Shown here: positions 1-35,299 of the stretch, in pieces
Layout of the letters: each line of letters opens with the position of its first letter
Numbering within the stretch: position 1 is the stretch's first letter
Source of the DNA: Candidatus Geothermarchaeota archaeon
Lineage (GTDB): Archaea; Thermoproteota; Nitrososphaeria; Geothermarchaeales; JDFR-13
Direction of reading: 5' to 3'
Length of the DNA: 35,299 nucleotides
NCBI GenBank assembly: GCA_015523545.1
Contig: WAKB01000017.1
Location: 1-35,299, forward strand
Notes under the pieces: model-generated
Database searches by the model: none
The model's input: the letters and a program-made list of their open reading frames with translations, nothing else
What the model was told of the DNA's origin: nothing
Made by a program: the position numbers and the translations under genes

Positions 1-2
1 GG

Positions 3-287
3 CTACTCGCGGCTACATCCCTATCCATGCTCGCCACTACATATATCTACATGGGTAGGGGGCTGAGGGCAAAGGTAACCAGTATAATAATCCTCAGCCT
101 ATTGATTGAGGGTGGGCTGCTAACCCTTCCACTGGAGCTACCAGGATATATACTCCCCTCACACGTCCTCCTAGGCCTCGTCCATCCATACCCAGATGAG
201 CCAGTTGTTCTGCTAACCCTCATCATCTATGGCGTAGCCTTCTACCTATTATCAACCCGTCTAGCAGGGTTGAAGGACTATCTATAG
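3..287 (+). CDS. C-terminal part of an unidentified membrane protein (5' truncated by window edge)
   Basis: The reading frame is open from the first bases of the window (frame of base 3) to a TAG at 285-287, so the true start lies outside. An internal ATG at 27 exists but nothing suggests it is the real start. The visible part holds about three hydrophobic helices separated by short loops, one of them Pro/His-containing, and ends Lys-Asp-Tyr-Leu. No motif identifies a family. It is convergent with the E1-like gene, whose stop codon is only 3 bp away. Function is unknown; it could equally be a transporter subunit or a stand-alone integral membrane protein. Confidence 0.6.
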   Translation, partial: LLAATSLSMLATTYIYMGRGLRAKVTSIIILSLLIEGGLLTLPLELPGYILPSHVLLGLVHPYPDEPVVLLTLIIYGVAFYLLSTRLAGLKDYL

Positions 288-290
288 GGG

Positions 291-1124
291 CTACTCAACC
301 ACATACTTGTATATCACGTCGTCGACAAGGTTCCTAGCCAAGTCCTCAGCCATGTCAAGATCCCCACCCTTCACCATTAGGCCCCCGGCATAGGTCACGC
401 CAGCAATGACGTCCCTATCCACCTCGAAGACCAGGCCCACATCACCCCTCCTCAGCAGTATGTATCTCCTCGCCACCTCACGGGTTAGCCCCTCAATATC
501 TATCGAGACCCTCTCATCAGGGGTGAAGAAGAAGGTGTCATCTATACCCATGTATCGGAAGCTCCCCTCAGGCCTTGGATACCTATGAACCCTCTTGCCA
601 AGCCTCCCTCCAACCTTCTCCAGGGCCTCTGAGGCCATCTGGAAGACCCTGGCTATGCTTGGCTGTCCCTCCAGGCCATTATAGACCTGCTCAACATCCT
701 GCCTCGAACCAGTGTTCATCAAGACTCTGTAGCCTTCCTCCCCACCTACCAGGGATAAGACTGGGATCCCTAGGCTACCCGCCCCATGGAGAACCAGCTC
801 TGTAGTGTCCCTTGTATTACTCGTATCTATAACTAGGGAGGCATCCCTAAATACCCGGGTGAAGTTGTTCTCCGTCAACATATATGGATAGAGCCGTATC
901 TCTGCGGTTGGGTCGACACTATATATGTGACGCCTAAGAGCCTCTACCTTGAAGAGGTTGATGTCTGACAATGTGTATACAGGTGACCTATCGAGACTGG
1001 TTCTCGATACGATGTCTAGGTCTATGATCTTGACCCTCCTATACCCGCTCCTGACTAGTCCCTCCACAACTATAGAGCCTACGGAGCCGGCTCCAACCAC
1101 TACTATCCATCTACTATCCACCAC
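291..1124 (-). CDS. ThiF/MoeB/E1-like adenylyltransferase-fold protein lacking all cysteines
   Basis: 277 residues with an N-terminal Rossmann ATP-binding domain: GAGSVG at residues 11-16, acidic pair D35/D37 in the DxDxV strand, an Arg at 46 in the position of the E1 'NLNRQ' arginine, Lys59 in the 'FKVEAL' helix, and Asp100 in 'VIDTSN', where E1 enzymes place the Mg-binding Asp. Known ThiF/MoeB/HesA proteins adenylate the C-terminus of a ubiquitin-like or sulfur-carrier protein. This protein contains no cysteine at all, so it has neither the zinc CxxC pairs nor a catalytic thiol. The C-terminal ~120 residues are unassigned. The start is GTG at 1124 (or the adjacent in-frame GTG at 1121) with GAGGGT just upstream; an AT-rich box at about 1148-1162 could be the promoter. 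No ubiquitin-like partner is visible nearby. The fold is fairly sure, the reaction is not. Confidence 0.75.
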   Translation of the reverse strand: MVDSRWIVVVGAGSVGSIVVEGLVRSGYRRVKIIDLDIVSRTSLDRSPVYTLSDINLFKVEALRRHIYSVDPTAEIRLYPYMLTENNFTRVFRDASLVIDTSNTRDTTELVLHGAGSLGIPVLSLVGGEEGYRVLMNTGSRQDVEQVYNGLEGQPSIARVFQMASEALEKVGGRLGKRVHRYPRPEGSFRYMGIDDTFFFTPDERVSIDIEGLTREVARRYILLRRGDVGLVFEVDRDVIAGVTYAGGLMVKGGDLDMAEDLARNLVDDVIYKYVVE

Positions 1125-1202
1125 GACCCTCTAATCTAAGACTAGGTAGGAGTTTTTTAACCCTACGCTCGACAAGGCTGTCAAGGTGGCTCGACACCAT
1201 CC

Positions 1203-1210
1203 CTTATATC
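1203..1210 (+). promoter_or_regulatory. TATA box for the small membrane protein gene
   Basis: CTTATATC is centred about 25 bp before the ATG at 1232. That is the archaeal BoxA spacing for a transcript starting at or next to the start codon, and there is no Shine-Dalgarno sequence, so the message is probably leaderless. Confidence 0.5.
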
Positions 1211-1231
1211 TATCGATGGCCTAGTCTCTTG

Positions 1232-1663
1232 ATGGGGATAAGTGTGATACTGAAGCTGGTAGGGATAGCAATATCACTCTTCCTAATCATAAGTAGCAAC
1301 ATAATGCTCTACAACATGATGACAGGCGGTGAGGTCGCACCCTTCGAGGCGATATCGACATATGCGGTGGCGGGACTATCCTTCCTCTTCGCCCTCGTCA
1401 CCCTACTAATACTGTTCTTCACCTCCCCCAGCTGGAAGAGAGATATCCCACTGGCCATAGCCTCTATAGCCGCTGGTATAGCAGAGTTTGCACCCCTATA
1501 CCTGGTTGGCGTGGAGGATCCGATGACGCTTATCAACTGGGCCCCCCAGACAGCTCTTAGCATCCTATTCGGGATGGGCTTCCTATACATGGGTTATAAG
1601 AAGCTGGTGCCCAGCAAGGTGAGGGTGGAGTTTATCAGGGAGCCTAGGGAGGAGTGGGACTAG
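1232..1663 (+). CDS. Small four-helix membrane protein of unknown function
   Basis: 143 residues from the ATG at 1232; a TTG directly before it (1229) is also in frame, but the TATA spacing favours the ATG. Four hydrophobic segments are visible at roughly residues 5-28, 42-68, 75-96 and 106-126, with a short charged cytosolic-looking tail ending in REEWD. No transporter or enzyme motif is recognised. It stands alone: the E1-like gene is divergent upstream, and the pyrophosphatase gene is convergent, its stop lying 19 bp downstream. It could be an accessory protein of a membrane complex, but nothing in the sequence shows this. Confidence 0.7.
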   Translation: MGISVILKLVGIAISLFLIISSNIMLYNMMTGGEVAPFEAISTYAVAGLSFLFALVTLLILFFTSPSWKRDIPLAIASIAAGIAEFAPLYLVGVEDPMTLINWAPQTALSILFGMGFLYMGYKKLVPSKVRVEFIREPREEWD

Positions 1664-1682
1664 GATAAATAGGATGGGGGAA

Positions 1683-3734
1683 TCAGTAGAGGAAGTAGAC
1701 TAGGAAAAGCGGGCCAAAGACTAGACTGAAAGTGTTGACCAACTTGATCAATATATGTAGCGATGGACCAGCAGTGTCCTTCATCGGGTCTCCAACGGTG
1801 TCTCCGACCACAGCCGCCTTATGAGCCTCACTACCCTTCCCCCCGAAGAGGCCCATCTCTATAAGCTTCTTAGCGTTGTCCCACGCAGCGCCACCGGTGT
1901 TCATCAGCATGGCTAGTACGAAACCCGTTATCGTGGCACCAATGTTGAGAGCCCCCACCGCATCTGCTCCAAATATCAAGCCGAGTAATAGTGGGCCTAG
2001 GACTGGGACTAGCGCGGGTATAACCATATTCTTCTGGGCTGCTAGGGTACTGATCTCTACACACCTAGCATAGTCAGGCTTCGCCTTACCCTCTAATATT
2101 CCAGGAATCTCTCTAAACTGTCTCCTAACCTCCTCGATCATCGTCTTGGCGGCCTCAGAGACAGCCTTAATCGCGAAGGCGCTGAATATGAATGGGAGTA
2201 GAGCCCCTACAAATACTCCTATTAGGTTGTCGATAGAGAGTAGGTTAAGGTCGTGTATCTTAACAATGTCTAGATATGCCTGGAAAAGTAGAAGAGCCGC
2301 TAGACCTGCAGAGCCCATCGCATAGCCTTTTGTAAGGGCTTTGGTAGTGTTTCCCACCGCATCGAACTTATCAACAACCTCTCTAACTTCTTCCGGCTGA
2401 TTACTCATCTCTACTATCCCACCTGCATTGTCAACTATCGGGCCAAATCCGTCTAGACCCAGCACCATACCAGCCACGCTTAGCATACCCATCGTAGCCA
2501 CCGCTGTTCCATATACGCCTCCCATAAACGGGTCTACTCCTATCGTCGCTGCAAAGCTCTGGCCGAGAACGAAGGATATGAAGAGCGCAATGACTACTGA
2601 TATGACTGGTAGGGCTGTAGACTCGAGTCCGACGGCGAAGCCCATAAGAATGTTGGTAGCTGGCCCTGTCTGACTAGCTTCCGCTATCTGGCGTACTGGC
2701 CTCTTGTCATACCCAGTATAGTAGTCTGTTATGACTAGTGTGGCTACGCTGAGAACCACTCCGACTAGGGAGGCGAAGTATAGCTCTATACTCCCAAGAG
2801 TCTCCATTATGAGGAAGTAGAATCCTATCAAGGCGAAGATGGTTGTAGCCACCATACCGTTCCTAAGCGGTATGAAGGGATTCTTAGATGGGTCTCCCCT
2901 GACGAATAGTGTGCCCAGGAGAGTGGCGAATATACCTGTGGCCCTGGCCAGGAGTGGGAAGATTATAAATATAGCATCCCCCGTTACCAAGGAGAGAGCT
3001 ATTCCAATGATCATCGCGCCTATGTTCTCTGCGGACATCGACTCAAATAGGTCAGCACCCCTACCAGCCACGTCACCCACATTATCACCTACATTGTCGG
3101 CTATTACGGCAGGGTTACGTGGATCATCCTCAGGTATCCCTGCCTCCACCTTACCTACTAGGTCAGCCCCTATGTCGGCAGCCTTGGTGTAGATACCTCC
3201 ACCCAGTTGGGCAAAGAGAGCAGCTAGGCTAGCCCCGAATCCGAAGCCGACTATCAACAGTGGATCCCTATTAAACAATATGTATAGTGCCAAGACACCT
3301 AGAAGGCTAAGCCCCACGTTGAATAGGCCCATAACCATCCCGCCGTAGAAGGCTATCTTCAAAGTCTCCCTCACATCCTTCTTAGCTGCATATGCAGCCC
3401 TGACATTTGCAAGAGTAGCGACATCCATACTGATCCATCCAGCTAGTAGGCTTGCCAGAGCCCCTAGTACGAACCCCATGCTTATGTATGGTGTACCACC
3501 AAAGTCACGTAGGTCAAAGGCCATGTATAGCGCGATCGTGATGATTACTGCTATGTAGAATATGGTTTTGTACTGCCGCTTAAGGAAGGCTCTGGCACCT
3601 TCCCTGATAGCCTCATATATCGGGAGCATCGACTCGTCGTCAACCTTGTACCTAGCTATGTATAAGGCCATGTAGACGGCGGTGCCTATAGCGGCCAGCC
3701 CACCTAGTAGTGAATATATCTCCCATATATTCAC
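1683..3734 (-). CDS. hppA: Membrane-bound ion-translocating pyrophosphatase, K+-independent H+-pump type
   Basis: 683 residues, full length for the family (about 16 transmembrane helices). The enzyme hydrolyses cytosolic pyrophosphate and uses the energy to pump H+ (in some relatives Na+) out of the cell. The substrate/Mg-binding signature GADLVGKVE lies near residue 190, followed by the Asp-rich DNVGDNVGD loop, and the C-terminal GDTVGDPMKDTAGP and WDNAKK motifs are intact. The segment GNTTKALTKG carries Lys at about residue 465 where K+-dependent enzymes have Ala, plus Thr three residues later; this pair is known to mark the K+-independent class. The start is GTG at 3734 with GAGGTGG six bases upstream. 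It has its own promoter and is not obviously part of the ABC operon ending 79 bp upstream. Confidence 0.97.
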   Translation of the reverse strand: MNIWEIYSLLGGLAAIGTAVYMALYIARYKVDDESMLPIYEAIREGARAFLKRQYKTIFYIAVIITIALYMAFDLRDFGGTPYISMGFVLGALASLLAGWISMDVATLANVRAAYAAKKDVRETLKIAFYGGMVMGLFNVGLSLLGVLALYILFNRDPLLIVGFGFGASLAALFAQLGGGIYTKAADIGADLVGKVEAGIPEDDPRNPAVIADNVGDNVGDVAGRGADLFESMSAENIGAMIIGIALSLVTGDAIFIIFPLLARATGIFATLLGTLFVRGDPSKNPFIPLRNGMVATTIFALIGFYFLIMETLGSIELYFASLVGVVLSVATLVITDYYTGYDKRPVRQIAEASQTGPATNILMGFAVGLESTALPVISVVIALFISFVLGQSFAATIGVDPFMGGVYGTAVATMGMLSVAGMVLGLDGFGPIVDNAGGIVEMSNQPEEVREVVDKFDAVGNTTKALTKGYAMGSAGLAALLLFQAYLDIVKIHDLNLLSIDNLIGVFVGALLPFIFSAFAIKAVSEAAKTMIEEVRRQFREIPGILEGKAKPDYARCVEISTLAAQKNMVIPALVPVLGPLLLGLIFGADAVGALNIGATITGFVLAMLMNTGGAAWDNAKKLIEMGLFGGKGSEAHKAAVVGDTVGDPMKDTAGPSLHILIKLVNTFSLVFGPLFLVYFLY

Positions 3735-3768
3735 AGCTATCCACCTCTGCCATGGCTATGGCGATAAT

Positions 3769-3780
3769 TAGTTATACATA
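3769..3780 (-). promoter_or_regulatory. Probable TATA box for hppA
   Basis: Read on the minus strand this is TATGTATAACTA. Transcription would start near 3748-3750, giving a short leader that includes the ribosome-binding site GAGGTGG at 3741-3747 just before the GTG start. This differs from the leaderless layout of several neighbouring genes. Confidence 0.45.
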
Positions 3781-3812
3781 GGATTCCAGCGTGTAGATAT
3801 ATAAGGAGTCGA

Positions 3813-4889
3813 TTATTCTAGTGGGATCACGATCGTCCTAGAAGGCTTTACGTAGACCCTTAATGAGCCGCCTATGGAAACGTCATACTCCACCGGGATG
3901 TCTATTATGAAGAGCTTCTCACCAGCCTCGGCCTCCACCCTCTTGACACTCCCCACGAAGCTTATGTTCCTAACGACTACGTCGAAGGCATTATACCCCT
4001 CCGACCCGGCGACTGTGAATGACTCCGGCCTGATAGCCACCAGCACCCTCTCACCCACCGAGATCCTCCTGTCACTCCTGGAGGGCACGCCCCGCACAGT
4101 TCCCAGTCCCGACTCCAGCTCGACCACCAGCTCATGATCCGTCTCCAGGACCCGGCCCTCTAGGAACGTCCCCCTCCCAATAAAGTCTGCGACGAACCTG
4201 TTGGCTGGGCGTAGATAGATCTCCTCCGGCGGGCCCACCTGCATAACCCTACCGCCGCTCATTACAGCGATCCTGTCCGATATGGCTAGGGCCTCCTCCT
4301 GGTCATGGGTAACGTATATAGTAGTTATCCCCAGCTCCCTCTGCAGCCGCCTAATCTCACTCCTCATCTCTATCCTGAGCTTTGCATCCAGGTTTGAGAG
4401 GGGCTCGTCAAGGAGTAGTACCCTGGGGTGGATGACCAGTGCCCTTGCTAGAGCCACCCTCTGCTGCTGCCCACCGCTCAGCTGGTGGGGCCGCCTCCTC
4501 TCAAACCCCTCCATATGTACGAGCTTCAACGCCCACTTCACACGCCTATCAATCTCATCCCTCGGGAGCTTCCTAACCCTGAGGCCATAGGCGATGTTGT
4601 CATACACCGTCATGTGGGGCCATAGGGCATAGTTCTGAAACACCATCCCCGTGTCCCGCTTATGGGGAGGTACATATGTTACGTCCTCCTCGTCGAAGTA
4701 GATCCGGCCCTCATCCACCAGCTCGAACCCGGCTATGGTTCTTAGGAAGGTGGTCTTTCCACACCCGCTCGGCCCGAGGAGTGTGAAGAACTCCCCCTGC
4801 CTAATCTCAAGATTCACATGGTCGAGAGCCACTACCTGTCCAAACCTCTTCGTCACGTCTACAGCCCTTATCGAGACCATATACGGCAC
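3813..4889 (-). CDS. ABC transporter ATPase, Fe3+/polyamine (FbpC/PotA-like) type
   Basis: 358 residues. The N-terminal nucleotide-binding domain has Walker A GPSGCGKTT near residues 38-46, a Q-loop (VFQNYALWPHM), signature LSGGQQQR, Walker B RVLLLDEPLSNLD and the switch His in VTHDQEEA; the C-terminal ~110 residues form a TOBE-like domain. It energises import through the fused permease encoded just upstream. The frame begins at GTG 4889, 2 bp after the permease stop, but GAGGTG lies about 7 bases before the ATG at 4880, which I think is the real start (three residues shorter). It is the last gene of the binding protein - permease - ATPase operon. The substrate is not certain: ferric iron is the usual assignment for this layout, with thiamine or sulfate-like ligands possible. 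Confidence 0.93.
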   Translation of the reverse strand: MPYMVSIRAVDVTKRFGQVVALDHVNLEIRQGEFFTLLGPSGCGKTTFLRTIAGFELVDEGRIYFDEEDVTYVPPHKRDTGMVFQNYALWPHMTVYDNIAYGLRVRKLPRDEIDRRVKWALKLVHMEGFERRRPHQLSGGQQQRVALARALVIHPRVLLLDEPLSNLDAKLRIEMRSEIRRLQRELGITTIYVTHDQEEALAISDRIAVMSGGRVMQVGPPEEIYLRPANRFVADFIGRGTFLEGRVLETDHELVVELESGLGTVRGVPSRSDRRISVGERVLVAIRPESFTVAGSEGYNAFDVVVRNISFVGSVKRVEAEAGEKLFIIDIPVEYDVSIGGSLRVYVKPSRTIVIPLE

Positions 4890-4891
4890 CT

Positions 4892-6742
4892 CTACAGGCT
4901 TATGAGGGCGGTGGCCCTACGCCTAAGAATAAGGTTGCTACCCAGTATCATAAGGAATTGGAGGGACATTAGGATGAAGCCCATCGCTGCTGCCTGGAAC
5001 GTCCCTCCGAATCCCTTAAACATTATGTCATACATTTTCCATGTCATCGGGGCGTCGTTGTGATTCGCGTCACCCACGACTATGCTCGTACTCACCTCAG
5101 ACATGGAGTAGATGAAGGCCAGCATCGAGCCTGCAAGTATATTCATCAGTATCAATGGGATGGTTATGGTGAAGAAGACCCGTGTCCGGGAGGCACCGAC
5201 GTTTATCGCCGCCTCCTCCAACGCCTTATCCACCTGCTCGAGCCCCGCGAAGAAGGTCCTAACACCGAAGGGGAACTTCCTAACGGTATACGCTGCTATT
5301 AGTAGGGGTGCTCCCCACTCGATGGGGTTTAGAGGTGTGCCTAGAAAAGTCAAGAAGTATCCCGTAGCCACGATTATACCTGGGATAGCTATCGGCATGG
5401 TTACAAGTGCGTCGAGCAGGTCTATACCCGGGACCCTTATCCTACTGACTATGTAGGCGGAGCTAACACCTATGATTGTTATCAGGATCATTGCTACGAC
5501 GCTGTAGACGAGGCTGTTGAATATGTTTCTACTCACCCCTGGATCCATGAAGAGGGCCTCGAAGTTCCTAAGGGTATAGCCGCTGGGAAGTATACTCCCG
5601 ACTGGCCAGTCCTGGGCGAAGGCCATGAGGGTTACCCCGATATGTGGTAGGAGGGCTATGAATAGGAAGAGTATCAGGCCTACGTATATAGCCGGGAGTA
5701 TCGGGACAGGGATGGAGCCGAGTCTACGCCTCCAGATACCCCCCTTACCCAGCATCGCATACTTCCTAAGACTTATATACCTCCTCACAGCCAGGAAGAC
5801 ACCGAGGCTGATAATGAGTAGTATGAATGACAGCGCAGTGGCCTCCCCCTGGATATCCCCCGTGGGTGCGAAGAGCCTCCTGAAGATGGCGACCGTCATG
5901 AGCTTATCCGCATTGGTACCCCTGAAGACGAGGGGGGTACCAAGGTCCTCTATGCTTAGGATGAAGACTAGTAGGGCCCCAGCCTCCAAGCCGGGTAGCG
6001 CCAGGGGGAGTGTGACTGTACGGAATAGGTAGAAGCCCTTCGCACCCAGGTTCTCCGCCTGCTCCTCCTGGCTAGGATCGATGTTTAGGAGCGCGGTGTA
6101 AACGTTTAGAAAGACTATTGGGTAGAAGAGTAGGGTCTGCACCATTATGACTGCAGCCAACCCCGTTATCTCAATCCTGAAGGGGAGTATCGGGATTATG
6201 TCGACAAGGACCGTGTTTACAAAGCCGTCGGGCGATATCATCTTCTTAATACCAATAGCCCCTACAAAGGGTGTCGATAATAGGGGTGTAAGCATCAATA
6301 TCCTGAGGGGCTCCGAGAAGGGGAACCTATACCTCGCGAATAGGAAGGCGAGTGTAAACCCGATTATCGAGGAGAATATCGTGGTGAGTGTGGCCACCAT
6401 GAAGCTGTTGGGTATTACTCCTAGGTCGAAGCCGTCGATATATATGATCACCCTCCTAGACCCGTCTGGAAGTGTGCTCTCAATAACCTCGTAGAAGCTT
6501 AGATCAACCCCTCCCCAGGGCATATAGTATGGGTCGGAGAGGATCTTCTCGAACCACGCGAGGGATGGGGCACCTCCATATAGGAATGCGTTGACGATTA
6601 TTGAGAATATCGGGAGTATCAGGAAGAGGGTAAAAAGTATTAGGATGGAGGCGAGCTGGACCCAGTTCAGAGGGTCCATCCGCCACCTAAGCTCCCTTAT
6701 GAGCCTTGAGAGGCCCTCCCCGCCTATCGACAACCTTATCAA
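4892..6742 (-). CDS. Fused two-domain ABC permease (FbpB/ThiP-like)
   Basis: 616 residues, twice the length of a single ABC permease, with about 12 transmembrane helices in two homologous halves. Each half carries an EAA loop that docks on the ATPase: 'EEQAENLGAKG...LPLALPG' in the first half and 'EEAAINVGAS...IPLILMN' in the second. One polypeptide therefore supplies both membrane halves, as in FbpB and ThiP. The first codon is TTG at 6742, overlapping the upstream gene's TGA by 4 bp (translational coupling); the next Met lies some 20 residues further in, so the TTG start is likely. The first half contains a long extracytoplasmic loop between helices 1 and 2 (residues ~45-100), larger than usual. 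The substrate follows the binding protein: probably Fe3+ or another small anion/cation complex. Confidence 0.93.
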   Translation of the reverse strand: MIRLSIGGEGLSRLIRELRWRMDPLNWVQLASILILFTLFLILPIFSIIVNAFLYGGAPSLAWFEKILSDPYYMPWGGVDLSFYEVIESTLPDGSRRVIIYIDGFDLGVIPNSFMVATLTTIFSSIIGFTLAFLFARYRFPFSEPLRILMLTPLLSTPFVGAIGIKKMISPDGFVNTVLVDIIPILPFRIEITGLAAVIMVQTLLFYPIVFLNVYTALLNIDPSQEEQAENLGAKGFYLFRTVTLPLALPGLEAGALLVFILSIEDLGTPLVFRGTNADKLMTVAIFRRLFAPTGDIQGEATALSFILLIISLGVFLAVRRYISLRKYAMLGKGGIWRRRLGSIPVPILPAIYVGLILFLFIALLPHIGVTLMAFAQDWPVGSILPSGYTLRNFEALFMDPGVSRNIFNSLVYSVVAMILITIIGVSSAYIVSRIRVPGIDLLDALVTMPIAIPGIIVATGYFLTFLGTPLNPIEWGAPLLIAAYTVRKFPFGVRTFFAGLEQVDKALEEAAINVGASRTRVFFTITIPLILMNILAGSMLAFIYSMSEVSTSIVVGDANHNDAPMTWKMYDIMFKGFGGTFQAAAMGFILMSLQFLMILGSNLILRRRATALISL

Positions 6743-8187
6743 CCTTGTAGGGCGTTGTAGATACTGTTATACCTCTCCCTAGCGGCGTCCCTCCATATCC
6801 TGCTATACTTAGCTATCGCCTCCTGATCAGTCCTAAGCAAGTCGTTGATCGATATGGCGAACTCCAGTGTGAAGGTATAGACCTGGCCATCCTCCTCCCA
6901 TGAGAGGGGCTTACCAAGCTCGTAGACCCAGTAGTTGAACTCTTCCTCGGATATCCTACCCTCTAGATAGGCATCCACAATGGCCTTCCAGGCCTTTACA
7001 AGGTCTGAATGTACATCTGCCAGGACAGCGTCGAAGTAGTACCTCATGGCGAACTCTATCTGTAGGGCCAGCGTGTCGTTGAAGGGTATGCCTATATTGT
7101 TGATCGTCTCGTTATAGCTCTTGTATAGGTCTGGCCTCTCCCTTCCCTCGGGCGTCTTGAAGACGTCCTCCCTCACAGGCATCCTGTTCACCCTACTATC
7201 CAGCCATATCTTCTGGCCCTCGACGCTTAGAACCCACCTGATGAAGGCCTCCGCCGCCTCCGGGTTCTTAGATGTTGTGAGCTTGGCTATGGGGTCACCG
7301 TTGATTATAGACTCGTTATAGGGGAGGACGTAGTATAGTCCTGGATACTCCAGCTGGGCAGTATATCCATAGAAGTCTATGCCTATCGAAACGGCAACCT
7401 CGCCAGCCTCAACAGCTGAGAGAGCCTCCACACTCCCGTCGTATGGCCTACCATTGGCAGCCATCCTTGTTATGACGACCCATCCCTGTTCCCAGCCAAA
7501 CTTCTGAAGAATGATCTGGTAGATCCTCGTGTGGCTAGTCGAGGTGGTGGGCCTGGCATAGGCGACCATGGGCTTGGGGAGGAGCTTCGCAAACTCTATA
7601 CCCCCAAGATCCTCCCACTTCTCAGGAGGCTCCAATCCATACTGCTGGATCACGTGGCTATTCACTATGAAGCCAAAGCTAGATATAGCTGCGGCCACCC
7701 AGTAGACCTTCCCATCAACAATCCTCTTGAGAGGGCTACCACCAATATCGTCACGTATCTCCTCCACAACCTCAAGGGTCTCAGGCTCCTCCAGGGGAGC
7801 TAGATACCCCTCGTTGAGGAGGAGGTCGAATATCGTGGGACCACCTCCCCAAGCAACGTCTATGTCGCCCTGACCCTCAATAGTATCCATCCAGAGGACT
7901 GGATTAGGTCCTAGGAACCTGATATCTACTATGTTATACTCCTTAGCGATATCACTCTTCAGAAACTTGTTTTTAGTAAGCACCCAGATCGTGGATGGAT
8001 GGCGGGTTATAACCTTTAGGACGATACCCTCACCACCCTCCTCGGCAGGGGCCTCCCCCTCTATCCCGGTCTCACCACCCTCCATTGGGAACTGGAGGGC
8101 TGCGTATAGTATTATCCCTATGAAGATTATTGCAGCCACGGCTATCCATAGTTTCGATAAACCACTCCTAGGAGTCATTTGGGACAC
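6739..8187 (-). CDS. Membrane-anchored ABC substrate-binding protein (Fe3+-type, family 1)
   Basis: 482 residues. An N-terminal hydrophobic helix (about residues 13-30) without a lipobox Cys or clear signal-peptidase site suggests a signal anchor tethering the protein outside. A short Gly/Glu-rich linker follows, then a bilobal extracellular solute-binding domain with the family pattern 'DIDVAWGGGPTIFDLL' and a hinge-like 'SSFGFIVNS'. It should capture the substrate for the fused permease whose start codon overlaps its stop. The frame starts at GTG 8187; an in-frame ATG at 8178 with AGGGTG upstream is an equally good start. The domain family is clear, while iron specificity is only inferred from operon type. 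The mature protein is ~100 residues longer than small ferric-binding proteins. Confidence 0.9.
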   Translation of the reverse strand: MSQMTPRSGLSKLWIAVAAIIFIGIILYAALQFPMEGGETGIEGEAPAEEGGEGIVLKVITRHPSTIWVLTKNKFLKSDIAKEYNIVDIRFLGPNPVLWMDTIEGQGDIDVAWGGGPTIFDLLLNEGYLAPLEEPETLEVVEEIRDDIGGSPLKRIVDGKVYWVAAAISSFGFIVNSHVIQQYGLEPPEKWEDLGGIEFAKLLPKPMVAYARPTTSTSHTRIYQIILQKFGWEQGWVVITRMAANGRPYDGSVEALSAVEAGEVAVSIGIDFYGYTAQLEYPGLYYVLPYNESIINGDPIAKLTTSKNPEAAEAFIRWVLSVEGQKIWLDSRVNRMPVREDVFKTPEGRERPDLYKSYNETINNIGIPFNDTLALQIEFAMRYYFDAVLADVHSDLVKAWKAIVDAYLEGRISEEEFNYWVYELGKPLSWEEDGQVYTFTLEFAISINDLLRTDQEAIAKYSRIWRDAARERYNSIYNALQG

Positions 8188-8199
8188 ACCCTATGTGGG

Positions 8200-8231
8200 A
8201 AAAAATAGGTGGATGGGGGTGATAAACCCCC
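8200..8231 (-). terminator. Hairpin plus T-run terminator after the 8238-9431 gene
   Basis: On the minus strand, just past the stop at 8238, GGGGGT and ACCCCC form a 6-bp stem with a 5-base loop (8215-8231). A run of six T (8200-8205) follows about 10 bases later. It resembles an intrinsic terminator and separates the surface-protein gene from the ABC operon starting at 8187/8178. Confidence 0.6.
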
Positions 8232-8237
8232 ACTGGA

Positions 8238-9431
8238 TCATGACTTCTTCATGAAGGCGAATGCAACGGCAGCCAGGATGACCAGTATCACTGCTATAGC
8301 CGCTATCCACATCATGGTGTTGTCGGCGGCTTCCTCCCCATCAGCAGGCTCCTCACCAGTATCCTGCTGCGGCTCCTCCCTTGGTGTCTCCTCATCAGTT
8401 GGCTCCTCTACAGTGGTATCGTCTTGTGGCTGCTCCTCTGGCTCCTGTTCAACCATCTCAACAGTTGTGCCCCACTCGATAACGTTCTGGAAGAACGTAA
8501 TGCCGTCTAGAGATACACCTTTATATTCATCCTTAAACATGTTGTAGCTACCGATAGGGCTATCACCACTGACCAATACCTTGCTATATTTACCAGAATC
8601 TGTTGGTATCATCTGTATAGCGACTAGGTAAAGTCTACCTGTGAACCCGATCTCATAGGCATTGGGCGGTACACCATCATGGCTAAGTACTGTTCCGTTT
8701 GGTCCAGTCCTAGCCAGCCATGTAACGGTTGGATCTCTCTGGAGGAGGGTCTCGAAATCCACCCACTCACCATCGATGAAGCCTGCCAGGCCAGTAGGCC
8801 CGTGCACAAGTAGCCTGTCAACATTCTCAGTTACCTCGTGGTCATTTATGCCTCCAACCGTTCTGTTGGCTACAACCCTATATGGTGCGCCAGCGTTATT
8901 CTCCGGATCCTCCACAGACATGTAGTCAGCCCTAATAGTGCTTCCGATCGCCTCCAGGATCTTGTTGGGCTCTGCAGCCTTGAATGTGATGTCGTTGGGG
9001 TCTAGGTATGGCTCTGTATAGTCACTATCGGCAGATACCCATAGGAACTTCCCACCCTCAAGGAACCAAGTGGCAATCGCGTTAACCTCCTCGTCGGAGT
9101 AGCCGAACTCAGGCCTATCGATCTTACCCAGTATAAGGACGTCCAGATCCTGGATATTCTCATATGTAATCTCCTCTAGTAGGACAACCTCAAAACCCAT
9201 CTCTTCGAGGAGCTGCTGCATCTGCTGGAGAGCCGTCTGCGCATCCTCCCTCTCCATACCCATTACACGGTAGAACGTCTCATTACTGTCCGGCAGTGTA
9301 AACTGTGTAAGGTCGATACCAGCCTTCTTATCAACCTGTCCAGAGGCTATCGGCAGGGGTGCAGATAGTAGTAGGGCGGCTATCAGGAAGAGTGATAAGA
9401 CGGGGAGATAAGCCTTCGACGGGCTGGTCAT
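8238..9431 (-). CDS. Stalked cell-surface protein with Rossmann/GATase-like ectodomain
   Basis: 397 residues. A Sec-type signal peptide occupies about residues 8-31, ending in A-S-G-Q. The ectodomain (~35-320) contains a pattern seen in IFT52/GldG-like and DUF4350-type domains: a strand 'LDVLILGKI', an acidic 'SDEEVNAIATWFLEGGKFLWVS' segment and several NxT/S glycosylation sites. Residues ~327-370 are an acidic Glu/Pro/Thr/Gln-rich stalk, followed by a C-terminal membrane helix (~373-394) and Lys-Lys tail. The protein should therefore stand outside the cell on a flexible stalk. The gene 11461-12279 encodes a shorter relative with the same ectodomain pattern, and the metallophosphoesterase lies between them. 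Its ligand is unknown. It has its own promoter region (an AT-rich box near 9463-9470), so it may be transcribed separately. Confidence 0.8.
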   Translation of the reverse strand: MTSPSKAYLPVLSLFLIAALLLSAPLPIASGQVDKKAGIDLTQFTLPDSNETFYRVMGMEREDAQTALQQMQQLLEEMGFEVVLLEEITYENIQDLDVLILGKIDRPEFGYSDEEVNAIATWFLEGGKFLWVSADSDYTEPYLDPNDITFKAAEPNKILEAIGSTIRADYMSVEDPENNAGAPYRVVANRTVGGINDHEVTENVDRLLVHGPTGLAGFIDGEWVDFETLLQRDPTVTWLARTGPNGTVLSHDGVPPNAYEIGFTGRLYLVAIQMIPTDSGKYSKVLVSGDSPIGSYNMFKDEYKGVSLDGITFFQNVIEWGTTVEMVEQEPEEQPQDDTTVEEPTDEETPREEPQQDTGEEPADGEEAADNTMMWIAAIAVILVILAAVAFAFMKKS

Positions 9432-9489
9432 ATCACATCACTACATCAATTTTGAGGATGTGTAATAAATCGACTATACACACACGTGT

Positions 9490-9494
9490 AAAAA
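9490..9494 (-). terminator. T-run terminator after the surface phosphoesterase
   Basis: Five T residues on the minus strand, preceded by a C-rich stretch, lie about 20 bp past the stop at 9515. This is the usual form of a simple archaeal terminator. Confidence 0.4.
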
Positions 9495-9514
9495 GGAGGC
9501 GTGGGTAGGGAGGC

Positions 9515-11446
9515 CTACCGCCTCCTCAGGAATAGGAATATGGCCACAGCCACGACGAGAAGAGCGGCCAAGACGGCCATAAGGGTTAGATCCATCCCCT
9601 CACTAGGCTCCTCTGTAGGCTCCTCAGGAGGTGTCTCTGTAGGCTGCTCCGTGGCAGGCTCCTCAGGCTGCTCCCCACCAGTGTCGGGCGTCTCCTCAGA
9701 GGGCTCCTCAGCGGGCTGCTCCTCACCGAACTGGAACATGTATTCAGCACTATTTCCTAGGTAGTCAGTAAGGATTATCTTCACTGTGAAGCTCTCGATG
9801 TCCCTAGGCACCGCTGGGTATAGCCAGGAATCCTTCTCAACCCACTCCGCGTCGATCCACTCACCATCAGTCTTGTACTGGACGACTATGGATGCAACGC
9901 CCGAGGCGTCGTCATCCACATTGAAGTTTATTATGTTGTACTGCTTAAAGCCTATCAACTTAGGCTCCCCAACGACTACTGGCGGCTCCTCATCCACCCC
10001 ACTGACCACAGTCAATACACCCTCACTGTTAGGCCCGATCCTAGCCTCTACGATCAGAGCCAGGCCCTCGCCATCATCGGTCTCCACAGTCTCACTACTT
10101 ATAAGGCTGGCCACGACGCCCCCTGAAGTGGTTATACTGGGTTCACCGGCATACATGATGTTTATCGGTAGCCTAAGAGTGAGCTCTTCCCCACCACCAT
10201 TCCTAATCTCAACCGACATCCCCCTCTTCTTGAAATCGTTGAACCAGGTATACTCCACGTAAGTCTCGTCAAGATTAACAACATTACTCTTGTCTGCATT
10301 GATCTCTCCAGTCTCAACATTAAGCTCAACCCATCTAAAGCCGTTGAAAACCTTTCCATATGCAGTGGAGGTGCTGGAGACTGCGAATATCCCTGTGGTA
10401 TTGACAAGAACATTCTCGACCCTATGTACATGGCCGTGGAAGGCAATGTCTATGCCATACTGCTGATTTATCTGTCTGAAGTTGTCTACCAGCCTTTGGG
10501 ATACAACAGACATGTCCCAGTGAGGGTAGTGTCCCATTATACCTACGAATCTGAATCCAAGGCTCCTGTAGTTCTCTACTGTCTTAGCCAGCCATTCATA
10601 GACATAGTCGACCGATATATCTCCAGTTTCGAAGTTAAGCGGTATAATTATCATATTAGGTAGAACCGCGACGCCAAAGTCTGGGCCCATTACACGCTCC
10701 CAGTAGTAGTCACCTCTGTTGTTGAACACATTGTCTGTATTGCCCATGGCACTGACTACAGGGATAGTTAGATGGTCAAACATGTTGTAGATATGTTCAA
10801 GCCCTCTCTTCTTCTGCTGCTCCAAGAAGTCTCCCGTATTCACTATGACGTCTGCACCCATCGCCTGTATCGTGTAGAGAGCCCTGTCGAAATACATGTA
10901 GGCATATTTGTACTGCCCTCCATAGCCCCCGATATGGACGTCTGAGATATGAGCTACCTTGATCACAGGGTCGAGCTGCATCTCGTTGGGGATGAACACG
11001 GCATTTATCTCTTCATAGGACTCCCCCGCACCAGTCTTGAGAACAAGGTTGTAGATGCTCGGCGGAGCGTCCTCCCCAAGCCCCCCAACTACATAGCGGT
11101 AGTAGGTCTCAACCGCCGACTCAGACCTGTCCTCAACGATCTGTATAGGGCCATCAATGATCTCAAGCTGGATCTCGACTCCATATACGTTGTCGACTAG
11201 CCAGACCTCGGACACATCGGGAAGGAGGGTGTATATCTCTATCTCCATGCCTGGCTGGATATAGACAGGGGTCATTAGACGGGGATATAGGATCTGGCTC
11301 TGTGGAACCCCGCGGTAGGGGACGAAGGGGATATAGGTCTCACTAGCCATGACCGACTCCTGGGAAGCTACTGGCAGGACTGGGGATAGGAACAACGCTG
11401 CTAAAAGGAGGGTAATCCATAGGCTCCTATGCAAGATGACCACCAC
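9515..11446 (-). CDS. Stalked surface metallophosphoesterase (calcineurin-like)
   Basis: 643 residues. A signal peptide (~8-29) precedes an N-terminal beta-rich region, then the phosphoesterase core: DVH (169-171), GD in NTGDF (205-206), GNTD (235-238), GHYPH (305-309) and GHVH (338-341). These supply the two-metal ligands; the usual GNH[D/E] is GNTD, so the canonical catalytic His of motif 3 is Thr, as in phosphodiesterase-like branches of the fold. A C-terminal beta-sandwich (~400-570) with an Ig-like 'DDDASGVASIVVQYK' pattern follows, then a Pro/Glu/Thr stalk and a C-terminal membrane helix ending RRR. It acts outside the cell on an unknown phosphoester (nucleotide, phosphosugar or similar). 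It is 14 bp downstream of 11461-12279 and likely co-transcribed. Confidence 0.88.
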   Translation of the reverse strand: MVVILHRSLWITLLLAALFLSPVLPVASQESVMASETYIPFVPYRGVPQSQILYPRLMTPVYIQPGMEIEIYTLLPDVSEVWLVDNVYGVEIQLEIIDGPIQIVEDRSESAVETYYRYVVGGLGEDAPPSIYNLVLKTGAGESYEEINAVFIPNEMQLDPVIKVAHISDVHIGGYGGQYKYAYMYFDRALYTIQAMGADVIVNTGDFLEQQKKRGLEHIYNMFDHLTIPVVSAMGNTDNVFNNRGDYYWERVMGPDFGVAVLPNMIIIPLNFETGDISVDYVYEWLAKTVENYRSLGFRFVGIMGHYPHWDMSVVSQRLVDNFRQINQQYGIDIAFHGHVHRVENVLVNTTGIFAVSSTSTAYGKVFNGFRWVELNVETGEINADKSNVVNLDETYVEYTWFNDFKKRGMSVEIRNGGGEELTLRLPINIMYAGEPSITTSGGVVASLISSETVETDDGEGLALIVEARIGPNSEGVLTVVSGVDEEPPVVVGEPKLIGFKQYNIINFNVDDDASGVASIVVQYKTDGEWIDAEWVEKDSWLYPAVPRDIESFTVKIILTDYLGNSAEYMFQFGEEQPAEEPSEETPDTGGEQPEEPATEQPTETPPEEPTEEPSEGMDLTLMAVLAALLVVAVAIFLFLRRR

Positions 11447-11460
11447 TATTAAATCCAGGG

Positions 11461-12279
11461 CTATCTGGATAAACCGTCTTTAAACACCTGTTTAAATCTA
11501 CCACGCCCAGCCCAGTATATCCCGATGTAGACGGCAGCCATAAGGATACCTATGAAGACTGTTAGGCCCAGGCTGAGAGGATTGGGCTGTAGATGTATAG
11601 AGACCAGCCAGCTTAGGAGCTCGAGATAGAGATCCTCGGCCGGGCCAGACTCGACCGACCCGAAGCCCAGAGCCATTACCTTGCTGTAGTACCAGGTGAA
11701 TATGTCGCTATAGACCGGGATATACTCTACAGCGACGGCGACACCTCCAGAGGAGTACTCCAGGGTGTACACCTCCCTACCAATCTCCAATATGGATATC
11801 TCCATCCGCCTAGATACGTTGAACACGAGGCCTACAACCGTCTCGTCAAACTCATAGTCAGGTATCTCGGGAGGGCTGAATACAATTGACTCCCATGTAG
11901 GGCCAGAGCTATAGACCCGTAAGGAGCTGCCCAATGCCCTCAGTACACGGTCCATACCCTCAGAACCAAGTATTACTAGGCCCTTACCACCGGTGTTGAA
12001 CCACTCTATCAATAGATCCGTATCAACACCATCACCACTACCAAGAACCAGGATATCCACAGCCATCAACATCTGCCTATCCATCCTCCCCGATAGGGTC
12101 TTAACATTAGACTCGATGATCATAACCTCTCTAAGCAGCTCCTCAAACCCGGGATCAACGTCGACAAGGAGGAAGTTCTTATAGAATAGCTGGGGATTCA
12201 CCCCATAGACCTGCTGGGGAGAGAGGAGTGTTAATACCACCAGCAGTAGAGAGAGATGACGGTACATCCTATGGCCCAT
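11461..12279 (-). CDS. Membrane-anchored surface protein with Rossmann/GATase-like ectodomain
   Basis: 272 residues: a signal peptide (~8-27), an ectodomain with 'VDILVLGSGDG', 'LIEWFNTGGKGLVILGSEG' and 'LRALGSSLR', and a C-terminal membrane helix (~235-258) followed by a basic tail. The 'WF..GGK.LV' and 'L.ALGS..R' segments closely match those in the stalked protein at 8238-9431, so the two appear to be diverged paralogues; this one lacks the acidic stalk. It is the first gene of the minus-strand surface cluster, with GGTGAG immediately before the ATG, and is followed after 14 bp by the metallophosphoesterase. Function is unknown; a partner or receptor of the phosphoesterase is an inference from position only. 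Confidence 0.78.
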   Translation of the reverse strand: MGHRMYRHLSLLLVVLTLLSPQQVYGVNPQLFYKNFLLVDVDPGFEELLREVMIIESNVKTLSGRMDRQMLMAVDILVLGSGDGVDTDLLIEWFNTGGKGLVILGSEGMDRVLRALGSSLRVYSSGPTWESIVFSPPEIPDYEFDETVVGLVFNVSRRMEISILEIGREVYTLEYSSGGVAVAVEYIPVYSDIFTWYYSKVMALGFGSVESGPAEDLYLELLSWLVSIHLQPNPLSLGLTVFIGILMAAVYIGIYWAGRGRFKQVFKDGLSR

Positions 12280-12311
12280 CTCACCAGCCCCACTCTAAAC
12301 AGATATTCATG

Positions 12312-12326
12312 GCTATATACTATATC
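12312..12326 (-). promoter_or_regulatory. Probable TATA region for the 12279-9515 surface gene pair
   Basis: On the minus strand this reads ATATAGTATATAGCC, centred about 40 bp before the ATG at 12279. It would give a ~12-base leader containing GGTGAG. It lies in the 144-bp divergent region shared with the TFB promoter. Confidence 0.45.
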
Positions 12327-12338
12327 GTAGTATGCCGG

Positions 12339-12381
12339 GCTTAAGCATATACTGTATATATTCGCGGCTTATATTTAAGCC
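12339..12381. promoter_or_regulatory. Two TTAAGC palindromes in the TFB upstream region (possible operators)
   Basis: A perfect 8-bp palindrome GCTTAAGC occurs at 12339-12346, and an inverted repeat GGCTTA-TATT-TAAGCC at 12366-12381; a third half-like copy, CGCTTAAACC, follows near 12386. The second overlaps a TATA-like sequence about 50 bp before the TFB start. Such symmetric sites around a core promoter could bind a dimeric regulator, or TFB control of its own gene; this is inference. Confidence 0.4.
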
Positions 12382-12400
12382 ATCCGCTTAAACCATCCTA

Positions 12401-12414
12401 CTTATATATTTTAT
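12401..12414 (+). promoter_or_regulatory. Candidate TATA box for TFB
   Basis: CTTATATATTTTAT is the most AT-rich box before the gene, centred ~17-20 bp from the ATG at 12424, which is slightly closer than the usual leaderless spacing. The alternative is the TATA-like centre at 12366-12381, which would give a ~20-base leader with GGGGGG before the ATG. Confidence 0.4.
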
Positions 12415-12423
12415 GGGGGGAAC

Positions 12424-13404
12424 ATGGGAGGACTATTTGGAGTCGAGAAGTGTCCATTCTGTGGGAGCGATAAGTTCGTATTCCAGAAGACCACGGGAGA
12501 GGTTGTATGTAGGGTATGTGGATACGTGGCGAAGGTGTCTAATGTAGATTTCGGCCCCGAGTGGAGGAGCTTCGAGGGTGACGAGGTCGATAGGTCTAGG
12601 GCCGGGCCTCCACAGACGGCCCTCATGGCTGATAGGGGCCTTGGATCGGTGCTAGGCACATATGGATATGGAGGGTTTGAGAAGGGTAAGATGTCCGAGT
12701 CCCGTAGGAGGGATCTACAGAGGGTGAAAACATGGATAAGCCGTACATCCTCAGTCTCAAGCCACGACAGGAATCTCCAGAACGCCCTAAACACGCTACA
12801 GAAGCTGGGTGAGAAGCTCTTCGTCCCCAAGCAGGTTCTTGAGAGGGCGGCTGAGATCTATAGGCAGGCACTGGCTAAGGATCTTGTGAGGGGGCGTGCA
12901 ATCAACAGCATAGTGGCTGCCAGTCTATACCTCGCCCTCAGGGAGATGGGTACGCCCAGGACCCAGAAGCAGATGGCCAAGGTGGCGAATATCGATAAGA
13001 AGGAGCTTGGGAGGTGCTACCGCCTACTCATAAAGACACTCAACATCAAGCCCCCAGTGATAGACCCTATAGCATATGTACACGCCATAGCCCTAGAGGC
13101 TGGGTATCCACAGCAGGTAACCGTATACGCCGAGAAGATAATCAAGCTGGCTAAGAAGATGAAGATCACCGCTGGTAAGGATCCGGTCGGCCTAGCCGCT
13201 GCGGCTGTCTACTACGCAGCCCTGATAAATGGTCAGAAGGTGACTCAGCGCGACATAGCCAACGCTGCCGACATAACCGAGGTCACGGTGAGGAACAGGT
13301 GTAAGAGCCTACTACAGGACTTCGGCGTCAAGTCGGTGGATGAGCTTAAGAGGCTGGTGGACCAGTACATCAAGGAGGAAGAGGCTAAGGCCCAGGCCAC
13401 ATAG
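12424..13404 (+). CDS. tfb: Transcription initiation factor TFB (archaeal TFIIB)
   Basis: 326 residues, close to the usual ~300-320. An N-terminal zinc ribbon (CPFC at residues 10-13, CRVC at 30-33) is followed by a B-finger/reader region including 'RAGPPQTALMADRGLGS' and two cyclin-like repeats (about 115-210 and 215-310). TFB binds the TBP-TATA complex and the BRE and recruits RNA polymerase; the recognition helix in the second repeat ('TEVTVRNRCKSL') is intact, so it should be functional. It is a single gene, divergent from the surface-protein cluster and convergent with EF-2. No second copy is in the window, so whether it is the housekeeping TFB or one of several paralogues cannot be decided here. 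A T5 run 42 bp after the stop probably ends the message. Confidence 0.98.
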   Translation: MGGLFGVEKCPFCGSDKFVFQKTTGEVVCRVCGYVAKVSNVDFGPEWRSFEGDEVDRSRAGPPQTALMADRGLGSVLGTYGYGGFEKGKMSESRRRDLQRVKTWISRTSSVSSHDRNLQNALNTLQKLGEKLFVPKQVLERAAEIYRQALAKDLVRGRAINSIVAASLYLALREMGTPRTQKQMAKVANIDKKELGRCYRLLIKTLNIKPPVIDPIAYVHAIALEAGYPQQVTVYAEKIIKLAKKMKITAGKDPVGLAAAAVYYAALINGQKVTQRDIANAADITEVTVRNRCKSLLQDFGVKSVDELKRLVDQYIKEEEAKAQAT

Positions 13405-13445
13405 ACAGCCCAACTGCTCCCACTCAATCCTATACCCAAACCCCC

Positions 13446-13450
13446 TTTTT
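13446..13450 (+). terminator. T-run terminator of TFB
   Basis: C5 followed by T5, 42 bp past the TFB stop codon, without an obvious hairpin. This is typical of archaeal U-run termination. Confidence 0.4.
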
Positions 13451-13515
13451 CCCTCACCTAGCTGGCACTATTAGAAGATATGCGCGTAACTCCCTGTTTG
13501 TGGAGGATAGGAGAT

Positions 13516-13520
13516 AAAAA
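13516..13520 (-). terminator. T-run terminator of EF-2
   Basis: A5 on the plus strand (T5 on the coding strand of EF-2), about 25 bp after its stop. Together with 13446-13450 it insulates the convergent TFB and EF-2 messages. Confidence 0.4.
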
Positions 13521-13544
13521 TGTGTGGATGTATCGCCGGGGGGG

Positions 13545-15758
13545 TTATATAACCTCGATCGTCTCCCCCGGAGGTATGAACTCCTCGTAGCTAGGCGGAT
13601 TCTCAGGTAGACCCTTCCTCTTCCTAATCTCTGCCACTAGCTGCTTCAGCATAGCCTTGGGCACCAGCTGCCAGTGGCTGAACTGGGTCTGCCAGAACGC
13701 CCTGCCCTGGGTGGCACCCCTAAGAACCTGGGCCAGGTCGAAGGTCTCCGAGACGGGTATGTATCCATTAACCACGGCGTAGTACTCCCTCTGATCGATG
13801 TTAGTCACCTGGCCACGCTTGCCAGCCAGTACAGAGGTAACAGCACCGATGAACTCCGCGGGAACCTGCACCTGTATCTTCATTATGGGCTCGTATAGGC
13901 TCGGCTCAGCGGCGAGCTCACCACCTAGGAGAGCCCTGTGGACCATGGGAACAACCTGTGCCAGTGTCCTGTGGGCAGGGTCCTCGTGGAACTCCGCATC
14001 CACCAGCACAGCCTTTATACCCCTGACAGGCTCCCTAGCCAGTGCACCCTCCTTCACGAAGTCGAAGAAGGCGCTTATAATCATCTGCTTACTCTCCTGG
14101 AGATACTGGACACCCTTCGTCATATCCACAAGAATATTTCCACGCTCATTATCGATTGCCCATACCCTACGGGCCTCCTCAGCGCTCCAGCCATACTCCA
14201 TCAGGATCTTCTGCAGATCCTTCCTAGGAGTCCTATCAGTGATCTCACCACTACTGATCAAGTTAATAAGCTCCTCGGGCAGCTTCTCGAGGTAAAGCTT
14301 CACCTTGTTATGCTTATTAGGAGACTTACCCGGGAATAGCGGGCTCTTCTTCGTAATCGTCTCCCTATAGACGACTATCGGCGGGGAGGTGACGACCTCT
14401 ATACCCATGTCCTGGAGGAAGTGGATACTAACCTCCAGGTGTAGAGTACCCATACCGGAGATGAGATACTCACCCGTCTCCTCATTGATCGAGACCTTAA
14501 GATTCGGATCCTCGATGGCCAGCTTCCTAAGGGCGTTGATCAACTTAGGTAGGTCACGTGTATTCTTAGGCTCGATAGCGATGGTTACTACGGGCTCCGA
14601 AATATACTTGATGCTCTCGAAGGGAACCATATCCGGCAGGGTAGAGACAGTCTCACCAGCCGTGACCCCGTCGAGACCTAGGACTGCGGGTATATTCCCA
14701 GCCACCATGTAGTCAACAACCTCCCTATATGGCCCCATATACATCCCGACCTGCAGGATCCTGTCCTTAGTCCCCTTGTTGATCAGATAAACCTCCATAC
14801 CCGGCTTCAGAGTACCTGAGAGGAGCCTACCAGTCGCGACTAGGCCGGCCCTCTCATCCACCATCACATTCGTAACCATGAAGGCCACAGGGCCGTCCAC
14901 GTCACAGTTAAGCATGGCCTGGCCGACCTCACTGTTAAGATCTCCCTTCCATATCTTGGGCAGCCTATACTTCTGGGCCTCCATCGGGTTCGGAATATGC
15001 TCTATAACCATGTCCAGAACCGCCTTATGGACGGGGAAGAGCTCCTTAAGCTCCTCGAGCCTACCCTCCTCATAGAACTTGAGGACGTCGTTGAAGGTCA
15101 TACCCTTCTCCATAGCCTGCTTCAACGTGAAGCCCCACCTATCCTTGGCCGAGCCGAAGGCGACGTTGTTGAGGTCAGGCCTTACCTTCCACTTACTCTT
15201 ATACTCGTCCTCGGCGAAGATGTCTATCAGCTTGTTGAACCTATCTATGATCCTAGCCAGCTTCTTCTGTATATCCTTCGGACCTAGCCTAAGCTCGGTG
15301 ATCAGCCTATCAACCTTGTTTATGAAGAGTATAGGCTTAACCCTCTCCGCCAAGGCCTGCCTAGTAACGGTCTCTGTCTGTACCATGATTTCCTCCACAG
15401 CATCAACAACAACCACGGCACCGTCGATAGCCCTTAGTGCACGGGTAACCTTACCCGTGAAGTCTACGTGGCCAGGCGTGTCTATAAGGTTAACTACATA
15501 GCTCTTCCCACCATAGTCGTGGAGCAGGCTAATATTAGCGGTCTTGATCGTGATACCCCTCTTCTGCTCCTCCTCGAGATAGTCGAGTGCCCTAGCCTCA
15601 CCCGCGACCGTGGGGCTCAATAGTCCGGAGGCCGCGAGGAGGCTATCCGTAAGAGTCGTCTTACCATGGTCTACATGTGCAATGATACCGATGTTCCTAA
15701 CCTGCTCCCTATTCCCGATCAGCTTGAGAATCTCCTGGGTCTGCTTATACCTCGGCAT
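13545..15758 (-). CDS. fusA: Translation elongation factor EF-2
   Basis: 737 residues, the full archaeal length. It is the GTPase that drives ribosomal translocation. The G domain shows AHVDHGKTT (G1), RGITI (G2), DTPGH (G3), NKVD (G4) and GSA (G5); domains II-V follow, with 'HEDPAHRTLAQ' at the tip of domain IV. The His before Arg-Thr is the expected diphthamide position, although the residues after it (TLAQ) differ from the GGGQ of eukaryotes. The start ATG at 15758 has GGGGAGGT 10 bases upstream. It is transcribed alone and convergently with TFB. Nothing suggests truncation or duplication. Confidence 0.98.
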   Translation of the reverse strand: MPRYKQTQEILKLIGNREQVRNIGIIAHVDHGKTTLTDSLLAASGLLSPTVAGEARALDYLEEEQKRGITIKTANISLLHDYGGKSYVVNLIDTPGHVDFTGKVTRALRAIDGAVVVVDAVEEIMVQTETVTRQALAERVKPILFINKVDRLITELRLGPKDIQKKLARIIDRFNKLIDIFAEDEYKSKWKVRPDLNNVAFGSAKDRWGFTLKQAMEKGMTFNDVLKFYEEGRLEELKELFPVHKAVLDMVIEHIPNPMEAQKYRLPKIWKGDLNSEVGQAMLNCDVDGPVAFMVTNVMVDERAGLVATGRLLSGTLKPGMEVYLINKGTKDRILQVGMYMGPYREVVDYMVAGNIPAVLGLDGVTAGETVSTLPDMVPFESIKYISEPVVTIAIEPKNTRDLPKLINALRKLAIEDPNLKVSINEETGEYLISGMGTLHLEVSIHFLQDMGIEVVTSPPIVVYRETITKKSPLFPGKSPNKHNKVKLYLEKLPEELINLISSGEITDRTPRKDLQKILMEYGWSAEEARRVWAIDNERGNILVDMTKGVQYLQESKQMIISAFFDFVKEGALAREPVRGIKAVLVDAEFHEDPAHRTLAQVVPMVHRALLGGELAAEPSLYEPIMKIQVQVPAEFIGAVTSVLAGKRGQVTNIDQREYYAVVNGYIPVSETFDLAQVLRGATQGRAFWQTQFSHWQLVPKAMLKQLVAEIRKRKGLPENPPSYEEFIPPGETIEVI

Positions 15759-15822
15759 AGACCTACATACCTCCCCCGAGTATGTGTCTCGAGGCTATGC
15801 TATAATGATTTCAGGCGGGTCT

Positions 15823-15831
15823 CTATATAAA
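15823..15831 (-). promoter_or_regulatory. TATA box of EF-2
   Basis: Minus-strand TTTATATAG, a near-consensus archaeal TATA box. It predicts a start near 15800 and a ~40-base leader that contains the ribosome-binding site GGGGAGGT (15769-15776). Confidence 0.65.
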
Positions 15832-15899
15832 GACTGCTCCTCCCCCGACTAGTATGATCCATAACCCGGATATCCTTGGGAAGGGGTCGGAAAACATTT

Positions 15900-15957
15900 A
15901 TTGTTTAAGCAATCTGCTAAGGATACCTCGAAATATGAATCGGGACGTTTAAGCATA
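15900..15957. promoter_or_regulatory. Repeated TTTAAGCA elements upstream of the Nramp-like gene
   Basis: ATTGTTTAAGCAAT at 15900-15913 is a near-perfect 14-bp palindrome (12 of 14 positions). GTTTAAGCATA recurs at about 15947-15957, close to where a TATA box would sit for a short-leader message starting before 15992. The same TTAAGC core occurs in the TFB upstream region (12339-12381). Confidence 0.35.
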
Positions 15958-15991
15958 GCCGGGTGATTGGATGCATGTGCTTTAGAATGGG

Positions 15992-17626
15992 GTGTCCCCA
16001 GTGAGCCAGGGCATAAGAGAGGGATTTAGGAGGAAGAGGCTCCCACCCTTCCCAGGCATAGCCGCGGTCTTCGGGCCGGGCCTGATATGGGCGGGGCTGA
16101 GCCAGGGTAGTGGGGAGCTGATATGGTGGCCATACATGGTGGCGAAGTATGGAGCCGTATTCCTAGGCTGGCTATTCATATTCGCATTCCTACAGTACTG
16201 GTATAACCAGGAGATCGGGAGATACACGGTCGCCACCGGAGAGGGGATCCTAACAGGGATTTACCGTGTCAACATAGCGGCTGGATGGATAGCCTTCATA
16301 ATGATCGTTATGGTCTACAGCTGGGTAGGGGGCTACGCGGGGGCCTCCGCCTCCGCCCTACACGGTATAACCGGGTTCCCACCCGGCTGGGACGCTCCAA
16401 GCGCCCAGAGACTATGGTCAGTGATAATCATACTGGCAAGCTTCATACTCATAGTCCTAGGCCCAGTCGCCTACAAGGTCATTGAGGTGGTGGAGAGCTT
16501 CGCAGCCCTAGCATCCTTCATAGGTATGCTCGCCGTAGCCCTGATAAGCCCAGACGTAGCTAAATACGCACCAGAGTTCTTCGCAGGCTTCACACAGTTC
16601 CAGTGGCCACCCTTCGAGGGATGGGACCCAGCCGACGAGGCGACGTGGATAACACTCATCGCATATACAGGCGCCGGAGGAGTATGGAACCTGGCCTATA
16701 GCTACTGGATAAGGGAGAAGGGCTTCGGCCAGGCGAGGCATGTAGGCAGGGTGACCAGCCCCCTGACAGGTAGGGCCGAGCCGATACCCGAGGTGGGCTA
16801 CGACTTCGAGCCGGATGAGGAGGCTGCCAGGGAGTGGAGGAGGTGGATAAACTGGCTATGGACAGACAACCTGATCGGGGTCCTACTAAACGCCTTCACG
16901 ATAATCATCACCTCGCTACTCACATTCAGCATATTAAGGCCCAGGGGGCTAGAGATATCCAAGGACTTCAACCTCGTCCTCACCCAGGGAGAGTGGTTCG
17001 CCAGCCTATGGGGAGAGGCTGGTAGGATAGCTATGCTACTCCTAGGATTCTTCTTCCTCTTCGACGTCTTCATAGTGGCTGGCGACCTCTACAGCAGGTT
17101 CGTCTCAGACCTCTCATACACAGTCCTTAGGGGTTCGAAGGGGGTGTTCACAAGGCTCATAGCAATAGTTGCGCTTCCCGTATTGATACTCAGCATAGCG
17201 GCGGACCTAGCCACGGGAACCCCGCTAGAGGCGATAGCCACCCCGACATACCTCACCTCTGTGGGGGTCGTGATCGTCTACCTAATAGCCATACTATGGA
17301 TAATAGACCGTTCAGTATCTACTGGCTGGGAGTATCAGCGGATATACTACAGCGTCTGGATAGTCTTCACACTTATGGCGATAGCACAGGTATTCCTAAA
17401 GTCTCCCGGCGGACTCATAATACTGACCGGCCTAGTCAACGGTATAGGGATGGCCTTCCTAATGACAGTGCTCATCATATTGACGTGGAGCATACTCCCC
17501 AGGATACACGGTGCCGGCAGACTGGTTAGGCAGCACCCTGTACACCTCGTCATAGAGATATTGATAGCCATAGCTTTCTGGCTGGTCGCGGCATGGTTCA
17601 TAGCCAAGAGGCTGGGGATAATATAG
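15992..17626 (+). CDS. Nramp-family transporter homologue lacking the DPGN metal motif
   Basis: 544 residues with about 11-12 transmembrane helices. The N-terminus matches the Nramp pattern: 'GPGLIWAGLSQGSGE', 'MVAKYG', then 'YNQEIGRYTVATGEGI'. Characterised Nramp/MntH transporters move Mn2+ or Fe2+ with protons and bind metal through the helix-1 DPGN motif; here that position reads QGSGE. In helix 6 the Met-Pro-His type motif is replaced by 'AGGVWNLAYS', followed by WxREKGFG. The protein is longer than MntH (~410), with an extended loop of charged residues (~255-285). The first GTG is at 15992 and a second at 16001, with no clear way to choose. It is followed after 12 bp by the membrane protein at 17639. 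It is probably a transporter, but its substrate may not be a divalent metal. Confidence 0.8.
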   Translation: MSPVSQGIREGFRRKRLPPFPGIAAVFGPGLIWAGLSQGSGELIWWPYMVAKYGAVFLGWLFIFAFLQYWYNQEIGRYTVATGEGILTGIYRVNIAAGWIAFIMIVMVYSWVGGYAGASASALHGITGFPPGWDAPSAQRLWSVIIILASFILIVLGPVAYKVIEVVESFAALASFIGMLAVALISPDVAKYAPEFFAGFTQFQWPPFEGWDPADEATWITLIAYTGAGGVWNLAYSYWIREKGFGQARHVGRVTSPLTGRAEPIPEVGYDFEPDEEAAREWRRWINWLWTDNLIGVLLNAFTIIITSLLTFSILRPRGLEISKDFNLVLTQGEWFASLWGEAGRIAMLLLGFFFLFDVFIVAGDLYSRFVSDLSYTVLRGSKGVFTRLIAIVALPVLILSIAADLATGTPLEAIATPTYLTSVGVVIVYLIAILWIIDRSVSTGWEYQRIYYSVWIVFTLMAIAQVFLKSPGGLIILTGLVNGIGMAFLMTVLIILTWSILPRIHGAGRLVRQHPVHLVIEILIAIAFWLVAAWFIAKRLGII

Positions 17627-17638
17627 CGGTGCATAGGG

Positions 17639-18052
17639 GTGAGGTACAGCAGGACGGGCTCCCTACTAGCCGTCACACTACCATACCTACTCCTCCTACT
17701 CTCCTCCCTTTTTACCGATGACCCCCTAGAATCGGCACTATACTCTACAGCCGTCTTCACACCACTGATACTTTATGCAGCGCTGATACCCGAGATGTCC
17801 GGGCTGATAGGAAGGTACCTAGGCCACCCCATACTGGTCAGCGTGGCTCTCTGGGGAGCCGGCTACCCATTTCTAAGGATCCTTGGCGAGTGGATATACA
17901 TGATGGGTAGCCTAGACATTGTAGGGACATACCTATCAACGTGGCTAGTGTTCCACCTACTCGGGGGGCTATTCGGCCTATATCACTGGATAGCCCATCT
18001 ATACACAGCCAGGTTCACTGCATGGATGAGGAGGAGGCTCAGAGGGGTGTGA
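17639..18052 (+). CDS. Small membrane protein in operon with the Nramp-like transporter
   Basis: 137 residues starting at GTG 17639, 12 bp after the transporter stop, so almost certainly co-transcribed. It has about four hydrophobic segments (~8-27, 36-56, 64-80, 96-122) and a basic C-terminus (RRRLRG) expected to face the cytosol. A Trp/His-containing motif 'LYHWIAHLY' lies in the last helix. No family is recognised. Close coupling to the transporter suggests an accessory subunit, by position only. Confidence 0.65.
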   Translation: MRYSRTGSLLAVTLPYLLLLLSSLFTDDPLESALYSTAVFTPLILYAALIPEMSGLIGRYLGHPILVSVALWGAGYPFLRILGEWIYMMGSLDIVGTYLSTWLVFHLLGGLFGLYHWIAHLYTARFTAWMRRRLRGV

Positions 18053-18175
18053 AGGGGTCAGACGGGTAAGATTGTCATCCCATGATCAGGCGACCCTCTT
18101 AACATCATCCCCCACTGACTTGATAGCCCGGTAATGTTCAAAAAGGTTGATTCTAATCGTGGAGACCGGCCTTAG

Positions 18176-19114
18176 ATGGGTATGAAGAAGGTATTGACGA
18201 TAGCCATCCTCGCCATCCTACTCCTAGGGATGGCCAATATAACGGATGTGGTAGAGGCTTACAGCGTAGTGGACGATGTAGACGACCTTAGGGAGTACTC
18301 ACCTGAGGAGACAACCCCAGACGTGGAGGTTCCACAGGAGGTCATCGACAGGATCATGAGCCTCAGGGACAGGATCGACATTGTAGCCATATCCTCAGAG
18401 ATAGGTGACGGAGCCGCAGTGGTCAGGATTAGGTTCAACGGCCCAGCAATATCAATAGCGGATATGGAGGAGTTCCTAGCGGAGGAGATCCACCTAAGCA
18501 TCGGGGGCCACGTCTGGTATAAGTATGGCGATACACAGGTAGGCTTCAAATTCGAGGTAACCACCAACCACGTGACGGATGAGATAGATACAATGACCAT
18601 TGTTAAGTCCCCAGTCATCCCCGTCTACGAGGAGGAGGTGGACGGCGGAGTATCGATCAATGGTGACGAGATAGCCTTCATAATACCCCTAGTAGACGAC
18701 ATAGACTGGGCAGAGGTGGTGGAGTATACCCAGGATGATGGTTCACAGATAGTGGTCGGAGTATCAGCCCAGCTAAGCTACTACTATGAGCCACAGCTAG
18801 CAAAGAAGAAGATACTGGAGGACCTAGTCATAATAAGGGCTGCAGAACTGGGTGGAGAACCAGATACCGAGACAGATACGGGGATAGATGGAGAGGAGCC
18901 GGGTGAGGGGGCTGGAGAGCCTGCCGAGGATAATGCCTCGGAGCCGGAGCCACCTATACAGCAGGAGCCCCCAAGGGGTGATGGAGAAGTACCCAGTGAG
19001 GAGCCAGGTGTAGAGGGCGGAGGAATGGATCCAGCCCTCCTTCTAGGCATAGGCGCGGTGGTCGTGGCGGCAGCCCTGATACTCTGGCTAAAGTTTTTGA
19101 GGGGTGGGGCCTAG
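18176..19114 (+). CDS. Stalked cell-surface protein, function unknown
   Basis: 312 residues: a signal peptide (about 4-28, ending V-V-E-A), an acidic alpha/beta ectodomain (~30-220), a Gly/Pro/Glu-rich stalk (~222-283) and a C-terminal membrane helix (~287-306) with a short basic tail. The stalk-anchor layout, including 'GMD' directly before the helix, resembles the metallophosphoesterase at 9515-11446. The ectodomain contains two similar halves around 'IDIVAISSEIGDGAAVVRIRF' and 'DGSQIVVGVSAQLSYYYEP'; I do not recognise its family. The start is ATG 18176 (ATG 18182 also possible). It lies 123 bp after the Nramp-associated gene, so it may be a separate unit. Confidence 0.7.
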   Translation: MGMKKVLTIAILAILLLGMANITDVVEAYSVVDDVDDLREYSPEETTPDVEVPQEVIDRIMSLRDRIDIVAISSEIGDGAAVVRIRFNGPAISIADMEEFLAEEIHLSIGGHVWYKYGDTQVGFKFEVTTNHVTDEIDTMTIVKSPVIPVYEEEVDGGVSINGDEIAFIIPLVDDIDWAEVVEYTQDDGSQIVVGVSAQLSYYYEPQLAKKKILEDLVIIRAAELGGEPDTETDTGIDGEEPGEGAGEPAEDNASEPEPPIQQEPPRGDGEVPSEEPGVEGGGMDPALLLGIGAVVVAAALILWLKFLRGGA

Positions 19115-19120
19115 CCCACC

Positions 19121-19741
19121 CTACTTAACCATCTTCCTCTTCCTAAGAACCTCGGAGATCTTCTTCACAAGGTCTACTGGGGAGGTCACTGGATACTCTA
19201 TCTCACCGAGCAGCTCCTCAGCATCGACCCCCATTATCTTGACGCCTCTAAGCCTCTGCATCAGCTCCTCCCTATCCAGTGGGAAGTCCGCACCCTTAAG
19301 GAGTGTTGCAACTCTTACTGGCCAGTCAATACCAAGTGCCGTTGATGTCGTAGTTATCTTCTCGATCTCCTCCTCCACACCCCTACGCATCATCTCCTTA
19401 TAGGCTAGCTTGGCAAGGCCACCAGCCACATGCTCATCAATATCCTCCTCTGTAAGACCTGCAACCTTCTTCCTCACAGCCTCCTCATCGGCCGTCAACA
19501 TCTTCTCCACCGTTGCCCTAGTCACCCCAAGCTTACTGGCTATCTCCTCATAGGTGTAGCCAGCGTTCCTCAGGAGGACTGCATACATAGCCCTGACTAG
19601 GCTAGGGAGCCAGGTCAGGTTCCTCATACCCACAAGCTTTTTAGGCCCACCAATGATCCTTATCGCCTCTATAAGCATCTTCAAGACCTTCTCATCCCTC
19701 TCCTCATCCGGCTCCCTCGGAGGCTTGATCTCCATAACCAT
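19121..19741 (-). CDS. Helix-turn-helix protein of the KaiC-associated type
   Basis: 206 residues. Residues about 44-80 contain a helix-turn-helix: a conserved 'WLPSLVRAMYAVLL' helix leading into 'YTYEEIASKLGVTRATVEKML'. This resembles an archaeal domain known for being encoded beside KaiC-family ATPases (the 'near-KaiC' regulatory domain), which fits the KaiC-like gene two genes upstream in the same operon. The C-terminal half is helical, with 'GIDWPVRVATLLKGADFPLDREEL', possibly a sensing or dimerisation part. It is probably a DNA-binding regulator. It is separated from Sua5 by 57 bp on the same strand and convergent with the 18176 gene (6 bp between stops). Family assignment is from memory of the domain pattern. 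Confidence 0.75.
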   Translation of the reverse strand: MVMEIKPPREPDEERDEKVLKMLIEAIRIIGGPKKLVGMRNLTWLPSLVRAMYAVLLRNAGYTYEEIASKLGVTRATVEKMLTADEEAVRKKVAGLTEEDIDEHVAGGLAKLAYKEMMRRGVEEEIEKITTTSTALGIDWPVRVATLLKGADFPLDREELMQRLRGVKIMGVDAEELLGEIEYPVTSPVDLVKKISEVLRKRKMVK

Positions 19742-19798
19742 GTCCCTACACCTCCATAAACATTATATGTAGGGTTAGAGATATAGCCAGGCCACCGG

Positions 19799-20851
19799 CT
19801 ATACAGACACCCTCCTCGAGGCCGCCTTCCTAAGCCTATTCATAATTGTTAGCCCTATACCCCGCTCCTCAACACCCTCAACCAATACAAACTCCGCACC
19901 CAGCCTATCCGCCTCCCTCAGCATAGCGAATAGGTTCTTCGCAATGGTATACGGGTCACTACGGCTCCCAAGGGATAGGACGGGAACCCCGAGACCCATA
20001 TACCTATCCCTCGTCTCATCAGTAGCGAGTATAACCACACTACGGCCCTGGAGATGGTTAAGCTCCTCCATAACCCTCTCGACAAGCCTCCCTAGGTCCT
20101 TATAGTCATCCATCTCTATCAGGACCACCTCGGCCCTGGGCGAATAGTGCCTATACTTGACTCCTGGTGACCTAGCTACACCAGTATGTCCAAGTCCACG
20201 GGCATATTCCGGGATCTCCAGCTCGGTGCCGAGGATCTCCATCAACTCTTCCGGGGTGAGGGGGCCGGGCCTTAGGAGGGTGGGCGGATCAGTGGTGAAG
20301 TCGACGACCGTGGACTCCACGCCATAGAGGGTCTCCCCATCGTCTAGGATCAGGTCGACCAGTCCATAGAGATCCTCAACCACGTGCTGGGCGGATGTGG
20401 GGCTGGGCCTCCCAGACCTGTTGGCACTGGGGGCGGCTATTGGGTCGGCGAGGAGCTCTATTAGGCGGAGGGCCACCCTATGCCCAGGCATCCTAACGGC
20501 TACAGTATCTAGGCCGGCGGAGACTATTGGCGGGACATCACCCCTAGGCAGAACCATTGTGAAGGGGCCGGGCCAGAGCTTCTCCGCAGCCCTGTATGCA
20601 GCCTTCGGCACCTCACTAGCCACCCTATGGAGCATATCCATGCCGGAGATATGGACTATGAGGGGGTTGTCCTGGGGCCTGCCCTTGACCCTGAAGATCT
20701 TCTCGACCGCCTGTGGAATATATGCGTCGGCCCCCAGGCCATAGACCGTCTCGGTGGGGAATACTACTAGGCCGCCCCTCCTAAGTATCTCTACAGCCTC
20801 GCGTAGCTGCTCATCTAGCCTGCTATGGTCAACCCTGATTATACGGGTCAC
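19799..20851 (-). CDS. sua5: Threonylcarbamoyl-AMP synthase, two-domain Sua5 type
   Basis: 350 residues. The enzyme makes threonylcarbamoyl-AMP from Thr, bicarbonate and ATP, the first step of the tRNA t6A37 modification. The N-terminal YrdC-like domain (1-~205) has 'FPTETVYGLG' (31-40), the KGRP motif (56-59) and 'PSANRSGRPSPT' (~141-152); the C-terminal Sua5 domain begins after the linker 'SPGVKYRHYSP' that closes over the active site. All expected elements are present. The start is GTG at 20851, one base after the KaiC-like gene's stop, so the two genes are tightly coupled. Why a tRNA-modification enzyme sits between KaiC-like and HTH genes is not evident. Confidence 0.96.
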   Translation of the reverse strand: MTRIIRVDHSRLDEQLREAVEILRRGGLVVFPTETVYGLGADAYIPQAVEKIFRVKGRPQDNPLIVHISGMDMLHRVASEVPKAAYRAAEKLWPGPFTMVLPRGDVPPIVSAGLDTVAVRMPGHRVALRLIELLADPIAAPSANRSGRPSPTSAQHVVEDLYGLVDLILDDGETLYGVESTVVDFTTDPPTLLRPGPLTPEELMEILGTELEIPEYARGLGHTGVARSPGVKYRHYSPRAEVVLIEMDDYKDLGRLVERVMEELNHLQGRSVVILATDETRDRYMGLGVPVLSLGSRSDPYTIAKNLFAMLREADRLGAEFVLVEGVEERGIGLTIMNRLRKAASRRVSV

Positions 20852-20852
20852 T

Positions 20853-21713
20853 TCACTGGCGTCCCCTACCGCTTATCCACTCCTCCAGAGTCGGCCCAAT
20901 CCTTACGAGGCCCTCCTCAGTAATCTCCATGACATGGGTGCTGGAGTCGTGCCCAGCCATCCTACAGCCATCGATCCTTAAGAGCCTTATAACACTCCCG
21001 ATAGGCATGTTGAATGTGGATACGTCGTACTTAGTCATGATAAGCTTCTTGTAAAGCACTATCGTGCCATCCACGATATGTGCGACGCCATATCCACCCG
21101 CGGCCTCCGCACTCATCTCCTCAGAGGCGCTCCTCTTCTGGCTAACCAGTAATGCTGTCTGCCTCCACTTCTTCAGGAAGTTATAGACCTTCCTCACTAT
21201 ACTCCTAGCGAGAACCTCCTTCGCCTCGAATAAGCCTGTGACACTGTCTATCACGACCGATTTAACTCCATACTCCCTGATCCCATAGGCGAGCGTATCC
21301 AGGAGGTAGTCCACCTCCTCCCTCATCCTATGGTCAGAGGCAGCATCGATTACGAAGAGGTTCTTCTTCACCTTCTCCAGGTCAAGCCCCATAGCCGTGG
21401 CCCTCTGCAGAAGCCCCTGAACCACGAACTCCTTCGGAGTCTCCACGGTTACGAATATGGTGGGGTAGCCGTCGCCAGCCTGCCTAACGGCGAACTGCTC
21501 AGCCATAAGGCTCTTACCAGTATCCGCAACGCCCGTTATGTTGAGAACAGCTAGGTATGGATACCCGCCTAAGGGCTTCTTCACGGGCTTCCCATCTACA
21601 TACTCCACCTTGTAGAAGAGGTTGTCCAGCCCCTCCACACCAGTGGGTATGCCGAATAGCTTGGGAACATATCTACTAACCTCCTCGACGCTGTATACCT
21701 TCTGCTCAGCCAT
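20853..21713 (-). CDS. KaiC-like RecA-superfamily ATPase (single domain)
   Basis: 286 residues with one KaiC/RadA-type ATPase domain: Walker A GVADTGKS (61-68), a 'VTVETPKE' strand with candidate catalytic Glu (91-95), and Walker B SVVIDSVTG ending at Asp156. Its single domain and N-terminal 'FGIPTGVEGLDNLFY' are typical of archaeal KaiC-domain proteins rather than the double-domain clock KaiC. Such proteins are thought to act in signalling or regulation, and the HTH protein two genes downstream is the likely partner. It is first in the operon, with a TATA box at leaderless distance. RadA/RadB recombinase is unlikely because the recombinase N-terminal HhH domain and L1/L2 patterns are missing. 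Confidence 0.88.
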   Translation of the reverse strand: MAEQKVYSVEEVSRYVPKLFGIPTGVEGLDNLFYKVEYVDGKPVKKPLGGYPYLAVLNITGVADTGKSLMAEQFAVRQAGDGYPTIFVTVETPKEFVVQGLLQRATAMGLDLEKVKKNLFVIDAASDHRMREEVDYLLDTLAYGIREYGVKSVVIDSVTGLFEAKEVLARSIVRKVYNFLKKWRQTALLVSQKRSASEEMSAEAAGGYGVAHIVDGTIVLYKKLIMTKYDVSTFNMPIGSVIRLLRIDGCRMAGHDSSTHVMEITEEGLVRIGPTLEEWISGRGRQ

Positions 21714-21736
21714 CCCCAGGCACCATGGATAAATAT

Positions 21737-21746
21737 GTATAAAAAG
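21737..21746 (-). promoter_or_regulatory. TATA box of the KaiC-like/Sua5/HTH operon
   Basis: Minus-strand CTTTTTATAC is centred ~28 bp before the ATG at 21713, predicting a leaderless message. The operon's only clear promoter is here. Confidence 0.55.
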
Positions 21747-21781
21747 GCTTTTTTAGGACTGGCTGGATAGCCTAGATAAAG

Positions 21782-21790
21782 CTTTATATA
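21782..21790 (+). promoter_or_regulatory. TATA box of the hyperacidic mini-protein gene
   Basis: CTTTATATA is a strong archaeal TATA box. It predicts a start near 21812, giving a ~29-base leader that contains GAGGGTGGGGT (21820-21830), a good Shine-Dalgarno region ~10 bases before the ATG at 21841. Confidence 0.6.
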
Positions 21791-21840
21791 CCAATCCGAA
21801 AACACTTTAATTGACCCTTGAGGGTGGGGTGGCTAGTATC

Positions 21841-21993
21841 ATGATGACCTACCACATGGAGGAGGAGTGGGAGGAGGAGTTCGAGGAGGACTTCGACGAG
21901 GACTGGGACGACCTAGAGGACATCGAGGATCTAGAGGACCTGGAAGACTTCGACGAGGAGGACTGGGGAGACGAGGAGGAAGAGGAATTCTAG
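21841..21993 (+). CDS. Hyperacidic 50-residue mini-protein
   Basis: From the ATG at 21841 the product has 50 residues, of which 32 are Asp or Glu, and apart from one His it has no basic residue. Aromatic or aliphatic residues (W, F, L, I) recur every three to four positions within the acidic run, and the chain ends in Phe. The TTG at 21811 would add 10 residues but lies right at the predicted transcription start; TATA box, Shine-Dalgarno and T-run terminator all fit the ATG. No family is recognised. Patterned acidic/aromatic chains can bind basic protein surfaces or mimic nucleic acid, but that is speculation. It is divergent from the KaiC operon and convergent with the polyamine transporter. 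Confidence 0.7.
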   Translation: MMTYHMEEEWEEEFEEDFDEDWDDLEDIEDLEDLEDFDEEDWGDEEEEEF

Positions 21994-22039
21994 AGGGGTT
22001 GTAGAGCCGCCGGGAGAGCCACATATCCACCCAAACCCG

Positions 22040-22044
22040 TTTTT
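22040..22044 (+). terminator. T-run terminator of the hyperacidic gene
   Basis: Five T residues 47 bp after the stop, following a C-rich stretch and lying just before the end of the convergent permease gene. Confidence 0.4.
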
Positions 22045-22067
22045 GAGGCTACTGATAAGGGGAGTCT

Positions 22068-22862
22068 CTACAATATGTCTACATAGCCCTTCTTCACGAT
22101 ATAGGCTATCACGACCGTCGAGACGAGTATGATAACGGTCGAGACTGCCATCACGACGGGGAATATATTCCTCTGTTTACCGATTACCGAGAAGACCCAT
22201 ACCGGCCATGTTAGCTCCCCACCCAGTGTATAGTAGCTTATCACGAAGTTGTCGAAGCTCCATATGAAGGTTATAATGGCTGCCGAGACTATCGCCGGGA
22301 AGACCTGTGGAAAAACTACGTAGCGGAAGGTCTGCCAGGGGGTAGCACCTAGATCCATGCTCGCCCTCTCAATATCGGGATCCAAGCTATAGAGCCTAGG
22401 CGCTAGGAGCGTTACTATCAAGGGTATGCTATAGACGATATGTCCCAACGCAGCTGTCAAGAGGCTCTTCTCAATCCCCAGGTACCAGTAGAAGATGTAG
22501 AGGGATACACCTATGATGATCCAGGGTATGACGAAGGGGAGCATGAGGTAGAGCATATATAGATCCTTGACCCTCCCACGCCCACGCACAACATAGAAGG
22601 TGGGGGGTATCGCAAGGGCTAGTGAGACAGCCGTCGTGAAGACAGCTATGTATAGGCTGTTCCAGAGGCTGGTCACGACGTCTCTCCGGGTGAAGGCCTT
22701 GACGAACCATTCGAGGGTGAAGCCCCTCCACTCAGGGATGAAGAATGGGACGTCGTTGAAGCTATAGACGATTATGACTGCTACGGGGAGGTATATGAAG
22801 AAGCCTACCGTGAACGCCGTGTACACCACCAGGGCTATCTTCAGCAGCCTCGACGTCTCCAT
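22068..22862 (-). CDS. potC: Polyamine-type ABC permease, second subunit (PotC-like)
   Basis: 264 residues with six transmembrane helices and an EAA loop 'ERASMDLGATPWQTFRYVVFPQVFPA' that contacts the ATPase. The N-terminal 'YLPVAVIIVYSFND' and the motif 'GGELTWPVWVFS' are typical of PotC/YdcV-type subunits. It forms the pore with the PotB-like protein encoded 4 bp upstream. It is the last gene of the operon. The importer class moves spermidine/putrescine in bacteria; the archaeal substrate is likely but not proven to be a polyamine. Confidence 0.92.
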   Translation of the reverse strand: METSRLLKIALVVYTAFTVGFFIYLPVAVIIVYSFNDVPFFIPEWRGFTLEWFVKAFTRRDVVTSLWNSLYIAVFTTAVSLALAIPPTFYVVRGRGRVKDLYMLYLMLPFVIPWIIIGVSLYIFYWYLGIEKSLLTAALGHIVYSIPLIVTLLAPRLYSLDPDIERASMDLGATPWQTFRYVVFPQVFPAIVSAAIITFIWSFDNFVISYYTLGGELTWPVWVFSVIGKQRNIFPVVMAVSTVIILVSTVVIAYIVKKGYVDIL

Positions 22863-22866
22863 ATCA

Positions 22867-23736
22867 TCACCTCTGGTAGAGAGCCTCGTAGCCGAATATC
22901 TTGATCATCAGTATGCTCAGCCCCATCGTGACCAGGAGTAGGATGAAGCTCAGGGCAGCCCCGAAGGCGAGGCGGAAGTCTGAGAGGTAGCGGTCTATCA
23001 GTACACCGAGCATGATTCCGGACTCCCCACCTACTAGTGATGGTATGGCGAACTCGCCGAGGGAGGGTATGAAGACTATGAATAGCACAGTCAATACCGC
23101 TGGCTTCACCAGGGGAAGCGTTATAGATGTGAAGATCTGCCACCTATTGGCACCTAGATCCATGGCGGCCTCATAAAGCTGCCTAGGAATACCAACGAGG
23201 TTTACATAGAACGGGATCACGACGTATGGGAGCCACTCATGGATAAGGACTATAACGACGGCGAACCAGCTGTAGAAGAGGAATGACAGGGGTTTATCGA
23301 TGATCCCTAGGCTCAGCAGTAGGGAGTTTAGGAAGCCGTTCTCACCCAGTATGTTCCTCCAGGCATAGACCCTGATAAGATAGTTCACCTCAACCGGGAT
23401 GATCAGGAAGAAGATCAGCTTTATACCCAGGTTAGGATTCACTCTGGCGAGGTAATACGCTATGGGGAACCCAACTATTATCAGGAGTATTGTCGCCACT
23501 GTGACGATTAGAAATGTGTTGAGGATGGGGCTGAGGAATCTAGGGTCGGTGAATATCCTAACATAGTTCTCCAGGGTGAAGCTCCACTCGACTACATACT
23601 TCCTTGGGACGGTGAAGCTTATCGCTATGAGTATACCTATCGAGACGTAGAACATTATGAATATGTAGGCGGATGCTGGGAGGTTAGAGAGGAATATCCT
23701 CAGCCTCTGGAGCGACTCCCCCGTAGGACTCCTCAT
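22867..23736 (-). CDS. potB: Polyamine-type ABC permease, first subunit (PotB-like)
   Basis: 289 residues with six transmembrane helices; the first follows a ~20-residue N-terminal segment. The EAA loop is 'YEAAMDLGANRWQIFTSITLPLVKPA', and 'YLIRVYAWRNILGENGFLN' matches the PotB/PotH pattern. Its start codon overlaps the ATPase stop by 4 bp, implying translational coupling. It pairs with the PotC-like subunit. The family is sure; the substrate is inferred from the operon. Confidence 0.92.
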   Translation of the reverse strand: MRSPTGESLQRLRIFLSNLPASAYIFIMFYVSIGILIAISFTVPRKYVVEWSFTLENYVRIFTDPRFLSPILNTFLIVTVATILLIIVGFPIAYYLARVNPNLGIKLIFFLIIPVEVNYLIRVYAWRNILGENGFLNSLLLSLGIIDKPLSFLFYSWFAVVIVLIHEWLPYVVIPFYVNLVGIPRQLYEAAMDLGANRWQIFTSITLPLVKPAVLTVLFIVFIPSLGEFAIPSLVGGESGIMLGVLIDRYLSDFRLAFGAALSFILLLVTMGLSILMIKIFGYEALYQR

Positions 23737-24815
23737 TCCCTCAGGGGCACCCCCTTGTCAAACCTCCAATACACGTAGACCCTATCACCAGGATCGAACT
23801 CCGCATCCTTCGACAGGACAGTGACCCTAATTATCTCACCATTATCAAGCCTGATATGGTATATCACATAGCTCCCCCTGAAGACCTCCACATCCACCAC
23901 TCCGTGGAAGACGTTATACTCCTCCCCAGCCGGCGGCTCCTTAGAGATATGGAGGTTCTCGGGCCTCACGCTCAAATATATCGTCTCACCAGGCCTGAAA
24001 CCACCGTCCTTGAAGCTCACCCTAAAGCCCTTCCAGCTACCAGTGGCTACACCGCCCGAGACGTCGTCGATAGAGACCGTGAACATGTTGGTCTCCCCTA
24101 TGAATTCAGCCACGAACCTGGTCTTTGGATAGTCATATACGTCCCACTTCTCACCCACCTGGATGAGACGGCCCTCATTCATCACCCCGATCCTATCAGC
24201 CAGTGTCAGTGCCTCCTCCTGGTCATGGGTGACGAATATCCATGTGTTTCCAACCTCCTCATGGAGCCGTTTAAGCTCTATGTGGAGCTCCTTCCTAAGC
24301 TTCAGATCCAAGGCTCCTAGGGGCTCGTCCAAGAGGAGGATCTTAGGCCTAAGTATCAGTGACCTGGCTATAGCGACCCTCTGCTGCTGCCCACCGCTTA
24401 GCTTCGTAACCTTCCTATCCCTAAGCTCCCTAATCCTCACGAGGCTGAGGACCTCATCTACACGACGGTCGATCTCCTCCTTTGGCACACCCCTTATCTT
24501 CAGTCCATAGGCCACGTTCTCATAGACAGTCATGTGGGGGAAGAGGGCGAGGTGCTGGAAGACCATACTAGTATCCCGCTTGTAGGGTGGGAGGTCAGTT
24601 ATATCCACACCCTCCATATAGAGCCTACCACTCGTAGCCGTCTCAAGCCCCGCTATGATCCTGAGTAGTGTCGACTTGCCACTACCACTAGGGCCAAGCA
24701 ATACTAGGAGCTCCCCCCTATACACGTCTAGGGAGACATCCCTAAGCGCCCACGTCTCCCCAAATCGTTTAGATACGCGGTCAACCTTGAGAATAACGTC
24801 GGCGGATTTAGCCAT
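23733..24815 (-). CDS. potA: Polyamine-type ABC transporter ATPase (PotA-like)
   Basis: 360 residues: nucleotide-binding domain with Walker A GPSGSGKST (~39-47), Q-loop 'VFQHLALFPHM', signature LSGGQQQR, Walker B KILLLDEPLGALD and switch 'VTHDQEEA', then a C-terminal TOBE domain (~250-355). It powers the PotB/PotC pore. It differs from the second FbpC/PotA-type ATPase at 3813-4889 in its TOBE part, so the two systems are not recent duplicates. The ATG at 24815 has no leader ribosome site; instead a TATA box flanked by a 14-bp inverted repeat lies directly upstream, so potABC can probably be transcribed apart from the binding protein gene. Confidence 0.94.
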   Translation of the reverse strand: MAKSADVILKVDRVSKRFGETWALRDVSLDVYRGELLVLLGPSGSGKSTLLRIIAGLETATSGRLYMEGVDITDLPPYKRDTSMVFQHLALFPHMTVYENVAYGLKIRGVPKEEIDRRVDEVLSLVRIRELRDRKVTKLSGGQQQRVAIARSLILRPKILLLDEPLGALDLKLRKELHIELKRLHEEVGNTWIFVTHDQEEALTLADRIGVMNEGRLIQVGEKWDVYDYPKTRFVAEFIGETNMFTVSIDDVSGGVATGSWKGFRVSFKDGGFRPGETIYLSVRPENLHISKEPPAGEEYNVFHGVVDVEVFRGSYVIYHIRLDNGEIIRVTVLSKDAEFDPGDRVYVYWRFDKGVPLRE

Positions 24816-24818
24816 TAT

Positions 24819-24867
24819 GAATCCAAACCATTCCAGTGGGGGCTATAAAAATAAATGGTTTAGATTC
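24819..24867 (-). promoter_or_regulatory. 14-bp inverted repeat flanking an internal TATA box upstream of potA
   Basis: Arms GAATCCAAACCATT (24819-24832) and AATGGTTTAGATTC (24854-24867) match at 13 of 14 positions, and the odd pair becomes G-U in the minus-strand RNA. The 21-bp centre holds minus-strand TTTTTATAG (~24842-24850), a TATA box at leaderless distance from the ATG at 24815. It may be an operator around the core promoter, an RNA hairpin touching the start codon, or both. Confidence 0.6.
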
Positions 24868-24884
24868 GGGGTGCTAGGCACCCC
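24868..24884 (-). terminator. Hairpin at the stop codon of the PotD-like gene
   Basis: GGGGTGC-TAG-GCACCCC is a perfect 7-bp stem with a 3-base loop that includes part of the stop codon of the binding-protein gene. A T-rich stretch (TTTATTTTT on the minus strand) follows about 15 bases later. It could terminate part of the transcript or protect the binding-protein message. Confidence 0.55.
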
Positions 24885-26052
24885 TTACCTCGTCCCAGAC
24901 CTCCTCCCAGAGCTCCTCCTGACCCTCGGCCAGTGGATACTCGAAGGCACCCTTTGCAAGGGCCTGCTGAGGCTTGTCTAGCAAGAGGCTATCAACAAGC
25001 TCGGGATCCTCCTCCTTCAGAAGGTTTACAACAGCCTCGTTAGTGATGCCATACCAATACTCAGTGGCGAAGTACTTCTGTATAACTGGTCCGAGGTAGA
25101 AGTCGACCAACTTATGGGCATCCTCGTAGTTCTCAGCATTAGCAACTATAGCGTTTCCACACAGGAAGGTTAGTGGACCCTCATCAGGCAGTACGAAGAC
25201 TGCGTCTATACCCTCGTCCTGGAGGGAGAGTGCTTCAGGGGCCCAACCAATACTGAAGATGACGTCACCAACACTCATCAGGTTAGGCATCTCCACGTCG
25301 ACCTCCTCGCTATACTTAAGTACATAGGGTTTCTGGTTGATCAGGAGCTCCTTACAGTTCTCCAGCTGCTCATCAGTAAGTTCCCACAGTCCATCTCCAT
25401 TAGCGTCTAGATTGTAGCCGAGGGCCAGTGCAGCCATAGCTATACCGATGTATGAATCGTCGGGCATAAGGAGCTTCCTAGGATTGTCCAGCTTGTCGAA
25501 GCCGAGCTCCCAAGGCTGGAAGAAGTCCATCCAGCTGGAAGGAGACTCTAGGCCGTTCTGCTCGAAGATATCTGCTCTATAGGCCAGGCCCTCATATCCA
25601 TAGTTGGTTGGTATGAACACTACTTTCCCGTTTACCTTGACCCCCTGTATATCCTGGAAGATTGGGAACATCTTGTTCCAGTTCTCTAGCATACCCGTGT
25701 CTATCTCGGCAAGGAGGTCATTCTCAACCAGTGTGGGTATATAGTCGACACATGGTGCTATGACGTCGGCCTTCTTACCAGCTAGTAGATCGGCGACCAT
25801 CCTATCCTGATCGCCGTAGTAGGAGGCGACCACGTTATACTCTGGGTTGACAGCCGCAAATAGGTCAGTGATATTGTCATAGCTCTTTCCCTCATACTCT
25901 ACTGGGGGGTCAAAGTTCATCTCCTCCTCCCATGTATAGAGATAGATCGTCTTCTTCTCTCCCTGTCCACCCATGTTGCTGAGGATGAAGTATCCAGCAG
26001 CTATTGCAATCGCTCCACCACCCGCGACAGCCAGGAACTTTCTCCTATCCAT
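24874..26052 (-). CDS. potD: Polyamine-type substrate-binding protein with Tat-like signal (PotD-like)
   Basis: 392 residues. The N-terminus 'DRRKFLAVAGG' followed by a hydrophobic helix (~8-25) fits a twin-arginine (Tat) signal; with no lipobox Cys the helix may also remain as an anchor. The mature part is a bilobal spermidine/putrescine-binding domain: an early 'LYTWEEEMNFDP' strand, 'YGDQDRMVADLLAGKKADVIAP' and 'PTNYGYEGLAYR'. It delivers substrate to PotB/PotC. The TATA box at 26077-26085 gives a nearly leaderless message from ATG 26052. A hairpin overlaps its stop, after which potA has its own promoter, so the binding protein can be made in excess, as is usual for such systems. Polyamine specificity is a family inference. 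Confidence 0.92.
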   Translation of the reverse strand: MDRRKFLAVAGGGAIAIAAGYFILSNMGGQGEKKTIYLYTWEEEMNFDPPVEYEGKSYDNITDLFAAVNPEYNVVASYYGDQDRMVADLLAGKKADVIAPCVDYIPTLVENDLLAEIDTGMLENWNKMFPIFQDIQGVKVNGKVVFIPTNYGYEGLAYRADIFEQNGLESPSSWMDFFQPWELGFDKLDNPRKLLMPDDSYIGIAMAALALGYNLDANGDGLWELTDEQLENCKELLINQKPYVLKYSEEVDVEMPNLMSVGDVIFSIGWAPEALSLQDEGIDAVFVLPDEGPLTFLCGNAIVANAENYEDAHKLVDFYLGPVIQKYFATEYWYGITNEAVVNLLKEEDPELVDSLLLDKPQQALAKGAFEYPLAEGQEELWEEVWDEVRGA

Positions 26053-26065
26053 ATCCCTACACCCC

Positions 26066-26097
26066 TCAACTAGGTATATATAATGGTTGTTGAGGAA
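26066..26097 (-). promoter_or_regulatory. Promoter of the potD operon: TATA box inside a short inverted repeat
   Basis: CCTCAAC (26066-26072) and GTTGAGG (26091-26097) form a perfect 7-bp inverted repeat around TATATATA (26077-26085 region), which lies ~26-30 bp before the ATG at 26052. AACCATT precedes the TATA box on the coding strand, as it does in the internal potA promoter. Confidence 0.55.
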
Positions 26098-26129
26098 TAC
26101 TTATAACGCATAACGTATATATCGACCCA

Positions 26130-26837
26130 TTATTTTCTCGTTAATCGCCTAAGAAGAGGGATCTCCTCCAGCTTCTCCTCACTTATAAGATCCCATAGGA
26201 TACCGGGTGGACGGAAGAAGTCTGTACACCTTATCAACCCCCTAGCTGTGGCGATATAGGTTAGGGAGACGTCATAGGGATCCCTTGGGAGAGTGTCATA
26301 CACCTGTAATGGATGGACAGTCGTGGCTATCTCGACGTCCCTCTTTATCCTCCCAGTTTCCAGTAGGATTGCATACTCCAGCTCGGCGTAGCCCTCACCC
26401 TTGCCTAGCCTACCACCATCCTTAGCAGCGGCTACACTCCCCTCCACGATGAAGCCTACTTCCGGGAGATCCTCGGGCTCAACAGGTCTGCCGACGGTGA
26501 AGGCCCCCCTTATGGTCGAGGCGAAGCCTATGTTCCTGATCCTCTCCGGGTCTAGGAGTAGGAAGCCCCTCCTGAGCCTAGGCGTAGGCATGACCAGCTT
26601 CTTACCCATCTCGAGGACCATCCTCCTAACGGGTCTCTGGGGACTGTCCGGGTTTACCTTGACTACCTCAGCATCCATGAAGCCCGGTATCTCCCTAAGC
26701 CTCTCAGCAGCCCTCTCGGCCGACTCGAAGTTGGGTATCCTACCCTCGATAGGCATTGGGGGCCTAGCCACACCAGCCTCAAGGAGCCTACGGTATACTT
26801 CCCGCCTAATCCTCTCCTTCTCCTCCTTAACATTCAT
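26130..26837 (-). CDS. 5-formyltetrahydrofolate cyclo-ligase-like protein (MTHFSD-type)
   Basis: 235 residues. The motif 'GGRLGKGEGYAELEYAIL' (~139-157) is the conserved nucleotide-binding region of the methenyltetrahydrofolate synthetase (5-FTHF cyclo-ligase) fold in its MTHFSD form. The N-terminus has the matching 'EGRIPNFESAERAAERL' segment, and 'MVLEMGKKLVMPTPRLRRGFLLLD' fits the same family. The classical enzyme converts 5-formyl-THF to 5,10-methenyl-THF with ATP; activity for the MTHFSD-type branch is unsettled. The start ATG overlaps the stop of the FMN reductase gene by 4 bp, so the two are translationally coupled. It ends 77 bp before the start of potD. Confidence 0.85.
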   Translation of the reverse strand: MNVKEEKERIRREVYRRLLEAGVARPPMPIEGRIPNFESAERAAERLREIPGFMDAEVVKVNPDSPQRPVRRMVLEMGKKLVMPTPRLRRGFLLLDPERIRNIGFASTIRGAFTVGRPVEPEDLPEVGFIVEGSVAAAKDGGRLGKGEGYAELEYAILLETGRIKRDVEIATTVHPLQVYDTLPRDPYDVSLTYIATARGLIRCTDFFRPPGILWDLISEEKLEEIPLLRRLTRK

Positions 26838-27385
26838 AGCTCCAGGTTCTCCCTACCCCATTTAAGCGTCTTGGCGAACCATATGAGCTCCGCCATGAAC
26901 CTATCCACCGAATCCCTAAACCTATCGTTGATGAGCCTACCCTCCTCGTCAAGGATATCATCTATAGGGGCGAAGTATAGTGCCCTCTTAATAGGTACGA
27001 AGCCCAGATCGAGCGCGGCGGTCCTAAGGACGTCGACGACCCTGGTGCCACCCCTACCCGATGACACGGCCGCTATCCCTAGGGGTCGGCGGTCATACTC
27101 CCTCCAGGTCGTGTCGAGGAGGATCTTCAGCTCGCCTGGATAGCCGTGGCTATACTCTGGGGTGACTATTATCAGTCCATCCATATCCCTTATAAGATCC
27201 CTATAACGCCTAGCAGCCTCTGTCTCCGCCTCGTCATCAGTATAGCCTATGATATGGTCCCTAACATCTATTAGGAACGTGTCTAGGCCATACTCCCTCG
27301 CGACGCTCAACATGTATTTGGCTGCCCTCTCAGACCTCCTACCCTTCCTAGCAGTGCCTAGGAGGATGGGTATCTTAAGAGTCAT
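26834..27385 (-). CDS. NAD(P)H-dependent FMN reductase (flavodoxin-like fold)
   Basis: 183 residues, normal family length. 'LLGTARKGRRSERAAKYM' is the FMN phosphate-binding loop, 'VTPEYSHGYPGELKILLDT' the hallmark second motif contacting the isoalloxazine ring, and 'SSGRGGTR' the third. It should be cytosolic and reduce flavin or a quinone/azo-type acceptor with NAD(P)H. It is first in an operon with the MTHFSD-like gene (4-bp overlap). The minus-strand sequence CTTTTTAT at 27412-27418 is at leaderless TATA distance from the ATG at 27385 and may double as the terminator of the secreted-protein gene upstream. Confidence 0.93.
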   Translation of the reverse strand: MTLKIPILLGTARKGRRSERAAKYMLSVAREYGLDTFLIDVRDHIIGYTDDEAETEAARRYRDLIRDMDGLIIVTPEYSHGYPGELKILLDTTWREYDRRPLGIAAVSSGRGGTRVVDVLRTAALDLGFVPIKRALYFAPIDDILDEEGRLINDRFRDSVDRFMAELIWFAKTLKWGRENLEL

Positions 27386-27432
27386 AGATAGAGTATTTAT
27401 CTACGTAGCGATAAAAAGGGGAGGGGGAGGGG

Positions 27433-28143
27433 CTAGTCATCGGCCACGTGATCCAAGACCTCGTCCACCATGTCGAGGATTAGGTCTGCCTCCAGGTATA
27501 GGCTCCAGGCCTCGTCATAACCATCTATACCCCTATCCCTGAGTATGCTGAGCGCCTGGTCTAGGAGTGACTCAGCCCTCTCTAGGTCTTCAAGCACATC
27601 TGTGACACCATATGCCTCTGCCTTAACCCGATACTCGTAGAGATCACCCTGCTTATCGATAATCTCCCTGATCAGCCATCTCACCTTCCCCTCGGTCACT
27701 TGGGAGCCGTCCATCCAGCCCTCCTCGTCCGGACTATCATCATAGTAATACTCTCCATAGACACCATCGTCGTAGTAGCCGTTAACCATCTTGAGGTAGT
27801 GTTCCAGCCTCTCCTCAGCCATCTTAAGCTCTAGAGGCGTCATAGAGGCTATCTTCTCGTCACTGAGCTCCACGAGGAAGTGGCCCACCTCCTCCTTCAA
27901 CTGGCCAGTGAAGACCCCCTCTTTGAAGAGGCTGGCAAGCCTATCCCGCATACTCATGACCTTCATCCTATACTCCACTATGTCTGGCTCGTCGTCAGTC
28001 GCTACATACTGGTCAGAGTCGTCGGGCGAGTCCGATACTCCGTAGATACTGTCCACAGCACCCTGATAGGCCGGGTAGGCCGCTACGAGGGGAGCCGCGA
28101 CAAGTAGGAGTATTACTATCTCCTTGAGCCCTATGCTCATCAC
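27433..28143 (-). CDS. Secreted acidic helical protein of unknown function
   Basis: 236 residues (GTG 28143; ATG 28140 directly after, with GGTGA upstream, is just as likely). A signal peptide spans about 8-23. The mature protein is strongly acidic and mostly helical, with a Tyr/Asp/Gly-rich segment at ~122-146 (YYDDGVYGEYYYDD) between two helical regions. There is no C-terminal membrane helix, so it may be released or held by another protein. No family is recognised. It stands alone between the Clp1-like gene and the FMN reductase; the region before it carries three TGGAACG elements. Confidence 0.65.
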   Translation of the reverse strand: MMSIGLKEIVILLLVAAPLVAAYPAYQGAVDSIYGVSDSPDDSDQYVATDDEPDIVEYRMKVMSMRDRLASLFKEGVFTGQLKEEVGHFLVELSDEKIASMTPLELKMAEERLEHYLKMVNGYYDDGVYGEYYYDDSPDEEGWMDGSQVTEGKVRWLIREIIDKQGDLYEYRVKAEAYGVTDVLEDLERAESLLDQALSILRDRGIDGYDEAWSLYLEADLILDMVDEVLDHVADD

Positions 28144-28166
28144 GGATTCACCGGGAGGAACTAGGA

Positions 28167-28209
28167 CGTTCCAATGTCTAAAGGGAATAGGTGGAACGGT
28201 TTGGAACGG
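28167..28209. repeat. Three TGGAACG elements upstream of the secreted-protein gene
   Basis: TGGAACGG occurs twice in tandem at 28192-28199 and 28202-28209, exactly 10 bp (one helical turn) apart, and once inverted as CGTTCCA at 28167-28173. The group lies between the Clp1-like stop (28210) and the 28143 start, around where the promoter should be. It is a plausible regulator-binding array. Confidence 0.5.
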
Positions 28210-29307
28210 CTAGGACTCTGGGTCTAGCACGATCCCTATGAGCTCCTCTACCCATCCATGCTCACAAAAAGTCTCGGGATCCAGCCTCAGGAGGCCAAGT
28301 GTAGGTATGCCCCATGCATCACCGGATAGGTATAGCCTCAACCTTTCCTCCGAGGCATCCGAGACTGTGAATAGCGCGTTGACCAGGCCCTCACCAGTGG
28401 TATAGGCTCCGAGTATCCCCCTTAGATCCCCTCCCCACCTCTCCATGAGGCTTCTAAGTGGATAGCCCAGCACCTCCACCTCATCCATATCCACCTCCAC
28501 CGTCTCACCACCGCTTAGATATCTCCTGTAGAGCCAGTTCCTATACTCTGTACGCATCGCCTGGTCCCTAGGCTTTAGGCTGGGAGGGGGCTCTACAGCC
28601 ACTACTCTATATCTACGGGATAGGAAGCTGATGACATCCTCCTCATGGCTAAAGGCTATCACGAGGTCAGGCCGGTAGAGGGATAGCTTGACATTCTTTA
28701 GCTGGTAGAGCCCGTAGCCGTGGGACCAGCCCGTGGGATTGAGTATAACCTTCTCCACACCCCTCTCAAGGGCCTGGCCCAGGAGTGTGTCGAGGCCCTG
28801 TACCACCCTATGCAGGAGTCCCCGTGGACTAGTCAGGCCTACGAAGTACAGCGCCTCAGGGACGAGCATGGTCAATAGGGGGTATGGATCCTTCGGTATG
28901 GAGAGACCCAGTGTTGTCGGGGGCCCGATATCGCTCTGACCGATATCCGTGTCTATAACCCCCGTCCTATATCCCCTCTCCAAGAGTCCGTTGAGGAGAA
29001 ATGTCGTCAGGCCAGACTTACCCGTGTCCACACCCCCAACTACAGCTATCCTCTCAACGTCATCAGAGACGACTGCATCAAGAGCTCTAATCCAACTTTC
29101 TGGGATATCTACATCTCCTGGTCCTATACGGCCCTCTAACACCTCTATCAATGAGTCTTCAACCGCCCTGAGAGGGATAGACTTTGTAGGGGGTACCTCC
29201 AACTCCTCCACTAGTGCTCCTAGGCTCGATACGCTCCCCTCCACAACCCTTATCCTCGCCGGGCCCTCAAGGATAACTACCTCTCCAGCACTGATCCTCG
29301 TCTCCAT
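28210..29307 (-). CDS. Clp1/Grc3-type RNA 5'-OH polynucleotide kinase
   Basis: 365 residues. An N-terminal beta-rich domain (~1-85) is followed by the kinase P-loop domain: Walker A GGVDTGKS (~90-97), 'VIDTDIGQSDIGPPTTLG' (~117-134), a signature of Clp1/Grc3 enzymes, then 'SPRG' and 'NPTGWSHGYG'; the C-terminal ~80 residues form a third domain. Archaeal members phosphorylate 5'-OH ends of RNA (and DNA) with ATP and probably act in RNA processing or repair. The ATG at 29307 shares a ~50-bp divergent promoter region with the surface phosphoesterase gene. All key motifs are present. Confidence 0.93.
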   Translation of the reverse strand: METRISAGEVVILEGPARIRVVEGSVSSLGALVEELEVPPTKSIPLRAVEDSLIEVLEGRIGPGDVDIPESWIRALDAVVSDDVERIAVVGGVDTGKSGLTTFLLNGLLERGYRTGVIDTDIGQSDIGPPTTLGLSIPKDPYPLLTMLVPEALYFVGLTSPRGLLHRVVQGLDTLLGQALERGVEKVILNPTGWSHGYGLYQLKNVKLSLYRPDLVIAFSHEEDVISFLSRRYRVVAVEPPPSLKPRDQAMRTEYRNWLYRRYLSGGETVEVDMDEVEVLGYPLRSLMERWGGDLRGILGAYTTGEGLVNALFTVSDASEERLRLYLSGDAWGIPTLGLLRLDPETFCEHGWVEELIGIVLDPES

Positions 29308-29320
29308 CTCTCGACACTCG

Positions 29321-29332
29321 ATACTTTATTCA
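29321..29332. promoter_or_regulatory. Shared AT-rich core between divergent genes
   Basis: ATACTTTATTCA lies 14-25 bp from the Clp1-like ATG and 25-36 bp from the phosphoesterase ATG at 29357, so one TATA-like element probably serves both directions, or is used mainly for the plus-strand gene (better spacing). Confidence 0.4.
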
Positions 29333-29353
29333 TAGCCCAGCCCCAATATTTCA

Positions 29354-30769
29354 GTGATGAGACGGAGGCTCCTACTAGGCCTAGCAATAATGGCTATACT
29401 CGTCGGGGGATACCTCTACCTATACAGCATATCCGCCCCACCCAGCCTCAGGCCCATATGGATAGACTGGGAGCCAGAGGTCATAACAGTTGGGCGTGAA
29501 ACAACCTTCACCCTAACTATGGAGAACGTGGGTTGGGGAGCCTCGGGAGTCCTGAAGGTCTATATAAGAAGCTTCGACAGGTATGGAGGGCTGGGGGAGC
29601 CAAGACTAATAGCGGAGCAGGAGTATAGCGTCGGAGGCGGGGAGACGAGGAACATATCCGTATCAATATCCATCCCGGAGGAGGGGTTCTATAGGCTGAT
29701 CTTCGACTTCGGCGGTAGGACCAAGGCTAGGCAGCTAATATATGTGTATGACCCGGACAACCCCAGGGAGGAGTATAGATTCGCCTTCTTCGCCGATAAT
29801 AGGCCGGGAGGCCCATTAACACCACAGCCAGAGCAGTTCAAGAAGCTGATAAGGATCTTAAACATAGTGAGGCCCGACTTCGCCATACTGGGTGGGGACA
29901 TAGTATATGGATATAGGAGCGAGGCCGTAGTCCTGGCATGGCAGTGGAGCGACTTCCTCTCCATCTACGAGTCCTCAGCCGTACCCATATTCGTCGCCCC
30001 AGGGAACCATGAGATGAAGACTGGTGAAGCCCCCTCTACCGGGGATAGGGATGCCCAGATCCTATTCCTGATGAACCTCGGTAGGCTATACTACAGCTTC
30101 GCATACGGCAAAGACCTCTTCCTCATCCTCGACACCGACATTGTTGGCGAGGCCAACATGATAACCGGGAGGCAGAAGGAGTGGATGGTGGAGATGCTAG
30201 GGGAGGGCCAGAGCTATAGATATAGGTTCACAGCAATGCATAAACCGGCCTTCTCAGGCCCCGCATATAGAACAATAACGAATGATAAGGAGGTCACAGA
30301 GATATTTAGGGGGTATAACGTCACGGTAGCCCTACAGGCACATAACCACATATTCTACAAGAGATACCTAGAGCCTACATGGTTCTATGTATCGGGAGGG
30401 GCAGGGTCGCCGCTATATGTATCACCCGAGGAGGGGGCGCTCTACCACATGTTACTAATAACGGTTGGTGAGGAGGGTGTGGAGGTCAAGGTCATACCCA
30501 CAGAGCTCTTCGAAGAGAGGCTGGGTGAGGTAGAGGTATATCTGAGGCATAGCTTCACCAATGAGATCTCCTTTAGAAGAGGTGATGAAGAGTGGGTGGC
30601 CGAGCCTAGGGAGATACTCCTACAGGGCCTCCTAGTAAGGGGGGAGGCAAAGGTGGAGGGCGATGGGTACGAGATAATCCACCGAACCGATGTAGAGTTG
30701 GATGGGGAGAGATACAGCCTGATAGAGGCTGTTCTGAGGCCTGGGGGCTGGATCAGGGTATACTCATAG
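29354..30769 (+). CDS. Surface metallophosphoesterase with N-terminal CARDB-like domain
   Basis: 471 residues (GTG 29354; ATG 29357 equally likely). An N-terminal hydrophobic helix (~6-26) serves as signal or anchor. Residues ~33-125 form a beta-sandwich of the CARDB/BACON kind, then the phosphoesterase core: FADNR (D148), GGD (~180-182), GNHE (217-220), MHKP (H296) and AHNH (H330, H332), a complete two-metal site in which the first motif has Asn/Arg where DxH is common. The C-terminal ~110 residues are a beta-rich tail. It should hydrolyse a phosphoester outside the cell. It differs from the enzyme at 9515-11446 in domain order and lacks a stalk. It precedes the ECF transporter genes on the same strand by 64 bp. 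Confidence 0.88.
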   Translation: MMRRRLLLGLAIMAILVGGYLYLYSISAPPSLRPIWIDWEPEVITVGRETTFTLTMENVGWGASGVLKVYIRSFDRYGGLGEPRLIAEQEYSVGGGETRNISVSISIPEEGFYRLIFDFGGRTKARQLIYVYDPDNPREEYRFAFFADNRPGGPLTPQPEQFKKLIRILNIVRPDFAILGGDIVYGYRSEAVVLAWQWSDFLSIYESSAVPIFVAPGNHEMKTGEAPSTGDRDAQILFLMNLGRLYYSFAYGKDLFLILDTDIVGEANMITGRQKEWMVEMLGEGQSYRYRFTAMHKPAFSGPAYRTITNDKEVTEIFRGYNVTVALQAHNHIFYKRYLEPTWFYVSGGAGSPLYVSPEEGALYHMLLITVGEEGVEVKVIPTELFEERLGEVEVYLRHSFTNEISFRRGDEEWVAEPREILLQGLLVRGEAKVEGDGYEIIHRTDVELDGERYSLIEAVLRPGGWIRVYS

Positions 30770-30797
30770 CCTGGATTTTAAATTAGCGAGTAAAATC

Positions 30798-30827
30798 TAT
30801 ACATATACAGTAAATGTTTTTTACATT
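30798..30827 (+). promoter_or_regulatory. TATA box and small inverted repeat before the S-component gene
   Basis: CTATACATATAC (30798-30809) is ~25-36 bp before the ATG at 30834. Immediately after it, AATGT-TTTTT-ACATT (30813-30827) is a 5-bp inverted repeat at the predicted transcription start, a possible operator. The T5 in its loop may also end the preceding phosphoesterase message. Confidence 0.4.
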
Positions 30828-30833
30828 GATGAG

Positions 30834-32018
30834 ATGAGGGGTCCCCAAACCCTCCTACCAATCCTCATCCTAGCCCTACTATTCCTAGCGCCTCTCGACG
30901 TGGCTGCCCAGCCCAACATCGATGTAGAGTTCTACTTCCCCCACTACTACAACACTACCTTCAAGGCCCAGACCAATGAGCAGGTAATCATCTCAGGAGG
31001 CTTCAGAGGCGGAGGCTCCTTCTGGGGAGCTGTATACATCACAAACGAGGGTGGGGAGACCATAGACCTGCTGACTGTTAGGCTTGACGTACCTATCGAC
31101 GAGGGATTCAAGGTACTCAGACCACCTAGGGATGGAGTTGCATCCGATGATGGGTCATACTTCGTAGCCAACGTGACCAATATCGAGCCTGGCGAGACAA
31201 GGAGGCTATCATTCCAGCTGGCTGTACCCGAAACCATTGAGCCCAAGGCCGTCGACTTCGTCCTGACCATCACTGATTCTGAGGGCAACGTAGTTTTCCA
31301 GGAGACATATAGAAGGCCCTTCGTGCCTGAGCCCTTCACGGTATACCTAGGTACGTTGATAGTATCACTTGTAGCTATAGGGGCCACCTTCTACGCCATC
31401 GAGAAGGGTAAGCTATACGGAGCATCATTCAAGACGAAGGACATTATATACTCCACGATATTCGGCATATTCCTCACGGTCTGGGTACAGGTCATAGGGC
31501 GTAGCCTAGGATTCTTCGCGATGACGAATAGGCTTCCGATACCATTCGTGAACTATGCTATAGGAGACATAGGTTATGCAACATTCTTCGTACTAGGCGT
31601 ATTAATAGTTAGGAAGCCCGGGGTAGCCACATTCATCCAGTTCGTCTACCAGTTCACTAGCCAGCTAATGTTCTACGGCTTCGACATAAGGTGGTACGTC
31701 TACGCCCTAGCCCAGGCAGTTCCAGTAGACCTATACCTAGCCATATCCAACAAGTACTTCCTAAGCCAGGCTGAGGGGGCAACAATACCGAGGCCCAAGG
31801 GGATATGGGCAGTTATCGACGCGGCCCTCATAGGTGGGCTCAGGGCCTTCTTCGCATGGATATCACTATACTACGTCTTCTACCCATACCTGAACCACTT
31901 CTACACCACGAGCTACGTGGTCTTCATGCATACAACTACGATGACCATCTTCAACATGATCTACGGAGCCTTCGTCGCACTACCACTCTTCAAGGTGCTT
32001 GAGAGGCTGATACCCTGA
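30834..32018 (+). CDS. Secreted beta-domain fused to a six-helix ECF S-component-like membrane domain
   Basis: 394 residues: signal peptide 1-25; an extracellular beta-sandwich (~26-165) with NEW3/CARDB-like features ('VYITNEGGETIDLLTVRL', 'ANVTNIEPGETRRLSFQL'); a membrane helix (~170-195); then about six helices (~205-390) starting 'FKTKDIIYSTIFGIF'. Six helices of this size, placed directly before a fused EcfA-A' and EcfT, fit the substrate-binding S component, and the gene order resembles YkoE-YkoD-YkoC (hydroxymethylpyrimidine/thiamine type). The extracellular domain is not part of ordinary ~200-residue S components. S-component identity is inferred from topology and context, not from a diagnostic residue motif; the ligand is unknown. 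Confidence 0.7.
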   Translation: MRGPQTLLPILILALLFLAPLDVAAQPNIDVEFYFPHYYNTTFKAQTNEQVIISGGFRGGGSFWGAVYITNEGGETIDLLTVRLDVPIDEGFKVLRPPRDGVASDDGSYFVANVTNIEPGETRRLSFQLAVPETIEPKAVDFVLTITDSEGNVVFQETYRRPFVPEPFTVYLGTLIVSLVAIGATFYAIEKGKLYGASFKTKDIIYSTIFGIFLTVWVQVIGRSLGFFAMTNRLPIPFVNYAIGDIGYATFFVLGVLIVRKPGVATFIQFVYQFTSQLMFYGFDIRWYVYALAQAVPVDLYLAISNKYFLSQAEGATIPRPKGIWAVIDAALIGGLRAFFAWISLYYVFYPYLNHFYTTSYVVFMHTTTMTIFNMIYGAFVALPLFKVLERLIP

Positions 32019-32094
32019 GCCCACCATCCAACCCCCACTTTTTATTCATCCCTGTCATGATACTATCTAGACATGCCCACCGGGGATAGAGGGC

Positions 32095-33801
32095 ATGAGT
32101 AGGGAGGTCGTACTACGGATAGAGGATCTCTGGTATAAGTATCCCTTCAGCGACGAGTGGGTCCTGAAGGGTATTAACCTAGAGGTTAGGAAGGGAGAGT
32201 TCATCGTCTTGACGGGTAGGAGCGGATGTGGAAAGTCCACCCTAGCCCTAACAATCTGTGGATACATACCACACGTCATTGACAAGGGGGTTATGAAGGG
32301 ACGTGTCATTGTGAAGGGTATAGATACGAAGACTAAGCCCCTACACCATCTCACCCAGCTAGTCGGGGTTGTGCTACAGAACCCTGAAGACCAGTTGTTC
32401 GCCCTGACGGTTGAGGAGGACGTGGCCTTCGGCCCGGAGAACCTGGCTATGCCGAAGGAGGAGATTATCCGCCGCGTCGAGAGGGCTATGAGGGATGCAG
32501 GTGTATATGAGATTAGGGACAGGCCCATATTCGCCCTGAGCGGAGGGCAGAAGCAGAGGACTGCCATAGCCGGTATCCTGGCTATGGAGCCGGAGATAAT
32601 AATCTTTGACGAGCCGACCTCAGATCTCGATCCCCAGGGGGCGATGGCTGTCCTGAGCGTGATAAGCGAGATACAGAGGAGGAGGGATGTAACCGTCATA
32701 CTTATCGAGCATAGGCTGGACGAGGTATCGAAGTATGCCGATAGGGTCATACTAATGGAGGATGGGGAGATAATCGTTGACGACGAGCCACACAAGGCAT
32801 ATACACGGCTCAACGAGTTCTTGGAGAAGGGTGTCAGGCCCCCACAGATCTCCGAGGCAGCATATAAATATGGCTGGAGAGACGGTATGCCGATAAGCCT
32901 CGAAGAGGGTGTCCAGCTATTCAAGCCCCTCGTAAACGGCCCCGTCAGGATCGATAGGCATGGAACAGGTGTCGGGGCGGGTGGCAGAGTAGCTATAGAG
33001 GTGGAGGACCTCTGGCACACATACCCCAACGGCGTAACCGCGCTTAAAGGGGTCTCCCTAACCATTAGGGAGGGGGAGTTCGTAGCCATAATAGGGAGGA
33101 ATGGGAGCGGCAAATCCACCCTAAGCCAGATACTGGTAGGCCTCCTAAAGCCTACTAGGGGGACGGCCAGGATATATGGCCATGACGTCAGGGAGACCCC
33201 TATGACAGAGATAATCAAGTATGTAGGCTATGTATTCCAGAACCCCGACCACCAGCTCTTCACGAACACTGTGGAGGATGAGCTTGCCTTCGGACCGAGG
33301 AACCTGGGGCTAGACGAGGAGGAGGTTAGGAGGAGGGTGGAGGATGCACTACAGGTCCTGGGCCTAGAGAAGTTCCGGGATAGGCATCCCCAGAGCCTAA
33401 GCAGGGGCCAGAGGAGGAGGCTGGCGGTAGCAACGATACTGACTATGCAGCCGAAGATACTAATTCTAGACGAGCCTACAACGGGACAGGACTGGGGCCA
33501 CTCAGTCAAGCTAATGGATCTCGCCAAGAGGCTGAATAGGGAGAGGGGGATAACAGTTATCTTCATAACCCATGACATGAGGGTCGTCGCCGAGTATGCC
33601 GAGAGAGTCATACTGATGCATAACGGAAAGATAATCTTCGACGGCGAACCTGGAGAACTCTTCAGGAGTGAGTGGCTGCCAGAGTATGACATACTACCCC
33701 CATACATCACCCAGCTGGGGATGAACATCTTCCCAGATAGGCCGGCGATACTCAGTGTAGAGGACTTCCTAGAGGTTATCAGGCCTGTCGAGACGGGGTG
33801 A
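32095..33801 (+). CDS. Energy-coupling factor transporter ATPase, two fused domains (EcfA-A', YkoD-like)
   Basis: 568 residues holding two ABC domains. Domain 1: Walker A GRSGCGKST (41-49), Q-loop NPEDQLF, signature LSGGQKQR (~148-155), Walker B EIIIFDEPTSDLD. Domain 2: Walker A GRNGSGKST (~333-341), Q-loop NPDHQLF, signature LSRGQRRR (~433-440), Walker B KILILDEPTTGQD. The NP(E/D)xQLF Q-loops are typical of ECF ATPases. The second signature has Arg in place of Gly (LSRGQ), so the two ATP sites may differ. The fusion supplies both ATPases of an ECF module with the S-like protein upstream and EcfT 6 bp downstream. Start ATG 32095; a T5 run at about 32038-32042 upstream probably terminates the S gene or forms part of a promoter. 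Confidence 0.94.
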   Translation: MSREVVLRIEDLWYKYPFSDEWVLKGINLEVRKGEFIVLTGRSGCGKSTLALTICGYIPHVIDKGVMKGRVIVKGIDTKTKPLHHLTQLVGVVLQNPEDQLFALTVEEDVAFGPENLAMPKEEIIRRVERAMRDAGVYEIRDRPIFALSGGQKQRTAIAGILAMEPEIIIFDEPTSDLDPQGAMAVLSVISEIQRRRDVTVILIEHRLDEVSKYADRVILMEDGEIIVDDEPHKAYTRLNEFLEKGVRPPQISEAAYKYGWRDGMPISLEEGVQLFKPLVNGPVRIDRHGTGVGAGGRVAIEVEDLWHTYPNGVTALKGVSLTIREGEFVAIIGRNGSGKSTLSQILVGLLKPTRGTARIYGHDVRETPMTEIIKYVGYVFQNPDHQLFTNTVEDELAFGPRNLGLDEEEVRRRVEDALQVLGLEKFRDRHPQSLSRGQRRRLAVATILTMQPKILILDEPTTGQDWGHSVKLMDLAKRLNRERGITVIFITHDMRVVAEYAERVILMHNGKIIFDGEPGELFRSEWLPEYDILPPYITQLGMNIFPDRPAILSVEDFLEVIRPVETG

Positions 33802-33807
33802 GGAGTT

Positions 33808-34836
33808 GTGCAGGATATATTGGCAATACTTTTAGACACACTTAAGTTCCTATTCGACTTCACAGTATTCTTCATCCTGGGCCCCGGAGTCATAATCCTC
33901 CTGATCTACAGGCTTATCCTGAGAGGCGCCCTGAGGAGGTTCTTCCTATACGAGGAGAGGGACAGCTTCTTCCACAAGCTTGACCCGAGGGTCAAGATAT
34001 TCTGGACATTCACCGTCACCCTACTAGCCTCGATCCTCGACGACCTACTCATCCTGAGCCTACTGTTCCTATGGGTAGTCCTCATGTGGATAGCTGCTAA
34101 GCCTCCTAGGGACAAGCTGATAACCATGCTCGTCCTACTCCTACCCATACCCATCAACAGCATATTCTACCAGGGGATACGCTACGGCTACGACTGGTGG
34201 AGCAGGAGCTTCATATACGACGTAACCCCGATCTACGAGATGCACCCCGGCCTAGACTACATACTCGGCGGGCATATACTCACGCTGGAGGGCATGTACT
34301 ACGGCGCCTTCCAGAGCCTGAGGATACTGGTGGCCGCTGGGAGCGGACTACTCCTAGCGATCTCGACAGCACCCAACGCCCTCCTACTAGGCCTGACAAA
34401 CTTCATTAAGAGGGGGGACTTCAGGATAGGTGTACCATACATTCTGAGCTTCGCGGTGGTCATAGGTATTAGGCTTATACCCAGCCTCTTCGAGGATGCC
34501 AACACCATCATAAACGCTGCCAAGGTGAGGGGGCTCTCCATGAGCCCGCCCAAGAGCAGGGATCCCAGGGAGCTTATCAAGGCCCTCAGGAACGCTATCA
34601 AGGTCTTTAGACACATGACGGTGCCACTAATACTCAGCAGCCTCAGGAAGGGTAGCAACATGGCGATAGCCGCTGATCTAAGGGCATTCAGGGCTAAGCC
34701 CAACAGGACATACCTGATCGAGAGGAGGCTAAACACTAGGGACTGGGCCTACCTAATAATAACCGCCGCGGTATTCATACTGGGCTGGTACCTAGCCTAC
34801 ATAGGCTTCGTGGCTACGCCAGGAATCATACTCTAG
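33808..34836 (+). CDS. Energy-coupling factor transmembrane protein EcfT (YkoC-like)
   Basis: 342 residues with several transmembrane helices (N-terminal ~10-33, a cluster at ~68-115, more after ~170 and a final one at ~312-335). The long cytosolic coupling region contains 'NAAKVRGLSMS' (~230-240) and 'AADLRAFRAKP' (~287-298), the two Ala/Arg-type motifs by which EcfT docks on the ATPases. 'FHKLDPRVKIFWTF' near residue 55-68 is the classical EcfT entry motif. The GTG at 33808 has GAGGAG 2 bases before it, 6 bp after the ATPase stop. A 40-residue hydrophobic N-terminal extension precedes the usual start of the family. It couples ATP hydrolysis to toppling of the S component. Confidence 0.92.
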   Translation: MQDILAILLDTLKFLFDFTVFFILGPGVIILLIYRLILRGALRRFFLYEERDSFFHKLDPRVKIFWTFTVTLLASILDDLLILSLLFLWVVLMWIAAKPPRDKLITMLVLLLPIPINSIFYQGIRYGYDWWSRSFIYDVTPIYEMHPGLDYILGGHILTLEGMYYGAFQSLRILVAAGSGLLLAISTAPNALLLGLTNFIKRGDFRIGVPYILSFAVVIGIRLIPSLFEDANTIINAAKVRGLSMSPPKSRDPRELIKALRNAIKVFRHMTVPLILSSLRKGSNMAIAADLRAFRAKPNRTYLIERRLNTRDWAYLIITAAVFILGWYLAYIGFVATPGIIL

Positions 34837-34838
34837 AG

Positions 34839-35288
34839 CTAGAGGAACCGGATATAAATGTCTGCATAGCCTAGGATAGCAGGGACAGCTATGAAGAATA
34901 CCCCTATCAGGCCCAGTGTCCACCTACCAATATTGACTAGTCCACGATAAGCTGTCACCGATATAGCCATACCTATAGCGCCTCCAACCAACGATGCCAA
35001 CAATGCGAGAGGCTCCGGAGCGATGAGTAGGATGTGTAGGAGCCCAGGGACTAGTGACGCCGCGAAGAACCCTTTGGGATGCCCCAGTAGATAGATGGCC
35101 AGCGCCATGACTGGGGCTGAGAGGGCGAGTGGACTCCTATAGACAGGGTTATACCCAGCCAGGTCTACTGAGAAGTAGAAGATGAGCATCAAGCCAGTGA
35201 CTAGGAGCCCGGTATATAGCACCGCCTCCCTAGCCTCGGTATATTGATATGCAAGCATTAATACTGAGCCGTATACCAGGGCCACCAC
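34839..35288 (-). CDS. Membrane protein of unknown function (possibly 5'-truncated by the window edge)
   Basis: 149 residues from the GTG at 35288, with about five hydrophobic segments and few charges; a Pro/Tyr loop 'AGYNPVYRSP' lies after the second helix. The frame remains open to the window end, so the start may lie outside. No family motif is recognised. It is convergent with EcfT, with stop codons 2 bp apart. Confidence 0.6.
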   Translation of the reverse strand: MVALVYGSVLMLAYQYTEAREAVLYTGLLVTGLMLIFYFSVDLAGYNPVYRSPLALSAPVMALAIYLLGHPKGFFAASLVPGLLHILLIAPEPLALLASLVGGAIGMAISVTAYRGLVNIGRWTLGLIGVFFIAVPAILGYADIYIRFL

Positions 35289-35299
35289 GAGAGGGGCCA

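Follow-up and report, generated by a model that had tools for sequence, protein, structure and literature searches.

Why would the S component of an archaeal ECF importer carry a domain outside the membrane, and why would its gene follow that of a surface phosphoesterase? The usual picture of an S component is of a small membrane protein, bare of other domains, that topples to hand over its ligand. The locus examined here lies on C17, one of the 17 contigs of a 1.15-Mb archaeal genome (G000), and this entire contig of 35,299 nucleotides is the stretch of DNA that was analysed (the window). An earlier note on it had proposed that a phosphorylated vitamin, of the thiamine type by analogy with YkoEDC, is dephosphorylated at the surface and then imported. 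In its general form, a dedicated (group I-like) ECF importer that would act with a surface phosphoesterase in the dephosphorylation and import of a vitamin-type ligand, we hold this proposal to be evenly balanced between right and wrong.

The four-gene cluster and its conservation

Four consecutive genes on the plus strand had been read in the earlier note, and both coordinates and Pfam matches agree with this reading. The genes are given below with the exodomain of the second and one neighbour.

29354..30769, plus strand: predicted calcineurin-like phosphoesterase, membrane-anchored, 471 aa (gene 1; PF00149, motifs, AlphaFold secondary structure)
30834..32018, plus strand: predicted S component with exodomain, 394 aa (gene 2; PF09819 score of the membrane part, hydropathy, AlphaFold exodomain, profile match)
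30912..31325, plus strand: exodomain of gene 2 (residues 27-164, about 138 residues), Ig-like beta sandwich (hydropathy, AlphaFold, dN/dS)
32095..33801, plus strand: fused EcfA-EcfA' ATPase, 568 aa (gene 3; two ABC_tran domains, TIGR04520, motifs)
33808..34836, plus strand: EcfT, 342 aa, CbiQ domain (gene 4; PF02361, hydropathy, alignment)
26130..26837, minus strand: COG0212-like 5-FCL paralogue, neighbour (PF01812, 4.6e-27)

As had also been noted, the S gene, the fused double ATPase and EcfT follow the order YkoE-YkoD-YkoC, preceded here by the surface phosphoesterase. The S, A, A' and T genes are contiguous in the window, in a sister genome (locus L019) and in a Thermofilaceae archaeon (locus L020, JALVKT010000012.1), and by its gene content, ATPases and EcfT the module is a predicted dedicated (group I) ECF importer. 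A possible TATA-like stretch and a T-run lie between genes 1 and 2, so that co-transcription is not assured.

The sister genome is a 'Nitrososphaeria archaeon' assembly in which the region lies on a 1.14-Mb contig and the S protein is 92% identical; the Thermofilaceae genome keeps the four genes, their order and the fusion, with an S protein of about 61% identity. Strong purifying selection acts on all parts, the exodomain included: when the window is compared with the sister genome, dN/dS comes to 0.022 in the S core, 0.045 in the phosphoesterase and 0.063 in the exodomain. A chance or broken reading frame for gene 2 is ruled out by the low dN/dS and by the fusion being intact in both genomes. 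Full-length matches to the exodomain-bearing S protein were found only in these three genomes when 400 genomes from the class and 398 from the phylum were sampled. Orthologues of gene 1 (E<1e-250) are confined, among the 398 phylum genomes, to the two in which the exodomain S protein is present. The next phosphoesterase match, at 3e-31, has no ECF locus near it, and the neighbourhoods of the four weaker matches (the best two at 3e-31 and 3e-27) contain no ECF genes, one of these contigs being merely 3.7 kb long. The phylogenetic profile that had been suggested as a check places the four-gene order in two archaeal families, with phosphoesterase orthologues and exodomain S proteins occurring together.

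Other genes surround the cluster. A CLP1-type polynucleotide kinase gene adjoins it in both lineages, at opposite ends (window:28210-29307 and L071:9758-11041), and a secreted 236-residue protein kept in the sister genome is encoded at window:27433-28143 on the minus strand; it reaches the threshold of no Pfam or PHROGs family. Just past the point where the window contig ends, the sister genome holds a likely CRISPR-Cas set (L019:13185-17180, minus strand) with Cas2-, Cas1-, Cas4-, Cas7- and Cas3-like genes, judged by eye. A search for viral contigs found none.

Predicted products and their relatives

The gene 1 product comprises an N-terminal helix (residues 2-27), an Ig-like domain (about 32-132), a metallophosphoesterase core (about 142-385) and a C-terminal beta-rich region. 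Its Metallophos match (PF00149, 4.8e-9, 37.4 bits against a cut-off of 21.5) and its metal-ligand motifs, D148, GDxxY (D182, Y185), GNHE (N218, H219), H296 and H330/H332, place it in the calcineurin-like metallophosphoesterase family as a predicted phosphatase. All of these motifs are identical in L020, where the enzyme as a whole is 38% identical. The series D, GDxxY, GNHE, H and HxH is shared with purple-acid-phosphatase-like members of PF00149, and the Tyr of GDxxY resembles purple acid phosphatases; unlike these enzymes, however, the gene 1 product has a membrane anchor and an Ig-like domain. AlphaFold gave a fair model of the N-terminal Ig-like domain and a core with pLDDT below 50, and the best Foldseek matches to this model were glycosidases with Ig-like or beta-rich parts, which are uninformative. 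Sequence searches of solved structures with the phosphoesterase and with the S protein returned no relatives.

Gene 2 encodes a signal peptide (about residues 1-26), the exodomain (about 27-164), a helix, H0 (about 165-190), and a YkoE-like core (about 199-394). The fusion of a secreted beta-domain to S-like helices stands as originally described, but not the count of six helices, since hydropathy and the model give seven after the exodomain, H0 included. Structure prediction of the full 394-residue protein, from an alignment of three sequences, was likewise successful in part: the exodomain is well predicted as a beta sandwich (pLDDT mostly 80-93 for residues 61-160, with residues 36-62 unresolved), and the model of the membrane part, with pLDDT below 50, is too poor to confirm an S fold. 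Foldseek with the exodomain model returned generic beta-sandwich matches, none of them informative. Compared with L020, residues 27-60 are 74% identical and residues 61-164 49%. Because the best conserved stretch of the exodomain is its first 34 or so residues, and because AlphaFold leaves residues 36-62 unresolved, this conserved N-terminal stretch may be a binding loop.

Gene 3 scores 500 bits with TIGR04520, above the cut-off, and both of its nucleotide sites carry Walker A, Q-loop, signature, Walker B and H-loop motifs. Gene 4 matches PF02361 (CbiQ) at 1e-19 (71.5 bits, cut-off 25), and its EcfT product has an extra hydrophobic N-terminal segment (about residues 1-47) that is common to related archaeal modules.

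The S core has two sets of relatives. PF09819 (ABC_cobalt/YkoE) matches gene 2 with 24.0 bits over the full length and 25.6 bits over the membrane part alone (cut-off 25.2), and hhalign comparison of the S core with canonical YkoE profiles gave 95.6% and 93.1%, with a control against EcfT at 2%. Profile comparison with an archaeal 7-helix S family gave 98.2% over 207 columns. Searching with a profile built from the three exodomain proteins brings in more than 20 relatives of about 235-275 residues, lacking the exodomain, from other Thermoproteota families; these share the helix before the core and an FxTxD motif behind that helix, and those tested have no Pfam or NCBIfam name. The S core is clearly related to this 7-helix family, and the profile matches predict an S-component fold. 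The window module shares with the 7-helix S-EcfAA'-EcfT modules of Thermoproteota (L053-L076) the H0 helix, FxTxD after H0 and the EcfT extension. It differs from them in that its S protein carries an exodomain and its enzyme is of the Metallophos type, whereas theirs is PF04185 or absent, and the HYGFGGEP conserved in their S proteins is shrunk to YGF.

On the YkoE side stands YkoEDC, a group I ECF importer that carries thiamine in Bacillus subtilis (structure of its YkoE: 5edl). Both modules are dedicated and follow the order S, fused double ATPase, T. The window module nevertheless adds the exodomain, H0, the EcfT N-terminal segment and the adjacent phosphoesterase; the window S protein departs from the YkoE (PF09819) layout by an H0 and an exodomain added to six helices (hydropathy, model). 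In an ATPase tree that held only three archaeal YkoD sequences, and for which the program warned of long branches meeting, the exodomain modules lie beside modules of families f45 and f33 and apart from YkoD (98/96 split).

In PMC11109136 an H0 helix with an outside N-terminus is a feature of 5TMR sensor kinases, and none is described there for the S components of ECF importers. The 5TMR sensor histidine kinases have an S-component fold, and the window S protein shares their H0, six helices and extracellular N-terminus, a layout that would suit a sensor or receptor as opposed to a transporter subunit. These kinases, however, end in cytosolic signalling domains and lack an EcfAA'T partner, while the window protein stops after its last helix at residue 394, matches the YkoE profile and is encoded directly before EcfAA' and EcfT both here and in about 20 related loci. 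We therefore consider a sensor role very improbable.

Extra parts are also not without precedent among group I ECF importers, as nickel/cobalt systems use the additional components NikN, NikK/NikL and CbiN (PMC2667541). NikMNQO, NikKMLQO and CbiMNQO resemble the window module in having components beyond S, A and T, but their extras are unrelated components for metal uptake and come without a phosphoesterase. The exodomain of the window S protein is thus a departure from S components that are normally bare, as had been claimed, with the caveat that nickel/cobalt ECF systems have their own additions (PMC2667541).

Phosphoesterases beside related importers

In most of the relatives, the S gene lies directly before fused EcfAA' and EcfT. 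A secreted PF04185 phosphoesterase is encoded directly after EcfT in six loci of family f42 (L058, L060, L062, L064, L068 and L069; 1.9e-66 in L058), and by coordinates in a seventh genome (G696), whereas in L053-L055 (families f11 and f5) the PF04185 gene is found upstream of S. PF04185 has no relationship to the calcineurin-like enzymes. Among the 16 searched genomes that have the 7-helix S family and hold PF04185, ten have a copy at the ECF locus, which by kinship are counted as about three independent arrangements, not ten; most genomes have one or two PF04185 copies, and one has seven. L061 has a PAP2 phosphatase gene next to an S paralogue. That non-homologous phosphatases keep appearing beside a single type of importer suggests dephosphorylation before import and is the best evidence for it. 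The phosphatase part of the original proposal is strengthened by the non-homologous secreted phosphoesterase beside related importers, while its thiamine specificity, discussed below, is weakened.

It could also be that enzyme and importer are neighbours only, the phosphoesterase scavenging phosphate or nucleotides with no functional tie to the ECF importer. Modules of families f45 and f33 have no phosphoesterase adjacent, which implies that importers of this type can do without the enzyme, and gene 1 could have a separate promoter. The metallophosphoesterases of L105 and L106 stand beside unrelated ABC importers and may be generic scavengers. Against this, two non-homologous phosphoesterase families recur at the importer type in at least three arrangements, and no sampled genome has an orthologue of the window enzyme without also having the exodomain S protein. 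We regard mere proximity as unlikely.

Several observations were made alongside. The L105 and L106 loci (L105:4764-7305 and L106:7700-14491, from other Thermoproteota) encode large secreted metallophosphoesterases beside binding-protein-type ABC importer genes, a second pairing of a surface phosphoesterase with an importer. A PF01663 type I phosphodiesterase-like gene lies beside PF04185 at L053:8225-9547, L054:7953-9227 and L055:8529-9782 (Pfam run on L054), and each of these three loci has a second EcfT gene. A BacA/UppP-type diphosphatase gene precedes an orphan 7-helix S gene at a distance of two genes (L073:5760-8347, plus strand); as this is a single case, polyprenyl phosphate recycling was set aside as a role. 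A literature search for a phosphoesterase-ECF link in Sulfolobus or for archaeal ThiR yielded nothing usable.

Ligand and proposed mechanism

The genome-wide check for vitamin synthesis gaps, which had been recommended, revealed several. Neither the window genome nor its sister yielded ThiC, ThiN, lumazine synthase or PdxS, whereas ThiC, lumazine synthase and PdxS were found in 10-14 of 14 control genomes and ThiN in 5 of 14. The assemblies are about 90% complete and single absences could be gaps, yet the same absences recur in both genomes. Since these genes were not found, both archaea probably import the corresponding vitamins. The window module is not the sole vitamin importer, because the same genome has a separate canonical YkoE module on contig C13, together with a shared A-A'-T set and a pair of orphan S proteins, of which one belongs to PF07155 (riboflavin type). 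Given that orphan S protein and the shared ECF module, riboflavin was put low as a ligand.

The residues of YkoE that bind thiamine are Y46, W49, E77, Q95 and D131 (PMC5037267). In the window S protein W49 and E77 correspond to I246 and Q269, the Y46 position is not Tyr and D131 is not aligned; Q294, at the Q95 position, is the sole alignable thiamine ligand kept, and it is Glu in L020. Plain thiamine is therefore doubtful as the window ligand. The YkoE of contig C13 matches B. subtilis YkoE (5edl) at 9.7e-12 and keeps the aligned thiamine-contact motifs YGLW, GET, VQG and LDA. Upstream of the cluster by 2.5 kb, the gene at 26130..26837 scores 21.4 bits with TIGR02727 (cut-off 84.9), and from this low score to the true 5-FCL model we infer a COG0212 member, whose membership in the importer system is only putative. 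COG0212 is described as distinct from 5-FCL enzymes and as taking part in thiamine salvage (PMC3223725). A gene of the same type lies near the S-AA'-T locus of L060, and TenA near the L061 module; such neighbours are scarce and were picked out in hindsight. The COG0212-like neighbour points weakly to thiamine salvage, and a thiamine-related ligand is possible.

It is possible in principle that the module is simply a second thiamine transporter, an ordinary YkoEDC relative with an incidental exodomain, and that its phosphoesterase acts on thiamine phosphates. The YkoE family match, the E-D-C gene order, the missing ThiC and ThiN, and the COG0212-like and TenA neighbours would fit this explanation. 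Nonetheless, the genome already has a canonical YkoE module with intact contact motifs, the contact positions are largely lost in the window S protein, the ATPases branch apart from YkoD, and an Rfam search of the window gave no match at all, and thus no TPP (THI) riboswitch. Such a transporter is, in our judgement, decidedly unlikely. The thiamine analogy of the earlier note accordingly survives in gene order, and less so in ligand.

Two further observations concern thiamine-related genes. A polyamine-type ABC importer (two permeases, ATPase and binding protein) is encoded at window:22068-26837 on the minus strand, preceded by the COG0212-like gene and an FMN reductase-like gene, and its ligand may also be thiamine-related. 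At L007:1940-2839 (plus strand), a ThiR-like gene (HTH and ThiN-like part, by eye) adjoins a canonical YkoE gene.

The one f42 genome that was checked (G625) has ThiC, lumazine synthase and PdxS and yet keeps the module and the PF04185 gene, so the ligand there need not be one of those vitamins. This prototroph is among the points in favour of a dephosphorylated non-vitamin, which PF04185 or Metallophos enzymes would release: choline or another phospholipid head group, a nucleoside or a sugar alcohol. The PF04185 enzyme of L058 also gave partial matches, below cut-offs, to models of phosphocholine-specific phospholipase C and acid phosphatase, a nucleoside phosphorylase gene stands beside the L059 relative, and PF01663 beside PF04185 in L054. 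However, these neighbours are inconsistent between families and the cargo of ECF importers known so far consists of vitamins and metal ions. A non-vitamin cargo appears improbable, and the likeliest class of ligand is a vitamin or part of one. Our leading single guess, a tentative one that holds a substantial minority of our belief, is a thiamine-related compound other than plain thiamine (a pyrimidine or thiazole moiety or a damaged form), with B6 next.

Gene content, topology, conservation and the recurring phosphoesterase neighbours are observed; for transport, substrate, exodomain-enzyme contact and S fold, we infer the following course of dephosphorylation and import. The membrane-anchored metallophosphoesterase would strip phosphate from a phosphorylated micronutrient outside the cell, and the freed, less charged compound would be bound by the 394-residue S subunit. 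The Ig-like exodomain, held above the pocket by H0, may dock the phosphoesterase, or may gate or pre-bind the ligand. The S subunit would then engage its own EcfT and EcfA-A', and ATP hydrolysis would power import. A bolder version, speculative and in our view clearly more likely wrong than right, is that the exodomain recruits the phosphoesterase into a surface complex that dephosphorylates and imports a phosphorylated vitamin or a fragment of one, and that archaea have arrived at such complexes repeatedly, using unrelated phosphatases.

Dedicated ECF importers are already known; what is new here is a predicted S component that has an H0 helix, and in one lineage an exodomain as well, beside a surface phosphoesterase. 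An exodomain on an extra helix constrains or informs the toppling mechanism and offers a new way to study it. A likely role also emerges for the 7-helix S proteins of Thermoproteota that have no Pfam or NCBIfam name. Finally, the recurring non-homologous phosphatase neighbours make it testable how vitamin-dependent archaea may use phosphorylated vitamins that are unable to cross the membrane alone.
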